Shown one piece after another: positions 1 to 64,000 of a stretch of DNA of 64,000 bases. The notes beneath the pieces were generated by a model. That model was given only the letters and a program-made list of their open reading frames with translations. It was not told where the DNA came from and did no database searches. Positions within the stretch are counted from its first letter, which is position 1. Each line of letters starts with the position of its first letter. The DNA is from Sphaerotilus mobilis (GTDB lineage: Bacteria > Pseudomonadota > Gammaproteobacteria > Burkholderiales > Burkholderiaceae_C). The stretch spans positions 62,001-126,000 of the forward strand of contig NZ_SGWV01000013.1 in the NCBI RefSeq assembly GCF_004216565.1, in the 5' to 3' direction. Both the position numbers and the translations under genes were made by a program.

Positions 1-139
1 GCCGCTGCGCGAGGTGGTCGGGCACGAGCATGTGGCGCCAGGCCGCAAGCGCGATCCCGGGCCGGGCTTCGACGCCTCGCGGCTGCGTCGACGGTTGCGT
101 GGCAGCGGTCTGGTGCTGGCGTGGATGACCCCGAAATGA
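1..139 (+). CDS. ampD: AmpD, 1,6-anhydro-N-acetylmuramyl-L-alanine amidase (3' end only)
   Basis: The window opens inside this gene; the first complete codon is at position 2 and the stop TGA is at 137-139, leaving 45 residues. The visible tail holds the signature VGHEHVAPGRKRDPGP, which matches the C-terminal zinc-site motif of AmpD (family: VGHSDIAPGRKTDPGP), including the His and the Asp that bind zinc and the Lys near the active site. AmpD is a cytoplasmic amidase that cleaves the peptide from anhydro-muropeptides during murein recycling. Only the end is present, so the N-terminal half cannot be judged. Confidence 0.85.
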   Translation, partial: PLREVVGHEHVAPGRKRDPGPGFDASRLRRRLRGSGLVLAWMTPK

Positions 140-173
140 GAGATTTGGACTGCCTGGGGTTTATGCTCCCCTC

Positions 174-189
174 ACACTAGCGCTAGTGC
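174..189. promoter_or_regulatory. NrdR box 1 upstream of nrdA
   Basis: The 16 bases ACACTAGCGCTAGTGC form a near-perfect palindrome and match the NrdR box pattern (acaCwAtATaTwGtgt). It lies just upstream of the candidate -35 of nrdA. NrdR is the ATP/dATP-sensing repressor of ribonucleotide reductase genes. A second box starts exactly 31 bp downstream. Confidence 0.8.
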
Positions 190-218
190 TTCGCAACGAT
201 CGGGGCACTAGCTATAGT
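190..218 (+). promoter_or_regulatory. Candidate nrdA promoter
   Basis: TTCGCA at 190-195 (-35) and TATAGT at 213-218 (-10) are separated by 17 bp. The -10 lies inside NrdR box 2 and the -35 directly follows box 1, the arrangement expected for repression by NrdR. The start of transcription would be near 225, leaving a leader of about 270 bases up to the nrdA start, in which I see no gene. Confidence 0.55.
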
Positions 219-220
219 GC
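205..220. promoter_or_regulatory. NrdR box 2 upstream of nrdA
   Basis: GCACTAGCTATAGTGC is a second NrdR-type palindrome. Its start is 31 bp after that of box 1, about three helical turns, so both boxes face the same side of the DNA. This spacing is the known arrangement for cooperative NrdR binding. Confidence 0.8.
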
Positions 221-495
221 CTCCTCGTGCTATTCTCCGACCCGATCAAGACAGCAGCAGATCCCGTGACGCGCTGGTTCCGCAGTCCGCTTGAACAGCC
301 TGTCGAGACCCAGGTCCGCGCTCCAAGGGACACGAGACCCGCAACTTCCAACCGTTTCCTGCCACCCGCCTGGCGACCGCGCGCACAGCAATCCGACGCT
401 GCTGCTTGAGCCCCGGCGCGGCAGGGCATGGCCGATCGATGGGCTGCTGCCTGTCACGCCAGACGACCGACATCCCAGACACGCAAGGAGCACCG

Positions 496-3429
<2,934 letters not shown>

Positions 3430-3490
3430 GCTGAGGCGACCTCGTCCGACCTGAGACCCGCGTGCATCGAGACCGTCCAGCCGATGGGTT

Positions 3491-3515
3491 GCAAGAGGGC
3501 CGCGCGCCCTCTTGC
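3491..3515 (+). other. Perfect intercistronic hairpin between nrdA and nrdB
   Basis: GCAAGAGGGC (3491-3500) pairs perfectly with GCCCTCTTGC (3506-3515) around a 5-base loop. No T-run follows, so it is not a normal intrinsic terminator. It could protect the upstream nrdA message from 3' decay or set the nrdA:nrdB ratio. Confidence 0.6.
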
Positions 3516-3532
3516 AGCGTGTCAATAAGTGC

Positions 3533-3561
3533 TTGGTGTTTCGACGCAACATTCAGATAAT
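3533..3561 (+). promoter_or_regulatory. Possible internal promoter for nrdB
   Basis: TTGGTG (3533-3538) and GATAAT (3556-3561) are 17 bp apart, 22 bp before the nrdB start codon. This would give a very short leader. The -35 is a weak match, so the call is tentative. Confidence 0.35.
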
Positions 3562-3583
3562 TCACTTCATCAGGAAGTCAGAC

Positions 3584-4759
3584 ATGCTCGTCTGGGAAGA
3601 CACTCCGCGCCCCACGCCAACGTCGGCGACCCCGTATCCATCGAACGTTCCGCGCGACGCTCCGATGCAGCCCTCGTCACTGCCGCACGCTGCGGTCGGC
3701 CTGCCGAGGGCTTCGTCATCGGCCACCGACGCAGGCTCCGAACGTCGCGTCAACATCGCTGACAAGCGCATCATCAACGGCCAGACCGACGTCAATCAGC
3801 TGGTGCCCTTCAAGTACAAGTGGGCCTGGGACAAGTACCTTGCGACCTGTGCCAACCACTGGATGCCGCAAGAGATCAACATGTCGCGCGACATCGCGAC
3901 CTGGAAAGATCCCAACGGCCTGACCGATGACGAGCGACGCCTGATCAAGCGCAACCTCGGCTTCTTCGTCACGGCCGATTCGCTCGCGGCGAACAACATC
4001 ACGCTGGGCACCTACCGCCACATCACCGCGCCCGAGTGCCGCCAGTTCCTGCTGCGTCAGGCCTTCGAGGAAGCGATCCACACTCACGCCTACCAGTACA
4101 TCGTCGAGTCGCTCGGGCTGGACGAGGGCGAGATCTTCAACGCGTACCACGAGGTCGCGTCGATCCGCGACAAGGACGAGTTCCTGATCCCCTTCATCGA
4201 CGCGATCATGGATCCGTCCTTCAAGACCGGCACGCTCGAGAACGACCAGACCTTGCTCAAGAGCCTGATCGTGTTTGCCTGTCTGATGGAGGGCCTGTTC
4301 TTCTACGTGGGCTTCACACAGATCCTGGCGCTGGGCCGGCAGAACAAGATGACCGGCGCGGCCGAGCAGTACCAGTACATCCTGCGCGACGAGTCCATGC
4401 ACTGCAACTTCGGCATCGACCTGATCAACGCGATCAAGCTTGAGAACCCGCAGCTGTGGACCGCCTCGTTCAAGGCCGAGATCAAGGCCTTGTTCATGAA
4501 GGCGGTGGAGCTGGAGTACCGCTATGCCGAGGACACCATGCCGCGTGGCGTGCTGGGCCTCAACGCTTCAATGTTCAAGGGCTATTTGCGATACATCGCC
4601 AATCGGCGCGCCACGCAGATCGGCCTCGACGAGCTCTTCCCGAACGAGGAAAACCCGTTCCCCTGGATGAGCGAAATGATCGACCTGAAGAAGGAGCGCA
4701 ATTTCTTCGAGACCCGCGTCATCGAGTACCAGTCCGGCGGTGCGCTGTCCTGGGACTGA
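3584..4759 (+). CDS. nrdB: Class Ia ribonucleoside-diphosphate reductase, beta (small) subunit
   Basis: A 391-residue ferritin-like radical subunit that houses the diiron-tyrosyl cofactor used by NrdA. ATG 3584 is preceded by AGGAAG (3572-3577). The motif [11 protein letters not shown] carries the Glu and His iron ligands (about E163, H166) and the radical tyrosine four residues later (about Y170), which marks it as the tyrosyl-radical class. The second ligand set is in [10 protein letters not shown] and RDESMHCNF. The C-terminus ends in an ordinary NrdA-binding tail. It follows nrdA after 154 bp containing a strong hairpin and a weak promoter candidate. Confidence 0.96.
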
Positions 4760-4826
4760 GCGAGCGCCTTGCCGGCCCGGTTGCCGGTGAATCCCGCGAC
4801 TCGTTGACGACGGTTCGACCCCACTG

Positions 4827-4854
4827 GCGCGGCAGGCTTGAAGGCCTGTCGCGC
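4827..4854 (+). other. Stem-loop downstream of nrdB
   Basis: GCGCGGCAGGC (4827-4837) pairs with GCCTGTCGCGC (4844-4854) over 11 positions with one G-U pair and a 6-base loop. There is no T-run, so termination would have to be inefficient or need Rho. The rest of 4760-4961 holds nothing else I can name. Confidence 0.4.
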
Positions 4855-4961
4855 CTGAACACATCCCCAGCACCCGAGGTCGGCGCAAGAATGACCCGGG
4901 CTCTGTGGATCATGTGGCCCATCGGGCTGCATGTCCCGTCAACCTGATCAAGGAGATACCC

Positions 4962-5576
4962 ATGGCAACTGCGAAGAAAGCTGCAGCGAAGAAGGCGGCC
5001 CCCGCCAAGGCACCGGCCAAGAAAGCCGCTGCTCCGAAGCCCGCGCTGAAGAAGGCGGCGCCTGCGAAGAAGGCCGCCGCTCCGGCGAAGAAGGCTGCTG
5101 CGCCGGCCAAGAAGGCCGCTGCGAAGAAGGCGGCTGCGCCGGCGAAGGCACCGGCCAAGAAGGCTGCCGCTGCGCCGAAGCCCGCGCTGAAGAAGGCGGC
5201 ACCGGCCAAGAAGGCCGCTGCTCCGGCGAAGAAGGCGGCCGCGAAGAAGGCGGCTGCACCGGCGAAGGCTCCGGCGAAGGCTCCTGCCAAGAAGGCCGCA
5301 GCACCGAAGCCGGCGCTGAAGAAGGCGGCACCGGCCAAGAAGGCGGCCGCGCCTGCCAAGGCACCGGCCAAGAAGGCCGCTGCGAAGAAGGCCGCTGCGC
5401 CCGCCAAGGCCCCGGCAAAGAAGGCGGCAGCCAAGAAGGCCGCCGCCAAGAAGGCTGCCAAGAAAGCGGCCCCTGCGCCGGCTGCCCCTGCGGCTGCTGC
5501 GCCCGCTGCACCGTCGGCGAAGACCACGCTGAGCCCTCAGGCGGCTTGGCCCTTCCCGACCGGCGACAAGCCCTGA
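4962..5576 (+). CDS. Histone H1-like, Lys/Ala/Pro-rich DNA-binding protein
   Basis: A 204-residue protein built almost wholly of Lys, Ala and Pro in repeats such as KKAAAPAKAPAKKAA, ending in an alanine/proline stretch and ASPQAAWPFPTG-like tail. ATG 4962 has AAGGAG at 4950-4955. Proteins of this composition (bacterial H1/HC1-HC2-like, AlgP-like) bind DNA through their basic tail and act in nucleoid compaction or regulation. There is no folded domain; the repeats make the length likely to vary between strains. It stands between nrdB and a strong terminator. The function is inferred from composition only. Confidence 0.85.
   Translation: MATAKKAAAKKAAPAKAPAKKAAAPKPALKKAAPAKKAAAPAKKAAAPAKKAAAKKAAAPAKAPAKKAAAAPKPALKKAAPAKKAAAPAKKAAAKKAAAPAKAPAKAPAKKAAAPKPALKKAAPAKKAAAPAKAPAKKAAAKKAAAPAKAPAKKAAAKKAAAKKAAKKAAPAPAAPAAAAPAAPSAKTTLSPQAAWPFPTGDKP
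4974..5468 (+). repeat. Degenerate in-frame tandem repeats encoding AAKKAAAPAKA
   Basis: The coding DNA is a mosaic of units such as GCGAAGAAGGCCGCTGC and CCGGCCAAGAAGGCC repeated in frame with third-position variation. Units recur in blocks (for example the block encoding APKPALKKAAPAKKAA occurs three times). Such arrays expand and contract by slippage or recombination and are prone to assembly errors. Confidence 0.8.
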
Positions 5577-5585
5577 TCGAGCCGT

Positions 5586-5621
5586 CCGCCGCCGTGCGGG
5601 TCTTGCGACCCACGGAGGCGG
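5586..5621 (+). other. Long interrupted hairpin after the H1-like gene
   Basis: CCGCC-CCGT-GGGTC (from 5586) pairs with GACCC-ACGG-GGCGG (to 5621) around a TTGC loop, with small bulges. It lies 9 bp after the stop codon and just before the intrinsic terminator, so it may protect the message 3' end. Confidence 0.5.
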
Positions 5622-5634
5622 CGGTGAGCTCACG

Positions 5635-5660
5635 CCCGGACGAATGTCCGGGTTTTTTTT
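5635..5660 (+). terminator. Intrinsic terminator after the H1-like gene
   Basis: CCCGGAC (5635-5641), loop GAAT, GTCCGGG (5646-5652), then eight T residues (5653-5660). This is a textbook Rho-independent terminator. Confidence 0.92.
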
Positions 5661-5718
5661 CGCCTGCTCCCCAGGCGTCCTTCGACCGGTCGTCGAGCTG
5701 ACGGGCCGGACCGACACC

Positions 5719-6108
5719 ATGTCCAAGCGTCCTGTTTCACCGCATGCTGTTCCTGCAGACCCAAGCGCGCCCCGGGTCATCGCAAGCTTCCTGAGCTGGC
5801 CGCACGCTGGCGGTGTGCTGGTCGATGTGACCGTCGTGCCCAACGCTCGGCGGACCGAAGCGGTCGGGCTGCACGATGGCGCCTTGCGGGTGAGACTGGC
5901 TGCTCCACCGGTCGACGGTGCCGCCAACGAGGCGCTGCAGCAGTGGCTGGCCCGATCGCTGGGCCTGCCGCAGCGCGCGGTCACCCTGGTGCAGGGGCAG
6001 ACCAGCCGACGCAAGCGTCTGCACGCGCAGGCCAATGCACAGGCCGTGCTCGGCTGGCTGGCGGATCTGCGGACGGCCGGTGTGCCGGACCTGTCGCTGC
6101 CGGATTGA
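5719..6108 (+). CDS. DUF167 (YggU-family) protein
   Basis: A 129-residue protein with the DUF167 core: VVPNARRTEAVGLHDGALRVRL, then the diagnostic PPVDGAANEALQ and a C-terminal basic part with GQTSRRKRL. I chose ATG 5719 because the upstream in-frame ATG at 5644 lies inside the terminator hairpin. The family is small, cytoplasmic, widely conserved and of unknown function; it is often near yggT in other bacteria, which is not the case here. Confidence 0.85.
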   Translation: MSKRPVSPHAVPADPSAPRVIASFLSWPHAGGVLVDVTVVPNARRTEAVGLHDGALRVRLAAPPVDGAANEALQQWLARSLGLPQRAVTLVQGQTSRRKRLHAQANAQAVLGWLADLRTAGVPDLSLPD

Positions 6109-6131
6109 AGGGCCGCTGGCCGTGTCCCCCG

Positions 6132-6530
6132 TCAGGTCGCGTCAGGACGGCCCAGGTTGGGCTCTGGCGCGTGCGGCAAGGCACCGGTGTGGATGACCGG
6201 CAAGGCGGGCATGGCGGGTGCTGTGCTGGCGCCTGCTCGGTCCGAACCGGTGTCGAGGGCGTGCAGTGCCTGCAGGCGACGATTCTTGTCACGCAGGCGG
6301 CGCACCTCGTCCTGCAGGCTGGCGATGTGGGCCTGATCGGCCTCGGCTTCGGCCAGGCGCTTGCGCAGCTCCAGCAGCTGGCGCGCGGCGGCCTCGCGCG
6401 AGATGCGCAGCTCGGTCTCGGCTTCGATCACCGCGCGGCGCGAGCGCTGGCGGTCCCAGCTTGCCAGCAGCAGCAACAGCACGCCCGCGATCAGGCCCAG
6501 GACCCCGAAGAGGCTGATGACGACATCCAT
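6132..6530 (-). CDS. Membrane-anchored coiled-coil protein, function unknown
   Basis: A 132-residue protein: one N-terminal membrane helix (about residues 3-24, VVISLFGVLGLIAGVLLLLL) followed by a charged, heptad-rich coiled coil (about 27-90, rich in E, R, L and A) and a flexible Pro/Ala-rich tail. The start has AAGGAG six bases upstream. It ends 24 bp after the convergent DUF167 gene and starts 56 bp beyond the end of the PfkB kinase gene on the same strand, so the two are probably co-transcribed. I do not recognise a family beyond this architecture. Confidence 0.6.
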   Translation of the reverse strand: MDVVISLFGVLGLIAGVLLLLLASWDRQRSRRAVIEAETELRISREAAARQLLELRKRLAEAEADQAHIASLQDEVRRLRDKNRRLQALHALDTGSDRAGASTAPAMPALPVIHTGALPHAPEPNLGRPDAT

Positions 6531-6586
6531 CGCGCGCTCCTTGTGGCGTTGACGCCGGCTGGCCGCAACCGCCGGCGCAGCCTGGA

Positions 6587-7504
6587 TCAGGCCGGGGTCA
6601 GGCCCAGTGCGACCGGGTCCAGCACGTGGTTCTGGGTGCCGGCGGCGGCGATCTTGATGGCGCCCACGCGGTTGCCCAGCTCGACGCAGCGCACCAGGTC
6701 CCAGTCGCGCTCCAGGCCGTAGAGCAGGGCGGCGCGGAACGCGTCGCCGCAGCCGGTCGGGTCGACCACCGCCTCGGCCTGCACGCCGGCCACGCGCGTG
6801 ACGTTGCCGTCGATCCACACGTCGCAGCCCTCATGGCCCAGCGTCACGACCAGGCCCTTGAGGTGCGAGCGCGACAGCGTCGCCAGGTCCACGCCGGTGC
6901 GGTCGCACAGCATGCGGCCTTCGTAGTCGTTGACGGCCACCCAGGTTGCCAGTTTGACGAAGTGACGCAATTCGTCGCCGTTGAACAGCGGCAGGCCCTG
7001 ACCCGGGTCGAACACGAAGGGGATGCCGGCCTCGGCCATTTGCTCGGCGTGGCGCAGCATGGCGTCGCGGCCGTCGGGGGCGATGATGCCGATGGCGATC
7101 TCACCGCGCGGGTTCGGGATCGCGAGCCGCACCGCATGTTCCATCGCACCGGGGTGGAAGGCGGTGATCTGGTTGTTGTCGCGGTCGGTGGTGATGTGGC
7201 ACTGCGCCGAGTAGCACTCGCTCAGCAGCGCGACATGGCGGGCGTCGATGCCCAGGTCACGCAGGCGCGCCAGGTACACATCGCCATCGGCGCCGACGGT
7301 GGCCATCGGCAAGGGCTCGCCGCCGAGCTTCTTCAGCGAATAGGCGATATTGCCGGCGCAGCCACCAAACTCGCGCCGCAGCGACGGCACCAGGAAGGAC
7401 GTGTTCAGGATGTGGATGTGGTCCGGCAGGATCTGGTCGGCGAAGCGGCCGGGGAAGGTGGCGATCGTGTCGAAGGCGAGGGAGCCGCAGATCAGGGCTG
7501 GCAT
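6587..7504 (-). CDS. PfkB-family carbohydrate/nucleoside kinase
   Basis: A 305-residue ribokinase-fold kinase. The start gives MPALICGSLAFDTI, with GGAG five bases upstream. Family marks include the N-terminal GGCAGNIAYSLKKLGG (PfkB signature 1 type) and the C-terminal DPTGCGDAFRAALLYGL, whose GCGD holds the catalytic Asp and anion hole. The arrangement resembles the adenosine-kinase-like PfkB proteins common in Burkholderiales, but the substrate (adenosine, ribose or another sugar) cannot be decided from sequence alone. A membrane coiled-coil gene follows on the same strand. Confidence 0.85.
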   Translation of the reverse strand: MPALICGSLAFDTIATFPGRFADQILPDHIHILNTSFLVPSLRREFGGCAGNIAYSLKKLGGEPLPMATVGADGDVYLARLRDLGIDARHVALLSECYSAQCHITTDRDNNQITAFHPGAMEHAVRLAIPNPRGEIAIGIIAPDGRDAMLRHAEQMAEAGIPFVFDPGQGLPLFNGDELRHFVKLATWVAVNDYEGRMLCDRTGVDLATLSRSHLKGLVVTLGHEGCDVWIDGNVTRVAGVQAEAVVDPTGCGDAFRAALLYGLERDWDLVRCVELGNRVGAIKIAAAGTQNHVLDPVALGLTPA

Positions 7505-7935
7505 GGTCACTCCGTGGTCGGCTGGGGCGGCCGTGAAAGGGGATGCGGGAAACGCAGGGCATGAAGCCGGCAAGCCGCCCGCGAAACGGGCGATTGTCGC
7601 TGCCCTGGTGGACACGGAGGGGTTGGATGCTGCGCTGCATCGTGACGCCGGGACGGATCCGCGTGGATCGGTGGCTGCACGAAAAAAGAAGGGGGACGGG
7701 ACAAGGGCTCCGGACGCTCGCTCTCTCTTGTCCGGCTTGCCCGCCCCCCTGGGACCTCACCCAGTCCCGAACGCTACTCTGTCGAGGAGACGCAAAGTAG
7801 TGCTTCGACCGTCGCCGCGCCGGGGTGAGGCTCGCGCGGCGGCGGGGTTCGTCGACGCGCCGGAAGGGGCTCCGGGCGGGACGGGAAAACGGGCGTCGAA
7901 CGCGGTTGGACCTGCTCGACGCGTAGGGGCGGCAC
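7505..7935. other. Intergenic stretch without a recognised gene
   Basis: About 430 bp upstream of the PfkB gene and downstream of a small minus-strand gene. It contains purine- and pyrimidine-rich tracts and an inverted repeat GGACAAG (7699-7705) / CTTGTCC (7727-7733) with a 21-base spacer. I found no convincing coding frame, tRNA or riboswitch here. Confidence 0.4.
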
Positions 7936-8052
7936 TCAGCGCAACTGCGCGGTGACGACGCCTTGTTCAGGACTTTCGGCACCGGCAAAGGCACCCAGGG
8001 CGATGACCAGCGCGGCGGCGGCCAGCCAGTCGGTCCAGCGGAATTTCTTCAT
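7936..8052 (-). CDS. Small single-helix membrane or exported protein (38 residues)
   Basis: Reads MKKFRWTDWLAAAALVIALG, then AFAGAESPEQGVVTAQLR and a stop. A basic N-terminus, an aromatic patch and a hydrophobic segment of about 17 residues are consistent with a membrane anchor or signal peptide (possible AFA-GA cleavage). An AAGGGAG ribosome site lies upstream of ATG 8052. It is 177 bp from the end of the next gene upstream on the same strand and is separated from it by hairpins. No family recognised. Confidence 0.55.
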   Translation of the reverse strand: MKKFRWTDWLAAAALVIALGAFAGAESPEQGVVTAQLR

Positions 8053-8172
8053 CTCGCGGCTCCCTTGTTGCGGCCAGAGGATCCTGGCAAGACCCTGAAC
8101 CCAGCCTGATCTGCAAAACGCAGGAGCCGTGCCATGCAGCGAATGTGTCGCCGATCACGGCCGGCGGCGGGA

Positions 8173-8233
8173 CTTGCAATGGCTCATTGCAAGACTGACG
8201 CAAAGCGTCAGGCGGCCTGACGGGAATCGTCAG
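8173..8233. other. Array of three adjacent hairpins at the yafJ-like gene 3' end
   Basis: Three perfect inverted repeats follow one another: CTTGCAATG/CATTGCAAG (8173-8193, 3-base loop), CTGACGC/GCGTCAG (8195-8211, AAA loop) and CTGACG/CGTCAG (8217-8233). The last includes the stop codon of the amidotransferase gene. There is no long T-run. They may end transcription from that gene or block processing; symmetry means they fold on either strand. Confidence 0.55.
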
Positions 8234-8985
8234 CGAACCCGGCTGCCGTCGACGAAGGTGGCCAGTTCTTGCGGTCGCATCGCCTGCCAGGTTTCGTCAC
8301 GGGTCAGCGGCTCGGTCACCACGATGGCGACGCGGTCGCTGGGCGTGGTCTGGGCGGCGAAGTCGACCGTCAGGTCCTCATCCTGCAACTGGGCCCGTGC
8401 GAACGGGTGGCGTCGTTCGACGTAGTGCAGGTGCGTCGAGCAATGGGCCCACAGGGCCTCGCCGTTGCTGAGCAGGAGATTGAAGGTGCCGTGCGGGGTG
8501 ATGCGTGGCAGCAGCTCGGCCAGCGTCTCGCTCAGGTGCTCGACGCTCGGCAGCGAGGCGTGGTTCTTGGCCAGTTCCTGCATGAGCCAGCAGAAGGCGC
8601 GCTCGCTGTCGGTCGAGCCGACGGGGCGGAAGGCGGCGTGCAGCTTCGGGTGGAAGTCGACCAGGTTGCCGTTGTGCGCAAAGACCCAGTAGCGGCCCCA
8701 CAGCTCGCGCTGGAAGGGGTGGGTGTTCTCCAGCGCGACGACGCCCTGCGTGGCCTTGCGGATGTGGGCCAGGATGTGGCGGCTGCGGATCGGGTAGCGC
8801 TGCACCATCTGCGCCACTGGCGAGACGGTGGCGCTCTGGTGGTCGACGAACAGGCGCACCCCCGCGCCCTCGAAGAAGGCGATGCCAAAGCCGTCTTTGT
8901 GCTCCTGGGCACGCTGGGCGAAGCCGGTGAAGCTGAACACCAGATCGGTCGGCGTGTTGGCGTTGAGGCCGAGCAGCTGGCACAT
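8230..8985 (-). CDS. Class II glutamine amidotransferase (YafJ-like)
   Basis: A 251-residue N-terminal-nucleophile amidotransferase. After Met1 the nucleophile Cys2 is in MCQLLGLNANTPTD; other family marks are HKDGFGIAFF, HIRKATQG and NTHPFQRELWGRYWVFAHNGNL. The protein has no synthase domain, as usual for YafJ. It probably hydrolyses a gamma-glutamyl amide, but the partner or substrate is unknown. It lies 12 bp after the flavoprotein gene upstream, so the two are likely one transcript. Confidence 0.88.
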   Translation of the reverse strand: MCQLLGLNANTPTDLVFSFTGFAQRAQEHKDGFGIAFFEGAGVRLFVDHQSATVSPVAQMVQRYPIRSRHILAHIRKATQGVVALENTHPFQRELWGRYWVFAHNGNLVDFHPKLHAAFRPVGSTDSERAFCWLMQELAKNHASLPSVEHLSETLAELLPRITPHGTFNLLLSNGEALWAHCSTHLHYVERRHPFARAQLQDEDLTVDFAAQTTPSDRVAIVVTEPLTRDETWQAMRPQELATFVDGSRVR

Positions 8986-8997
8986 GGCGGGTCGGTC

Positions 8998-10296
8998 TCA
9001 GCGGCTGCTGAACAGGCGCATCAGGCCCTTGAGCGAGAGCAGGTTGCCGGGGTTGCTGGTTTCCTCCAGCACCCCACTCATGCGCCGCAGCACCGACGCG
9101 CTGCGGCGGGCGCGCCAGATCACCAGATCGGCCAGCCACGGGTGATGGTTGACCTGGTTGGCCTTCTCGTAGAGGTCAAAGCGCGGCTGCAGCGCCGCGA
9201 TGGCGGCCTGGTAGCGCGCCAGCACGGCCGCGTCGTCGCCGGATGGCTCGCCGATGCAGGCGGCGGCCAGCATGCCGGTCTCCATGGCCTTGCCGATGCC
9301 TTCGCCGCTGAAGTCGTAGGTCGAGCCGATCGCCTCGCCGGTGGCCAGCACGCCGGGTCGACCCAGGCGGGCACCGCGCAGCGTGCAGCGCAGCGGTGCG
9401 CCCTTGGTCTCACCGCGCCAGCGGGCCTGCTGCATCAGCTCGCGGGCGGGGGGATGGACGCGGGTGAAGGCGTCGAACAGCGCGTGCAGGTTGGCGCCGT
9501 CGCCGCTCTCGCCACGCTGGAAGAAGGCGCCCACGCCGATGTTGAACAGGCCGTCGCCACAGGGAAAGATCCAGCCATAGCCGGGCCGCAGCGCGCGGTG
9601 CCAGACGACGTCCATGGTGGTCAGCCGCTCGGCCAGTTCAGGCGCATGCACGTGCACCCGCAAGGCGATGCCGGTGGGCGTGCGGCGTTCGCAGAGGTCG
9701 GCCTTGATCAGCGCCGGCACGGCTGCGCCGGTGGCCATGACGACCCAGCGCGTGGCCACTTCACGGACATGCGCCGTGTCACCCGCCGCACGCAGGCGAG
9801 CGCCATGCACCCGGCCGTTGGACTCGATCAGGCCGTCGAACTTCCACGGTGTGCGCACATGCACGCCGACGCGCTGCGCCTGCTGCACCAGCAACGTGTC
9901 CAGCACCTGGCGCGGCAGCACCGCGAGCCGGCCCGGCACGTCGACCTGGCCGCCACGCGGCGCGACGCAGCGCACATGCGCGACCGGCTGGGCGCGTGCC
10001 AGCACCGCATCGAGCACGCCCAGGTGGCGCAGGGCGGTGTGGGCATCGGGGATCAGGCCTTCGCCGCAGATCTTGTCGCGCGGGAAGTCGTGCTGGTCGA
10101 TCAGCAGGACCGAGCGCCCGGCCCGCGCCAGTTCGATCGCGCAGGCACTGCCAGCCGGTCCGGCGCCAACCACCAGCACGTCGACCGCTGCGGGCCAGTC
10201 GCCGCTGCCGTCGACCCGCAAGGTGGCATCGCGGCCAAGTCGCGCCGCCACGTCGGGCGGCAGGCTGGGGTTCGGGGTCTGGTGACTGGTGTTCAT
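8998..10296 (-). CDS. Geranylgeranyl-reductase-family FAD-dependent oxidoreductase
   Basis: A 432-residue flavoprotein. The dinucleotide-binding motif VLVVGAGPAGSACAIELAR is at about 40-58, followed by FPRDKICGEGL, which is typical of the geranylgeranyl-reductase/halogenase-like group, and the second FAD motif ATGEAIGSTYDFSGEGIGKAMETG. Members reduce isoprenoid double bonds or oxidise aromatic substrates; the substrate here is unknown. There is no nearby chlorophyll or quinone gene. It is probably co-transcribed with the amidotransferase downstream. Confidence 0.8.
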   Translation of the reverse strand: MNTSHQTPNPSLPPDVAARLGRDATLRVDGSGDWPAAVDVLVVGAGPAGSACAIELARAGRSVLLIDQHDFPRDKICGEGLIPDAHTALRHLGVLDAVLARAQPVAHVRCVAPRGGQVDVPGRLAVLPRQVLDTLLVQQAQRVGVHVRTPWKFDGLIESNGRVHGARLRAAGDTAHVREVATRWVVMATGAAVPALIKADLCERRTPTGIALRVHVHAPELAERLTTMDVVWHRALRPGYGWIFPCGDGLFNIGVGAFFQRGESGDGANLHALFDAFTRVHPPARELMQQARWRGETKGAPLRCTLRGARLGRPGVLATGEAIGSTYDFSGEGIGKAMETGMLAAACIGEPSGDDAAVLARYQAAIAALQPRFDLYEKANQVNHHPWLADLVIWRARRSASVLRRMSGVLEETSNPGNLLSLKGLMRLFSSR

Positions 10297-10399
10297 GCCG
10301 GCAGGATTCTAGGGAGCGGGCTGGACCGCTGCGGCTTGACCCGCGTCAAGTCGGCGTGACCGATGGCGCGCGAGCATGGGGCATCCACCGGAGAAAGAC

Positions 10400-10864
10400 A
10401 TGAGCCCCGCCCGTCAACGCCACGATCACTTCGTTCATGCCGATCCGGACCGCGTCCTGGCCCCGCCCCGCACCGGTCATCTCGACATCGCCCAGCGCCA
10501 GACCCTGCGTGCCGTGTTGCTGCGCCGACGCGATGCCTTGCTCGCAGCCGTGCGCCTGCACGAGTCCGGCGAAGGCCGTGTCGCCCATGCCGCCGAAGTG
10601 CTGGCGCAGGACGGCGACGACGCGCCGCAACGCGACGCCGACCGCGAGGTCGATCTGGCCCAGTCCGACCAGGCGCGGGTCGAGCTGGCACAGGTGCTGG
10701 CCGCACTGGCGCGGCTGGACGGCCCCGAGTTCGGCCGCTGCCAGCAGTGCGGCGACGACATCGCCTGGGCCCGTCTGCAGGCCTGTCCGGAGGCTGGCCT
10801 GTGCATCGCCTGCGCGGTCGGCGCCGAGCGCGTCGCGGGCGCTTGGTCGCGCCCGTCGATGTGA
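10400..10864 (+). CDS. DksA/TraR-type C4 zinc-finger protein
   Basis: A 154-residue protein with a helical coiled-coil middle (alternating charged and Leu/Ala residues, about 30-105) and a C-terminal zinc finger CQQC...CIAC with 17 residues between the pairs. ATG 10400 has GGAG six bases upstream. DksA-type proteins enter the RNA polymerase secondary channel. The usual DxxDxA-like acidic tip is not clear (DADREVDLAQ lies in the right area), so transcription control is only inferred. It precedes the patatin gene by 46 bp. Confidence 0.8.
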   Translation: MSPARQRHDHFVHADPDRVLAPPRTGHLDIAQRQTLRAVLLRRRDALLAAVRLHESGEGRVAHAAEVLAQDGDDAPQRDADREVDLAQSDQARVELAQVLAALARLDGPEFGRCQQCGDDIAWARLQACPEAGLCIACAVGAERVAGAWSRPSM

Positions 10865-10910
10865 GTCCAAGGAAACCCAGGCGAGGTCCAGCGGCGGGCA
10901 GAATGGCCCG

Positions 10911-13265
10911 ATGCGATGGCGACGATCGACGAAGGACAGGCTGGGCCCGCAGCGCCTGAAGGCCCTGTTCGCAGGCTGGCTCGCCTTGCCGTGCCTGCTG
11001 CTGATCGGCACCTCCCGACCCGCCCTGGCGGCCGACGCGACCTTGCCGGACTGCGGCCTGGCGCGAGGCCTGCGGCCTTGCATCGCGCTGGTGCTGTCGG
11101 GCGGTGGTGCGCGTGGGCTGTCGCATGTGGGCGTGATCGAGGTGCTCGAGCGTGAGCGCATCCCCGTCGACCTGATCGCCGGCACCTCGATGGGCGCCAT
11201 CATCGGCGGCCTGCATGCCTCGGGCCTGGGCGCGGGCCGGCTTGAACAACTGCTGCAGGACCTCGACTGGGACGCGCTGTTCGCCAACCGTCTGCCGCGC
11301 GAGTCGCTGCCACCGCGCCGCAAGGATGAGGATCAGGAGATCTCGCCAGCCATCGAGATCGGCCTGGGTCGCGACGGCACGCCGATGCTGCCGCTCGGCC
11401 CGGTCTCCAGCCGTGGCCTGGAGCTGCTGTTGCGGCGCTATGTGCTGCCGGTGCGAAGCGTGTCCGATTTCGACCGCCTGCCGATCCCGTTCCGGGCTGT
11501 TGCGACCGACATGGAGAGCGGCGTGGCCGTGGTCTTCGACCGAGGTGACCTGGCCCAGGCCCTGCGAGCCAGCATGTCCGTTCCTGGCGTCTTCCCGCCC
11601 TCGGAAGTGCAGGGCCGGCTGCTTGGGGACGGTGGTCTGGTCGACAACCTGCCGGTCGAGGTGGCCCGCCGGCGCGGTGCCGACCGGGTCATCGCCGTCA
11701 ACGTCGGCACACCGCTGGCCGGGCGCGAGTCGCTGGGGACAGTGGTTGGGCTGACGGCGCAGATGATCAACATCCTGACCGAGCAAAACGTGCAGCGCTC
11801 ACTGGCCAGCCTGCGGCCGGACGTGGACCTGCTGATCGCACCGGCGCTCGGGACGCTCAGCTCGGCCGACTTCGGTCGTTCGCGCGAGCTGATCGCACGA
11901 GGTCGCGAAGCGGCCCACGCGCTGCTGCCGCAGTTGCGCAAGCTGGCGTTGACGGAGGATCGCTGGCTGGCTCTGCAGGCCCGCCGGCAGGGTCCGACGC
12001 GGCCCGCCGCGCCCATCATCAGCCTGCGCTTTGAAGGCGCCGATGTGAGTCAGCCGCAGCAGCAGGCTGCGGCACTGGCGAGCCGGCCAGGCCAGGCCTT
12101 CGACGTCAACCAGGTCGAGGCCGACACGCGAACCTTGTCGGCCACCGGCGACTACCTGCATGCCGACTACCGGCTGGAGGACCTGCCGGCCGGCACCGGT
12201 CTGGTCTTCTCGCTGGTCGAGAAGCCCTGGGGGCCGGACTACTTCCGGCTCGGCCTGGAGATGGCCAGCGACTTTGCCGGCCGGGGCGATTTCAACCTCA
12301 AGCTTGGCCACAACCGGCACTGGCTCAGCAGCAGCGGCACCGAATGGCGCAACCGGGCCCAGATCGGCTCGGTGCCGCGCTGGTTCAGCGAGCTCTACCA
12401 GCCGCTGGGTGGCGTCACGTCCAGCGGGGCGCAAGTGTTTGTCGCGCTGCAGGGCGAGCTGGAGCGCCGCCGGCTTGACGTCTACCAGGCGATCGGCCCC
12501 GAACAGGACGGCGCCGACGCGGTGCTGCAGGCCCGCCACGCCCGATCGGCTGCCCGGCTCGGGCTGGACCTGGGGCGCACGCTCGGTGCGCTGGGTGAAG
12601 TGCGTATCGGCCTGTCCAGCCTGCGCGAGCTGACGGTGGCCGAGCTGACGCGCGATGCCGGCCCGATCGGCTCGCCGTCCAGCGAACGCACCCGCGAACG
12701 CGGCCTGCGTGCTGCCGTGCTGATCGACCAGCTCGACCACGTCAGCTTCCCGCGCAGCGGCCATCGACTGCGCCTGATGGTGGAGGCCGGACGACGGCGC
12801 CTGATGCCCGATGCCGGCACGGTCCGTGACGAGGACTACCGGCGCCTGGAGGCCGATGCGCAGCGGGTGCTCAGCCGGGCGGCGCACACGCTCGATGCTG
12901 GCCTGCGCTGGCGCCAGGCCAGCCAGAGTGCGCCGCTGGGGCGTCAGGCCTATGCGCTGGGCGGTTTCCACAACCTGTCGGGCTACGCGGTCGACCAGCT
13001 CGACGGCAACGCGACGCTGCTGGCGCGCCTGACCTGGACGCTGCGCCTGAACACGCAGCCCGTGCTGACCCGTGGCTTCTTCGCCGGGGCGACGCTGGAG
13101 GCTGGCAACGCATGGCGAGACGCGGCGGCCGCTGATCTGCGCACGCTGCGTCCGGGCAGCAGCCTGTTCCTGGGGGCCGACACCGGCCTCGGTCCGCTCT
13201 ATTTCGGCACCACCTGGGCGCCGCAGGGCAGCCTGGGGCTGTTCCTGCGTCTCGGACGACCCTGA
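10911..13265 (+). CDS. PlpD-like patatin phospholipase with outer-membrane barrel (type Vd autotransporter)
   Basis: A 784-residue protein. A signal peptide ends near residue 40 (RPALA-AD). The patatin domain has the oxyanion loop GGGARG (64-69), the nucleophile elbow GTSMG (Ser93) and the catalytic Asp in GDGGLVDNLPV (about residue 240). A POTRA-like linker (about 360-440) leads to a C-terminal beta-barrel of the bacterial surface antigen type (about 440-784), rich in alternating aromatic and polar residues. This is the order of PlpD, which secretes its own lipase. The start codon is ATG 10911, with a weak ribosome site. A minus-strand LacI gene follows convergently. Confidence 0.88.
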   Translation: MRWRRSTKDRLGPQRLKALFAGWLALPCLLLIGTSRPALAADATLPDCGLARGLRPCIALVLSGGGARGLSHVGVIEVLERERIPVDLIAGTSMGAIIGGLHASGLGAGRLEQLLQDLDWDALFANRLPRESLPPRRKDEDQEISPAIEIGLGRDGTPMLPLGPVSSRGLELLLRRYVLPVRSVSDFDRLPIPFRAVATDMESGVAVVFDRGDLAQALRASMSVPGVFPPSEVQGRLLGDGGLVDNLPVEVARRRGADRVIAVNVGTPLAGRESLGTVVGLTAQMINILTEQNVQRSLASLRPDVDLLIAPALGTLSSADFGRSRELIARGREAAHALLPQLRKLALTEDRWLALQARRQGPTRPAAPIISLRFEGADVSQPQQQAAALASRPGQAFDVNQVEADTRTLSATGDYLHADYRLEDLPAGTGLVFSLVEKPWGPDYFRLGLEMASDFAGRGDFNLKLGHNRHWLSSSGTEWRNRAQIGSVPRWFSELYQPLGGVTSSGAQVFVALQGELERRRLDVYQAIGPEQDGADAVLQARHARSAARLGLDLGRTLGALGEVRIGLSSLRELTVAELTRDAGPIGSPSSERTRERGLRAAVLIDQLDHVSFPRSGHRLRLMVEAGRRRLMPDAGTVRDEDYRRLEADAQRVLSRAAHTLDAGLRWRQASQSAPLGRQAYALGGFHNLSGYAVDQLDGNATLLARLTWTLRLNTQPVLTRGFFAGATLEAGNAWRDAAAADLRTLRPGSSLFLGADTGLGPLYFGTTWAPQGSLGLFLRLGRP

Positions 13266-13293
13266 GCCGGCGGTGCCTGGCGGGGCGTCCCGC

Positions 13294-14349
13294 TCAGGCC
13301 CCGGAGCTGCGCCTGACCACCAGCTCGACCGGCAGCACGACGCTGGCCGTGGACTCGCCTGCGGCCTGCTGCATCAGCGCGGCGACCAGTGCGTCGGCAG
13401 CGGGCTCGATCGGCTGGCGCACGGTGGTCAGCGGCGGCTCGGCATGGCTGGCCCAGCTGATGTCGTCGTAGCCGGTCACGGCCACGTCCTCGGGCACCCG
13501 AAGGCCATGGGCCCGCACGGCCGACATGGCGGCAATCGCCAGGATGTCGCTGCAACAGACGATGCCGTCGATCGGCGCGCCGCCATCCAGCAAGGCCTGC
13601 ACCGTGGCGCGGGTGTGCGCCAGATCGGTGGTCTCGGTCAGGTGCAGGCTGGGCGCCGGCACCAGGCCGCGGGCTTCATGGGCCTCGCGATAGCCTTGCC
13701 AGCGCTCGGCCGGTTCGGGCGTCGAACGGTCGCCGATGAAGGCGATGTGGCGGCGGCCCTGGTCCAGCAGATGCAGGGTGGCGAGCCTGCCGCCTTCGCG
13801 GTTGTCGCAGCCGACGCAGCAGTAGCCGATGCCAGGCAGCGGGGCGCCCCAGACCACCAGCGGCACACCGGCGCGTGCGGCCGCTTCGAGCGAGCCGGTG
13901 TCGTGCCACTGGCCCAGCTGGACGATGCCGACTGCCGTGCCCGAGGCATGCAGGGCGGCGATCTGGTCGGCCGGCGTGCGCGACAGCAGCATGTCGTAGC
14001 CGCGGCTGGTCAAGGCATCGGCCAGGCGGCCGATCATCGCCAGCAGGAAGGGATCGCTGATGGGCTGCGGTGCGGCCGGGTCACGCGGCACCACGACCGC
14101 GACGGTGCGGTTGCCCTTGGTGCGCAGGTTCTTGGCACCGGCGTTCACGGTGTAGTTGAGGCTGCGGGCCAGTTCGGCGATGCGCTCGCGGGTCGCGACG
14201 CTGATCTCCGGGTGGCCGTTGAGCGCGCGCGAGACGGTTGCTACCGAGACGCCGGCCAGCCGGGCGATGTCGACCATCTGCGGTCGACGGCGGGGCTGGT
14301 TGGCGGGCGGGGCTGCCGGTGGGGCCGGGCGGTCTTGGTCGTCAGGCAT
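13294..14349 (-). CDS. LacI-family transcriptional regulator
   Basis: A 351-residue regulator. The helix-turn-helix starts at residue 25 (MVDIARLAGVSVATVSRALNG), followed by a hinge helix and a periplasmic-binding-protein-like effector domain (for example VAVTGYDDISWASHAEPPLTTVRQP). The first 24 residues are a Pro-rich extension, so the true start may be ATG 14277. As annotated it overlaps the end of engB by 8 bp and may be translated with it. No sugar gene is adjacent, so the effector and targets are unknown. Confidence 0.88.
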   Translation of the reverse strand: MPDDQDRPAPPAAPPANQPRRRPQMVDIARLAGVSVATVSRALNGHPEISVATRERIAELARSLNYTVNAGAKNLRTKGNRTVAVVVPRDPAAPQPISDPFLLAMIGRLADALTSRGYDMLLSRTPADQIAALHASGTAVGIVQLGQWHDTGSLEAAARAGVPLVVWGAPLPGIGYCCVGCDNREGGRLATLHLLDQGRRHIAFIGDRSTPEPAERWQGYREAHEARGLVPAPSLHLTETTDLAHTRATVQALLDGGAPIDGIVCCSDILAIAAMSAVRAHGLRVPEDVAVTGYDDISWASHAEPPLTTVRQPIEPAADALVAALMQQAAGESTASVVLPVELVVRRSSGA

Positions 14350-15064
14350 CGGTGGGGACGTCTTCGGAAGGGGCGAGGGCCTCGCGGGGGCGGGCCCAGG
14401 ATTGCAGAACCTGGGCGACCTCGCCGACGCCGGCCTTGGACAGCGCGGAGAACAGGGTCACGCCGACATCCGAGTCCTCGGTGGCGAGCTCCCCGAGCAC
14501 GGCCTGGGCATTGCGCAGCGAGGCGCTGGCGTCCTTGCGGTTGAGCTTGTCGGCCTTGGTCAGCACCACCAGCAGCCTGACCTCGCCGGTGGCCACGCGC
14601 GGCTGCACGAACTGCAGCAACTGGCGATCCAGCGCGGTGAAACCGTGGCGCGAGTCGACCATCTGGACGACCCCGCCCAGGTTGCGGCGCAGCGCGAGGT
14701 AGTCGGCCATGACGGCCTGCCAGCGCAGCTTGGCGGCGCGTTCGACCGCCGCATAGCCATAGCCCGGCAGGTCGGCCCAGTAGGCGTGTGGAGCGTCCTT
14801 GGGGCCCACCTCGAACAGGTTGACGTGTTGTGTGCGACCCGGCGTCTTCGACGCGAAGGCGAGCTGACGTTGCTGCGCCAGGGTGTTGATCGCGGTGGAC
14901 TTGCCGGCATTCGACCGGCCCACGAAGGCGATCTCCGGCAGGTCGTGCGCGGGCAGCTGTTCGAGCTTGCTCGCGGTGGTCAGGAAGCGTGCGGTGTGGG
15001 CCCAGGCCAGGGCGGCGCGCGTGGCGTCCGCGCCACCTTCGGCGGGGTTGGGTGTCGGGCTCAT
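14342..15064 (-). CDS. engB: Ribosome-biogenesis GTPase YihA/YsxC (EngB)
   Basis: A 240-residue TRAFAC GTPase needed for assembly of the large ribosomal subunit. Motifs: P-loop GRSNAGKST, G3 DLPGYGYA, G4 TKADKL and G5 SALSKAG. An alternative ATG lies 9 bp upstream (15073); neither has a clear ribosome site. The gene diverges from cytochrome c4 with about 50 bp between, the gene order seen in many Betaproteobacteria. Confidence 0.94.
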   Translation of the reverse strand: MSPTPNPAEGGADATRAALAWAHTARFLTTASKLEQLPAHDLPEIAFVGRSNAGKSTAINTLAQQRQLAFASKTPGRTQHVNLFEVGPKDAPHAYWADLPGYGYAAVERAAKLRWQAVMADYLALRRNLGGVVQMVDSRHGFTALDRQLLQFVQPRVATGEVRLLVVLTKADKLNRKDASASLRNAQAVLGELATEDSDVGVTLFSALSKAGVGEVAQVLQSWARPREALAPSEDVPTDA

Positions 15065-15114
15065 GGGGGCCATTGTAAAATCGTCGGGTTTTGGATCTCT
15101 CAGACCTCGCCACC

Positions 15115-15744
15115 ATGAAATCGCTTGCCAAGCCGCTTCTTGCACTGATCTGCGCCGTCACGATGGCCGCATCGGCCCAAGCCAACGAGGCGGCAGCGCC
15201 CGCCAAGGCCGATCCGGCCAAGGGTGGCGAGATCGCCGGACAGGTCTGCGGCGCCTGCCACACCTCGGACGGCTCGCGCGGCTCGCCCGCCAACCCGATC
15301 CTGCAGGGTCAGCACCCGGGCTACCTCGCCAAGCAGCTGACCGAGTTCAAGTCCGGCAAGCGCGAAAACGCGATCATGAAGGGCTTCGCCTCGGGCCTGT
15401 CGGATGCCGACATGAAGAACGTCGCCGCGTTCTACGCCAGCAAGCAGGCCAAGCCAGGCTTTGCCAAGAACAAGGACCTCGTCGCCCTGGGCGAGAAGAT
15501 CTACCGCGGTGGCATCGCCGACCGCAGCATTCCCGCCTGCTCTGGCTGCCACAGCCCGACCGGCGCCGGCATCCCGGCCCAGTACCCGCGCGTGGCCGGT
15601 CAGCATGCCGACTACACCGAAGCGCAGCTCAAGGCCTTCCGCGACGGCATCCGCAAGAACAGCGCGCAGATGACCGGCGTGGCCGCGAAGATGAACGATC
15701 GCGAGATCAAGGCCGTTGCCGACTACATGGCCGGCCTGTATTGA
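15115..15744 (+). CDS. Diheme cytochrome c4
   Basis: A 209-residue periplasmic electron carrier. A signal peptide ends near residue 22-24 (ASAQA-N). Two c-type heme sites, CGACH (C45-H49) and CSGCH (C142-H146), lie in two similar halves, each with a later Met ligand candidate. Cytochrome c4 passes electrons to terminal oxidases such as cbb3. A strong terminator follows 60 bp after the stop. Confidence 0.94.
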   Translation: MKSLAKPLLALICAVTMAASAQANEAAAPAKADPAKGGEIAGQVCGACHTSDGSRGSPANPILQGQHPGYLAKQLTEFKSGKRENAIMKGFASGLSDADMKNVAAFYASKQAKPGFAKNKDLVALGEKIYRGGIADRSIPACSGCHSPTGAGIPAQYPRVAGQHADYTEAQLKAFRDGIRKNSAQMTGVAAKMNDREIKAVADYMAGLY

Positions 15745-15803
15745 TGCACTGATCGAGCGATCGATCCAGCCCCTCGCGCGTCGTCCACCGGCGCGCCCCG
15801 AAC

Positions 15804-15830
15804 AAGCCGGTCATCGACCGGCTTTTTCTT
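15804..15830 (+). terminator. Intrinsic terminator after cytochrome c4
   Basis: AAGCCGGTC (15804-15812), loop ATC, GACCGGCTT (15816-15824) followed by a T-rich tract to 15830. Perfect 9-bp stem. Confidence 0.9.
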
Positions 15831-15923
15831 TGTCCGACCGCTGGGCCGGACCGCCCCTGTAAGAATCGATCCGGTGGGCTCGACCGAGCCATCACATCCA
15901 CCGACACGATCCCAGGAGCGCGC

Positions 15924-16949
15924 ATGCCAACCGTCCGACGCAACCCCCACGCGATGGGCCATGTCCATCCGCAGTCCAGCGAGATCACGTCGGCCGCAGC
16001 CTATGCGGCCCATGCCGAGCGGCGGCGCTGGCTGCAACAGGCCGGTCTGGGTCTGGCGACGGGTGCGACCGCGCTGAGCGGCCTGCCGGCGTTGGCGCAA
16101 GGTGCTGCCGGCACCGTGACCCGACCCGGCAAGCGCGCGGCTTTGCCCGGTGCACGCAGTGCGGTATCCGGCGCCTTCGTGATGGACAAGCTCACCGACT
16201 TCGAGAGCGCATCGACCTACAACAACTTCTACGAGTTCGGCACCGACAAGGCCGATCCGGCCCGCAACGCGCAGAAGTTCGTCACCCGCCCGTGGACCGT
16301 CACGGTCGAGGGCGAGTGCAACAAGCCCGGGACCTTCGACCTGGACGCGCTGCTCAAGCTCGCGCCCATGGAAGAGCGCATCTACCGCATGCGCTGCGTC
16401 GAGGGCTGGTCCATGGTGATCCCCTGGGTCGGCTGGTCGGTGGCCGAGTTGCTGAAGAAGGTCGAGCCCCGCGGCAACGCCAAGTTCGTCGAGTTCGTGA
16501 CGCTGGCTGACCCGAAGCAGATGCCCTTTGTCGGCAGCCGCACGCTGGACTGGCCCTATGTCGAGGGCTTGCGCATGGACGAGGCCTTGCACCCGCTGAC
16601 GCTGATGGCCTTTGGCATGTACGGCGAGGTCCTGCCCAACCAGAACGGGGCGCCGTTGCGTCTGGTGGTGCCTTGGAAATACGGCTTCAAGGGCGCCAAG
16701 TCGATCGTCAAGATCCGCCTGGTCGAGAAGCAGCCGGCAACCGCCTGGGTCAAGGCCGCCGCGCAGGAGTACGGCTTCTATTCGAACGTCAACCCGGCCG
16801 TCGACCATCCTCGCTGGAGCCAGGCGACCGAGCGCCGCATCGGTGAGGACGGCCTGTTCGCCAAGAAGCGTCCGACGCTGATGTTCAACGGCTACGAGGC
16901 GCAGGTCGGACAGCTCTATGCTGGCCTGGACCTGAAGAAGAACTATTGA
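15924..16949 (+). CDS. msrP: MsrP, periplasmic protein-methionine-sulfoxide reductase catalytic subunit
   Basis: A 341-residue molybdoenzyme that repairs oxidised methionine in periplasmic proteins. AGGAGCG precedes ATG 15924. The N-terminus has a Tat-type signal ([15 protein letters not shown], cleavage near ALA-QG). The molybdenum ligand Cys is in [15 protein letters not shown] (about C158), as in YedY. The stop overlaps the msrQ start by one base (TGATG). Confidence 0.94.
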
Positions 16950-17599
16950 TGTTGACGTCGATGTCCATGTCGGCCTGGTTGCTGCGGCCCTGGGTCAAGC
17001 CGCTGGTGCTGGCCATCGCGCTCCTGCCGCTGGCGGGCTGGATCTGGGGCATCGTTGCCAACAGCCTGGGGCCCAACCCGGCCGAGGCGCTGCTGCGCGG
17101 CACCGGGATCTGGACGCTGCGGCTGCTGATCGTCACGCTGGCGATCACGCCGCTGCGGGTGTGGACTGGCCTGCCGGCGCTGGCGCGCTGGCGCCGCATG
17201 CTGGGCTTGACGGCCTTCGCTTATGCCTTGCTGCACTTCCTGGCCTATGCCTGGCTGGACATGGGCTTCGAGCTGGCGGCCATCGTGCGCGATCTCGACA
17301 AGCGGCCCTTCGCGCTGGTCGGCTTCGCGGCCTTTGTCGGCCTGGTGCCGCTGGCGCTGACCTCGTTCAACCGGGCCATCCGCGCGCTTGGCGCGGCCCG
17401 TTGGCAGGCCTTGCACCAACTGGTCTGGCCGGTCATCGGTCTGGGTCTGTTGCACCTGCTCTGGATGCGTGCGGCCAAGCACCGCTACGACGAGGTGTCG
17501 ATCTACGCGGCGATCGTCGTGGTGCTGATCGCCGCGCGCCTGCTCAAGGGGTCGACCGTGGCCTGGATCAAGGTTCGCCGACCGCAGCACCGGACTTGA
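16949..17599 (+). CDS. msrQ: MsrQ, heme-binding membrane subunit of the MsrPQ system
   Basis: A 216-residue integral membrane b-type heme protein of the ferric-reductase-like fold with about six membrane helices; conserved His residues occur in LLHFLAYAWLD and LHQLVWPVIGLGLLHLLW. It delivers electrons from the quinone pool or flavin to MsrP. It is translationally coupled to msrP. Its last 32 bp overlap the convergent Sel1 gene. Confidence 0.93.
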   Translation: MLTSMSMSAWLLRPWVKPLVLAIALLPLAGWIWGIVANSLGPNPAEALLRGTGIWTLRLLIVTLAITPLRVWTGLPALARWRRMLGLTAFAYALLHFLAYAWLDMGFELAAIVRDLDKRPFALVGFAAFVGLVPLALTSFNRAIRALGAARWQALHQLVWPVIGLGLLHLLWMRAAKHRYDEVSIYAAIVVVLIAARLLKGSTVAWIKVRRPQHRT

Positions 17600-18302
17600 G
17601 CCGCTGATCCATTTCGGCGCGCTTGATCCGCGCAACCGGGTCGCCCTGTCGCGCGGCCCGGTCGTACCAGTAGCGCGCCAGCCGCGCATCGGCCTCGGTG
17701 CCCAATCCCGACTCGTACATCGATGCGGTCAGGTACTGGGCGCCGACGTCGCCGGCCTTGGCCGCCTCGCGGTACCAGTGCAGGGCCTGGCGCTCGTCGC
17801 GCGCCGTGCCGCGACCGAGGTAGTGGGCCGAGCCGACGTTGATCTGCGCATCAACATGGCCGGACGCGGCAGCGGCCTCCAGCCAGGGCAGCGCGGCGGC
17901 CGGGTCCTTGCGGCCGAGCCTGCCGCTCTCGTGCAGTTCGGACATCGCCAGCTGGGCCGTGACGAAGCCGGCGCTGGCCGCCTTCTCCAGCCATGACCGG
18001 GCGATGGCGAGGCTGGCGCCCGGCAGTTCGTTCCTCAGGTGCATGACGGCCAGGTTGTGCATCGCCACCGGCTCGCCCGCCTGAGCCAGTGTGGTGAAGG
18101 CCCGCGCGGCGGTCTCGAACTGCCCGGCGCGGTAGTCGAGGATGGCCGCCAGCAGCGGCGACTGCGGCGCATAGCCCTTGCGGTCGGATGCCGAAGGGGC
18201 GGCGATGCCGTCGGTGGCCGATGCGGCGACGGCATGGCCGGCATGAACCGTCAGCAGGGCCAGGCCCAAGGTGGCAACAAGGGAAAGTCTGCGGTGCGTC
18301 AT
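17568..18302 (-). CDS. Exported Sel1-like repeat protein
   Basis: A 244-residue protein with a signal peptide (about residues 1-26, cleavage near AVA-AS) and tandem Sel1 (TPR-like) repeats of about 36 residues, shown by repeated A..W...AA..G...A...L...Y..G and by ALHWYREAAKAGDVGAQYLT. Sel1 proteins are scaffolds, often in envelope or signalling complexes; no partner is evident. The 3' end overlaps msrQ tail-to-tail. Confidence 0.8.
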   Translation of the reverse strand: MTHRRLSLVATLGLALLTVHAGHAVAASATDGIAAPSASDRKGYAPQSPLLAAILDYRAGQFETAARAFTTLAQAGEPVAMHNLAVMHLRNELPGASLAIARSWLEKAASAGFVTAQLAMSELHESGRLGRKDPAAALPWLEAAAASGHVDAQINVGSAHYLGRGTARDERQALHWYREAAKAGDVGAQYLTASMYESGLGTEADARLARYWYDRAARQGDPVARIKRAEMDQRLKSGAAVGEP

Positions 18303-18442
18303 GGCGTTCCTGAGGTGGACGGTGTCGGGTCAGTCGCCCGCGACGACCGATTCTTGCGCGCCTGTCCGATCCTGGGGGCGACGAGGTCGATGGCCGACAA
18401 TTTGAGCCCTCCGCCGACCGGCGTTTCCAGCCCTTGCCGACG

Positions 18443-19120
18443 ATGTCCGAACCCCTGATCCGCGCGCGTGGCCGCCTGCCCTACGAGCCCACCTATGCCG
18501 AGATGCGCGCCTGGACCGAGGCCCGCGACGAGGCCACGCCCGACGAGATCTGGCTGTGCGAGCACGACCCTGTCTACACGCAGGGGCTGGCCGGCAAAGC
18601 CGACCACGTGCTGGCGCCCGCCGGGATCCCGGTGGTGCAGACCAACCGGGGCGGCCAGGTGACCTACCACGGGCCCGGTCAGGTGGTGGCCTACCCGCTG
18701 ATCGACCTTCAGCGCCTGGGCATCTACGTCAAGGAATACGTCTACCGCATCGAGGAAGCGGTGATCCGCACGCTGGCCACGTGGCGGGTGACGGGTCACC
18801 GCGTCAACAGCGCGCCGGGCATCTACGTGCGGCTGGACGACCCCTTTGACCACCGCGCGCTGACCGGCCCGGCCGATCCACGCGATCCCTTCCGCGGCCT
18901 GGGCAAGGTCTCTGCCCTTGGCATCAAGGTCAGCCGCCACCGCACGTACCACGGCGTGGCGCTGAACGTCGCGATGGATCTGGCGCCTTTCGCGGGCATC
19001 AACCCTTGCGGCTATGCAGGCTTGCAGACGGTTGACCTCGCTAAACTCGGCCTCGCCATCGAGGTGCCGGATGCCGCACAGCGACTGGGCGAACGGCTCG
19101 CGGCGCTGCTCGCGCCCTGA
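18443..19120 (+). CDS. lipB: Octanoyl-[acyl-carrier-protein]:protein N-octanoyltransferase
   Basis: A 225-residue transferase that moves octanoate from ACP to the lipoyl domains of dehydrogenase complexes. Motifs: [18 protein letters not shown], the Lys of [12 protein letters not shown] and the catalytic Cys of [14 protein letters not shown] short insert ([19 protein letters not shown]) precedes the Lys motif, seen in some Burkholderiales homologues as I recall. ATG 18443 is the first good start. lipA follows 102 bp downstream. Confidence 0.94.
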
Positions 19121-19222
19121 TCTTGCTCCCCGATCCACGATCCCGATCCGGCGCACGATCCCTGCGCCTCCACCCCCAGGCCGATCCGCTGCACACCCGC
19201 AGCCCGCAACGATTCCTTCGAC

Positions 19223-20227
19223 ATGTCCACCGACCAACCGTCCACGCCCGCCACCCCTGCCGCGCCCGCCGCCTACGACCCGACCGCCAAGCAGAAGGCG
19301 CAGGCCAAGACGGCGCGCATCCCCATCAAGGTGGTGGCGGCCGAGACGCTGAAGAAGCCCGATTGGATCCGCGTCAAGGCCGGCAGCCCGACGACCCGCT
19401 TCTACGAGATCAAGCAGATCCTGCGCGAGCACAAGCTGCACACGGTGTGCGAAGAAGCCAGTTGCCCCAACATCGGCGAGTGCTTCGGCAAGGGCACGGC
19501 GACCTTCATGATCATGGGCGACAAGTGCACCCGGCGCTGCCCCTTCTGCGACGTCGGCCACGGCCGCCCGGATCCGCTGGACACCGCCGAGCCGCTCAAC
19601 CTGGCCAAGACGATCGCCGCGCTCAAGCTGAGCTATGTGGTCATCACCAGCGTCGACCGTGACGACCTGCGCGACGGTGGCGCGGGCCACTTCGTCGAGT
19701 GCATCCAGCGAACCCGCGAGTTGTCGCCGGCCACGCGCATCGAGATCCTGACACCCGACTTCCGCGGCCGCATGGACCGCGCGCTCGAGATCCTCAAGGC
19801 CGCGCCGCCGGACGTCATGAACCACAACATGGAGACCGTGCCGCGCCTGTACAAGGAAGCGCGTCCGGGCTCGGACTACGCCTTCAGCTTGAACCTGCTC
19901 AAGCGCTTCAAGGAATTCGCGCCGGGCGTGCCGACCAAGAGCGGCCTGATGGTCGGCCTGGGCGAGACCGACGAGGAGATCCTCGAGGTCATGCGCGACA
20001 TGCGCGCCCACGACGTCGACATGCTGACGCTGGGCCAGTACCTCGCGCCGAGTGGTCACCACCTGCCGGTGCGCCGCTACGTCCACCCGGACACCTTCAA
20101 GATGTTCGAGGACGAGGCCTACAAGATGGGCTTCAGCCACGCCGCCGTTGGCGCACTGGTGCGGTCGAGCTACCACGCCGACCAGCAGGCACACCAGGCC
20201 GGCGTCGAAGGCGCGATCAGCGTCTGA
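19223..20227 (+). CDS. lipA: Lipoyl synthase (radical SAM)
   Basis: A 334-residue radical-SAM enzyme that inserts two sulfurs into octanoyl domains. The auxiliary cluster motif [13 protein letters not shown] is followed by the radical-SAM [11 protein letters not shown], and the C-terminal RSSYHAD Ser ligand is present. An Ala/Pro-rich N-terminal extension of about 20 residues precedes the core. It acts after LipB, directly upstream. Confidence 0.96.
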
Positions 20228-20262
20228 CCCGCGCCTGATCCGCGTCGTTCGCGCCTGAGCGC

Positions 20263-21162
20263 TCAGCCCGGCTTGCGCTCGGGCAGCGGGATGCGCTCGG
20301 TCTCGCCAGGCACGCGGCCCAGCGTGTCGGCGGTCCAGGCCAGGGCGGCAGCGTCGATCAGATCGCGTCGCGTCGCCACGAAGTTCCACCACAGCAGGCG
20401 CCGGCCCAGCGGCGCGCCGCCGATCAGCGCGACCCGCGCCGGCTCGGCACCGCTGCACAGCCGCGCGCTGCGGCCTTCGGGCAGCACCAGCATCTCGCCC
20501 GTGGCGACACGCTCGGTGTGGCCGTCGTCGTCGAACACCAACTCCACCTCGCCATCGGCGGCATAGACCGCCTGTTCGATGCCGGGCTCGCGCGCCGGCA
20601 GGTCGACCCGGCCACGCGGCTCCATCCGGTGGTCCAGGAACAGCGTGGGTGACGCCGTGCGCACCGGCGACACCAGCCCGTGCGCGGCGCCCACCAGCAC
20701 GCGGGTGGTGACGCCGCAGGTCTCGTGCTGCGGGATGTCGGCCGCAGCGGTGTGGTCGAAGGCGGGCTCGCAAGCCTCGTCGGCCTCGGGCAGGGCGACC
20801 CACAGTTGCAGGCCGTGGAGCCGGTAGTGGCGCCCGGCGAGGTCGTCGGGACGTCGCTCGGAGTGCACGATGCCGCGTCCGGCCGTCATCCAGTTGATCG
20901 CCCCGGGATCGATGCGCCGCACCGCGCCGGTGGAATCGCGGTGGACCATCGCGCCCTCGTAGAGATAGGTCACGGTCGCCAGCCCGATGTGCGGGTGCGG
21001 GCGTACGTCGTGCTGATCCTCGGGTTCGACCAGCAGGGGGCCGAAGTGGTCGAAGAACAGGAAGGGCCCGACCGACTGGCGGCTCGCCGCCGGCAGGCTG
21101 CGGCGCACGGTCAGGCCGCCGCCGAGGTCCTTGACGTGGGGGCGCAGGCGTTCGACGGTCAT
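20263..21162 (-). CDS. Pirin-family protein (cupin)
   Basis: A 299-residue bicupin. Typical pirin marks are FLFFDHFGP, the metal ligands in RPHPHIGLATVTYL, and GRGIVHSERRPDD in the N-terminal cupin; the C-terminal cupin is less conserved. Pirins bind iron, and some act as quercetinases; the role here is unknown. It is 13 bp downstream of the nucleosidase gene and probably in its operon. Confidence 0.88.
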   Translation of the reverse strand: MTVERLRPHVKDLGGGLTVRRSLPAASRQSVGPFLFFDHFGPLLVEPEDQHDVRPHPHIGLATVTYLYEGAMVHRDSTGAVRRIDPGAINWMTAGRGIVHSERRPDDLAGRHYRLHGLQLWVALPEADEACEPAFDHTAAADIPQHETCGVTTRVLVGAAHGLVSPVRTASPTLFLDHRMEPRGRVDLPAREPGIEQAVYAADGEVELVFDDDGHTERVATGEMLVLPEGRSARLCSGAEPARVALIGGAPLGRRLLWWNFVATRRDLIDAAALAWTADTLGRVPGETERIPLPERKPG

Positions 21163-21175
21163 GGCAGGTCCAGGG

Positions 21176-21943
21176 TCAGGTGAGCGGGAAGGGGGCTTCG
21201 TCGCGCAGCCAATGGCCGATCACGTCGGCGCTGACCTGGGCCGCGACGACGTCGATGAAGCGCAGGAAGTCGACATGGGCGGCGTCGTCCGCGCGGTCGG
21301 AGACGGTGCGCAGGACCGCGAAGGGCAGGCTCAGGTCGTGAGCCACCTGGGCCAGCGCCGCGCCCTCCATCTCGACGGCCAGCGCATCGGGCAGCTCGCG
21401 TTGCAGGTCGGCGCTGGCCTGGGCGTTGCCGATGAAGCGGTCACCGCTGATGACCAGGCCACGGTGCAGGGTCGGCTGCGTCACGCCCAAGGCGGCCGCG
21501 TCCGGACCGAGGTGGCCCGGCCGGTCCAGCACGCGGCGGATCGCACCGGCGAGCGACAGGTTCAGGGCCCCGTCGGTGTCGAAGCGGCTGCAGCCGGTCA
21601 GCGGGATCTCGTGGCGCGGGAACAGCGGCGAGGCGTCCATGTCGTGCTGCAGCAGCGACTCCGCCAGCACCACGTCGCCGACCCGCACGCCCGGCCCCAG
21701 CCCGCCAGCCACGCCGGTGAAGACCAGCCGGTCGGCACCGAAGTGCGTGCCCAGCAGGGTCGCGGTGGTGGCCGCAGCCACCTTGCCGATGCCACACAGC
21801 ACGAGCACGACCGGATGTCCGTGCAGCCGGCCGACGTGGAAATCGCGACCGGCCAGGCGCACCACCCGGTCGGTCTCGCAGCGCGCCAGCAGCGCGGCGA
21901 GTTCCTGCTGCATCGCGCCAATGAGTCCGATCGGACGGGCCAT
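21176..21943 (-). CDS. mtnN: 5'-methylthioadenosine/S-adenosylhomocysteine nucleosidase
   Basis: A 255-residue MTAN-type enzyme that hydrolyses MTA and SAH to adenine and the thioribose. ATG 21943 gives MARPIGLIGAMQQE, matching the family N-terminus; a TTG 15 bp upstream is less likely. The C-terminal AVEMEGAALAQVA and LRTVSDRADD contain the substrate-binding Met-Glu and catalytic Asp. Upstream on the same strand is an uncharacterised gene with only 17 bp between. Confidence 0.9.
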   Translation of the reverse strand: MARPIGLIGAMQQELAALLARCETDRVVRLAGRDFHVGRLHGHPVVLVLCGIGKVAAATTATLLGTHFGADRLVFTGVAGGLGPGVRVGDVVLAESLLQHDMDASPLFPRHEIPLTGCSRFDTDGALNLSLAGAIRRVLDRPGHLGPDAAALGVTQPTLHRGLVISGDRFIGNAQASADLQRELPDALAVEMEGAALAQVAHDLSLPFAVLRTVSDRADDAAHVDFLRFIDVVAAQVSADVIGHWLRDEAPFPLT

Positions 21944-21960
21944 CGCGGACGCAGCCAAGG

Positions 21961-22812
21961 TCAGCCGCCGAGACCGAGCGCGCGCTGGACCATGCGCGCC
22001 ATGCTTTCGCCACGCACCCGCTGCACCTCGTCGATGAAGTCGCGGGCGACCTGCTCCAGCTCGGCGATGTTCTGCGCCTTCTCGATGCGCAGCGTGTAGC
22101 GGTAGCCGCGGAACAGGCCCAGCGATTCGCGCAGCAGCGCGTTCAGGCTGTCGTACAGCTCGGTGTAGCTCAGCGCGCGTGTGCCCTCGGGCAGCGGCGA
22201 GGCGTCCAGGCCACCAAAATCGCTGGGCGGGCGCGAAGCCGGCCCGGACGGCCGCACCAGCGGGTCCAGGCCACCGGGCACCGTATCACCGCCACCGCGC
22301 GAGGACAGGCTGGCCGGCACGGTGGAGGGGCCACCCGTCCCGGACGGTGTGCGCGTCGCGCCGCCCAGCCGGTCTTGGCCCATCGGTTCGCTGGCCAGGC
22401 CGGACGTGGCCCGCGCACCGGCCGGCAGGCTCTGAGCGGGCAAGCCCTGAGCCGGTCGGGCGGCGGACGCCGGGTTCGTGGCCGTTGGCTGGCCTTGCGG
22501 CGGACGGCTGGCCGGATCGCGCAGGCCGGCGTATTGCGAGGGCACCTGCCAACCGGTGTGACCCATCGGCTCGGTGGGTTCGAACTGGGCCGGACGTTCA
22601 CCCGTGGCCGCCGGGGGCGACTCGATCAGGCCGGCCTCCAGCAGGGCCACCGCATCGGCCAGCGTGGCGCCCTGGATCATGTCGATCCAGGCGGTCAAGC
22701 TCTTGGAGCTGTCGAGGATGAGCAGCAGGTTGCGGGCGGTGCGCGACAGGTTGAGGCTGCGCTCGCGGACCTCGCGACGCCCCCGCTCGGTCTTGCGAAA
22801 GTATTCGGCCAT
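21961..22812 (-). CDS. Uncharacterised 283-residue protein with a Pro/Gly-rich middle
   Basis: The start MAEYFRKTERGRREVRERSL has GGGAG upstream (11-base spacing). Two folded-looking ends, an N-terminal helical part (about 1-65) and a C-terminal helical part (about 215-283, with YRYTLRIEKAQNIAELEQVA), flank a low-complexity region rich in Pro, Gly, Ala and Ser (about 70-210). There is no signal peptide or membrane helix. I do not recognise the family. It lies between fadD and mtnN. Confidence 0.65.
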   Translation of the reverse strand: MAEYFRKTERGRREVRERSLNLSRTARNLLLILDSSKSLTAWIDMIQGATLADAVALLEAGLIESPPAATGERPAQFEPTEPMGHTGWQVPSQYAGLRDPASRPPQGQPTATNPASAARPAQGLPAQSLPAGARATSGLASEPMGQDRLGGATRTPSGTGGPSTVPASLSSRGGGDTVPGGLDPLVRPSGPASRPPSDFGGLDASPLPEGTRALSYTELYDSLNALLRESLGLFRGYRYTLRIEKAQNIAELEQVARDFIDEVQRVRGESMARMVQRALGLGG

Positions 22813-22962
22813 GACGGATTTTTCTCCCTTTGCCAGTTTCGCCGCAATGCGGGGCACCCGGAGGACAAGAGGGTGTCGTCCGGACGTCGCCGTTGCGTTG
22901 CGGCTGCGCCGGCAGGAGGGTGGGGCGCGGGCCGCGTCGGGCCCGGGATCGTTCGGCCGTGA

Positions 22963-24681
22963 TCAGCCGGCGGTGGTGACGGGCATTGCCGGCGCGCTGG
23001 CCGTGGCCGGCTTGGCGCGCAGCTCGCGCCGCAGCACCTTGCCGACGGGGGTCTTGGGCAGCTCGGTGCGGAACTCGATCACGCGGGGTCGCTTGTAGCC
23101 GGTGAGGTTCTGCTCGCAGTAGGCCCGCACATCGGCCTCTGCCAGGGCCGGGCTGCGCGGCACGATGACGACCTTGACCGCCTCGCCGGTGCGTTCGTCA
23201 GGCACGCCGATCGCGGCGCACTCGAGCACGCCGGGCATCAGCGTCAGCACATCCTCGATCTCGTTGGGGTACACGTTGAAGCCCGAGACCAGGATCATGT
23301 CCTTCTTGCGGTCGACGATGCGGAAGTAGCCGCGCTCGTCCATCACGCCCACGTCGCCGGTGCGGAACCAGCCGTCAGCGGTCATGACCTTGGCGGTTTC
23401 GTCCGGGCGCTGCCAGTAGCCGGCCATCACCTGCGGGCCTTTGACCGCGATCTCGCCGGGCTGGCCGGCTGGCACCGGGTGGCCATCGTCGTCGAGCAGG
23501 CGCAGGTCGGTGTTGGGCAGCGGCAGGCCGATGGTGCCGCTGTGGCGCGTGCTGTCGGTGGGGTTGCACGTCAGCGATGGCGAGGTCTCGGACAGGCCAT
23601 AGCCTTCGCAGATCGGGCAACCGGTCTTGTCCAGCCAGAGCTTGGCCGTGGCCTGCTGGACCGCCATGCCGCCGCCAACCGAGATCTTCAGGTGACTCCA
23701 GTCGACCGTGCCGAAATCGGGGTGGTTGGCCAGGGCCATGAACAGCGTGTTGACCGCTGGAAAGGTATGGAAACGCTGGCCCTGCAAGGCCTTGAAGACG
23801 GCCGGCAGGTCGCGCGGATTGGGGATCAGGATGTTGCAGGCGCCGATGCGCATGCCCAGCATCATGTTCGTGTTGAAGCCGAAGATGTGATAGAGCGGCA
23901 GGGCACAGACCTGCACGATCTGCTCGCCTTCGGGGACCTTCTTCAAGGCTGGCTGGTACCAGGCTTCGCTTTGCAGCAGGTTGGCCACCAGGTTGCGGTG
24001 CAGCAGCACGGCGCCCTTGCTGACGCCGGTCGTGCCGCCGGTGTACTGCAGCGCGGCGATGTCGTCCGGGCCGACGTGGGCCGGACGTAGCGTCAGGCCG
24101 GCGCCGATCGACAGCGCGTCCTTGAAGCGCAGCGAGCCGGGCAGCGACCAGGCCGGCACCAGCTTCTTCACCTTGCGCACCACCAGGTCGACGATCAGGC
24201 CCTTGGGGAAGCCCAGCAGCTCGCCCATCGACGCCACCACCACCTGCTGCAGCGGCACGGTGCGGCGCACCTGTTCGAGCGTGTGGGCAAAGTTCTCGAG
24301 GATGACGATGACCTTGGCGCCGGAGTCCTTGAGCTGATGCTCCAGCTCGCGCGGGGTGTAGAGCGGGTTGACGTTGACCACCACGCCGCCGGCGCGCAGC
24401 ACGCCGGCCACGGCGACCGGGTACTGCGGCACGTTGGGCATCATCAGCGCGACCCGTTCGCCCTGCTTCAGGCCAATCGACTGCAGCCAGGCCGCGAACT
24501 GGCGCGACAGCTGGTCGATCTGCGCGTAGCTGAAGTCGCGATCCAGGTAGCGATAGGCGGGCTTGTCGGCATGGCGGGCGAAGCTCGCCTCCATGAGTTC
24601 GACCAGAGAAACATACTGGTTCACGTCGACCGTCGCGGGGATGTTGACGGGGTAGTGCTGGAGCCAGGGCTGGGGGTTCAT
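22963..24681 (-). CDS. fadD: Long-chain fatty acid-CoA ligase
   Basis: A 572-residue AMP-forming acyl-CoA synthetase that activates fatty acids. Motifs: the P-loop YTGGTTGVSKGAVLLHRN, GYGLSETSP (A5), GWFRTGDVG (A7/A8) and the catalytic Lys near the C-terminus in PKTPVGKVLRREL. Length and motifs match FadD. The gene stands alone, 168 bp downstream of the pnt operon with a terminator between. Confidence 0.93.
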   Translation of the reverse strand: MNPQPWLQHYPVNIPATVDVNQYVSLVELMEASFARHADKPAYRYLDRDFSYAQIDQLSRQFAAWLQSIGLKQGERVALMMPNVPQYPVAVAGVLRAGGVVVNVNPLYTPRELEHQLKDSGAKVIVILENFAHTLEQVRRTVPLQQVVVASMGELLGFPKGLIVDLVVRKVKKLVPAWSLPGSLRFKDALSIGAGLTLRPAHVGPDDIAALQYTGGTTGVSKGAVLLHRNLVANLLQSEAWYQPALKKVPEGEQIVQVCALPLYHIFGFNTNMMLGMRIGACNILIPNPRDLPAVFKALQGQRFHTFPAVNTLFMALANHPDFGTVDWSHLKISVGGGMAVQQATAKLWLDKTGCPICEGYGLSETSPSLTCNPTDSTRHSGTIGLPLPNTDLRLLDDDGHPVPAGQPGEIAVKGPQVMAGYWQRPDETAKVMTADGWFRTGDVGVMDERGYFRIVDRKKDMILVSGFNVYPNEIEDVLTLMPGVLECAAIGVPDERTGEAVKVVIVPRSPALAEADVRAYCEQNLTGYKRPRVIEFRTELPKTPVGKVLRRELRAKPATASAPAMPVTTAG

Positions 24682-24779
24682 CGTTTCCGAATGGAGCTGG
24701 GGGCTGACACGATTCTGACGGATGACTGACGTCGAGCTGCCCGGGTTTTACGCCTAGGCGAGGGCGACATCCGGCCATG

Positions 24780-24806
24780 AAAAAGGCCGGCATGTTGCCG
24801 GCCTTT
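24780..24806 (-). terminator. Intrinsic terminator after pntB
   Basis: On the minus strand AAAGGCCGGCA, loop ACA, TGCCGGCCTTT form a perfect 11-bp stem, followed by more T residues (complement of 24780-24784). It lies 43 bp beyond the pntB stop. Confidence 0.9.
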
Positions 24807-24848
24807 CGATGCAGTGACAGTGTCCAGGCCGTCAGGCCGAGAGGCTGC

Positions 24849-26270
24849 TCACTCGACTGCCTTGACCATGTCCTCGACCACCTTCTTGGCGTCGCCGAAG
24901 ACCATCATGGTCTTGTCCATGTAGAACAGCTCGTTGTCCAGGCCGGCATAACCGGCGGCCATCGAGCGCTTGTTGACGATGATGGTCTTGGCCTTGTAGG
25001 CCTCCAGGATGGGCATGCCGTAGATCGGTGTGCCCTTGGTCAGCGCGGCGGGGTTCACCACGTCGTTGGCGCCCAGGATGATCGCCACGTCGGCCTGGCC
25101 GAACTCGCCGTTGATGTCCTCCATCTCGAAGACCTGGTCGTAGGGCACCTCGGCCTCGGCCAGCAGCACGTTCATGTGGCCGGGCATGCGGCCGGCGACC
25201 GGGTGGATCGCGTACTTGACCGTGATGCCCTTGTGCGTGAGCTTCTCGGCCAGTTCCTTGACCGCGTGCTGGGCACGGGCAACCGCCAGGCCGTAGCCCG
25301 GCACGATCACCACCGTCTCGGCGTTGCCCAGGATGAAGGCCGCGTCGTCGGCGCTGCCGCTCTTGACGCTGCGCTGCTGCTGCGCGCCTGCCGTGGCCGC
25401 CGTGGCATCACCGCCGAAGCCGCCCAGGATCACGTTGAAGAACGAGCGGTTCATCGCCTTGCACATGATGTACGAGAGGATGGCGCCCGAGCTGCCGACC
25501 AGCGAGCCCGCGATGATCAGCATCGAGTTGTTCAACGAGAAGCCGATGCCCGCCGCCGCCCAGCCCGAGTAGCTGTTGAGCATCGACACGACCACCGGCA
25601 TGTCCGCGCCGCCGATCGGGATGATGATCAGCACGCCCATCACGAAGCCCAGCGCGCAGATCAGCGCAAAGGCCTCGACGCTCTGGCTGTTCCAGAAGGC
25701 CACCAGCAACACCAGCGTGGCGATGCCGAGCGCCGCGTTGAGCTTGTGCTGACCGGCGAACTGCACCGGCGCGCCCTGGAACAGGCGGAACTTGTACTTG
25801 CCGCTGAGCTTGCCGAAGGCGATGACCGAGCCACTGAAGGTGACCGCGCCGATGAAGGCGCCCAGCGCGAGTTCGATGCGGTTGCCGCCAGGGATCAGCC
25901 CGCCCTTCTCGGTGATGGCAAAGGCCCACGGTTCCAGCACGGCCGCAACCGCGATGAAGACCGCCGCCAGGCCGATCATGCTGTGCATGAAGGCGACCAG
26001 CTCGGGCATCTTGGTCATCTCGACGCGCTTGGCCATCGTGGCGCCAAGGCCGCCGCCGATCACCAGCCCGCCGAGCACGTAGCTCAGGCCGTTGGCGCTG
26101 CCCGCCAGCTTGACGATCAGCGCGGCGGTGGTCAGCACGGCGATGGTCATGCCGACCATGCCAAACAGGTTGCCGCGGATCGAGGTGGTCGGGTGGCTCA
26201 GGCCCTTGAGGGCCTGGATGAAGCAGATCGACGCGACCAGGTACAGCAGGGTGACGAGGTTCATGCTCAT
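24849..26270 (-). CDS. pntB: NAD(P) transhydrogenase, beta subunit
   Basis: A 473-residue protein with about nine membrane helices and a C-terminal NADP(H)-binding domain III (about 290-473, with VIVPGYGLAVARAQHAVKE and the Gly-rich loop typical of this domain). It couples the proton gradient to hydride transfer from NADH to NADP+. GGGAAG lies upstream of ATG 26270; a second ATG is 6 bp further in. One base separates it from the pntAb stop. Confidence 0.95.
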   Translation of the reverse strand: MSMNLVTLLYLVASICFIQALKGLSHPTTSIRGNLFGMVGMTIAVLTTAALIVKLAGSANGLSYVLGGLVIGGGLGATMAKRVEMTKMPELVAFMHSMIGLAAVFIAVAAVLEPWAFAITEKGGLIPGGNRIELALGAFIGAVTFSGSVIAFGKLSGKYKFRLFQGAPVQFAGQHKLNAALGIATLVLLVAFWNSQSVEAFALICALGFVMGVLIIIPIGGADMPVVVSMLNSYSGWAAAGIGFSLNNSMLIIAGSLVGSSGAILSYIMCKAMNRSFFNVILGGFGGDATAATAGAQQQRSVKSGSADDAAFILGNAETVVIVPGYGLAVARAQHAVKELAEKLTHKGITVKYAIHPVAGRMPGHMNVLLAEAEVPYDQVFEMEDINGEFGQADVAIILGANDVVNPAALTKGTPIYGMPILEAYKAKTIIVNKRSMAAGYAGLDNELFYMDKTMMVFGDAKKVVEDMVKAVE

Positions 26271-26271
26271 G

Positions 26272-26589
26272 TCAGTGCTTCCCTTCCGCTGCGGGCTTCT
26301 TGTCCTTCTTCTTGAACATCTCCAGCATCCGGCGCGTGACCAGGAAGCCGCCGAAGACGTTGACCGCCGCCAGCGCCACGGCCAGCGTGCCGAAGGTCTT
26401 GCCGGCGGTCGTCTCGGTCAGCGCGGCGGCCAGCATGGCGCCGACGATGACGATGGCCGAGACCGCGTTGGTCACCGCCATCAGCGGCGTGTGCAGCGCA
26501 GGCGTCACGGTCCAGACGACGTGGTAGCCGACGTAGATCGCCAGCACGAAGATGATCAGGTTGATGATCGTGGGAGTTACCGCATCCAT
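26272..26589 (-). CDS. pntAb: NAD(P) transhydrogenase, alpha subunit part 2 (membrane)
   Basis: A 105-residue protein with three membrane helices and a Lys-rich tail (MFKKKDKKPAAEGKH). It equals the C-terminal membrane part of E. coli PntA, which here is a separate gene, a known split arrangement. It follows pntAa by 5 bp. Confidence 0.93.
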   Translation of the reverse strand: MDAVTPTIINLIIFVLAIYVGYHVVWTVTPALHTPLMAVTNAVSAIVIVGAMLAAALTETTAGKTFGTLAVALAAVNVFGGFLVTRRMLEMFKKKDKKPAAEGKH

Positions 26590-26594
26590 GGTGT

Positions 26595-27725
26595 TCAGCT
26601 CCGGGTGACGTTGCCGTCACGGGTCATCAGGCAGGCCGCGACGATGTCGTCGTCCATCGGCACGTTGATCGCAGCGGCGTCCTTGGGCAGCACGAGCTTG
26701 AGGAAGTCGAGCACGTTGCGCGCATACAGGGCCGAGGCATCGGCGGCAACCAGCGCCGGCAGGTTGGTCTCGCCAATGATGTTCACGCCGTGCACCTGCA
26801 CGGTCTGGCCGGCCACGGTCAAGGGGCAGTTGCCGCCACCGTTGGGCCCCTTGCCAGCGGCGATGTCGACGATGACCGAGCCCGGCTTCATGGCCTTGAC
26901 CATGTCCTCGGTGATCAGCGTGGGCGCCGGTCGGCCCGGGATCAGCGCGGTGGAGATGACGACATCGGCCTGGGCCACACGCTTGGCGACCTCGACCTTC
27001 TGGCGCTCCATCCAGCTCGCGGGCATCGGGCGGGCATAGCCGCCGACGCCGACGGCGGCCTCGCGCTCTTCATCGGTCTCGTAGGGCACGTCGATGAACT
27101 TGCCGCCGAGCGACTCGACCTGTTCCTTGACGGATGGGCGCACGTCCGAGGCCTCGATCACCGCGCCCAGGCGCTTGGCCGTCGCGATGGCCTGCAGGCC
27201 GGCCACGCCGACGCCCAGGATGACCACGCGGGCGGCCTTCACCGTGCCGGCGGCGGTCATCAGCATCGGGAAGAACTTCTGGTACTGGTTGGCCGCCATC
27301 ATCACGGCCTTGTAGCCGGCGATGTTGGCCTGGCTGGACAGCACGTCCATGCTCTGCGCGCGGGTCGTGCGCGGTGCGGCTTCCAGCGCGAAGCTGGTCA
27401 GGCCGGCAGCGGCCAGGCGCTCCAGGCCGGCGCGGTCGAACGGGTCGAGCATCCCGACCAGCGCCGCGCCGCGCTTGACGTGGGCCAGTTCGTCGCCTGA
27501 TGGCGCGCGCACCTTGAGCACCAGATCGGCACCCAGGGCGCCGGCCGCATCGGTGATCTCGGCGCCGGCTGCCTCGTAGGCCGCATCGGTGACGCTGGCC
27601 GCCAGGCCCGCGCCGCTCTGGACGCGGATCACGTGGCCCTGTGCCTTCAGCTTCTTCGCCGTTTCCGGCGTCACGGCCACACGGGTCTCGCCGGCGGCCG
27701 TCTCAAGGGGTACCCCCACCAACAT
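26595..27725 (-). CDS. pntAa: NAD(P) transhydrogenase, alpha subunit part 1 (NAD-binding)
   Basis: A 376-residue soluble domain I that binds NAD(H), related to alanine dehydrogenase. ATG 27725 has GAGGAGG seven bases upstream. Motifs: ETAAGETRVAVTPETAKKL, the Rossmann segment VVILGVGVAGLQAIATAKRLGA and AGGRPAPTLIT-like loop (GRPAPTLITEDMV). First gene of the pntAa-pntAb-pntB operon. Confidence 0.95.
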   Translation of the reverse strand: MLVGVPLETAAGETRVAVTPETAKKLKAQGHVIRVQSGAGLAASVTDAAYEAAGAEITDAAGALGADLVLKVRAPSGDELAHVKRGAALVGMLDPFDRAGLERLAAAGLTSFALEAAPRTTRAQSMDVLSSQANIAGYKAVMMAANQYQKFFPMLMTAAGTVKAARVVILGVGVAGLQAIATAKRLGAVIEASDVRPSVKEQVESLGGKFIDVPYETDEEREAAVGVGGYARPMPASWMERQKVEVAKRVAQADVVISTALIPGRPAPTLITEDMVKAMKPGSVIVDIAAGKGPNGGGNCPLTVAGQTVQVHGVNIIGETNLPALVAADASALYARNVLDFLKLVLPKDAAAINVPMDDDIVAACLMTRDGNVTRS

Positions 27726-27911
27726 GTCAGATCCTCCTCGTGAATCGGCGGCGAGCATACACAGGTTCACCGGGGGCACACACCCGGGTATTGACTCGCA
27801 GCCTGTTCCATTTCAGACGTGGCTCAGCGTTGCGTCTTGTGACGCTGTGCGCTGCGGCGACGCCCACCGCGCCGCCTCCCGAGCCTGTCCACAGCTCATT
27901 AGCATCGCTGC

Positions 27912-28463
27912 ATGAGTGACCTGCGCTGGAAACCCAATGTGACCGTCGCCGCCGTGATCGAACACGCCGGGCGCTACCTCCTGATCGAGGAGGAAACCCC
28001 CGAAGGCCTGCGCCTGAACAACCCGGCCGGCCACCTCGATCCGGGCGAGAGCCCCGTCCAGGCCGTGATCCGCGAGACGCTGGAGGAAACCGCCTGCGTC
28101 TTCGCGCCGCAGCATTTCCTCGGCCTCTACATGGCCCGATTCGTCCGACCGGAGCGTGGCGAAGATGTCACCTATGTTCGACTGGCTTACAGCGGCAGCG
28201 TCGGCGAGCCATTGCCCGGTCGCGCGCTCGACACCGGCATCGTGCGCCGCCTCTGGCTGAGCCTCGACGAGGTCCGCGAGAGCGTTGCCCGCCACCGCAG
28301 CCCGCTGGTCCTGCGCTGCATCGAGGACCACGCCGCCGGCCGGCGCCATCCGCTGGACGTCGTGACGGTCGATGCGACGCTGCTGGCGCCGGAGGTGAAG
28401 ACGCATCAGCCCGCCAGCGCCGGCGATCCTGGCGCTGCGGGCAAGCCCGGCAACAACACCTGA
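27912..28463 (+). CDS. Nudix hydrolase (NudJ-like)
   Basis: A 183-residue hydrolase with a clear Nudix box GHLDPGESPVQAVIRETLEET (about residues 40-60; the final EET replaces the usual EEL/EE). The N-terminal WKPNVTVAAVIE and overall length fit the NudJ/phosphatase-type group, which acts on HMP-PP, nucleoside di- or triphosphates. A Pro/Gly-rich tail of about 25 residues overlaps the end of eutC (58 bp, opposite strand). It diverges from pntAa. Confidence 0.85.
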   Translation: MSDLRWKPNVTVAAVIEHAGRYLLIEEETPEGLRLNNPAGHLDPGESPVQAVIRETLEETACVFAPQHFLGLYMARFVRPERGEDVTYVRLAYSGSVGEPLPGRALDTGIVRRLWLSLDEVRESVARHRSPLVLRCIEDHAAGRRHPLDVVTVDATLLAPEVKTHQPASAGDPGAAGKPGNNT

Positions 28464-29245
28464 TCGCTCAGGTCCTTCAGCGCCACGCCAGTGGCCTTCA
28501 GGGCCTCGGCCTGCAGCACATGCCACCAGATCTTGTGGGCGGCACGCTCGACGGTCAGCCCTTCCGGGCGGATGTTGCTGATGCAGTTGCGCTGGGCGTC
28601 ATGGCGGCCGCGACGTGGGGCGGCGGTCAGGTAGGCGCCCAGGCTGTCGGGTGAACTCAGGCCCGGGCGTTCGCCGATCAGCATCAGGACCTGGGCCGCA
28701 CCGAGTGCCTCGCCGATGTCATCGGCCAGTGCGACACGGGCCTGTGTGGTGACGACCACGGGCGCGTCTGGCTCGCCCGGCGCCGGCCAGCCCGGCGGTG
28801 TCATGGCCCGCAAGGCGCGCAGCAGCGGCAGGGCCTGTCGCGCGACCGCCAGCGAGGACAGGCCGTCGCCGACGACCACCAGCAGCCGGGGCGAGGTGGC
28901 CATGGCCCGCAACCGGGCCGACTCGGCCTCCGGCAGGCGTCGCCCCAGGTCGGGCCGCAGCAGGTAGGCCGCCCGGTCCGGCGCGGCGCTGGCGCTGCGC
29001 AGGGTCTGCAGGCCTTCGGCTTGCAAGGCTTCGCAGAAGGCCTCCGCATCGAGCGCCAGGTGGACCGCGTCGCGGGCCTGCGCATGGGCCAGCCCGAAGG
29101 CCAGCAACTCGGCCGTTGGCAGGCTCACGCCGCTGCGCCCGAGCGCGATGCGGGCGGGCGTGTGGCGGCGCAGGCCGATCCACGGATCGGGCTGGAGAGG
29201 GTCGATCGGCAAGGCCTTGGGCGCGGGCGATGTGGGCTGGCTCAT
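28406..29245 (-). CDS. eutC: Ethanolamine ammonia-lyase, small subunit
   Basis: A 279-residue subunit of the adenosylcobalamin-dependent enzyme that splits ethanolamine to acetaldehyde and ammonia. Family marks: PWIGLRRHTPARIALGRSG near the N-terminus, LLVVVGDGLSSLAV, LIGERPGLSSPDSLGAYL and NCISNIRPEGL. An AAGGAGG ribosome site precedes ATG 29245. It follows eutB by 14 bp. Confidence 0.94.
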   Translation of the reverse strand: MSQPTSPAPKALPIDPLQPDPWIGLRRHTPARIALGRSGVSLPTAELLAFGLAHAQARDAVHLALDAEAFCEALQAEGLQTLRSASAAPDRAAYLLRPDLGRRLPEAESARLRAMATSPRLLVVVGDGLSSLAVARQALPLLRALRAMTPPGWPAPGEPDAPVVVTTQARVALADDIGEALGAAQVLMLIGERPGLSSPDSLGAYLTAAPRRGRHDAQRNCISNIRPEGLTVERAAHKIWWHVLQAEALKATGVALKDLSDQVLLPGLPAAPGSPALAG

Positions 29246-29259
29246 GGCGTGAACCTCCT

Positions 29260-30657
29260 TCAAGCCAGCCGCCGCAGCGGCGCGACGCCGGCCTGCAGCA
29301 GGCGGTGATCGGCGCCGATCGGGCGGATCTGGCCGTGGCCATCGGCGATCCCCATCGCCGCGAGCCAGTCTTCGAACTCGGGCGCGCGCTGCAGGCCCAG
29401 CAGGCGGCGCAGCACCAGGGCGTCGTGGAAGGAGGTGCTCTGGTAGTTCAGCATGACGTCGTCGGCACCGGGCACGCCCATGATGAAGCTCAGGCCGGCG
29501 GCGCCCAGCAGCGTCATCAGGGTGTCCATGTCGTCGGAGTCGGCCTCGGCGTGGTTGGTGTAGCAGACGTCGCAGCCCAATGGCACGCCCAGCAGCTTGC
29601 CGCAGAAGTGGTCCTCCAGGCCGGCGCGGATGATCTGCTTGCCGTCGTGCAGGTATTCCGGGCCGATGAAGCCGACCACCGTGTTGGTCAGCAGTGGCGA
29701 GAACGCGCGGGCGACGGCGTAGGCGCGCGCTTCGCAGGTCTGCTGGTCGACGCCGTGGTGGGCGCCGGCCGACAGCGCGCTGCCTTGGCCGGTCTCGAAA
29801 TACATGACGTTGTCGCCCAGCGTGCCGCGATGCAGCGACAGCGCCGCCTCGCGGGCCTCGTGCAGCATCGCCAGGTCGATGCCGAAGCTGCGGTTGGTGG
29901 CCTCGGTGCCGGCGATGGACTGGAACACCAGGTCGACCGGCGCGCCGGCCTCGACCATGCGCAGCGTCTGCGTCACATGGGTCAGCACGCAGCTCTGCGT
30001 CGGCACGTCCCAGGTCTGGATGACCTCGTCCAGCAGCTTGACCAGGTCGGTCAGCAAGGCGAGGTTGTCGCTCGCCGGGTTGATGCCGATGACCGCGTCG
30101 CCCGCGCCGTAGAGCAGCCCGTCCAGCACCGAGGCAGCGATGCCGGCCGGCGCGTCGGTCGGGTGGTTGGGCTGCAGCCGCACCGCCAGGTGGCCCGGCA
30201 GGCCGATGGTGTTGCGAAAGCGGGTGACGACGCGGCACTTGCGCGCCACCAGCATCAGGTCCTGCAGCCGCATCAGCTTGCTGACGGCGGCAACCATCTC
30301 CGGCGTCAGGCCCGGGCGCAGCGCGCTGAGCGCGGCCTCGTCGGCTGCGTCGCTGAGCAGCCAGTCGCGCCAGGCGCCGACCGTCAGGTGGGCGACCGGC
30401 GCGAAGGCCGCCGCGTCGTGGCTGTCGACGATCAGGCGCGTGACCTCGTCGTCCTCGTAGGGGATCAGCGCCTCGTCCAGGAAGCGCCGCAACGGCAGGT
30501 CCGCCAGACACATCTTGGCGGCCATGCGCTCGACCTCGCTGTCGGCCGCCAGCCCGGCCAGCGCGTCGCCGGAACGTGCCGGTGTGGCCTTGGCCATGAC
30601 GTCCTTCAGGTCACGGAAGACCCAGTTGCGGGTGCCGATGCGGTGCTGGTAGGGCAT
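29260..30657 (-). CDS. eutB: Ethanolamine ammonia-lyase, large subunit
   Basis: A 465-residue TIM-barrel subunit that holds the active site. Marks: NTIGLPGHLAVRLQPNHPTD, DAVIGINPASDN, FQSIAGTEATNRSFG, MYFETGQGSALSAGAHHGVDQ and GPEYLHDGKQI. ATG 30657 matches the family N-terminus (MPYQHRIGTRNWVF...). eutC follows. No reactivase (eutA), shell gene or ethanolamine permease is next to it in this window. Confidence 0.95.
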   Translation of the reverse strand: MPYQHRIGTRNWVFRDLKDVMAKATPARSGDALAGLAADSEVERMAAKMCLADLPLRRFLDEALIPYEDDEVTRLIVDSHDAAAFAPVAHLTVGAWRDWLLSDAADEAALSALRPGLTPEMVAAVSKLMRLQDLMLVARKCRVVTRFRNTIGLPGHLAVRLQPNHPTDAPAGIAASVLDGLLYGAGDAVIGINPASDNLALLTDLVKLLDEVIQTWDVPTQSCVLTHVTQTLRMVEAGAPVDLVFQSIAGTEATNRSFGIDLAMLHEAREAALSLHRGTLGDNVMYFETGQGSALSAGAHHGVDQQTCEARAYAVARAFSPLLTNTVVGFIGPEYLHDGKQIIRAGLEDHFCGKLLGVPLGCDVCYTNHAEADSDDMDTLMTLLGAAGLSFIMGVPGADDVMLNYQSTSFHDALVLRRLLGLQRAPEFEDWLAAMGIADGHGQIRPIGADHRLLQAGVAPLRRLA

Positions 30658-30834
30658 GTCGGGAGTCTGCCTTCGATCGGCCAGGGCGGCTGCGCAAGAC
30701 CCCATGTTGACGGGCCCGCCGGGACGCCGGCTATCCAGTCTTGGCAGTGCAGCGGCCGGCGGCATCGGGGATGACTCGGGCTGTTCATGGCCTGATGCTT
30801 GCATGACGCTGGGACACGTCCGAGGAGTCTGCCC

Positions 30835-31839
30835 ATGACACCGTCCCACGCCCCGAACCCTCCCGCAGCCGCGGTCGCCTTTGGCGTGCGGGTCGCACGC
30901 ACCGGCGACGTCGATGAGCAGGCCGCCCTGCTCGACGGCTGGAACCAGGGCTATGCCCAGCTCTCGGCCGGCCGCTTCGACGGCCAGATCGAAGAAGCGT
31001 GGCTGGACGGCGTGCACCTGTTCGTCGAATCGACCAGCCGCCGCCTGATGCAGCGCGGTGCGCTGGCGCCCGACCGCGTGGCGATCGGCCTGCCTCTGCA
31101 GCGGGGCCAGGGCCCGGCGGTGTTCTGTGGGGTCAGCGACTGGGGCCAGGGCGAAGCGGCGCGCTACTGCGGCTTCTCGGGCTCCGAGGGCTTCGAGTTC
31201 TACACGCCCGAAGGCCTCGCGATGGCGGGGCTGGAGCTGTCGCGCGACGAGCTGCTGGCGCTGGCGACCGACGACGAGCGCGAGCGCATCGAGCGCGTGG
31301 CCGCCCGCGCCGGCCTGCACCTCGCCGCGCCGGGCAGCGTCGCCGGCTTGCGCGACTTCATGCAGGGTGCCTTCGGCATGCTGCGCACACAGCCCGGCCT
31401 GCTCGACCAGGCGGCGCTGCGCGGCCAGCTGCGGCAGTCGGCCCTGTCGAACGCACTGGAAGCGCTGGTGCATGGTGCCGACGAGGCCGACGAGCCCGCC
31501 CCGCAGCGCGCCTGGCAACTGGTCGAAGGCGCGCGGGCGCTGGTCCAGCAAGAGGCCGAATCGCCGCTGACCGTCGCCCAGCTCTGCCTCACGCTGGGCG
31601 TCAGCCGGCGCACGTTGCAATCGGCCTTCCAGCAGGTGCTGGGCATGGCCCCGGCGGCGTTTTTGCGCGCGGTCCGGCTGGCCGGCGCCCGCCGCGCCCT
31701 GCGCGGTGCGGCGACCGTCACCGAGGCGGCGGCGCAATGGGGCTTCTGGCACTTCAGCCACTTCGCCCAGGACTTCCGCCGCATGTATGGCGAGCTGCCG
31801 TCACAGGCATGGCGGCGGATGCGCCAGCTGCGGCACTGA
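30835..31839 (+). CDS. eutR: AraC-family regulator of ethanolamine use (EutR-like)
   Basis: A 334-residue protein divergent from eutB. The C-terminal AraC-type double helix-turn-helix is at about 230-334 ([22 protein letters not shown] and [26 protein letters not shown]). GAGGAG precedes ATG 30835 by 7 bases. EutR in enterobacteria activates eut genes with ethanolamine and B12; the location supports the same role here. The 177-bp spacer to eutB presumably holds its binding sites. Confidence 0.85.
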
Positions 31840-31909
31840 CCGTCGCCATCGCAAGGCCGCCCCGTGCACTGGCCGCAGGGTCACCCAGCCGGTCGGGATA
31901 ATCCGGCGT

Positions 31910-33064
31910 GTGGAAACCGCAACGAAGAAACATCGCGTCGTCGTCGGCCTATCCGGCGGCGTGGACTCGGCCGTCAGCGCCTGGCTGCTCAAGCAGCAGG
32001 GCCATGAGGTCGTTGGCCTGTTCATGAAGAACTGGGAAGACGATGACGACAGCGAGTACTGCTCGACCCGGCAGGACTGGCTGGACGCGGCCTCGGTGGC
32101 CGACGTGATCGGCATCGACATCGAGCACGTCAACTTCGCCGCCGACTACAAGGACCGCGTCTTCGCCGAGTTCCTGCGCGAGTACTCGGCCGGCCGCACG
32201 CCCAACCCGGACGTGCTGTGCAATGCCGAGATCAAGTTCAAGGCCTTCCTCGACCACGCCATGCGGCTGGGCGCCGAGCACATCGCCACCGGCCACTACG
32301 CCCGCGTGCGCCACGACCCGGCCAGCGGCGAGCACCAGCTGCTCAAGGGGCTGGACCCGCTCAAGGACCAGAGCTACTTCCTGCACCGGCTCAACCAGGC
32401 GCAGCTCGCCAAGACGATGTTTCCGGTTGGCGAACTGCCCAAGACCGAGGTGCGCCGCATCGCCGCCGAGATCGGTCTGCCGAACGCGCGCAAGAAGGAC
32501 TCGACCGGCATCTGCTTCATCGGCGAGCGGCCCTTCCGCGAGTTCCTCAACCGCTACCTGAGCCACCAGCCCGGCCCGATCAAGGACGACCGCGGCCGCA
32601 CGCTGGGCGAACACGTGGGCCTGAGCTTCTACACGCTGGGTCAGCGCAAGGGCATCGGCATCGGCGGCATCAAGGACAAGCGCGCGCCACGCGGCAGCGG
32701 CGACCACGCGCCGTGGTTCGTCGCCCGCAAGGACATGGCCAGCAACACGCTCTACATCGTGCAAGGCCATGACCACCCGTGGCTGCTGGCGCCGCGTCTG
32801 GCGGCGGCCGACATGAGCTGGGTTTCGGGCCGTGCGCCGCAGGTCGGTCTGGGCGCCGAGGGGGGGGCCGGCGGCCTGGCGGCCAAGACCCGCTACCGGC
32901 AAGAGGACGCCGCGTGCGCCATCACGGCGGTGGATGCGGACGGCCTGTCGCTCACCTTCGCCGAGGACCAATGGGCCGTCACGCCGGGCCAAAGCGTGGT
33001 GCTCTACCAGGGCGATGTCTGCCTGGGCGGGGCCGTGATCGCGGCGGCATTGCCCCAGTCTTGA
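31910..33064 (+). CDS. mnmA: tRNA 2-thiouridine(34) synthase
   Basis: A 384-residue enzyme that thiolates U34 of tRNA Lys, Glu and Gln. It starts with GTG (31910), giving [20 protein letters not shown]. Motifs: P-loop SGGVDS, catalytic Cys of NPDVLCN and the second Cys of [13 protein letters not shown] short Gly-rich insert ([13 protein letters not shown]) lies in the C-terminal domain, encoded by a run of G bases. There is no Shine-Dalgarno; a GATAAT box ends 7 bp before the GTG. Confidence 0.93.
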
Positions 33065-33160
33065 CCGGAGTCAATCCGGGACGGGCGAGACCCGGCGGAT
33101 GTGGGGTGAATGTCATCGGCCTTGATCCACGGCATTGCGGCGCGCTTTGCTTGTCGGTAT

Positions 33161-33171
33161 TGTCCTGGACA
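33161..33171. promoter_or_regulatory. Short palindrome upstream of the GGDEF-EAL gene
   Basis: TGTCCTGGACA is a perfect 11-bp palindrome 90 bp before the start codon of the cyclic-di-GMP gene. It could be an operator half-pair; no regulator is adjacent, so this is only a candidate. Confidence 0.25.
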
Positions 33172-33260
33172 GATTGGTTCGGGCGGCGATGGCCGTCCTG
33201 GCCCGGTCCGCTCCTTGCCTGATCCCTCGCAAGGCCCTCTCGGCAACCGTGGAGGTCGAC

Positions 33261-35489
33261 ATGGACGTGTCACCCATCACCGTCGATGAATGGCATCGCC
33301 TGGCCAACCTGCATCGGCTGCGCGTCCTGGACACCAGCCCGGAGCCGGCCTTTGATGCGCTGGTCGACGCGGCGGCTGGTGCGCTGCGGATGCCGGTGGC
33401 GATGGTCAGCCTGATCGACGCCGATCGGCAGTGGTTCAAGGCCAGTCGCGGCATGGGCGAGACCACCCAGACCTCGCGCGAGATCGCCTTCTGCGGCCAT
33501 GTGGTGGCCCGCGGCGAACCGCTGATCGTGCCGGACGCGCGGCTCGATGCGCGCTTTGCCGACAACCCGCTGGTGACGGGCGAGCCCCACATCTGCTTCT
33601 ATGCCGGCGCCCCGCTGCGTCTGGCCGATGGCTCCTGCGTGGGGGCGCTGTGTGTCATCGACCAGGTGCCCAGGCAACTCGACGCGTCGGGTCTGGCGGT
33701 GCTGTGCGACCTGGCGCGTGTGGTCGTGCATGCGCTCGAAGCCCGGCTCTTGCGGGTGCTGGAGCACGAGACCCGCCACGCCTTGCAGCGCAGCGAGGAG
33801 ACCTTCCGCCTGCTGGCTGAGAACACCACCGACGGCCTGGCCATCTACGAGGACGGCGCGATCCGCTACACCTCGCCGTCCTACGCCCGCATGATGGGCG
33901 ACGAGGCCGCCGTGGGCCTCGGCGGACGGTCCCGGGAGGTCATGCTCGAACGTGTCCATCCCGATGACCGCGCGAACGTGTCCGAGGCGGTGCGCGTGGC
34001 CCTCGAACGGCGCTTGCCGCACCAGGTCTACAGCTACCGCATCCGCCATGGGCGGGGTCACTATTTCTGGCGCGAGGATTCGACCCGCTTTGTCTACCGC
34101 AGCGACGGCTCGCCCGAGCGGGCCTACATCGTCTGTCGCGACATCACCCAGCGCAAGGTTGACGAGGCGCGGATCGCCCACCTCTCCTTGCACGACACCC
34201 TGACCGGTCTGCCCAACCGCCTGCACATCCAGCGCAGCTTCGATGCCTTGTGCGAGCGCCTGGTTCGCCAGCACCACCGTGGGGCCTTGCTGTTGCTGGA
34301 CATCGACCAGTTCAAGGAACTCAACGACACCCGTGGCCACGATGTCGGGGACGAGCTGTTGCGGCAATGGGCCCGCCGGCTGGAGACCGGGGTCGATGGC
34401 CTGACCGCCGGCCGGCTGGGGGGCGACGAGTTCATCGTGCTGGTCGACCTGGGCAGCCTGGGTGGGGATGACTGGAGCGACGCAGAGGTGCCCGGCCGGG
34501 CATCGGCGCTGGGGGCGCGCCTGCTGCGTCTGCTGGCCGAACCGCTGACGGGCGCGCTGACGCCGCACCGCGCCACGGCCAGCATGGGCGTGGTCCTGCT
34601 GCCCGGTGCGCAGATCAGCTTTGACCGCGCCATCCAGCAGGCCGACATCGCGATGTACGAAGCCAAGTCGGCCGGCCGGGACACCTTGCGGCTCTACACG
34701 CCCGCGCTGGAAGAGCGTCTGGCCGAACGCATCGCCTGCGGTCTGGCCCTGCGCCGCGCCGTCCCCGACGGCCAGTTGCGCCTGCACTACCAGCCGCTGG
34801 TCGACCGCGACGGGCGGTGCATGGCCCATGAGGCCCTGGTGCGCTGGCAGCACCCGGCGCGGGGGCTGCTGGGGCCGGCCGAGTTCATCGGACTGGCCGA
34901 GGCGACCGGCCTGATCGACGAGATCGGCCTGTGGGTGCTGGAGCAGGCCTGCAGCCAGCTGGCCGCCTGGCGGGCCTTGCCCGATCGCGCCCACCTGAGC
35001 GTGTCCGTCAACGTCAGCGCGGTCCAGTTGCGCCATCCGGAGATCGTCGAGCGCATCGCCTCGGTGCTGCGCCGCAGCGGCGCGCCGGCCAACCGGCTGA
35101 CGCTGGAGCTGACCGAGTCGGTGCTGCAGCACGACGTCGACGACGTCATCCGCAAGCTGCAGGCCTTGCGCCGCATGGGCATCGGCCTCGCCCTGGACGA
35201 CTTCGGCACCGGCTACTCCTCGCTGAGCTATCTGCAGCGCCTGCCGCTGAGCGCGGTCAAGATCGACCGGTCCTTCATCCGCGACATCGATGCCGATGGC
35301 CGTGACGAGGCGATCGCCCGCACCATCGTTCAACTGGCCAGCACGCTGGGCCTGCGCGTGGTGGCCGAAGGGGTCGAGACCCGCAGCCAGTTCGAGCGGG
35401 TGTCGGCGCTGGGCTGCGACGCGTTCCAGGGCTACCTGTTCGGACGTCCTCAGGCGCTTGGCGAGAACGTGTTGTCAGACCCGCCCTGA
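33261..35489 (+). CDS. GAF-PAS-GGDEF-EAL cyclic-di-GMP signalling protein
   Basis: A 742-residue cytoplasmic protein: GAF (about 20-165), PAS with PAC (about 180-300), GGDEF (about 305-475) and EAL (about 490-735). GGAGG precedes ATG 33261. The cyclase motif GGDEF is intact, with DTLTGLPNR upstream; I see no RxxD inhibitory site before it. The EAL part is intact too (EALVRW, NVSAVQL, ELTES, DDFGTGYSS, EGVET), so it may both make and degrade c-di-GMP, or use GGDEF as a GTP sensor. No membrane segment. Confidence 0.92.
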   Translation: MDVSPITVDEWHRLANLHRLRVLDTSPEPAFDALVDAAAGALRMPVAMVSLIDADRQWFKASRGMGETTQTSREIAFCGHVVARGEPLIVPDARLDARFADNPLVTGEPHICFYAGAPLRLADGSCVGALCVIDQVPRQLDASGLAVLCDLARVVVHALEARLLRVLEHETRHALQRSEETFRLLAENTTDGLAIYEDGAIRYTSPSYARMMGDEAAVGLGGRSREVMLERVHPDDRANVSEAVRVALERRLPHQVYSYRIRHGRGHYFWREDSTRFVYRSDGSPERAYIVCRDITQRKVDEARIAHLSLHDTLTGLPNRLHIQRSFDALCERLVRQHHRGALLLLDIDQFKELNDTRGHDVGDELLRQWARRLETGVDGLTAGRLGGDEFIVLVDLGSLGGDDWSDAEVPGRASALGARLLRLLAEPLTGALTPHRATASMGVVLLPGAQISFDRAIQQADIAMYEAKSAGRDTLRLYTPALEERLAERIACGLALRRAVPDGQLRLHYQPLVDRDGRCMAHEALVRWQHPARGLLGPAEFIGLAEATGLIDEIGLWVLEQACSQLAAWRALPDRAHLSVSVNVSAVQLRHPEIVERIASVLRRSGAPANRLTLELTESVLQHDVDDVIRKLQALRRMGIGLALDDFGTGYSSLSYLQRLPLSAVKIDRSFIRDIDADGRDEAIARTIVQLASTLGLRVVAEGVETRSQFERVSALGCDAFQGYLFGRPQALGENVLSDPP

Positions 35490-35602
35490 GGCGGGAGCCC
35501 GCCGCGACAGCGTTCGCGGCGCCGAAGGACTTGTGCGCACAGCGAACTTTCGGCGCTGCCTGGCACCCCCGGCGCTACGCTTCCTTGACCTGACGCAGGT
35601 TG

Positions 35603-37659
<2,057 letters not shown>

Positions 37660-37660
37660 C

Positions 37661-38245
37661 TCAGGCGGCGGCAGGGCCTTCGGCCGCGTCGACGTCGGCA
37701 TAGACCACCGCCGCAGGCAGCTCCAGCTCGACGCTGGCCAGGTGCACGGTCTGGCCGGTGTCGAAGGGGTACAGCACCCACAGGCCATCGGCGCCCTTGC
37801 GGTAGACCTCGCTGCGGCGCCGGGCTAGGTCGACGATCAGGAACTCGCGCAGGCTGTCGACCTGCCGGTAGGCGCTGAACTTGTCGCCCCGGTCGTAGGC
37901 GGCGGTCGACGGCGACAGCACCTCGACCAGCAGCAGCGGCTCGCGCTTGTCCTGCCGCCGCTCGCGATCGGCGGCGCTGCAGGTCACCAGCACGTCCGGG
38001 AAGAAGGACGCGTTGGCCGCGTCGACCCGCAGCTTCATGTCGGCCATGTAGGTGCGGCACGGCGAGTCGCGCAGGTGCTGGCGCAGGGCGACAGCGATGT
38101 TGAGGCAGATGGTGACGTGGTGGTCCTCCGCGCCGGCCATGTCGAAGATCTCGCCGCCGATGAACTCGTGCTTCTCGGGCTGGGTCGCCTCCCAGGCCAG
38201 GAACTCGTCCAGCGTCATCGCGGCTTGTTGGTCGAGCGCGCTCAT
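37661..38245 (-). CDS. Uma2-family (DUF820) PD-(D/E)XK nuclease-like protein
   Basis: A 194-residue protein with the Uma2 core: EFIGGEIFDMAG, ADMKLRV, FFPDVLVTC (Asp) and LLLVEVLSPSTAAYDRGDKFSAYR (Glu-x-Leu and Lys). These carry the restriction-endonuclease-like active site. The role is unknown; the family often occurs in many copies in cyanobacteria and some Proteobacteria. One base separates its stop from the pobA stop (convergent). Confidence 0.85.
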   Translation of the reverse strand: MSALDQQAAMTLDEFLAWEATQPEKHEFIGGEIFDMAGAEDHHVTICLNIAVALRQHLRDSPCRTYMADMKLRVDAANASFFPDVLVTCSAADRERRQDKREPLLLVEVLSPSTAAYDRGDKFSAYRQVDSLREFLIVDLARRRSEVYRKGADGLWVLYPFDTGQTVHLASVELELPAAVVYADVDAAEGPAAA

Positions 38246-38307
38246 CGTCGATCTCCCGAGGGTGTGTGGCAGCATAAGTCTGCCTCCTCAGACGCTTGAC
38301 GCCCGCC

Positions 38308-40128
38308 ATGCCCGCACCCTTACCCGCGTCGCCCACCCCGCCGCCCCGCTGGCCAGGCAGGCTGGCAAGCCTGTTGGGCGACTGGGTGCTGGAGGTTGAC
38401 CGGGCCACGCTGCGCAGTGACCTTCAGGCGGCCTTGCTGGGGGCCTTGCTGGTCTTGCCACAGGGCATCGCGTTTGCCGCGCTGGCCGGTCTGCCGGCGC
38501 AATACGGGTTGTATTCGGCGGTGGTGCCGTGCATCGTGGCGGCGCTGGCCGGATCGAGCCGGCAGGTGATGAGCGGGCCCACCAACGCCAACTCGCTGGC
38601 GCTCGCCGCGATGCTGGCGCCCTTGGCGGTGACCGGGTCGGCCCATTACATCGAGCTGGCGCTGATGGTCACGCTGATGGTGGGCGCGATCCAGCTCGGC
38701 GTCGGTGCGATGCGGCTGGGCCGGCTGGCCGACTTCATCTCGCCGGCTGCGCTGCTGGGCTTCACCTCCGGCGCGGCGCTGCTGATCGGCGTGCATGCGC
38801 TGCGTGACGCGACCGAGTCCGGCGTGCCGGCCGGCATGGGCGCGGCTCGCACGGTGTGGGCCCTGTTGTCGACGCTGTCGGCGAGCCATCCGCTGGCGCT
38901 GGCCGTGGCTGCCTTGGCGCTGCTGGGCGCCTGGGCGTCGCGCCACATCTGGCCGCGTTGCCCGCACCTGCTGATCGGTCTGGTGCTGGCCAGTGCGGCG
39001 GGTGTGCTGGCGCAGGCGCTGCTGGCCGGACGTGTGGCGCCGCTGGTCGTCACGGGCACCTTGCCCCATCCGTGGCCGAGCCTGCACCTGCCGCAGGTGA
39101 GCTGGGCCGAAGGGGTCGAGCTGTTCGACAAGGCGCTGGCGCTCTCGGTGATCGCACTGGGCCAGTCGCTGTCGATCGCCAAGGTGCTGGCCGCGCGTTC
39201 GGGCCAGCGGCTGGACGTCAACCGCGAGTTTGTCGGCCAGGGCTTGTCCAACCTGGTCGGTGGCGTGATGCAGTGCTACCTGTCCTGCGGCTCGCTCAAC
39301 CGCTCCTTGCCCAACCTGCAGGCCGGTGCGCGCACGCCGCTGGCCGCCGTCGGATCGGCCCTGCTGCTGCTGGTGCTGGTGGCGCTGCTGGCCGACGCGC
39401 TGGCGCAGATCCCGCGTGCGGCCATCGCCGGGCTGTTACTGGTGGTGGCTGCGTCACTGCTGGACCTGTCGGCTTGGCGGCGCCTCTGGCGCATCGACCG
39501 GGCCGAGGCCGGCGTCGCGCTGGCGACCCTGCTGGCGACCCTGACCTTGCGGCTGGAGAGCGCCATCCTGCTCGGCGCCGGGCTGTCGCTGCTGGTCTAT
39601 CTCTACCGCAGCTCGCGCCCGGCGATGCGGCTGATGGGCTTCGACCGGACGGGGCCCGAGCGCCGCTTTGTCGTCCGCGCCGACACGCCCGGCGCGCTGC
39701 CGGCCTGTCCGCAGCTGCACCTGCTGCGCATGGAGGGTTCGATCTTCTTCGGCGCGGCGTCGCACGTCGACGCCCAGTTGCATGCCTTGCGCCAGGCGCC
39801 CAGCCCGGAGCAGGCACCCCGACACCTGCTGGTCATGGCCAAGAGCATGAACTCGCTGGACGCGGCGGGTGCCGAGGTCTGGGAACACGAGCTGCGCGAA
39901 CGCCGGGCGATGGGCGGTGACCTGCACTTCCATCGTCCACGCCCGCAGGTCCTTGCGCTGTGGCAGCGCAGCGGCTTCCTCGACCGACTCGGTCCCGGCC
40001 ATGTGCATGCCGACAAGCAGGTGGCGCTGGCGGCCATCCACCCGACCCTGGACCCGGCGATCTGCGCGCGCTGTCAGGTGCGGGTGTTCCGGGAATGCCA
40101 GCAGGACGACCCCGGCGCGGCGATCTGA
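38308..40128 (+). CDS. SulP-family anion transporter with STAS domain
   Basis: A 606-residue protein with about 11-12 membrane helices (about 40-440), including the SulP signature region LVLPQGIAFAALAGLPAQYGLY and GPTNANSLA, followed by a STAS domain (about 465-565). Substrates in the family include sulfate, bicarbonate and dicarboxylates; nothing here narrows it. The tail after STAS has two Cys-containing turns (ICARCQVRVFRECQQDD). ATG 38308 is used; an upstream TTG is possible. Confidence 0.9.
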   Translation: MPAPLPASPTPPPRWPGRLASLLGDWVLEVDRATLRSDLQAALLGALLVLPQGIAFAALAGLPAQYGLYSAVVPCIVAALAGSSRQVMSGPTNANSLALAAMLAPLAVTGSAHYIELALMVTLMVGAIQLGVGAMRLGRLADFISPAALLGFTSGAALLIGVHALRDATESGVPAGMGAARTVWALLSTLSASHPLALAVAALALLGAWASRHIWPRCPHLLIGLVLASAAGVLAQALLAGRVAPLVVTGTLPHPWPSLHLPQVSWAEGVELFDKALALSVIALGQSLSIAKVLAARSGQRLDVNREFVGQGLSNLVGGVMQCYLSCGSLNRSLPNLQAGARTPLAAVGSALLLLVLVALLADALAQIPRAAIAGLLLVVAASLLDLSAWRRLWRIDRAEAGVALATLLATLTLRLESAILLGAGLSLLVYLYRSSRPAMRLMGFDRTGPERRFVVRADTPGALPACPQLHLLRMEGSIFFGAASHVDAQLHALRQAPSPEQAPRHLLVMAKSMNSLDAAGAEVWEHELRERRAMGGDLHFHRPRPQVLALWQRSGFLDRLGPGHVHADKQVALAAIHPTLDPAICARCQVRVFRECQQDDPGAAI

Positions 40129-40223
40129 ATGGATCCGGCCGACGACGGGCCGACCACGGGCCGACCACGCGTCGTATTCCCCGTGGTGACGGGGGAGTGC
40201 GGCCATTCTGGGAACATCGCCAC

Positions 40224-41126
40224 ATGGTCCTGAAAACGCTCATGCGGTCGTTGCGCCGCCTCATCCGACCCGCCGGTCTGCTGACGCTGACCTTGATGGG
40301 CGCGGCCGTCACGGTTGGTTGCGCCAGCCTCGACGAGCGCCAGCGGGCCTGGATCTTCCAGCCCGGCAAGGCGACCTGGGGCGGTGGTGCGGTGGCGGCT
40401 GACGGCATGGACGAGGTCTGGATCGACTACCGCGACACGCAGGACCGGCCGGTGCGCCTGAACGGCCTCTGGCTGGACCAGCCGCAGGCCGACGCGCCCG
40501 TGCTGCTCTACCTGCACGGCGCCCGCTGGAACGTGCGCAGCAGCGCGATGCGCATGCGCCGGCTGCACAGCCTGGGCTATGCGGTGCTGGGCATCGACTA
40601 CCGCGGCTTCGGTCTGAGCACCGACGAGCTGCCGTCCGAACAGAGCGCCATCGAGGACGCCCGCGCCGCCTGGGACTGGCTGGCGCGCGAGCGGCCCGGC
40701 CGCAGCCGCACGGTTTTTGGTCACTCGCTGGGCGGCGCCATCGCGGTCGCGCTGGCCGCTCAGGTCGACGACGAGGCCGGCGTGATCGTCGAAGGCACCT
40801 TCACCTCCATCCCCGATGTGGTGTCCTCGTTCCGCTGGGGCTGGCTGCCGGTCGGCCCGCTGATCACGCAGCGTTTCGAGGCCGTCGAGCAGGTCGACCG
40901 CATCGGCTCACCGCTGCTGGTCGTCCATGGCAGCGAGGACCGCCTGATCCCGCCCGAGCTGGGACGGGCCTTGTACGAACGCGCCCGCGAGCCCAAGCGC
41001 TACGTGCTGGTCGAGGGCGGCTCGCACCACAACACCAACGCCGTCGGCCTGGACCGCTACCGCGAGGCGGTGGCCGAGCTGTTCGGTCTGGCCGCACCGG
41101 CGGACAGCCCGGGCGCTGCGCGCTGA
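40224..41126 (+). CDS. Lipoprotein alpha/beta-hydrolase
   Basis: A 300-residue protein with a lipoprotein-type signal (hydrophobic stretch ending GAAVTVGC, Cys about 34) and an alpha/beta-hydrolase fold: LLYLHGARWNVRSS oxyanion region, nucleophile GHSLGG, Asp in HGSEDRLIP and His in GGSHHNT. It resembles the BAAT/BEM46-like serine hydrolases. The natural substrate is unknown. It follows the SulP gene by 95 bp. Confidence 0.82.
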   Translation: MVLKTLMRSLRRLIRPAGLLTLTLMGAAVTVGCASLDERQRAWIFQPGKATWGGGAVAADGMDEVWIDYRDTQDRPVRLNGLWLDQPQADAPVLLYLHGARWNVRSSAMRMRRLHSLGYAVLGIDYRGFGLSTDELPSEQSAIEDARAAWDWLARERPGRSRTVFGHSLGGAIAVALAAQVDDEAGVIVEGTFTSIPDVVSSFRWGWLPVGPLITQRFEAVEQVDRIGSPLLVVHGSEDRLIPPELGRALYERAREPKRYVLVEGGSHHNTNAVGLDRYREAVAELFGLAAPADSPGAAR

Positions 41127-41172
41127 GCGCTGGGCCAGCGGCGCGCAGACGGGCGCTGCTAAGGTCACGACC

Positions 41173-41595
41173 ATGAAGAGCCACACCTACACCTTGCGGG
41201 TCGAGTTCGGCGATTGCGATCCGGCGCAGATCGTCTGGTTTCCCAACTTCTTCCGCTGGGTCGACGCGGCCAGCCGCCACTTCTTCGTGCAATGTGGCCT
41301 GCCCGACTGGAAGACGACCGAACGCGAGCGCGGCATCCTGGGCACGCCGCTGGCCGACACGCAGGCCAAGTTCCTGCGCCCGGCCTCCTATGGCGACGTG
41401 CTGCAGATCGAGAGCCACGTCAGCGAATGGCGCCGCCGCAGCTTCGTCATGAAGCACCAGATCCGCCGCGCCGACGTCGTGCTGGTCGAAATCACCGAGG
41501 TCCGCGTCTTCGCCCGCCGCAAGGGCGACGGCAGCGACCCGCACGCGATCGAGTCGGTGGCGGTGCCCGAGGACTGGCGGGCGATGTGCGAGTGA
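41173..41595 (+). CDS. 4-hydroxybenzoyl-CoA thioesterase-type hotdog protein
   Basis: A 140-residue acyl-CoA thioesterase. Its start EFGDCDPAQIVWFPNFFRW, with DAASRHFF, CGLPDW, ERGILGTPL and EWRRRSFVMKHQ, matches the Pseudomonas CBS-3 4-hydroxybenzoyl-CoA thioesterase closely in my memory, including the catalytic Asp of GDCDP. The product would be 4-hydroxybenzoate, the PobA substrate. It lies 3.5 kb from pobA. A general YbgC-like role is the alternative. Confidence 0.85.
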   Translation: MKSHTYTLRVEFGDCDPAQIVWFPNFFRWVDAASRHFFVQCGLPDWKTTERERGILGTPLADTQAKFLRPASYGDVLQIESHVSEWRRRSFVMKHQIRRADVVLVEITEVRVFARRKGDGSDPHAIESVAVPEDWRAMCE

Positions 41596-41655
41596 TGGCC
41601 AGCGAGTGATGCCGAGCGGTTGACGCCGCCATGGCCCACCGCCGTCACCGCCTCT

Positions 41656-43023
41656 CTAGAACCGCGTCTCCGTCCCTGGCGCCCGCATGCGCTGGTGGAT
41701 GGCGCGGGCATGCTGGACCCAGCCGTGGGTTTCCCAGCGCCAGTACATCAGGCCGCCGCGGATCCATTCGTCGGCGGCGTAGGCGATCCAGATGCCGACC
41801 AGGCCGAAGTGGCGGCCCAGCACGACCGAGCCGACGCCCAGCACCAGGATCAGCGAGGCGATGCTGGCGCTGACCGGGAAGATCACATCGCCGGTCGAAC
41901 GCAGGGCGCCGAGCACGACGAGGTTGGCGACCCGGCCGGTTTCGAGCGCGAAGGAGATCCACAGCAGCGTCTGCGCGGCCTCGATGACCGCCGGGTCGCG
42001 CGTGAAGATGCGCATGATCCAGGGCGCCCCAACCGCCGCCAGCAGGGCCAGCGTGCCCGAGGCCAGCAGGCCGTTGCGCAGGCCCTTGCGCACGAGCTGG
42101 TGGGCATTGCGGAACTCGCCCGCGCCGATCAGGTGGCCGACCATGATCTCGCAGGCCCAGCCGATCGCCAGGCTGATCAGCAGCACGTACTTGAGCGTCT
42201 GCAGCGTGTAGGCCTGGGTTGCCAGCGCAGCCACGCCCAGGCGGGCGGCGGCTGACAGCGACATCATGAAGGCGATGCGGTAGCCCAGTTCCAGCGCGGC
42301 ACCCGGCACGCCGACGCGCAGCACCGGCATCAGCGCACGGGCGGGGCAGACGTACCAGTCACGCCGGCGCGGCGCCAGGTTCAGGCGGCTGCGCCACAGC
42401 CACAGGTGCAGCCACAGGCCGAAGGCGCGGCTGAGCGTCAGGGCGATGGCGTAGCCGGGCAGGCCCAGGCCGTCCCAGTCGCCGAAGCCGAGCATCAGCG
42501 GGTAGGCCAGCGCCAGGTGCGTCAGGTGCATGGCGACCATCACCATCAGCGTCTCGCGCGCATGCAGGTGGGCGCGCAGGATGCTGGCCATCGTCAGGTT
42601 GTAGGCCTCCAGCAGCAGCGCCAGGGCGATCAGCGGCAGGTAGGGCCCGGCGATGGCGGCGACCTCGGCCGGGGCGTTGAGCAGGTCGAGGATCTGGTCA
42701 GGCAGCAACAGCACCCACATCGCCGCGAAGGCGCCCGCCCAGGTGCAGGCGCCCAGGCCGACCAGGGCGGTGCGGCGCGCGGCCTCGGGCTGGTGGCCGC
42801 CAACCGCCTGGGTGATGGTCACGCCCACGCCGATGGCCAGCACGCGGAACAGCACGAACAGCGTCTCCATGACCTGCTGGGCCATGCCGAAGGCGCCGGC
42901 CGCCGCGTCGGAAATCTCCGAGGCCATCCACAGCCCGGCCATGGCCACGCTGATGCCGAACAGGAACTCGCCGAGGATGGGGCCGGCGATCGGCGTGATG
43001 TGGGGGCGGTTGCCTCGGGCCAT
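41656..43023 (-). CDS. MATE-family efflux transporter
   Basis: A 455-residue membrane protein with about 12 helices arranged as two MATE halves (for example SISVAMAGLWMASEIS-type helix near the N-terminus; NLVVLGALRSTGDVIFPV in the C-half, matching the family RAxGD motif). It probably exports a cation or drug with Na+ or H+. The start follows the UPF0303 gene end by 91 bp on the same strand and may be read from the carbohydrate cluster. Confidence 0.85.
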   Translation of the reverse strand: MARGNRPHITPIAGPILGEFLFGISVAMAGLWMASEISDAAAGAFGMAQQVMETLFVLFRVLAIGVGVTITQAVGGHQPEAARRTALVGLGACTWAGAFAAMWVLLLPDQILDLLNAPAEVAAIAGPYLPLIALALLLEAYNLTMASILRAHLHARETLMVMVAMHLTHLALAYPLMLGFGDWDGLGLPGYAIALTLSRAFGLWLHLWLWRSRLNLAPRRRDWYVCPARALMPVLRVGVPGAALELGYRIAFMMSLSAAARLGVAALATQAYTLQTLKYVLLISLAIGWACEIMVGHLIGAGEFRNAHQLVRKGLRNGLLASGTLALLAAVGAPWIMRIFTRDPAVIEAAQTLLWISFALETGRVANLVVLGALRSTGDVIFPVSASIASLILVLGVGSVVLGRHFGLVGIWIAYAADEWIRGGLMYWRWETHGWVQHARAIHQRMRAPGTETRF

Positions 43024-43114
43024 GGGGTGGGTTCGGACAGCGTTCTCGGCGGCAGGGCATCGTAGGCAGGATCGGCGCTGAAACCCAGTGCCGCCGTGCC
43101 CGTTTCGTGCGGTT

Positions 43115-43630
43115 TCAGTCCGCCAGGGCGATGTCGCCGAGCGCGATGCCGAGGTGCTCGGCCAGCACCTCGACGACCAGCGCATGGTCCTCGCGCTGCG
43201 GCAGGCCGGAGACCGTCAGCGTGCCGACGCAGGCGCCGCCGTTGGCCAGCCGGATCGGGACACAGCCACCGGCGCTGGCGTGGTCGCGGGCCGGCAGGGC
43301 GAGCTTGGCCTCCAGCGTCGCGCCGCCTTCGAGCGCCAACTGCAGGCCGACGGCGTAGGAGCTGCGCTGCAGCGACTCGACGGTGTTGCGCTTGCGGCGG
43401 GCCCAGTCGGCATTGGTCGGCGCGGTGCCGGGCATGGCGCAGAGGAAGACCGTCTCGCGCGCCAGACGCGCCTCGATCGTGATCGCCTTGCCGCGGGCTG
43501 CGGCGAGTTCGCGCAAGCGGCAGCCCAACTGCCAGGCAACCGCCTCGCTCCAGGTCGGCAGCCGCAGCCGGGTCTCCTGCTCGGTGATGCGGTCGAGGTC
43601 GCGGCGCAGCAGGTCGTGGTCGTGGGTCAT
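43115..43630 (-). CDS. UPF0303 (HbpS-like heme-degrading domain) protein
   Basis: A 171-residue protein with the UPF0303 pattern: LGCRLRELAAARG, ETVFLCAMPGTAPTNADWARRK, RSSYAVGL and VSGLPQREDHALVVE. The domain belongs to the HbpS/GlcG-like group, which may bind heme or corrinoids. The biochemical role is unknown. It is the last gene of the minus-strand cluster that begins at 49636, 51 bp after the Dabb gene. Confidence 0.88.
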   Translation of the reverse strand: MTHDHDLLRRDLDRITEQETRLRLPTWSEAVAWQLGCRLRELAAARGKAITIEARLARETVFLCAMPGTAPTNADWARRKRNTVESLQRSSYAVGLQLALEGGATLEAKLALPARDHASAGGCVPIRLANGGACVGTLTVSGLPQREDHALVVEVLAEHLGIALGDIALAD

Positions 43631-43681
43631 GTTGTTCTCGGGCTGGACGTGGGACGCGGGTCTTGGGACGCGTGTGAGGGA

Positions 43682-44011
43682 TCAGGTGCCTGCCGCGCAG
43701 GCAACGGCTTGCGGCGCGTAGTCCAGCACCAGCGCCGCATCGAGCAGCGGCCCGATGCCGGCGACAAAGGCCTGATGCGCCGGGTGAACCAGGTAGGCGT
43801 CGCGGGCGGCCTCGTCGGCGAAGGTCATCAGGTAGACATGGCCGTAGCCCTGCCCGAGGCCTTCGGGGCTGATGTCCGCGCCGTGTTCGAAGGCGACGAT
43901 GCCCGGCACCTTCGAGGGCAGCGCGCAGAAGGCCGCATGCGCGTCGGCCAGCGTGGCCGGATCGATGCCCGGCTTGTAGCGGAAGGTCACCAGGTGGCGC
44001 AGCGCCGTCAT
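43682..44011 (-). CDS. Dabb (stress-responsive A/B barrel) protein
   Basis: A 109-residue ferredoxin-like alpha-beta barrel: LRHLVTFRYKPGIDPATLAD, IVAFEHGADISPEGLGQGY and HVYLMTFADEAARDAYLVHPAHQAF are typical of Dabb. These proteins are dimers that often act on small cyclic substrates. The ATG overlaps the stop of the isomerase gene (ATGA), so the two are translationally coupled. Confidence 0.88.
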   Translation of the reverse strand: MTALRHLVTFRYKPGIDPATLADAHAAFCALPSKVPGIVAFEHGADISPEGLGQGYGHVYLMTFADEAARDAYLVHPAHQAFVAGIGPLLDAALVLDYAPQAVACAAGT

Positions 44012-45231
44012 GTGAGGCCCCGCAGCACGTCGTGGCAGGCGCCCATGGTGTGGTAATCGGTCTTGCCTGCGGGGCTCTTTTCGTCGGAATAGGCGCGGTT
44101 GTCGGGCGTGCGGATGCGGTACCAGGCGCCGTGCACGTGATCGATCATGTGGTCCCAGGCATAGCCCCAGATGCGGTCGTACCAGTCCCAGTAGCGCGAC
44201 TCGCCGGTGCGTTGCGCCAGCAGCGCGGCGGCGGCGAAGCTCTCGGCCTGGACCCAGAAGTACTTGTCGCCGTCGCAGACCTCGCCGCCCGGTGCGAAGC
44301 CATAGACCAGACCGCCGTGCAGATCGTCCCAGCCGTGCTGCATGGCGGTGTCGAAGAAGCGCTGGGCCGTCTCGGCCAGCCAGGCCGGGCGTTGGGCCGC
44401 TGGCAGGCGCGCCTCCAACTGCAGCAGCAGCTTGGTCCATTCGGTCAGGTGGCCGACCTGGTAGCCCCAGGGCCGGAAGATGTTGGTCTTGTCCTCGCGG
44501 TTGTAGTCCCAGTCGACCGACCAGTCGGCCCGGTAGTGCTCCCAGACCAGCCCGCCGGCCAGGCCGGCCTGACGCTGCGTGATCGCGTGCGCCAGCGTCA
44601 GCGCGCGGTCCAGGTAGCGGCCCTCGCCGGTGGCGTCGTGCGCGGCCAGCATGGCCTCGCAGCTGTGCATGTTGGCGTTCTGGCCGCGGTAGCTGCCGAC
44701 CTGCCAGTCGGGCGTGGCCTCGTCGGCATAGAGCTGGTGGCCGGCATCCCAGAAGCGCTGCTCCATCAGATCGAAGGTGGCGGCCAGGCCGGCGCGGGCC
44801 TCGTCGGCGCCGGCCTTGATGGCGTGGGCATGGGCCAGCAGCACGAAGGCCAGGCCGTAGCAGTGGTTCGTGGCGTCCTGCACGGTGGCGCCTTGGCCGT
44901 TCCAGTCGACCTGCCAGGCATAGCCGCCTTGCGGCTGCGCATGGCCTGCCTGCAGAAAGGCCATGCCGTGGCGCACGCGGGCCAGGTCGTCGGGCCGCTC
45001 GGCCGCGCCGAAGCGGCACAGCGCGCTCGCGTGGTTGAAGACGAAGCGCGTGCTGCTGACCAGGTGGCGGGTGCGCCGGTCATAGAGCGTGCCGTCGTCC
45101 TTGTAGAAGTGGAAGAAGCCGCCGGACGGGTCGACGCAGCGCGGGTCGTAGAAGGCCAGCGTGTGGCGGATGTGGCCGCGCAGGAAATCGGGCGAGCGGA
45201 AGTCCGGGCGGCTCGGGAGGGTCGTGTTCAT
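44008..45231 (-). CDS. AGE-family sugar epimerase/isomerase
   Basis: A 407-residue (alpha/alpha)6-barrel protein of the N-acylglucosamine-2-epimerase family. Marks: RHLVSSTRFVFNHASA, NANMHSCEAMLAAH, PWGYQVGHLTEWTKLLL and DYHTMGACHDVLRG, with conserved His residues of the active site. The closest function by pattern is a mannose/aldose-ketose isomerase (YihS-like). It is in a carbohydrate operon with oxidoreductase and LacI genes. Start MNTTLPS at 45231; a second ATG is 6 bp upstream. Confidence 0.88.
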   Translation of the reverse strand: MNTTLPSRPDFRSPDFLRGHIRHTLAFYDPRCVDPSGGFFHFYKDDGTLYDRRTRHLVSSTRFVFNHASALCRFGAAERPDDLARVRHGMAFLQAGHAQPQGGYAWQVDWNGQGATVQDATNHCYGLAFVLLAHAHAIKAGADEARAGLAATFDLMEQRFWDAGHQLYADEATPDWQVGSYRGQNANMHSCEAMLAAHDATGEGRYLDRALTLAHAITQRQAGLAGGLVWEHYRADWSVDWDYNREDKTNIFRPWGYQVGHLTEWTKLLLQLEARLPAAQRPAWLAETAQRFFDTAMQHGWDDLHGGLVYGFAPGGEVCDGDKYFWVQAESFAAAALLAQRTGESRYWDWYDRIWGYAWDHMIDHVHGAWYRIRTPDNRAYSDEKSPAGKTDYHTMGACHDVLRGLT

Positions 45232-45247
45232 CGGCATCTTTCGTCGT

Positions 45248-46498
45248 TCAGTCCCAGGCCTTCAGGCCCATCTGGCGCAGGCCCAGCTCGCTCAGGTCGG
45301 ACGCCATGGCGCGGCCGGCGAAGTCCAGCTCGTAGTGTTCGGGGGCGAAGTCGGGGCTGCTGCGACCGGCCAGAAAGGCCTCGGCCTGACGCGCCGCATA
45401 GGCCGCGTTCTTCTCGCACCACGGCGCCGCGCCGATGTAGATGACGTTGCTGTAGCCGCTGCCGCGGTGGTGGTCCTCGACCGCGTGGATGATGTCCTGA
45501 TGCCACCAGACGGTGTCGCCCGGCTCGACCTGCGGGATCGGCACGAGGCCTTCGAGCAACTCCGGATGCCACTGCTTCGACGCACCCAGCGCCCGGCCGG
45601 GCTTGGCGCCGCAGAGGTCGCCCTCGGGCACGTCGGGCTGCAGCGCACGGGTCAGCATCCACGGCGTTGTCTTCGCCAGCGGCACCAGCTGCAGCGTGCC
45701 GTCGCCGGGGCCTTGGCGGGTCAGCGCGGTCCAGCCCTGGAAGGTGCGGAAGGCCGAGCAGACCGCCGGTGACGGAATCTCGCGGGTGGTGGTGCGGCCT
45801 TCGGCGTCGAAGGGGTCGAAGGCCAGCGGGTCGCCTTCGAAGACATGGCGGTAGACGTGCCGGAAGGTCGGCTCGCACCAGCGCTCGACCGAGCCGCCGT
45901 CCGAGTGCGGCGACAGGCCCAGCGTGCTGTCGCCGGGTTCGCGGCGGCGGATGCGGTCGGCGTAGTTGAACTGCTGGTCGGGCTCGAAGTAGCGCGTGCC
46001 GTTCTTCTCGAAGGTCCACAGCCGGTTGAGCCAGCTGCGTGTCGTCGCCAGCGTTGGGTTCTGGCGCGCCATCATCTGCGGCTTGGACCAGTAGAGGCTG
46101 TAGATCTGCGGCCGGCTGGAGGCCAACGCGCTGAAGTACTGGTCCAGCCCGGCCTTGTCCTTCATGCGTTCGAGGTAGCGGACCTCGTCGATGTAGCGGA
46201 CCGCTTCGTCGTTCCAGGCCTCGACCTGGGCCCGCTCATGCACGCCGCGGATGACCACGCAGCCGCGCCGCTTGATGCGTGCGATGTCGGCCGCCGAGAC
46301 GGTGCCCGCCGCCACGTCGGCATAGGCGATCTGCGGCACCGCGCCGCCCTGGGCCTGCTCGGCGCGGATCGCGCTGACCTCGTCGCGCAGGGCTTCGGTC
46401 AGCAGGCGGTGGCGGCCGGCGAGGTCGGGCACCTCGGCGCGCAGCCGGCGTTGGGTCTCGGTGACGGCACGCGGCACGTCGTTCATCCAGGCTTCCAT
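45248..46498 (-). CDS. DUF1479 (YbiU-like) Fe/2-oxoglutarate oxygenase-like protein
   Basis: A 416-residue protein of the DUF1479 family. The motif SPHSDGGSVERW gives an HxD pair, and WWHQDIIHAVEDHH gives a candidate distal His, consistent with a double-stranded beta-helix iron dioxygenase. CTGGAG lies six bases before ATG 46498. The substrate is unknown; operon partners suggest a sugar or sugar acid. It is 16 bp upstream of the isomerase gene and 44 bp after the oxidoreductase gene. Confidence 0.85.
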   Translation of the reverse strand: MEAWMNDVPRAVTETQRRLRAEVPDLAGRHRLLTEALRDEVSAIRAEQAQGGAVPQIAYADVAAGTVSAADIARIKRRGCVVIRGVHERAQVEAWNDEAVRYIDEVRYLERMKDKAGLDQYFSALASSRPQIYSLYWSKPQMMARQNPTLATTRSWLNRLWTFEKNGTRYFEPDQQFNYADRIRRREPGDSTLGLSPHSDGGSVERWCEPTFRHVYRHVFEGDPLAFDPFDAEGRTTTREIPSPAVCSAFRTFQGWTALTRQGPGDGTLQLVPLAKTTPWMLTRALQPDVPEGDLCGAKPGRALGASKQWHPELLEGLVPIPQVEPGDTVWWHQDIIHAVEDHHRGSGYSNVIYIGAAPWCEKNAAYAARQAEAFLAGRSSPDFAPEHYELDFAGRAMASDLSELGLRQMGLKAWD

Positions 46499-46542
46499 GG
46501 CGGTCTCCAGGTGGTTCTGCGGGTCTTGTCCGGATCGGTGGC

Positions 46543-47529
46543 TCAGGCGATGAGCCGGGCCTGTCCGCTGGCGGCCGATGCGAGGCCGGCCAGTGCAATG
46601 GCCATCGAGCGTTCGCCGTCCGCGCCGGTGGCCAGCGGCTGGCCTTGTCCGGCGCAGGCGCGCACGAAGGCGCCGAAGCCGACCTCGTAGAGATCGACCT
46701 TGGGCATGGGCAAGTGTTCGACCTGGCCGTCGTGGCGCCAGCTCAGCGTGGCCTCGCCGGCCTGGCTCAGCGAGCCTTCGGCGTAGAGGCTGCCCTCGGT
46801 GCCGAGCACGTGCAACCGCGTCATCGCGTCGCGGGCGACGAAAGACTCGTGGGTCTGCGCCAGGATGCCGTCGTCGAACTCGATCAGGTTCATCGCGCCG
46901 TCCTCCAGCGCGCCCTGCGCCATGCCGTTGCGCTGCGTCACGGTGGTGATGCGGCGGGCCTCGCGGCCGAGCAGGAAGCGCAGCAGGTCGGCGTCGTGCA
47001 CGAGGATGTCGAGCACCACGCCGCCGCCGGCCTCCGGCGCGCTCAGTCGCCAGCCCTGCAGATGGGGCGGCAGGTAGACCGCGTGCGAGACCTGCACGCC
47101 GTGCACACGGCCGATCTTGCCGTCGGCAATCATCTGGCGCATGGCTTGGTGGGTGGCCTGGGCGCGCAGGTGGTGGTTGGTGCCCAGCACCTTGCCGGCA
47201 CGCTGCGCGGCGTCGACCATCTCGGCGGCATGGGCCAGCGACATGGCGATCGGCTTCTCGCACATCACATGGCAGCCCGCCGCCAGCGCGGCCATCGTCT
47301 GGGCGTGATGCTGCTCATTGGTCGAGCTGATGTAGACCGCGTCCAGGCCTTGCGACAGCAGGGCATCGAGGTCGGTGTGACCCGCCTCGAAACCCTGATC
47401 GCGCGCGAATTGCGCGGCCCGTTCGGCGCTGCGCGAGCACACGCCGACGAAGGTCTGGCCCGGCAGCTTGCGCAGCGAGGCGGCAACACGTTCGGCGATG
47501 TTGCTGGCGCCGATGAATCCCCAACGCAT
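46543..47529 (-). CDS. Gfo/Idh/MocA-family oxidoreductase
   Basis: A 328-residue NAD(P)-dependent sugar oxidoreductase: Rossmann start MRWGFIGASNIAERVAASLR, ISSTNEQHHAQT, CEKPIAMSLAHA (EKP motif) and the C-terminal alpha/beta domain with the likely catalytic His in LDILVHDADLLRFLLG. It probably oxidises or reduces a sugar or inositol. Second-last regulator-linked gene of the cluster. Confidence 0.9.
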   Translation of the reverse strand: MRWGFIGASNIAERVAASLRKLPGQTFVGVCSRSAERAAQFARDQGFEAGHTDLDALLSQGLDAVYISSTNEQHHAQTMAALAAGCHVMCEKPIAMSLAHAAEMVDAAQRAGKVLGTNHHLRAQATHQAMRQMIADGKIGRVHGVQVSHAVYLPPHLQGWRLSAPEAGGGVVLDILVHDADLLRFLLGREARRITTVTQRNGMAQGALEDGAMNLIEFDDGILAQTHESFVARDAMTRLHVLGTEGSLYAEGSLSQAGEATLSWRHDGQVEHLPMPKVDLYEVGFGAFVRACAGQGQPLATGADGERSMAIALAGLASAASGQARLIA

Positions 47530-47576
47530 GGTGATGCTCCTGGTGTGGGTGGGTGGACGGAAACGGTCGCCGGCGG

Positions 47577-48626
47577 TCAGGCCGCGGCGCCGGTGTTGTG
47601 GTGGGTGCCGCTGCTGCTGTTGTTGCTGTTGTTGTTGCTGCTGTGGTTGCCAACGACGCTGCTGGCCCGCACGACCAGCTCGACCGGGTGCACGGTCTCC
47701 AGCGGCAGGTCCTCGCCGTGCACGATCAGCTCGACACCGGCGCGGCCGAGCGCCTCCTTGTCGACCCGCAGCGTGGTCAGCGGCACGGGCGCGTAAGAGG
47801 CCTCGGGGATGTCGTCGAAGCCGACGATGGCGATGTCCTCGGGCACACGCAGCCCGGCGGCCTGGCAGACCCGCAGGGCCGCCAGCGCGGTGGTGTCGTT
47901 GCAGGCGAAGACCGCATCGGGGCGCTGGCGCAACTTCAGCAGCGCGCGCATGCCGGCCTCGGCGCCGGCCTTGACATCCAGGCCGGGCGGGGCGACGACC
48001 TCCAGGTCCGGGTCGGCCAGCACGCCGGCCTCGTAGAGCGCGCGTCGGTAGCCGCGTTCACGTTCGCGCAGGCTGTAGTGGGCCAGCGAGCCAGCCAGGT
48101 AGGCGATGCGGCGGCGGCCCAGGTCGAGCAGGTGGCGGGTGGCGAGGTAGCCACCGCCGACGTTGTCCGGGTTGACCGACGGGCAGCCGGGCAGCCACGA
48201 GTCGATCAGCGCCATCGGCAGGTCCAGGCCGCCAAGCAGGGCCAGCAGCTCGGCCTCGAAGTAGCCGGCGGCGATCAGCGCATCGGGCTCGTGCAGGCGC
48301 AGCTGGTCGCGCACCGGATCGGCCGGCCCGGCGGCCAGCAGCGTGGGCGCGACGCCATAGGTCCGGCAGGCTTCCTCGACCCCGTGCATCACCAGCGAAA
48401 AGAAGGGATTGAGCGCAAAGCTGCTGTGGTGGCGGTGGACCAGGAAGACCAGGCGCTGGGCTCGGCCCGAGCGCAGCCGGCTGGCGTCGTAACCGAGGTC
48501 ACGGGCGACTTGCCGGACGTGCTTGCGGGTGTCGTCGGACAGGCCGCGCTGGTTCTTCAGCGCCCGCGAGACGGTGCCGATGGACACGCCGGCGGCGGCG
48601 GCGACGTCGCGGATGGTCACGCCCAT
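47577..48626 (-). CDS. LacI-family regulator of the carbohydrate cluster
   Basis: A 349-residue regulator with N-terminal helix-turn-helix (MGVTIRDVAAAAGVSIGTVS) and a sugar-binding domain (AIVGFDDIPEASYAPVPLTTLRVD). It sits inside its probable operon, overlapping the mutarotase-like gene by 10 bp. The last 23 residues are a low-complexity Asn/Ser/His tail from a triplet repeat in the DNA. It likely binds the palindrome at 49660-49674. Confidence 0.9.
   Translation of the reverse strand: MGVTIRDVAAAAGVSIGTVSRALKNQRGLSDDTRKHVRQVARDLGYDASRLRSGRAQRLVFLVHRHHSSFALNPFFSLVMHGVEEACRTYGVAPTLLAAGPADPVRDQLRLHEPDALIAAGYFEAELLALLGGLDLPMALIDSWLPGCPSVNPDNVGGGYLATRHLLDLGRRRIAYLAGSLAHYSLRERERGYRRALYEAGVLADPDLEVVAPPGLDVKAGAEAGMRALLKLRQRPDAVFACNDTTALAALRVCQAAGLRVPEDIAIVGFDDIPEASYAPVPLTTLRVDKEALGRAGVELIVHGEDLPLETVHPVELVVRASSVVGNHSSNNNSNNSSSGTHHNTGAAA
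47611..47643. repeat. CTG/TTG trinucleotide repeat in the lacI 3' end
   Basis: Eleven consecutive CTG or TTG triplets (on the minus strand CAG/CAA, read out of phase as AAC/AGC codons). They encode the Asn/Ser tail of the regulator. The tract could vary in length by slippage. Confidence 0.75.
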
Positions 48627-49636
48627 CGCGCACGCTCCGCCGGGGTCATCGGCCAGGCGCTGATGCGGCTGGCGAGGTGCAGGGTCTGGCCAGCCCCAAA
48701 GCTCAGGCCGGTGCGGCTGGCCAGCGGGTGATCCGCAGGTGGCGTGGCGACGCGACCGAGGTCGAAGACGCCGCCGACCGGCTCCAGCCCGATCGCCCAG
48801 TGGCGGCTGTTCCAGGGGGGCTGAGGGCGGCCGCGGTGGCTGACCCAGACCATCAGGTCGGGCAGCAGCGTGTGGTCCCAGTCCAGCTCCACGGTCCAGC
48901 CGGCGTCGAGGTAGTGGGCCCGCACCGGGCCGTCGACCGCCATCAGCTGCAGCAGCTCCTCGCTGTCAACCGGCTGCGGCATGCGGGCGAGGTCGATCCG
49001 ACTGCCGTCGGCGGCGGGTGCGTCGGACAGGCGGTCGAAGCGGGCATCCGGCCGCAAGCGCGACGAGGGCTCGGCCGGCACCGGGTAGCTGAGCGCCGGT
49101 CCGGCGTGGCGGATGTCGAAGGCGACCCGGCCCAGGTCCAGCCGCAGCGTCGGGTGCAGCGAGACCGGCAAGGTGCAGGCGGCGCGGGCCTGCATCGCCA
49201 GGTCCAGGTGCAGCGTCGGCGCAGCGGGGTCGGCGCGCAAGGTGCGGGTCAGGCGCTCGATCGGCTGGCTGGCGGGCAGCTCGATGGTCTGTCGCAAGGC
49301 GGTGGGTTCGGCCAGCTCGACCGGCGTCCAGTCGTGGTGCGAGGCGTAGCCGTGACCCCAATCGTCGCCGGGCGCGCGGGGCGTCCAGCCGGGCGGCAGG
49401 CCGTCGACGCGGTCGGTGCGGCCGAAGGGCACACAGGGCCACTCGCCACGCAGGCGCCGGACGATGCCGGGCAAGGCGTCCGCGCCAGGCTCGTCGGCCC
49501 AGGGGGCGACCTGCAGGGGCTGGAAGGGCGCGTGGCCGGGTGCCTCGAAGGTCACAGGGCCCAGCATGCCGCCCAGCGACTGCCAGTGGGCCTGGCCATG
49601 TGGCCAGCGCAGGGTGAGGGTGTCGTTCCGGTTCAC
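48617..49636 (-). CDS. Aldose-1-epimerase-like (galactose mutarotase superfamily) protein
   Basis: A 339-residue protein starting with GTG (49636). Residue patterns (LGGMLGPVTF, HGYASHHDWTP, RLTRTLRADPAAPTLHLDLAMQ, HPTLRLDLG and the C-terminal WNSRHWAIGLEPVGG) suggest the beta-supersandwich mutarotase fold, though the catalytic His/Glu set is not certain. First gene of the minus-strand carbohydrate cluster, 24 bp after the LacI-type palindrome. Function unproved. Confidence 0.6.
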   Translation of the reverse strand: MNRNDTLTLRWPHGQAHWQSLGGMLGPVTFEAPGHAPFQPLQVAPWADEPGADALPGIVRRLRGEWPCVPFGRTDRVDGLPPGWTPRAPGDDWGHGYASHHDWTPVELAEPTALRQTIELPASQPIERLTRTLRADPAAPTLHLDLAMQARAACTLPVSLHPTLRLDLGRVAFDIRHAGPALSYPVPAEPSSRLRPDARFDRLSDAPAADGSRIDLARMPQPVDSEELLQLMAVDGPVRAHYLDAGWTVELDWDHTLLPDLMVWVSHRGRPQPPWNSRHWAIGLEPVGGVFDLGRVATPPADHPLASRTGLSFGAGQTLHLASRISAWPMTPAERARWA

Positions 49637-49659
49637 GTCACCAGTTTGCGATTCGGAAT

Positions 49660-49674
49660 TCGTTTAGTAAACGA
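49660..49674. promoter_or_regulatory. LacI-type operator palindrome
   Basis: TCGTTTA-G-TAAACGA is a perfect 15-bp inverted repeat 24 bp upstream of the first gene of the carbohydrate cluster. Its size, symmetry and place near the start codon fit the operator of the LacI-family regulator coded at 47577-48626. Confidence 0.7.
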
Positions 49675-49838
49675 GTGAACGGTGGAAACGCCTCAGTGTT
49701 TGCCCTTGGGTGGGGCGTCGCAGGCGCTTACATGTTCCTGGCCTGAAACCTGTCATCCGCCAGCGTGGGCACGTCGTTGTAGGGCCATGTCGCAAGGACT
49801 GGCCCCAGATGTCCAGCCGAGCGGAAGGATCACCCACC

Positions 49839-50015
49839 ATGTCTCCCATTGCCATGAAACACCTCCTTCGCACCGAACAGCCTGCCCCGCGCCGCCCGCT
49901 GACGCCGGAGCGCCCGACCGACAAGGGTCACAAGCACGAGTCCTTCGACTACGGCCGTGTCGGCTTTGATCTGCGCAGCCAGGCACTGGCCCAGCGCATG
50001 GACCGCAAGCGCTGA
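49839..50015 (+). CDS. Small basic protein (58 residues), function unknown
   Basis: Reads MSPIAMKHLLRTEQPAPRR and continues to a stop at 50013-50015, with a C-terminal part KGHKHESFDYGRVGFDLRSQ. Third positions are mostly G or C, and GGAAGGA lies upstream at a long spacing; ATG 49854 is an alternative. It has no membrane helix. No family recognised. Confidence 0.5.
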   Translation: MSPIAMKHLLRTEQPAPRRPLTPERPTDKGHKHESFDYGRVGFDLRSQALAQRMDRKR

Positions 50016-50081
50016 TCGTCCCCGCGCCGCGCCTGGCGCGACGCTCCAGCGTTTCCTCCCTCTTCGAGCCGCACGCCGGCT

Positions 50082-50113
50082 CCTGGGACATCACCCTCCT
50101 GGGACATCACCCT
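50082..50113. repeat. Tandem 16-bp direct repeat
   Basis: CCTGGGACATCACCCT occurs twice in immediate succession (50082-50097 and 50098-50113), followed by a partial third copy (CCTG). It looks like a recent slippage duplication. Confidence 0.85.
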
Positions 50114-50235
50114 CCTGCGCCGCCGGTCCGATCCGGCCGACACCCGATCCGGCGGTGTCAGTCACGGCGCCATTCCTCCCATGCCTGCCCCGATGTTTCA
50201 GCCCTGTGACGAGCGGGGCTGCGTCGTTTCGCGCG

Positions 50236-50253
50236 GTGTGAACGATTTCACAC
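50236..50253. promoter_or_regulatory. Consensus CRP/FNR-superfamily binding site
   Basis: GTGTGAACGATTTCACAC contains TGTGA-N6-TCACA, a perfect match to the CRP (Vfr-type) core, with symmetric flanks. It lies in the noncoding region, about 380 bp upstream of the promoter of the 73-residue membrane protein. Which transcript it controls is unclear. Confidence 0.6.
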
Positions 50254-50592
50254 GGCCGTCGGGCCCGGTTTCTGGGGCGCACTGCGGATTCGGCCCCATT
50301 CCGGCCTAAAAAAATGGGAAGAATAACCAGTTACGAATTGAAGTACATCGGTTCGGATGCGGTCTGTGCAGTTCTGCTTCACAACTTTTCACGCTGGCCC
50401 CGCGAGCATCAGGGTCAACGGCGAGATGGCCAGATCCCCGGGTCGAGGGGGTAACCATCCGTTGTGATCGTGGAATCCTGCGGACAACTGCCGCGCGGGG
50501 ACGCTCTTGTCGCCGGCGGGCGACAGTCACATGGTCGTCAATCTGAAAAAAGCTGACATCAGCCTTCATTCATGACCTGGATCACGATTTCT

Positions 50593-50621
50593 GTGACAGT
50601 GGGCGATATGGCGCATATATT
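50593..50621 (+). promoter_or_regulatory. Sigma70 promoter for the 73-residue membrane protein
   Basis: GTGACA (50593-50598) and TATATT (50616-50621) with a 17-bp spacer, each a 5/6 match. The start point would be near 50628, giving an 80-base leader to the ATG at 50709. Confidence 0.65.
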
Positions 50622-50708
50622 CGGGTCTTCGGGATCACGCAGTTCAAGGTGACCCAGGCGCATGACCCGTTGCGTCGACTGACCCTCCCCACCACGTTTG
50701 GAGTCAAC

Positions 50709-50930
50709 ATGAACAGCACATCCAACCAACCCGACCTGTCCACTCTCGCCACGCTGGCTGGTCTGGTGCGCTTGTCGCTGGTGTTGGTCTGCACGCCTGC
50801 GCTGTTGGCGGCGGCCGTCGTGGCTTCGGCGGTGGTGGTGCTGGGTTGGCCGCTGGCCTGGCTGGCACGTTCGGTCAAGCGCATGCCGACGGCCGGCCTG
50901 CGTCGCCGCAACCTGAACGCCGCACACTGA
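50709..50930 (+). CDS. Small membrane protein (73 residues)
   Basis: Starts MNSTSNQPDLSTLATLAG, with GGAG (50700-50703) five bases before the ATG. One long hydrophobic segment (about 18-52, with SLVLVCTPALLAAAVVASAVVV) forms one or two membrane helices, followed by a basic tail (RSVKRMPTAGLRRRN). Its own promoter and a strong terminator (51001) make it a one-gene unit. Function unknown. Confidence 0.7.
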   Translation: MNSTSNQPDLSTLATLAGLVRLSLVLVCTPALLAAAVVASAVVVLGWPLAWLARSVKRMPTAGLRRRNLNAAH

Positions 50931-51000
50931 TCCGGTTGTTGCGGCCGGGCAGCGCGCCCGGTCCCGACCTGGACAGGTCCCGCGAGACAAGGTCACATGG

Positions 51001-51036
51001 AAAAAGGGCACTGCCTGAACGGCAGTGCCCTTTTTT
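51001..51036. terminator. Bidirectional intrinsic terminator
   Basis: AAAAAGGGCACTGCC (51001-51015) pairs perfectly with GGCAGTGCCCTTTTT (51021-51035) around TGAAC. A and T tracts on both sides allow termination on either strand, serving the small membrane protein gene and the convergent yceI operon. Confidence 0.93.
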
Positions 51037-51075
51037 GCGTCCGTGTGCGGTCTGAGTCGGGGCCGCGCGGGCCCC

Positions 51076-51108
51076 GAGGCATCACTGAGGCATCACTGAG
51101 GCATCACT
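51076..51108. repeat. Triple 11-bp direct repeat at the yceI stop codon
   Basis: GAGGCATCACT is present three times without gaps. The third copy contains the stop codon of the first YceI gene (TGA on the minus strand at 51106-51104), so the repeats lie in the 3' untranslated part of the operon. Confidence 0.9.
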
Positions 51109-51673
51109 GCTTGACGGCTTCGATCTGGATCACGAGGCGCATGTTGTCCGGGAAGCCCCAGTCCAGGCCGTACTTGACGTCCCACAGGCTGCGCTTGATG
51201 TCGGCGGTGAAGTCGCCGCCGCAGACTTCGCGCTTGAGCATCGGGTTGTCGTAGCAGTTGAACTGCGACGCCTTCAGCGTGATCGGCTGGGTCTTGCCCA
51301 TCAGCGTGAACTGGCCGGTGACCTCGGTGACCTTGTCGCCGTTGAAGACGAACTTGTCGCTGACGAAGCGAGCGGTCGGAAACTTCTCGGCGTTCAGGAT
51401 CTCGGCGCTCTTCAGGTGGGTGTTGAACTGCGCGAAGCCCGAGTTGACCGAGGTGACGTCGACGGTGATGTCGGCCTTGCCGGTCTTGGCGGCGCGGTCG
51501 AGTTCGACGGTGCCTTCCTTCTTGTCGAAGCGGCCGCGGTTGGTGCTGGTGCCGAAGTGACCGATCTCGAAGGTCACGTAGGTATGGCTCGGGTCGATCG
51601 CGTAGGTCGACGGGGCGGCCAGGGCGGCGCCAGACAGGGCCAGGGCGGCGAGGGCAAGGAGGGTTTTCTTCAT
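51104..51673 (-). CDS. YceI-family periplasmic protein (first copy)
   Basis: A 189-residue lipocalin-like protein with a signal peptide (about 1-19, ALA-AP). Family marks: YAIDPSHTYVTFEIGHFG, GRFDKKEGTVELDRA and TGQFTLMGKTQPITL. YceI proteins bind isoprenoid quinones or similar lipids in the periplasm. Two Cys residues (FNCYD, REVCGG) may form a disulfide. It is the last gene of a b561-yceI-yceI operon. Confidence 0.9.
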   Translation of the reverse strand: MKKTLLALAALALSGAALAAPSTYAIDPSHTYVTFEIGHFGTSTNRGRFDKKEGTVELDRAAKTGKADITVDVTSVNSGFAQFNTHLKSAEILNAEKFPTARFVSDKFVFNGDKVTEVTGQFTLMGKTQPITLKASQFNCYDNPMLKREVCGGDFTADIKRSLWDVKYGLDWGFPDNMRLVIQIEAVKQ

Positions 51674-51737
51674 CGGTGACTCCGGGGAGGCTGGGGTTGG
51701 TCGGGAGAGGAGAAGCAGGGAATCTGGAAGGCGTGGA

Positions 51738-52322
51738 TCAGAGCGCGCCGAGGCCACTGATCTGCAGCTTGAACTTGACGGTGACGTCGTTGGCGACCAT
51801 CGAGGTGTCGGACCAGTCGCCGTCGCCGATCTTGAAGTCCAGGCGCTTGATGGCGAAGGTGCCGGTGGCCGTGGCGGTGGCACCGGTGGCGCTGAGAGTC
51901 ACGGGCACGATGACGTCCTTGGTGGCGCCCTTGATGCTGAGCTTGCCGGCGACCTCGTACTTGCCGCCGCCCAGGCCCTTGATGGCACTGGACTGGAAGG
52001 TTGCCTGCGGGAACTTCGGCGTGTTGAACCAGGTGGCCTTAGGCAGTTCGACGTCGGTCTCGGGCGAGCCCATCGTGGCGCTGCCGAGGTCGATGGTGAA
52101 GGCGACCTTGCCGGTCTCGGGCTTCTTCGGGTCGAACGCCAGCTGGGCATCGAACTTCTTGAAGCGACCCTCGACGGGCACGCCCATCTGCTTGATGGCG
52201 AAGCTGACGTCGCTCTTGGCGGCGTCGACCACCGGTGCGGCCTCGGCCGGCATGGCGATCAGGGTGGCGGCGCCGAACGCGGCGACGGCGGTGAGCGAGG
52301 TGAAGAGGCGCAAGGACGTCAT
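51738..52322 (-). CDS. YceI-family periplasmic protein (second copy)
   Basis: A 194-residue paralogue with a signal peptide (cleavage near AEA-AP). Marks: DAAKSDVSFAIKQMGVPVEG, TIDLGSATMGSPETDVELP and KLSIKGATKDVIVPVTL. It lacks the Cys pair of the neighbouring copy. It is 64 bp from that copy and 32 bp after the cytochrome b561 gene. Confidence 0.9.
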   Translation of the reverse strand: MTSLRLFTSLTAVAAFGAATLIAMPAEAAPVVDAAKSDVSFAIKQMGVPVEGRFKKFDAQLAFDPKKPETGKVAFTIDLGSATMGSPETDVELPKATWFNTPKFPQATFQSSAIKGLGGGKYEVAGKLSIKGATKDVIVPVTLSATGATATATGTFAIKRLDFKIGDGDWSDTSMVANDVTVKFKLQISGLGAL

Positions 52323-52354
52323 GGCGATTCCTGTGTGGTGGGCCGTGGGCCGGT

Positions 52355-52942
52355 TCAGACCGGGCCGATGCCCATGCGACCGAGCAGGCGGTCGCGGTCG
52401 ATGATCTGGTGCTTCATGGCGGCGGCCACATGCAACACGACGAGTGCGGCCAGGCTGACGGCGGCGAGCTTGTGCAGCGGCTTGATCAGCTCGGCCAGTT
52501 CCTTGCTGACCGGCACGAAGTCGGGCAGCGGCAGCACGCCGAACCAGACGATCGGGAAGCCGGCCGCCGAGCTGTAGGCCCAGCCCGTCAGCGGCACGGC
52601 GAAGAACAGCAGGTACATCAGGTGATGGGTGCCGTGGTGGGCCTTCTGCTGCCAGGCGGGCATGGCTGCGGTGACGCTGGCCGGCAGTTCCGGCGGGCGG
52701 TTCATCAGGCGCCACAGCAGCCGCAGCGCCGACAACGCCAGGATCGTGACCCCCGCCCACTTGTGCCAGTTGTAGAGCTTCAGGCGGGCAGGCGAGAAGG
52801 GCAGGTCGGTCATGTACACGCCGACACTGAAGGCCCCCACGATGGCCAGCGCCAGCAGCCAGTGCAGTGCGATGGCGACCAAGCCGTAACGTCCGGTGCG
52901 ACCGGCGGTCGGCGGGGCAGAGGTGGCGGTGGCAACGGACAT
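52355..52942 (-). CDS. Cytochrome b561 (bacterial CybB type)
   Basis: A 195-residue four-helix membrane b-type cytochrome. Heme-ligand His candidates occur in VAIALHWLLALAIVG, LYNWHKWAG, KAHHGTHHLMYLLFF and LVVLHVAAAMKHQ. It probably moves electrons between quinol and periplasmic partners. The pairing with yceI genes is common in Proteobacteria. ATG 52942 is chosen over a TTG 33 bp upstream; neither has a good ribosome site. Confidence 0.9.
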   Translation of the reverse strand: MSVATATSAPPTAGRTGRYGLVAIALHWLLALAIVGAFSVGVYMTDLPFSPARLKLYNWHKWAGVTILALSALRLLWRLMNRPPELPASVTAAMPAWQQKAHHGTHHLMYLLFFAVPLTGWAYSSAAGFPIVWFGVLPLPDFVPVSKELAELIKPLHKLAAVSLAALVVLHVAAAMKHQIIDRDRLLGRMGIGPV

Positions 52943-53086
52943 GGCGGGAATGGCGCGTCGAAACGCAGGCTTCAATGAACTGAAGCTTAGGTGCGTGCAC
53001 CCACCACGCAGTTCACCGACCTTGACGCAACCGTTGGAAAACTCTGAACGTCCGTGGCAGGCAGGCCCAGCGGTCCGGAAGGACGA

Positions 53087-54028
53087 TCAGAGGTGTTCGG
53101 CCCGCCAGCGGTCCAGTTCGATCGGCAGGGCGTCCAGTCGGCCCATCGTGACGATGCCGTCCGGGCTGCGGCGCTGCATGGCCTGAAGCGGCGTGCCGGC
53201 CCAGATCTCGATCTGGGGCGGCAGCATCTTGCGCATCTCGGCCAGGCAGTCGAGGGCCTGATTGGGGTTGCTGGCGGCGCTGAAGCTCATCGCCACGAGA
53301 TCGGCCTGATGGGCCTGGGCCGCCAGCAGGATGTCGCGCATCGGCGTCTGCCGGCCCAGGCTCATGTTGAAGCAGCCGCGCACCAGGAAGACCGCCTCGG
53401 CCATGAGCAAGCCCAGGCCGTGGTTCTCGAATGAAGCGGTGGCCAGCAGCACGCGTGGCCGGGCGCTGACGCCGGAATCGGGCCCGGCGGCGATGGCCGA
53501 GCGCAGCACGGTCTCGAGCACCTCGCTGGCGATGTGTTCCTCGAAGATCTCCAGCTGGCCGTGCGACCAGGCGTGGCCGATCTCCGACAGCATCGGAACA
53601 ACCAGGTCGAGCACGAAGCGTTCAAGCCCCAGCCGCAGCAGCGACTGGCCAAGCGAGCGCCGCAGCGCGCCGATCTCGTGGCGGCGCAGCAGTGCGATCA
53701 GGCGTTCGACATCGGTCGGGTCGCGGTCCTCGGCACCGATGCTGCGCAGGGCGGTCGCGCCCGTGTTGCCGCCCAGCAGCAGCAGGTCCTCCAGACCCAG
53801 CCCGACGATGCGCCCGGGCCGGTGTCCGGCGTCCAGCAGGCGCTTGATGTGGCGCAGCCGTTCGACCTGCTCGGGCGGGTACAGCCGCTCACCGTTGGCG
53901 TCGCGCACCGGCTGCGGGAAGCCGTAGCGGCGCTCCCAGACCCGCAGGGTGTCCTTGCCGATGCGGGTGTCGCGCTCGACGGCTGCGATTGTCATGGACA
54001 GACGGTGGGGACTGAGTTCGGCGCTCAT
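53087..54028 (-). CDS. CarH/LitR-like MerR regulator with B12-binding photosensor domain
   Basis: A 313-residue regulator: N-terminal MerR helix-turn-helix (about 12-80, IGKDTLRVWERRYGFPQP), helical bundle (about 105-180) and cobalamin-binding fold (about 190-310). The light-sensing motif W-x9-E-H is present (W154 to E164-H165) and the cobalamin ligand motif is E201-N-H203-G-L-G206. CarH and LitR bind DNA in the dark as B12 tetramers and release it in light. It is divergent from the lipid-modification operon and likely represses it. Start ATG 54028; an internal ATG is possible. Confidence 0.9.
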   Translation of the reverse strand: MSAELSPHRLSMTIAAVERDTRIGKDTLRVWERRYGFPQPVRDANGERLYPPEQVERLRHIKRLLDAGHRPGRIVGLGLEDLLLLGGNTGATALRSIGAEDRDPTDVERLIALLRRHEIGALRRSLGQSLLRLGLERFVLDLVVPMLSEIGHAWSHGQLEIFEEHIASEVLETVLRSAIAAGPDSGVSARPRVLLATASFENHGLGLLMAEAVFLVRGCFNMSLGRQTPMRDILLAAQAHQADLVAMSFSAASNPNQALDCLAEMRKMLPPQIEIWAGTPLQAMQRRSPDGIVTMGRLDALPIELDRWRAEHL

Positions 54029-54095
54029 GGTCGGCGTCTCGGATGAGGTGGGGCGTCAAGCTGCGCCTGCGCGAAAAGTGGTCTTCAAATGTCTT

Positions 54096-54180
54096 GGACA
54101 ATCCATTGAAAGACCTTCGATTCCTGCCTAATATAGCCACCAGAGACCAATCTGACCAGGACAAAAGCTGGTCGTTGTCC
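54096..54180. promoter_or_regulatory. Candidate operator region of the MerR/B12 regulator
   Basis: Three copies of GGACAA occur around the promoter: 54096-54101 and 54159-54164 on the plus strand and 54175-54180 as TTGTCC on the minus strand. The last two form an inverted pair with a 10-base gap and overlap the smaller GACCAG/CTGGTC pair. An outer imperfect repeat GGTCTTCAA / TTGAAAGACC also spans the first copy. These are the best binding-site candidates. Confidence 0.5.
54106..54134 (+). promoter_or_regulatory. Sigma70 promoter of the lipid-modification operon
   Basis: TTGAAA (54106-54111) and TAATAT (54129-54134) with a 17-bp spacer, start point near 54141. It is placed between the GGACAA copies, so a bound repressor would cover it. 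The leader to the first flavoprotein ATG is about 360 bases and includes a short reading frame. Confidence 0.75.
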
Positions 54181-54273
54181 CGAATCCGGCCGGCTTGTCC
54201 AAGCTGACGGGCCCTGTCAGGATCATCGGCAGACGATGAAAACCCAACGAAACGCAACACGAGGGAACTTCCC

Positions 54274-54507
54274 ATGCATGGACGAATCATCGACAGGGTA
54301 GGGCGCGCCGAGGAGGGTTCGCCTGCATCCGTCAGGACGGTCGCTGCGTACAGCCCCTTCATGACGGCCACACCCTTTCGTTTTCAACCGTGCAGACGGT
54401 CGGCCCTGCCGATGGCCCGCTCGAAGCGTCTCTCCTCCTCCCTCCCTCCCTCGTTCGCTTCGGGTTGCTGCACGGTTGCCTTCATGTCCGGCGGGGGCGC
54501 CCGATGA
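54274..54507 (+). CDS. Putative leader peptide/small protein coupled to the flavoprotein gene
   Basis: A 77-residue frame MHGRIIDRVGRAEEGSPAS... with GAGGGA seven bases before ATG 54274. Its TGA overlaps the ATG of the next gene (ATGA at 54504-54507), which suggests translational coupling. The sequence is polar and Ser/Arg-rich, with part coded by a pyrimidine run, and does not look like a folded domain. It may be a leader peptide or a chance frame. Confidence 0.4.
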   Translation: MHGRIIDRVGRAEEGSPASVRTVAAYSPFMTATPFRFQPCRRSALPMARSKRLSSSLPPSFASGCCTVAFMSGGGAR

Positions 54508-55835
54508 GGCGCGTCGCCGTCGTCGGCGCCGGCATCTCCGGTCTGGCCACCGCCTGGCAACTGGGCGGACCGGACGGCCGGGCTGATTTCCAGGTCACGC
54601 TGTTCGAGTCCGGCGCAACGCTCGGCGGGCATGCCCACACGGTCGACGTGACGTTGCCCGACGCCAGCGGGCGGCCGGTCACGCATGGCGTCGATACCGG
54701 CTTCCTCGTCTTCAACCCGCGCACCTATCCGAACCTGGTCCGCCTGTTCGACCAACTGCAAGTGCCGCTGGCCGCATCCGACATGTCCTTTTCGGTCCAG
54801 TCGGTGGCTGACGGGCTGGAGTGGAGCGGCAGCAACCTCGATGGCGTCTTTGCCCAGCGCCGCAACCTGCTGCGGCCGGCCTTCCTCGGCATGCTTCGGG
54901 AACTGCTGCGCTTCAACCGCCTGACGACGGCGCTGGCCGAGGGCGGTGGCGACCAGACGCTGGCCCAGTCCATCGGCGACTTCCTCGACGAGAACCGCTT
55001 CGGCGATGCATTCCGGCGCTGGTACCTGCTGCCAATGATCGGCTGCATCTGGTCCTGCCCGACCGAGCAGATGCTGCGCTTCCCGATCGGCACCTTGATC
55101 CGCTTTTGTCACAACCACGGCCTGCTGCAGGTCAACGACCGGCCGCAGTGGCACACGGTGAGCGGCGGCTCGCGCGAATACGTGCAGCGCATGCGTGCGC
55201 AACTCGGCACGGTCCGGCTGGCAACGCCGGTTCAGGCGGTGCGACGGCTGGATGCCGGCGGTGTGCAGGTGCACAGCGCGCACGGCAGTGAACGCTTCGA
55301 CGAGGTCGTGTTCGCCTGCCACAGCGACCAGGCCCTGCGCATCCTGGGCGACGACGCCAGCCCCGCCGAGCGCGAGGTGCTGGGTGCCATCGCTTACCAC
55401 CCGAACCGGGCCGTGCTGCACACCGACGTGTCCCTGCTGCCGCGCCGTCCGCGGGCTTGGGCGGCCTGGAACTACGAACACGGTGGCGACGGCGGCGAGT
55501 CCTCGGCGGTCTGTCTGCACTACCTGATCAACCGCCTGCAGCCCCTGCCGTTCGCGCAGCCGGTGATCGTCTCGCTGAACCCGGTGCGCCCGCCGCGTCC
55601 CGATCAGGTGCTGGGCACCTACGACTATGCGCACCCGGTGTTTGACCTCGCCGCGATAGAGGCCCAGCGCCGCGTGCCGTCGCTGCAAGGCCAGCGCCAC
55701 ACCTGGTTCTGCGGTGCCTGGACCGGCTACGGCTTCCATGAGGACGGCCTGAAGTCCGGCCTGGCGGTGGCCGGCGCCTTGCGCGCGACGATCGATCCGG
55801 CGCGTGCAGCCCCGGCCGAAAGGCTGGCCGCATGA
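54504..55835 (+). CDS. FAD-dependent amine-oxidase-like oxidoreductase
   Basis: A 443-residue flavoprotein: MRRVAVVGAGISGLATAWQL (FAD-binding) followed by FESGATLGGHAHTVDV and GVDTGFLVFNPRTYPNL, ending in FCGAWTGYGFHEDGLKSGLAVA. This pattern is of the NAD(P)/FAD-binding proteins found beside Cfa-like methyltransferases in photo-oxidative stress regulons. It may desaturate or oxidise an acyl chain; substrate not known. Overlaps the DUF1365 gene (ATGA). Confidence 0.9.
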   Translation: MRRVAVVGAGISGLATAWQLGGPDGRADFQVTLFESGATLGGHAHTVDVTLPDASGRPVTHGVDTGFLVFNPRTYPNLVRLFDQLQVPLAASDMSFSVQSVADGLEWSGSNLDGVFAQRRNLLRPAFLGMLRELLRFNRLTTALAEGGGDQTLAQSIGDFLDENRFGDAFRRWYLLPMIGCIWSCPTEQMLRFPIGTLIRFCHNHGLLQVNDRPQWHTVSGGSREYVQRMRAQLGTVRLATPVQAVRRLDAGGVQVHSAHGSERFDEVVFACHSDQALRILGDDASPAEREVLGAIAYHPNRAVLHTDVSLLPRRPRAWAAWNYEHGGDGGESSAVCLHYLINRLQPLPFAQPVIVSLNPVRPPRPDQVLGTYDYAHPVFDLAAIEAQRRVPSLQGQRHTWFCGAWTGYGFHEDGLKSGLAVAGALRATIDPARAAPAERLAA

Positions 55836-56626
55836 CCACGGCGGTGCCCCGCCACGCGCCCCTGCTGTTGCGCGGCGAGGTCACGCACACACGGCTGCGG
55901 CCGACCTTGCACAGCTTCCGCTACCCGACCTGGATGCTGATGCTGCCGCTGCGCGCCTGGGCCCGCCACCCCGGTGGTGCCATCGCCCGCAACCGCGCCG
56001 CGCTGATGAGCTTTCGCGATGCCGACCATGGCGAAGGCGATGGCGATGCGCTGGCGTGGATCGACGCGCTGCTGCGCCGCGAGGGCATTGCCGATGCCGA
56101 CCTCGACGGCGGCGAGATCTGGCTGCAGACCTACCCGCGTGTGCTTGGCTACACCTTCAAGCCGGTGAGCTTCTGGTACGCCCATGCGGCGGATGGACGG
56201 CTGGTGGCCGTGCTGGCCGAGGTCAACAACACCTTCGGCGAACGCCATGCCTACCTGCTGCAGGGCGAGACCCTGGGCTGGGGCCGCGAGGTCACGGCGC
56301 GCAAGGTCTTCCATGTCTCGCCCTTCTGTGCCGTGGAAGGCCACTACCGCTTCCGTTTCCTGCGCAGCGCGGAAGAGCCGTCGCGGCCCGCCCGCCTGAT
56401 CGCCCGGGTCGACCACGACGACGCCCAGGGCCCGCTGATCGAGACCCGCATCAGTGGCGAGCTGTTGCCGCTGACGCCGCGCCAGCTCTGGCGTGCCTGG
56501 CTGGCGATGCCGCTGCTGACGCTGGGCGTCATGGCGCGCATCCACTGGCAGGCGCTGCGCTTGTGGCTCAAGCAGGTGCCCTTTTTCCGCAAGCCCGAAC
56601 CGCCGTCGATGCCGATCAGCCGTTGA
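55832..56626 (+). CDS. DUF1365 protein
   Basis: A 264-residue protein with the DUF1365 marks: GEVTHTRLRPTLHSFRYPTW, LQTYPRVLGYTFKPVSFWYA, AEVNNTFGERHAYLL and KVFHVSPFCAVEGHYRFRF. The domain almost always stands beside the flavoprotein and Cfa-like genes, as here, so it is probably part of the same lipid reaction. It has a basic, hydrophobic C-terminus (possible membrane contact). Starts inside the previous stop. Confidence 0.92.
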   Translation: MTTAVPRHAPLLLRGEVTHTRLRPTLHSFRYPTWMLMLPLRAWARHPGGAIARNRAALMSFRDADHGEGDGDALAWIDALLRREGIADADLDGGEIWLQTYPRVLGYTFKPVSFWYAHAADGRLVAVLAEVNNTFGERHAYLLQGETLGWGREVTARKVFHVSPFCAVEGHYRFRFLRSAEEPSRPARLIARVDHDDAQGPLIETRISGELLPLTPRQLWRAWLAMPLLTLGVMARIHWQALRLWLKQVPFFRKPEPPSMPISR

Positions 56627-56685
56627 GGCCTGACCGAGCGCTCCCCTCCCGCCCGCCCCCGCCCTTGCCTTCGCCGAAACCCGCC

Positions 56686-57936
56686 ATGCTCGACACCGCC
56701 CTGACCGCCGACCGTGCCGCCCCGCCGCGTGCCATCGACCTCGACACGTTGCTGCCGCGCCTGCCGCTGGCCGCACGCACGGTGCTGCGCTGCCTGCGCC
56801 AGATCCGCCATGGCTCGATCGAGCTGCACCTGCCCGATGGCCAGCTGCTGCGGGTTGGCCACGGCGAGGCGCCTCACGCGTCGCTGCGCATCCACGACTG
56901 GTCGGTCTGCGCCTCGGTGCTCAAGTCGGGCGACATCGGCCTGGCCGAAGCTTTCATCGACGGACGGTGGGCCACGCGTGACCTGCCCGGCCTGCTGCGT
57001 TTCTTCCTGGTCAACCGCGAGGCCATCGAGCGGGTCGTCTACGGCAGCCGCTGGGGCAGCCTGCTGTACCGCCTCAAGCACCTGCTCAACCGCAACAGCC
57101 GGCGCGGCAGCCGGCGCAACATCCACGCCCACTACGACCTGGGCAATGCCTTCTACGAGCGCTGGCTGGACCGGTCGATGAACTATTCGAGCGCCTGGTT
57201 CGCGCAGGGCTTTGGCCAGTCGCTGGAAGTCGCCCAGCAGGCGAAGATGCGCCGGGCGCTCGACGAGGCGGGTGTCGTGCCCGGTTCGCGCGTGCTGGAA
57301 ATCGGCTGCGGCTGGGGCGCCGTGGCCGAGACGGCGGCACGCAGCGGCGCACTGCTGACAGGTGTGACGCTGTCGACCGAGCAGCTGGCCTGGGCCCAAC
57401 GCCGCCTGGCCGATGCAGGACTGGCCGGCCGCGCCGACCTGCGCCTGCAGGACTACCGCGACATCACCGACGAGCCCTTCGATGCGCTCGTCTCCATCGA
57501 GATGTTCGAGGCGGTCGGCCGCGACTACTGGCCGAGCTACTTCGAGACCGTGCGGCGCTGCCTGAAGCCGGGTGGCCGTGCCTGCATCCAGAGCATCACG
57601 ATCCATGACGATCTGTTCGACCGCTACGTGCGCTCGACCGACTTCATCCAGCAGTACATCTTTCCCGGCGGCCTCCTGCCCAGCCCGAAGGAGTTCCGGC
57701 TCGCGGCCGAGCGGGCGGGTCTGGTGGTGGAGCAGCAAATGGCCTTCGGACCCGACTACGCCGAGACGCTGCGGCGCTGGCGGGCGATGTTCCTGGCCGA
57801 AGATGAAGCGGTCCGCAGCCTCGGCTTCGACACCCGCTTCATCCGGACCTGGGACTTCTACCTCGCCTACTGCGAGGCCGCCTTCGACGCGGGCAGCACC
57901 GACGTCGTCCAGTTCACGTTGCGGCGGCCGTCGTGA
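56686..57936 (+). CDS. Divergent cyclopropane-fatty-acid-synthase-like methyltransferase
   Basis: A 416-residue SAM-dependent methyltransferase. It keeps HYDLGNAFYERWLD (about 149-162), EIGCGWGAVAET (SAM motif, 206-216), LSTEQLAWAQ and the segment MFEAVG. Compared with E. coli Cfa from memory, the Cys before the SAM motif appears as Ser (YSS, 167-169) and the His of HTI as Gln (QSI, 302-304); both belong to the bicarbonate site of Cfa. It may therefore methylate an unsaturated chain rather than form cyclopropane. The stop overlaps the next gene start (GTGA). Confidence 0.88.
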   Translation: MLDTALTADRAAPPRAIDLDTLLPRLPLAARTVLRCLRQIRHGSIELHLPDGQLLRVGHGEAPHASLRIHDWSVCASVLKSGDIGLAEAFIDGRWATRDLPGLLRFFLVNREAIERVVYGSRWGSLLYRLKHLLNRNSRRGSRRNIHAHYDLGNAFYERWLDRSMNYSSAWFAQGFGQSLEVAQQAKMRRALDEAGVVPGSRVLEIGCGWGAVAETAARSGALLTGVTLSTEQLAWAQRRLADAGLAGRADLRLQDYRDITDEPFDALVSIEMFEAVGRDYWPSYFETVRRCLKPGGRACIQSITIHDDLFDRYVRSTDFIQQYIFPGGLLPSPKEFRLAAERAGLVVEQQMAFGPDYAETLRRWRAMFLAEDEAVRSLGFDTRFIRTWDFYLAYCEAAFDAGSTDVVQFTLRRPS

Positions 57937-58544
57937 GCCGCTCGACCTCGTTGCGTGTCGACCGCCGACGCGCCCTGCAGACGCTGACCCTGCTCGGCGC
58001 TGTCGCCGCTGTCGCCGCTGTTACCCGACCGATGCCGGCGTTCGCCAACACGCCGCCGGTGATGCCGATCGAAATCGGCGACGCCCTGCCGGACGCTCGC
58101 TTGCAAGGTGGCATGCGCTTTCGCTGGTTCGGCCTGCATGTCTATGACGCGCGGCTGTGGAGCGGCACGCCGCTGCGCCAGGACGACGACCTGGCCAGCC
58201 GGCCCTACGCGCTGGAGCTGGCCTATGCGCGCCGGCTCGAAGGCAAGGCCATCGCCGAGCGTTCGCTCGACGAGATGCGGCGGCTGGAGGTGGTCTCGGC
58301 GGCGGAGGGGCAGGAGTGGCTGCAGGCCATGCGCGTGGCCTTCCCCGATGTCGCGCCCGGTGACCGCCTCGTCGGCCTGCACCGGCCGGGTCGTGGCGTG
58401 CAGTTCCTGCACAACGGACGGGTCACCGGTGAGGTCGGCGAGCGGCGCTTCGCACGGCTGTTCTTCGGCATCTGGCTGTCCTCGGCGAGCCGCGAGCCGG
58501 TGCTGCGCGCGCAGCTCCTCGGGCTTGAGACGGCGTCGCGTTGA
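57933..58544 (+). CDS. Exported chalcone-isomerase-like protein
   Basis: A 203-residue protein starting with GTG (57933) inside the previous stop. It has a Tat-like or Sec signal (VDRRRALQTLTLLGAVAAVAAVTRPMPAFA, cleavage near AFA-N). The mature part has a chalcone-isomerase-like fold pattern (FRWFGLHVYDARLWSG, LELAYARRLEGKAIAERSLDEM). Such proteins bind fatty acids in plants and bacteria. Role in the cluster: probably lipid binding in the periplasm. Confidence 0.82.
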   Translation: MSRSTSLRVDRRRALQTLTLLGAVAAVAAVTRPMPAFANTPPVMPIEIGDALPDARLQGGMRFRWFGLHVYDARLWSGTPLRQDDDLASRPYALELAYARRLEGKAIAERSLDEMRRLEVVSAAEGQEWLQAMRVAFPDVAPGDRLVGLHRPGRGVQFLHNGRVTGEVGERRFARLFFGIWLSSASREPVLRAQLLGLETASR

Positions 58545-59923
58545 TGCTGCAAGAGCCGAAAGAGCCAGAAGAGCAGCAAGAGCGGACCGCGCCGACCGCA
58601 CGGCGGACCGGCCTCGGCTATGGCCTGCTGGGCCTGCCGCTGGCCTTCATCGCCCTGCCGCTCTACGTGCTGCTGCCGCACCACTATGCCGACCGGCATG
58701 CGGTGCCGCTGGCGGCGCTGGGCCTGCTGCTGCTGGCGGTGCGGCTGGCCGACGCGGTGCTCGACCCGGCGCTCGGTCGGCTGGCAGACCGGCTGCTTGA
58801 CCAGCCGGGCCGGCGCGCCTGGCAGGTCATTGGTCTGTGTGCGGCCTTGATGGCGGCCGGCTTCTGGGCCCTGTTCCACGCACCGTCTGGCGCCAGCGTG
58901 CCCCGCTTGCTGCTCTGGTGCGGCGCGGGCCTCGTGCTGACCTACCTGGCCTACAGCCTAGCCAGCATCGTCCACCAGGCGTGGGGCGCACGGCTCGGCG
59001 GCAGTGACCTGGCGCAGGCCCGGCGGGTCGCGTGGCGAGAGGGCGCGGCGCTGCTGGGCGTGATGGTGGCCAGCGTGCTGCCGTCCCTGGCCGGGCTGGA
59101 CGTCACCGCCGGCCTGCTGGCGCTGCTGCTGCTGGGTGGCTGGTGGGCCTTGCGTTCGGTGCCGGACGTGCCCAGCGCCGTCCGCCCTGCGGCCCGGTCA
59201 GGTTCCAGCGGCGGCAAGCCGGCCTCTCCGTGGGCCTTGGCAGGTTTCCGGCCGCTGCTGGCGGTCTACATGCTCAACGGCATTGCCAGTGCGATTCCGG
59301 CGACGCTGGTGCTGTTCTTCGTGCGCGACCGGCTGCAGGCGCCGGCCTGGGAAGGCGCCTTCTTGGCGATCTACTTCGCCGCCGGCGCCCTGTCTTTGCC
59401 GTTGTGGCTGCGCCTGGTGGCCCTGCAGGGCCTGGTCAGCGCCTGGCTGGCCGGCATGCTGCTGGCGGTGGCGACCTTTGCGGGCGCGGCCTTGCTCGGT
59501 GCCGGCGACGTGGCCGGCTTCCTGGCCGTCTGTGCCGCCAGTGGCCTGGCACTCGGCGCCGACCTGGCCGTGCCCGGCGCCTTGCTGGCCGGTGTGGCAC
59601 GACGGGCTCAGCCGGTGAGCCACCCCCCGGTGGGCGGGTCTGCCGACCGGGGCGCCGAGGTGGCCGGCGAGGGCGCCTGCTTCGGCTGGTGGAACGCCGC
59701 CACCAAGATGAACCTGGCGCTGTCGGCCGGTCTGGTGCTGCCGGCGCTGGACCTGGCCGGCTACCGGCCCGGCGTCACCGATGCGTCGGCCTTGACCGCC
59801 CTGAGCCTGGCCTACGCCGTCCTGCCCTGCCTGCTCAAGCTGGCCGCTGCCGCGCTGTTGTGGCGTTGCGCGGCGGCGATCCATCCACCGACACCCCCCT
59901 TGATCTCTCTGGAGACCCGATGA
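58544..59923 (+). CDS. MFS/GPH-type membrane transporter
   Basis: A 459-residue carrier with about 12 membrane helices and an acidic, Gln-rich N-terminus (MLQEPKEPEEQQER). The loop ADAVLDPALGRLADRL matches the GPH (glycoside-pentoside-hexuronide) MFS pattern, as in the carrier of the related photo-oxidative stress clusters. Substrate unknown, possibly a lipid or osmolyte. The ATG overlaps the previous TGA (TGATG). Confidence 0.85.
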   Translation: MLQEPKEPEEQQERTAPTARRTGLGYGLLGLPLAFIALPLYVLLPHHYADRHAVPLAALGLLLLAVRLADAVLDPALGRLADRLLDQPGRRAWQVIGLCAALMAAGFWALFHAPSGASVPRLLLWCGAGLVLTYLAYSLASIVHQAWGARLGGSDLAQARRVAWREGAALLGVMVASVLPSLAGLDVTAGLLALLLLGGWWALRSVPDVPSAVRPAARSGSSGGKPASPWALAGFRPLLAVYMLNGIASAIPATLVLFFVRDRLQAPAWEGAFLAIYFAAGALSLPLWLRLVALQGLVSAWLAGMLLAVATFAGAALLGAGDVAGFLAVCAASGLALGADLAVPGALLAGVARRAQPVSHPPVGGSADRGAEVAGEGACFGWWNAATKMNLALSAGLVLPALDLAGYRPGVTDASALTALSLAYAVLPCLLKLAAAALLWRCAAAIHPPTPPLISLETR

Positions 59924-60462
59924 ACACGACCTTGCTGGCCTTGGGCCGCCGATGGCTGCTGATCCTCGCACTGGCGTTGGCGGGCTGCGCCGGACCCCAG
60001 GTGCAGGACTACGCCCGCGAGACGCCCGCGCTGGATCTGCGCGACTATTTCAACGGCAACCTGGTCGCGCACGGCGTGTTCACCGACCGCTCGGGCGCCG
60101 TCAAACGCCGCTTCGTCGTCCAGCTCAAGGGCACCTGGCAAGGCGACCAGGGCGTGCTGGAAGAGGACTTCGTCTACAGCGACGGCGAGAAGGAACGGCG
60201 CGTCTGGCGCCTTCAGCGCACCGCCGAGGGCCGCTACATCGGCCGGGCCGACGATGTCGTTGGCGAGGCGCAGGGCGAGTCCGCCGGCAACGCATTGCGC
60301 TGGCGGTATACGCTGCGCCTCAAGGTCGACGGCAGCACCTGGGATGTGCAGTTCGACGACTGGATGTACCTGATGGATCGGCAGGTCATGCTCAACCGCG
60401 CCGCCATGAGCAAGTTCGGCATCCACCTGGGTGACGTCACCCTGTCCTTCTACAAGCCCTGA
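59920..60462 (+). CDS. DUF3833 lipoprotein
   Basis: A 180-residue protein with a lipobox LALAGC (Cys about 23) and DUF3833 marks: FNGNLVAHGVFTDRSGAVKRRF, GTWQGDQGVLEEDFVYSDGE, RVWRLQ and DDWMYLMDRQVMLNRAAMSKFG. Probably anchored in the outer membrane or inner membrane facing the periplasm. GGAG precedes the ATG, which overlaps the carrier stop. Confidence 0.92.
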   Translation: MNTTLLALGRRWLLILALALAGCAGPQVQDYARETPALDLRDYFNGNLVAHGVFTDRSGAVKRRFVVQLKGTWQGDQGVLEEDFVYSDGEKERRVWRLQRTAEGRYIGRADDVVGEAQGESAGNALRWRYTLRLKVDGSTWDVQFDDWMYLMDRQVMLNRAAMSKFGIHLGDVTLSFYKP

Positions 60463-60474
60463 GGCAACGACGCG

Positions 60475-61248
60475 ATGGCCCTGAACCCGACGATGAGTGA
60501 CTGGCGCCACCGCGTGGTGTGGCTCGTTGGCGCCTCCACCGGCATCGGCCGGGCGTGTGCCGAGCGCTTGGCCGAGCGCGGCGCACATGTGGCGGTGTCG
60601 GCCCGCGATGGCGAGGCGCTGGCCGCCTTCGGGCAGCGCCACCGCGACGCGCTGGTGCTGCCGCTGGATGTCACCGAGCCGGGCGTGCTGGCCGGTGCGG
60701 CCGACACCATCCGGGCCCGCTGGGGCCGCATCGACCTGGTCGTCTACTGCGCCGGCACCTACCGTGCGCAACGGGCCACCGCGTTCGACCTGGCCGACAT
60801 GCTGCGCCACCAGCAGGTCAACTACGTGGGCGCGCTGCACCTGCTCGATGCCGTCTTGCCGGTGCTGCTGCAGCAGGGCAGCGGACACCTGAGCCTGATC
60901 TCCAGCGTGGCCGGCTACCGTGGCCTGCCACAGGCGCTGGCCTATGGTCCGACCAAGGCGGCGCTGCAGAACCTGGCCGAGGTCCTCTACCTGGACCTGA
61001 GCGACCGCGGCATCGGCGTGTCGGTCGTCAACCCGGGCTTCGTGGAGACGCCGCTGACCGCGCAGAACGAGTTCCGCATGCCCGCGCTGATCTCGCCAGC
61101 CGCTGCGGCCGATGCGATGCTGGCCGGCTGGGCGCGGGGCGACTTCGAGATCCATTTCCCCAAGCGTTTCACCTGGACGCTCAAGCTGCTGGGCCTGCTG
61201 CCGCCGGGGCTGTACTTCAAGGCCATCCGCAAGGCGACGGGACTGTGA
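60475..61248 (+). CDS. Short-chain dehydrogenase/reductase
   Basis: A 257-residue SDR: cofactor motif GASTGIG (19-25), catalytic Ser in SLISSVAG (143-144) and YGPTK (Y157, K161). NAG is replaced by CAG at about residue 92. The C-terminal 60 residues have a hydrophobic segment (TLKLLGLLPPGLYF), which may touch the membrane. Probably acts on the lipid product of the cluster. 12 bp follow the DUF3833 stop. Confidence 0.92.
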   Translation: MALNPTMSDWRHRVVWLVGASTGIGRACAERLAERGAHVAVSARDGEALAAFGQRHRDALVLPLDVTEPGVLAGAADTIRARWGRIDLVVYCAGTYRAQRATAFDLADMLRHQQVNYVGALHLLDAVLPVLLQQGSGHLSLISSVAGYRGLPQALAYGPTKAALQNLAEVLYLDLSDRGIGVSVVNPGFVETPLTAQNEFRMPALISPAAAADAMLAGWARGDFEIHFPKRFTWTLKLLGLLPPGLYFKAIRKATGL

Positions 61249-61249
61249 G

Positions 61250-61720
61250 ATGAGCGCCGCTGCACGCCACCCGGATCCACGCATGGCCGTGTTGATCGGC
61301 TATTTCGAGCAACTGAGCCGCGCCGAGCTGGCGCGCATCGACGCCATCTACACGCCCGATGCGGTCTTCAAGGACCCGTTCAACGAGGTCCGCGGCCCAC
61401 CGGCCATCGCCGCCATCTTCGGCCACATGTTCGACACCATGACCGCACCGCGCTTCATCGTGCGTGATGCGGTGGTGCAGGGCGACGACGCCTTCCTGAC
61501 CTGGGATTTTGTGTTCGAGTCGACCACCCTGCGGCGCGCGCCGGACGGCAGTGCGCGCCAGTGCATCCGCGGCGCCTCACACCTGAAGCTCGACGCGAAC
61601 GGGCGCATCGCGGTCCACCGCGACTACTGGGACGCGGCCGAGGAACTGCACGAGAAGCTGCCGCTGATCGGCGCGCTGATGCGCTGGCTGCGCCGCCGTC
61701 TGGCGACGCCGTCGCGCTGA
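61250..61720 (+). CDS. SnoaL-like (NTF2-fold) protein
   Basis: A 156-residue protein with an NTF2-like pattern (YFEQLSRAELARIDAIYTPDAVFKDPFNEVRGPPAI, GASHLKLDANGRIAVHRDYWDAAEEL). Members bind or isomerise small hydrophobic molecules. The ATG is one base after the SDR stop. Last gene of the operon, facing corA. Confidence 0.88.
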   Translation: MSAAARHPDPRMAVLIGYFEQLSRAELARIDAIYTPDAVFKDPFNEVRGPPAIAAIFGHMFDTMTAPRFIVRDAVVQGDDAFLTWDFVFESTTLRRAPDGSARQCIRGASHLKLDANGRIAVHRDYWDAAEELHEKLPLIGALMRWLRRRLATPSR

Positions 61721-61731
61721 GGGCTCAGCGC
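61714..61731. terminator. Palindromic hairpin spanning both convergent stop codons
   Basis: GCGCTGAG-GG-CTCAGCGC is a perfect 8-bp inverted repeat containing the SnoaL stop (61718-61720) and the corA stop on the other strand (61725-61727). No T-run, so it may act as a weak or Rho-assisted stop in both directions. Confidence 0.5.
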
Positions 61732-62699
61732 ATCCAGCCCTTGCGGCGGAAGTAGATCAGCGGCGCGGCCACCGAGGCCACCATCAGGCCGAGCGCGAAG
61801 GGGTAGCCCCAGGACTGGCGCAGCTCGGGCATGAACTCGAAGTTCATGCCGTAGATGCTGGCGATCAGCGTGGGTGGCAGCAGGGCCACCGAGGCGACCG
61901 AGAAGATCTTGATGATCTTGTTCTGGTTGATGTTGATGAAGCCGACCGTGGCGTCCATCAGGAAGTTGATCTTGTCGAACAGGAAGGCGGTGTGCGAGTC
62001 CAGCGAGTCGATGTCGCGCATGATCTGGCGCGCTTCCTCGAACTGCTCGGCATTGAGCATGCGGCTGCGCATCATGAAGCTGATCGCGCGGCGCGTGTCC
62101 ATCACGTTGCGACGGATGCGGCCGTTGAGGTCTTCCTCGCGCGCGATCGCGGCCAGCGCCTCGCCGGCGGCGCGGTCGTCGATCTCCTGCTTGAGCACAC
62201 CGGCGCTGACGCGCTCCAGGTTGTCGTAGATGCCCTCGAGCGCATCGGCCGAATACTCGGCATCGGCGTCGTAGAGCTTGAGCAGCACGTCCTTGGCATC
62301 CTCGATCAGGGCCGGGATGCGGCGCGCGCGCAGGCGCAGCAGGCGGAACACCGGCAGGTCCTCGGCATGGACCGAGAACAGCACGTTGTTGAACAGGATG
62401 AAGGCCACGCGCACGTTGCGCGGCGTGTCGTCGTCGTCGATCAGGAAGTCCGAGCGGATGTGCAGCTCGCCGTTGTCTTCCTCGTAGTAGCGGGCCGATT
62501 CCTCCAGGTCCTCGCCGACCTCGGTGGCCGGCGTGCGCAGGCCGAATCGCTGCTCGACCCAGGACTTCTCCTGTTCGGTCGGTGCCTCAAGATCAACCCA
62601 GACCGGCGCCAGCGTGGCAGTGGCCTCGGGCTTGTCGATCGCGGCCTCGATCTCGACCTGGTAGAGCCGGCCATTGACCAGCGTGAAGACGTTGAGCAT
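61725..62699 (-). CDS. corA: Magnesium/cobalt transporter CorA
   Basis: A 324-residue CorA-type channel: long cytoplasmic domain, then two C-terminal membrane helices with the signature YGMNFEFMPEL at the pore mouth and the basic end YFRRKGWMR. Pentameric Mg2+ (Co2+, Ni2+) import. CAGGAG precedes ATG 62699. Confidence 0.95.
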   Translation of the reverse strand: MLNVFTLVNGRLYQVEIEAAIDKPEATATLAPVWVDLEAPTEQEKSWVEQRFGLRTPATEVGEDLEESARYYEEDNGELHIRSDFLIDDDDTPRNVRVAFILFNNVLFSVHAEDLPVFRLLRLRARRIPALIEDAKDVLLKLYDADAEYSADALEGIYDNLERVSAGVLKQEIDDRAAGEALAAIAREEDLNGRIRRNVMDTRRAISFMMRSRMLNAEQFEEARQIMRDIDSLDSHTAFLFDKINFLMDATVGFININQNKIIKIFSVASVALLPPTLIASIYGMNFEFMPELRQSWGYPFALGLMVASVAAPLIYFRRKGWMR

Positions 62700-63045
62700 G
62701 CAGGCTCCTGGGGGCGACCTGTGGCGTTGCCGGACCCCGCACAAAGCCGGCGAGTATCGCATCGTGACCGCCTGAAACCGACCCTGTCCGGGCATGGTCC
62801 GGCAGGGTGGCCGCAAGGCCTGCCAGCGCACTTTCGAGGGTCGCTGAATGCTCGCAAACACGGAGCGTAGCGCGAAAGAAGTGCGCCCAGTGCAATCCCG
62901 CACAGGGCTGGTGCGGCACCGGTTTCCGACCTTGCCAGGGTCAGGTGTTGGGGTCACACTCAAGTCACACAAGACAGGCAAGGCGAGGGCCCGCGCCGCA
63001 GGGGTCCCGCCAGAGATTCCCCCACCACCCCTCTATGGAGGCCTC
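62700..63045. other. Divergent corA-hpf intergenic region
   Basis: About 346 bp between two divergent genes. It must hold promoters of corA and hpf, but I could not pick clear -35/-10 pairs. No small gene or riboswitch recognised. Confidence 0.4.
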
Positions 63046-63393
63046 ATGAACCTGACGATCAGTGGACATCACCTGGAAGTGACCCCGGCCCTGCGTGAGT
63101 ACGTTCTCACCAAGCTGGACCGGGTCACGCGGCACTTTGACCAGGTCGTGGATGTGAACGTCCTGCTGACGGTCGAGAAACTGAAGGAAAAGGAAAGGCG
63201 GCAGAAGGCGGAAGTGACGCTGCATGTGAAGGGCAAGGACATCTTCGTCGAGAGCTCCCACGAGGATCTCTACGCCGCGATCGACCAGCTGATGGACAAG
63301 CTCGATCGCCAGGTTGTCCGCCACAAGGACAAGCTCCAGGATCACCACCACGCCACCGCCAAGCGGTTGGATGCGACCGGTGACGTGATCTGA
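63046..63393 (+). CDS. hpf: Ribosome hibernation promoting factor (short form)
   Basis: A 115-residue protein of the HPF/YfiA family: [37 protein letters not shown] and [21 protein letters not shown]. It dimerises or inactivates 70S ribosomes in starvation. GGAGG (63037-63041) is four bases before the ATG. In Betaproteobacteria it sits before ptsN, as here. Confidence 0.95.
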
Positions 63394-63449
63394 GTGCGGC
63401 GCAGGTTCGGCGGGCCTTCCAGGCACGCCGGGCAACCCTGACGACTGCG

Positions 63450-63469
63450 GGGCCTTCGGGCCCTTTTTT
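63450..63469 (+). terminator. Intrinsic terminator after hpf (TTCG loop)
   Basis: GGGCC-TTCG-GGCCC followed by six T residues (63464-63469). The stable UUCG tetraloop makes this a strong terminator, so ptsN probably needs its own promoter. Confidence 0.9.
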
Positions 63470-63528
63470 CATGTCCGGACGCCTTTGCATGGCCTCAGGG
63501 CCGAGGGTGTGATGCTTTTCCCAGTCCA

Positions 63529-63549
63529 GTTGCAAACGTTTGTTGCAAC
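63529..63549. promoter_or_regulatory. Nested palindrome upstream of ptsN
   Basis: GTTGCAA (63529-63535) and TTGCAAC (63543-63549) form an inverted repeat, inside which CAAACGTTTG (63533-63542) is itself a perfect palindrome. The AAACGTTT core resembles LacI/PurR-type operators. About 70 bp before the ptsN -10. Confidence 0.5.
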
Positions 63550-63617
63550 GCGGCAACCTTGCGCTGAACGCCTGAGCACGTGAGGGATGCCACCCGCCCG
63601 CCGGGGGTGTCGATTCC

Positions 63618-63623
63618 TATAAT
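63618..63623 (+). promoter_or_regulatory. Perfect -10 box (TATAAT) for ptsN
   Basis: TATAAT at 63618-63623, 64 bp before the ptsN start. I find no good -35 at 16-18 bp, so an activator or extended contacts would be needed. Confidence 0.5.
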
Positions 63624-63686
63624 CATTTTCCTTGTCCCCACCGAGACGCCCGCCAAGGCCCAGGCCCAAACCGGCGTTCGATCCCG

Positions 63687-64000
63687 ATGAACCGACTCGC
63701 CGCCATCCTGCCCGCCAGCAATGTTCTCGTGCAGGTGGACGCATCCAGCAAGAAGCGCGCGTTCGAACAGGCTGGTCTGCTGTTCGAGAACCAGCACGCC
63801 GTGGCCCGAGCCACCGTGACCGACAACCTCTTCGCACGCGAGCGGCTGGGGTCGACCGGGCTGGGGCATGGGGTGGCGATCCCGCACGGGCGCATCAAGG
63901 GCCTGAAGAATCCGCTCGCTGCCGTGATTCGCGTGGCACAGCCCATTGCCTTCGAGGCACCGGACGATGAGCTGGTCTCCCTGATGATCTTTCTGCTGGT
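63687..64000 (+). CDS. ptsN: PTS IIA-like nitrogen regulatory protein (5' part, runs off the window)
   Basis: The first 104 codons of the gene, starting MNRLAAILPASNVLVQVDAS at ATG 63687. The phosphorylated His is in GLGHGVAIPHGR. EIIA-Ntr is a phospho-relay protein that links nitrogen, potassium and carbon metabolism. hpf-ptsN (then often hprK) is a common order in Betaproteobacteria. The last part lies outside the window. Confidence 0.93.
   Translation, partial: MNRLAAILPASNVLVQVDASSKKRAFEQAGLLFENQHAVARATVTDNLFARERLGSTGLGHGVAIPHGRIKGLKNPLAAVIRVAQPIAFEAPDDELVSLMIFLL

Follow-up and report, generated by a model that had tools for sequence, protein, structure and literature searches.

A LitR/CarH-like repressor, a putative furan fatty acid operon and a conserved three-way-junction RNA at one locus of Sphaerotilus mobilis

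Furan fatty acid (FuFA) synthesis has previously been reported both under ChrR control (PMC7380195) and in class II LitR regulons (PMC9758184). In R. sphaeroides, as described in PMC7380195, UfaO is the furan-forming monooxygenase and RpoE–ChrR controls a five-gene operon (RSP1091–1087), with UfaM encoded elsewhere (RSP2144). The same account reports FuFA synthesis in R. palustris, with ufaD, ufaO and ufaM in the order RPA2571-2570-2569; neither LitR nor an RNA is mentioned alongside RPA2571–2568 in the part of it that treats these genes. The Pseudomonas repressors PplR and PmlR, as presented in PMC9758184, are class II members of the LitR family with a single B12 domain and LOV protein partners; they act at two sites at a sigma70 promoter (operator TGTACA-N12-TGTACA), phrB is in the cluster, and the light-induced genes include ufaM, an SDR and an FAD oxidoreductase, all gene types present at the locus described here. 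In Shewanella, RpoE2–ChrR is described as controlling SO_3374–3386 and a periplasmic GPX, such that a cfa operon and GPX are part of one oxidative-stress regulon (PMC4336711).

The window, the 64,000-nucleotide stretch of Sphaerotilus mobilis DNA analysed here, contains a MerR gene (53087–54028, − strand) diverging from eight co-directional genes (+ strand), and both this arrangement and the nine gene-family names of the original prediction are borne out by the open reading frames, all nine of which were found, and by Pfam (MerR_1, B12-binding_2 and B12-binding for the regulator). In order, the eight genes encode a UfaD-like flavoprotein (Amino_oxidase; 54504–55835), a UfaO-like DUF1365 protein (55832–56626), a UfaM-like Cfa/CMAS SAM methyltransferase (CMAS; 56686–57936), a chalcone-isomerase-like protein (Chalcone_3; 57933–58544), a GPH/MelB-type MFS carrier (MFS_2; 58544–59923), a DUF3833 lipoprotein (59920–60462), an SDR oxidoreductase (adh_short; 60475–61248) and a SnoaL_2 (NTF2-like) protein (61250–61720). 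The operon had been called tightly overlapping, which holds for four of its seven junctions, with 59, 12 and 1 bp between the genes at the other three. The MerR gene and ufaD are separated by 475 bp. Among 80 homologous loci, a count that includes some that lack genes through truncation by contig ends, UfaD-, UfaO- and UfaM-type genes are found together in 70, and because 74 have a UfaD-type gene opposite the regulator and 49 have all eight genes, the divergent arrangement is not due to chance. UfaD, UfaO and UfaM are common to this locus and the R. sphaeroides system, and RSP1089, 1088 and 1087 (402, 186 and 245 aa in PMC7380195) appear from length and order to fit the GPH, DUF3833 and SDR genes. 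However, the locus here has a LitR-like repressor and eight operon genes, and ChrR control was rejected because the genome contains no TIGR02451 match at E≤0.001 (in a control, one of 14 genomes, Caulobacter, has one).

The first three operon genes fit the furan-fatty-acid enzymes UfaD, UfaO (DUF1365) and UfaM, an identification made at the family level, with the function of the UfaO-like protein and the gene order, the same as in R. palustris, taken from PMC7380195. Protective furan fatty acids are the probable product of the gene set, and the suggestion that some of these families take part in such synthesis is upheld, as is the likeness to RpoE–ChrR and LitR regulons, with which the descriptions in PMC7380195 (RSP1087–1091) and PMC9758184 agree. 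UfaM would methylate an 18:1 acyl chain, UfaD would desaturate the methylated chain, and UfaO would add oxygen from O2 to give a methylated furan fatty acid. Cyclopropane synthase models give the top scores for the UfaM-like protein, with no UfaM model among the matches listed, as might be expected if the product were instead a methylated or cyclopropane fatty acid; this seems quite unlikely with UfaD- and UfaO-type genes located directly 5′ of the UfaM-like gene, as in the R. palustris FuFA genes.

Accessory proteins of the putative FuFA operon seem to be exported, in keeping with the extracytoplasmic step first proposed. The chalcone-isomerase-like protein has an apparent signal peptide, read by eye from the sequence, and a CHI/fatty-acid-binding-protein fold in a predicted structure model; the DUF3833 protein has an LAGC lipobox, also read by eye, with a Cys that is invariant in 37 sequences, and its predicted structure model is a calycin-like beta-barrel. 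The CHI-fold protein, the GPH carrier and the DUF3833 lipoprotein may handle lipid outside the cytoplasm, candidate roles put in doubt by the R. sphaeroides deletions of RSP1087, 1088 or 1089, in which fatty acids are reported to be unaffected (PMC7380195). A GSHPx gene is present at the locus in some relatives, a likeness to the Shewanella regulon, which differs, as described in PMC4336711, in its ChrR control and its inclusion of phrB.

The MerR protein contains the predicted W-x9-EH (W154, E164-H165) and ExHxxG (E201, H203, G206) motifs and is of the class I type. Of 81 homologues, 77 retain all six residues, and W154, E164, H165 and the axial-type His203 are each present in 80–81. Pfam identifies a MerR HTH (PF13411; 53 bits, cut-off 21.6) and a four-helix B12-binding_2 domain (PF02607; 30 bits, cut-off 23); the Rossmann-type B12-binding domain (PF02310) scores 25 bits, under the 32.1 cut-off, and the phmmer alignment to CarH runs through residue 261. 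The best PDB matches are CarH structures (E 2.4e-25). The protein is termed LitR/CarH-like and not a CarH equivalog because its score against NCBIfam NF052513 is 118.1 bits, below the cut-off of 400. Three of the four SignatureFinder elements (GxxW, EH, GxxH and GxxxP) are present, the published GxxH not being matched literally: the protein has F at position 200, where 31 of 81 sequences have G. A PF01923 adenosyltransferase is encoded in the genome. The regulator is probably a vitamin B12 (AdoCbl) light sensor of the LitR/CarH type. A protein that binds B12 but serves as a B12-dependent or redox regulator and not as a light sensor would accord with the score under the equivalog cut-off, and PMC9758184 describes some LitR classes as sensing light via partners or unknown means; nonetheless, we regard it as very improbable, since the near-invariant W154, E164, H165 and His203 are hard to explain without an adenosyl-capping site and related genes are reported to be induced by light or singlet oxygen in other bacteria.

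Two putative LitR operators, ATGTCTTGGACAA (site A; 54089–54101, just upstream of the −35) and CTGACCAGGACAA (site B; 54152–54164, 63 bp downstream of site A), differ from the palindrome TTGTCNNNGACAA by one and two mismatches respectively. They bracket a sigma70-type promoter-like sequence for the operon (TTGAAA-N17-TAATAT; 54106–54134, + strand), a layout like that described for PplR/PmlR. With the operator and ECF-type motifs picked from the same regions in which they were then counted, and with post hoc shuffle controls, 68 of 80 regions have a palindrome with no more than one mismatch beside the regulator, against 0.65 on shuffling, paired operators 62–64 bp apart occur in 31 of the 80, with a sigma70-like promoter between them in 29 of these, and 62 of 81 loci, against 5.4 on shuffling, have an ECF-type site (GGAAC with TC at ECF spacing) ahead of the RNA described below. 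At one mismatch the window has five operator sites (mean of 0.64 after shuffling), of which that at 33160, 5′ of a GGDEF/EAL-like ORF, could be a chance occurrence; exact palindromes number three genome-wide, all located elsewhere. In the dark, the AdoCbl-loaded repressor would occupy both operators, and light would break the Co–C bond and release it, allowing transcription of ufaD-ufaO-ufaM and the five accessory genes.

The original prediction held that regulation would be through light and B12 alone, which several features speak against. The MerR–ufaD gap also contains a conserved RNA and an ECF/sigmaE-type promoter-like sequence, GGAACTT-N16-TCATC (54264–54291, + strand), with a −10 (TCATC) that departs from the TCnnA of GGAACTT-N16/17-TCnnA and looks weaker than that of the family; RpoE is encoded in the genome (above the curated cut-off), and 23 of 40 fetched LitR-negative loci have the RNA and the operon without LitR. 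The absence of a photolyase gene is true of the window, whereas PF00875 has two matches genome-wide, one of them next to a second LitR-like MerR gene. In this second protein no B12 domain was found by Pfam, and the region upstream of its gene has two-mismatch operator sites only.

The conserved RNA (54382–54491, + strand; covariance model R1) forms a three-way junction with helices P1 (54385–54395/54468–54478), P2 (54397–54415) and P3 (54419–54428/54456–54465), and has a 27 nt CU-rich, anti-Shine-Dalgarno-like loop (54429–54455) containing CCUCCUCCC. All 23 consensus pairs have compensatory (double) changes, paired cells make up 92.5% in the alignment versus 36.7–46.4% when slid, and compensatory cells number 181 (mean of 49 in shuffles); the YC-rich unpaired loop (~27 nt) is strongly conserved while the stems covary. 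A U-rich stretch is located 3′ of the RNA (T fraction up to 0.70 after P1 in the family), although the window's own U-tail seems weaker. A known RNA or riboswitch was rejected, as no Rfam 15 family matches the window at gathering or positions 54000–54600 at E≤10. An N-terminal extension of UfaD (its frame has no stop codon as far back as a GTG at 54390) was rejected because of the compensatory stem changes, length differences among relatives and the 17 loci without an adjoining UfaD.

The covariance model has a sole match at E≤1 in its own genome (E 1.4e-24), and there are weak extra matches, five of them in the window (E no better than 0.95) and one in locus L026 (E 0.86). Of 299 sampled genomes of the family, 216 have a single match each, in a search with stricter filters that lose weak matches, and an order-wide search found the RNA in five of 200 genomes, its own and four of its family (the other 195 may include the same family). 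Four matched loci (L057, L061, L066 and L081) are outside the model-building set, and weaker relatives occur in Parvibium (L032) and Polynucleobacter (L066, L081). In Rubrivivax gelatinosus, a culturable host, and Leptothrix discophora, loci L045 and L008 combine LitR, the full set of eight genes and the RNA. The operon does not need the RNA, since the model finds no match at 40 of the 80 loci with LitR or in 70 genomes positive for UfaO, and the RNA is itself independent of the ufa operon: 17 of the 40 fetched LitR-negative loci have it without the operon within ~8 kb, with the same three helices predicted anew, and 49 of the 216 RNA-positive genomes, some of them incomplete, have no UfaO match at E≤1e-20. 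These loci and genomes, together with the RNA's own ECF-type promoter motif, make it rather unlikely that the RNA is a cis-acting ufa leader (an attenuator or thermosensor) in which P1 and the U-rich tail terminate transcription or sequester the ufaD start, and the CU loop pairs with the ufaD RBS, even though the model match ends 12 nt 5′ of the window's ufaD start and 39 of 75 regions have a CU-run hairpin immediately 5′ of ufaD.

The RNA is most likely an sRNA gene, which at this locus lies within the light operon's leader. The ~360-nt leader would hold it as a separate gene with its own ECF/sigmaE-type promoter and terminator-like 3′ end, made under envelope stress and also from the light-induced leader, and it would act in trans through pairing of the CU-rich loop with Shine-Dalgarno regions. 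A conserved, unpaired, YC-rich loop between covarying stems could also be a decoy that sequesters a protein, for example Rho or ribosomal protein S1, the binding preferences of which we take to make them candidate partners for a C/U-rich loop. This is a distinctly improbable alternative to pairing, given that published CU-loop sRNAs are described as acting on, or predicted to target, ribosome-binding sites.

Two regulatory inputs, a light/B12 repressor and an ECF/sigmaE-type RNA gene, are fairly likely to converge on one photoprotective locus, and the RNA could link this locus with a second stress signal. Many Burkholderiales combine furan-fatty-acid-type genes with what appears to be an AdoCbl sensor, as here, but the RNA is the more surprising part in its covariation, single match per genome, absence from Rfam 15 and ECF-type promoter. 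Enterobacteria have sigmaE-dependent sRNAs, of which this RNA would be a counterpart if it is sigmaE-dependent. More tentatively, it could represent a new sigmaE-controlled anti-Shine-Dalgarno sRNA family forming a post-transcriptional envelope-stress arm in one Burkholderiales family, located, in Leptothrix and relatives, in the leader of a furan-fatty-acid operon under B12/light control, so that one RNA would be driven by both light and envelope stress. Searches of the literature found neither the RNA nor a betaproteobacterial class I LitR–ufa operon; Sumi 2018/2020 may hold an earlier description.

Among described sRNAs, Burkholderia RF02278 and Neisseria NmsR are betaproteobacterial and, as presented in PMC5688073, have unpaired CU-rich stretches matched to ribosome-binding sites; RF02278 differs in having two hairpins and three to five copies, and it does not match positions 54000–54600 even at E≤10. 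The alpha-r14/NfeR1, CcsR and 'cuckoo' sRNAs are described as stress-linked (PMC10746234, PMC3927594, PMC10253847). They are alphaproteobacterial and occur in several copies as serial hairpin modules, each with a short CCUCCUCCC loop in the alpha-r14/cuckoo type, whereas the window RNA lacks such serial hairpins and is a single-copy three-way junction in which a single loop spans ~27 nt. The anti-Shine-Dalgarno CCUCCUCCC that this loop contains is nevertheless also reported from the hairpin loops of NfeR1 and the rhizobial RNAs.

The 475 bp gap between a leftwards-transcribed MerR gene (the regulator; 53087–54028, − strand) and eight rightwards-transcribed genes (the ufa operon; 54504–61720, + strand) contains an RNA that matches no Rfam family and was passed over in the original prediction. 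This uncatalogued RNA is the most interesting feature of the locus, and with the ECF-type promoter that is also in the gap it does not bear out the earlier claim of regulation by light and B12 alone. The RNA forms a conserved three-way junction (54382–54491, + strand) with helices P1–P3 and a CU-rich loop. In relatives the gap follows a repeated layout: first a stem that varies, then a small hairpin, next a second stem whose loop is of the CUCCUCCUCCCUCCCUCCC type, and last a T-rich tail. Of 75 regions (the window and 74 loci), 39 show this pattern 5′ of ufaD in a search for CU runs. All 23 pairs in an alignment of 37 distinct sequences have compensatory changes; 92.5% of alignment cells are paired, a figure that sliding the structure lowers to 36.7–46.4%, and 181 cells are compensatory against a shuffle mean of 49. 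Four of five sequences folded singly, including that of the window, have z-scores of −4.0 to −5.0; the fifth (locus L025; z 0.63) is a segment cut within the P1 5′ strand.

Run against the entire genome, a covariance model built from 35 sequences has a single match at E≤1, and this lies in the gap (150 of 3791 first-look candidates scored); the model also matches 40 of the 80 LitR loci at E≤1.5e-4; matches in L057, L061, L066 and L081 are to sequences outside the model-building set. The model matches 216 of the 299 genomes of a family sample, with one match per row, under stricter filters through which weak matches are lost. At E≤1e-20 LitR is found in 138 of the 299 and UfaO in 237; counting some incomplete genomes, 49 are RNA-positive without a UfaO match and 70 are UfaO-positive without an RNA match. 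Forty loci were fetched from RNA-positive, LitR-negative genomes, and the ufa operon adjoins the RNA in 23 and is absent within ~8 kb in 17. Among the three ORFs that flank the RNA most closely in either direction, ten of these 17 loci have corA and five have a glutathione peroxidase gene (Pfam names confirmed on example loci). In the window, too, corA and hpf follow the operon, which gives the impression of one constant site where the operon was acquired or lost. The three helices are predicted again from the 17 operon-less loci alone, with double changes in 16 of 21 pairs, which is support rather than proof since these loci were found with the RNA model.

GGAAC followed by TC at ECF spacing is present within 300 nt upstream of the RNA in 62 of 81 loci, whereas shuffles average 5.4 and never exceed 12; the motif was first noticed in these same regions. 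Some loci have extra hits at another spacing, and excluding that spacing leaves the count at 62. The RpoE promoter of Shewanella and others is given in a section of PMC4336711 as GAACTT-16/17-TCCAAA, and the genome encodes one RpoE above the curated cut-off. The T fraction 3′ of P1 is up to 0.70 versus 0.06–0.24 farther downstream (80 of 81 loci). In the window itself, both the ECF −10 and the T-rich tail appear weaker than average. An independent sRNA gene, situated here within the leader of a putatively light-controlled operon, is the most likely interpretation of the RNA. A ACTGATCAGT-like palindrome recurs upstream of the RNA, near its promoter, in L121, L125, L132 and L133, and hints at a site for a further, perhaps TetR-type, regulator.

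The window belongs to the 4.65 Mb genome (15 contigs) of a Leptothrix-like betaproteobacterium. The regulator's closest named relative is from Leptothrix discophora (84% identity), followed by Sphaerotilus species and a Burkholderiaceae MAG. Pfam identifies MerR DNA-binding and four-helix B12 domains, with a Rossmann-type B12 match below cut-off, and CarH structures are the best solved relatives. From its sequence we class the regulator as LitR/CarH-like, class I type, because it scores under the NCBIfam CarH equivalog cut-off and has F at residue 200 in place of the literal GxxH, an element of the criterion in the relevant section of PMC11796333; the position is variable, and 31 of the 81 sequences (the window and 80 loci) have G there. 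W154, E164, H165, E201, H203 and G206 are all present in 77 of the 81, and this conservation supports well the proposed control by light and B12. A PF01923 cobalamin adenosyltransferase is encoded in the genome (G000:C5:55208–55684), which has no match to the CobA type (PF02572). Beside the regulator (51104–52975, − strand) are two genes of the YceI family and one resembling cytochrome b561, as in 7 of the 80 loci (L008, L009, L011–L015); YceI proteins are small lipid-binding barrels.

Operators were sought in the 350 nt outward from regulator codon 14 in 80 regions (79 loci and the window). TTGTCNNNGACAA is present with at most one mismatch in 68 and exactly in 36, compared with 0.65 and 0.03 in mononucleotide shuffles, a post hoc control since the pattern derives from the same regions. 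Paired sites (up to two mismatches) are 62–64 bp apart in 31 of the 80, and 29 of these pairs enclose a TTGNNN-N16/18-TANNNT promoter. In the window, pattern matches predict LitR operator sites A (54089–54101) and B (54152–54164), between which is a sigma70-type-like promoter (−35 at 54106, −10 at 54129). A LitR-operator-like TTGTCCTGGACAG at 33160–33172, which precedes a GGDEF/EAL-like ORF by ~90 bp, may have arisen by chance. Many relatives (L010, L012, L018, L028, L032, L064 and others) have a glutathione peroxidase gene between litR and ufaD, 3′ of the LitR promoter (Pfam confirms the calls for L010 and L018), and some add folE2; both are absent from this gap in the window.

All nine genes originally described exist, and Pfam agrees on every name. 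The operon, encoding UfaD-, UfaO- (DUF1365) and UfaM-like proteins followed by CHI-like, GPH, DUF3833, SDR and SnoaL proteins, is widely conserved: among 80 named loci retrieved via the regulator, a UfaD-type gene faces the regulator in 74, D, O and M are together in 70, and all eight genes are present in 49, some of the remainder being cut by contig ends. The CHI-like protein has an apparent signal peptide, as read from its sequence, and its model, good except for the N-terminal 40 residues (mean pLDDT 88), finds matches among chalcone isomerases and the fatty-acid-binding proteins of plants. The DUF3833 protein models as a beta-barrel (pLDDT 93) with weak calycin/lipocalin-like matches, and its Cys23 is invariant in 37 sequences; both proteins look extracytoplasmic. 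In sequence the GPH protein matches structures of MelB only weakly (E 0.025 at best). Lipid binding or transport is a plausible inference for these proteins.

The genome has two photolyase-family matches. At one locus (L194:7511–13122, within C1:766000–785000) a photolyase gene, a photolyase-related (DPRP) gene and an FAD oxidoreductase gene adjoin a divergent second, LitR-like MerR gene, whose product has only the DNA-binding part in common with the window regulator (48% over 85 residues) and no B12 domain by Pfam. This locus resembles class III LitR loci.

A light/B12 repressor and a sigmaE-type sRNA converging on one photoprotective locus is a reasonably probable explanation of this arrangement. 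Confidence in it is slightly reduced by the post hoc nature of the motif controls and by the window's ECF −10, which departs from TCnnA. The first three genes of the operon are consistent with the enzymes that make furan fatty acids in R. sphaeroides and R. palustris; in sections of PMC7380195, UfaM methylates, UfaD desaturates and UfaO adds an O2-derived oxygen, while deletion of R. sphaeroides RSP1087, 1088 or 1089 has no detectable effect on fatty acids, so that no role is established for the accessory genes. The operator differs from the TGTACA-N12-TGTACA sites given for Pseudomonas class II LitR in published excerpts. Analogy with alphaproteobacterial aSD sRNAs, including CcsR, and with Burkholderia CU-rich sRNAs, each as partly described in the literature, suggests that the RNA may pair with Shine-Dalgarno regions.
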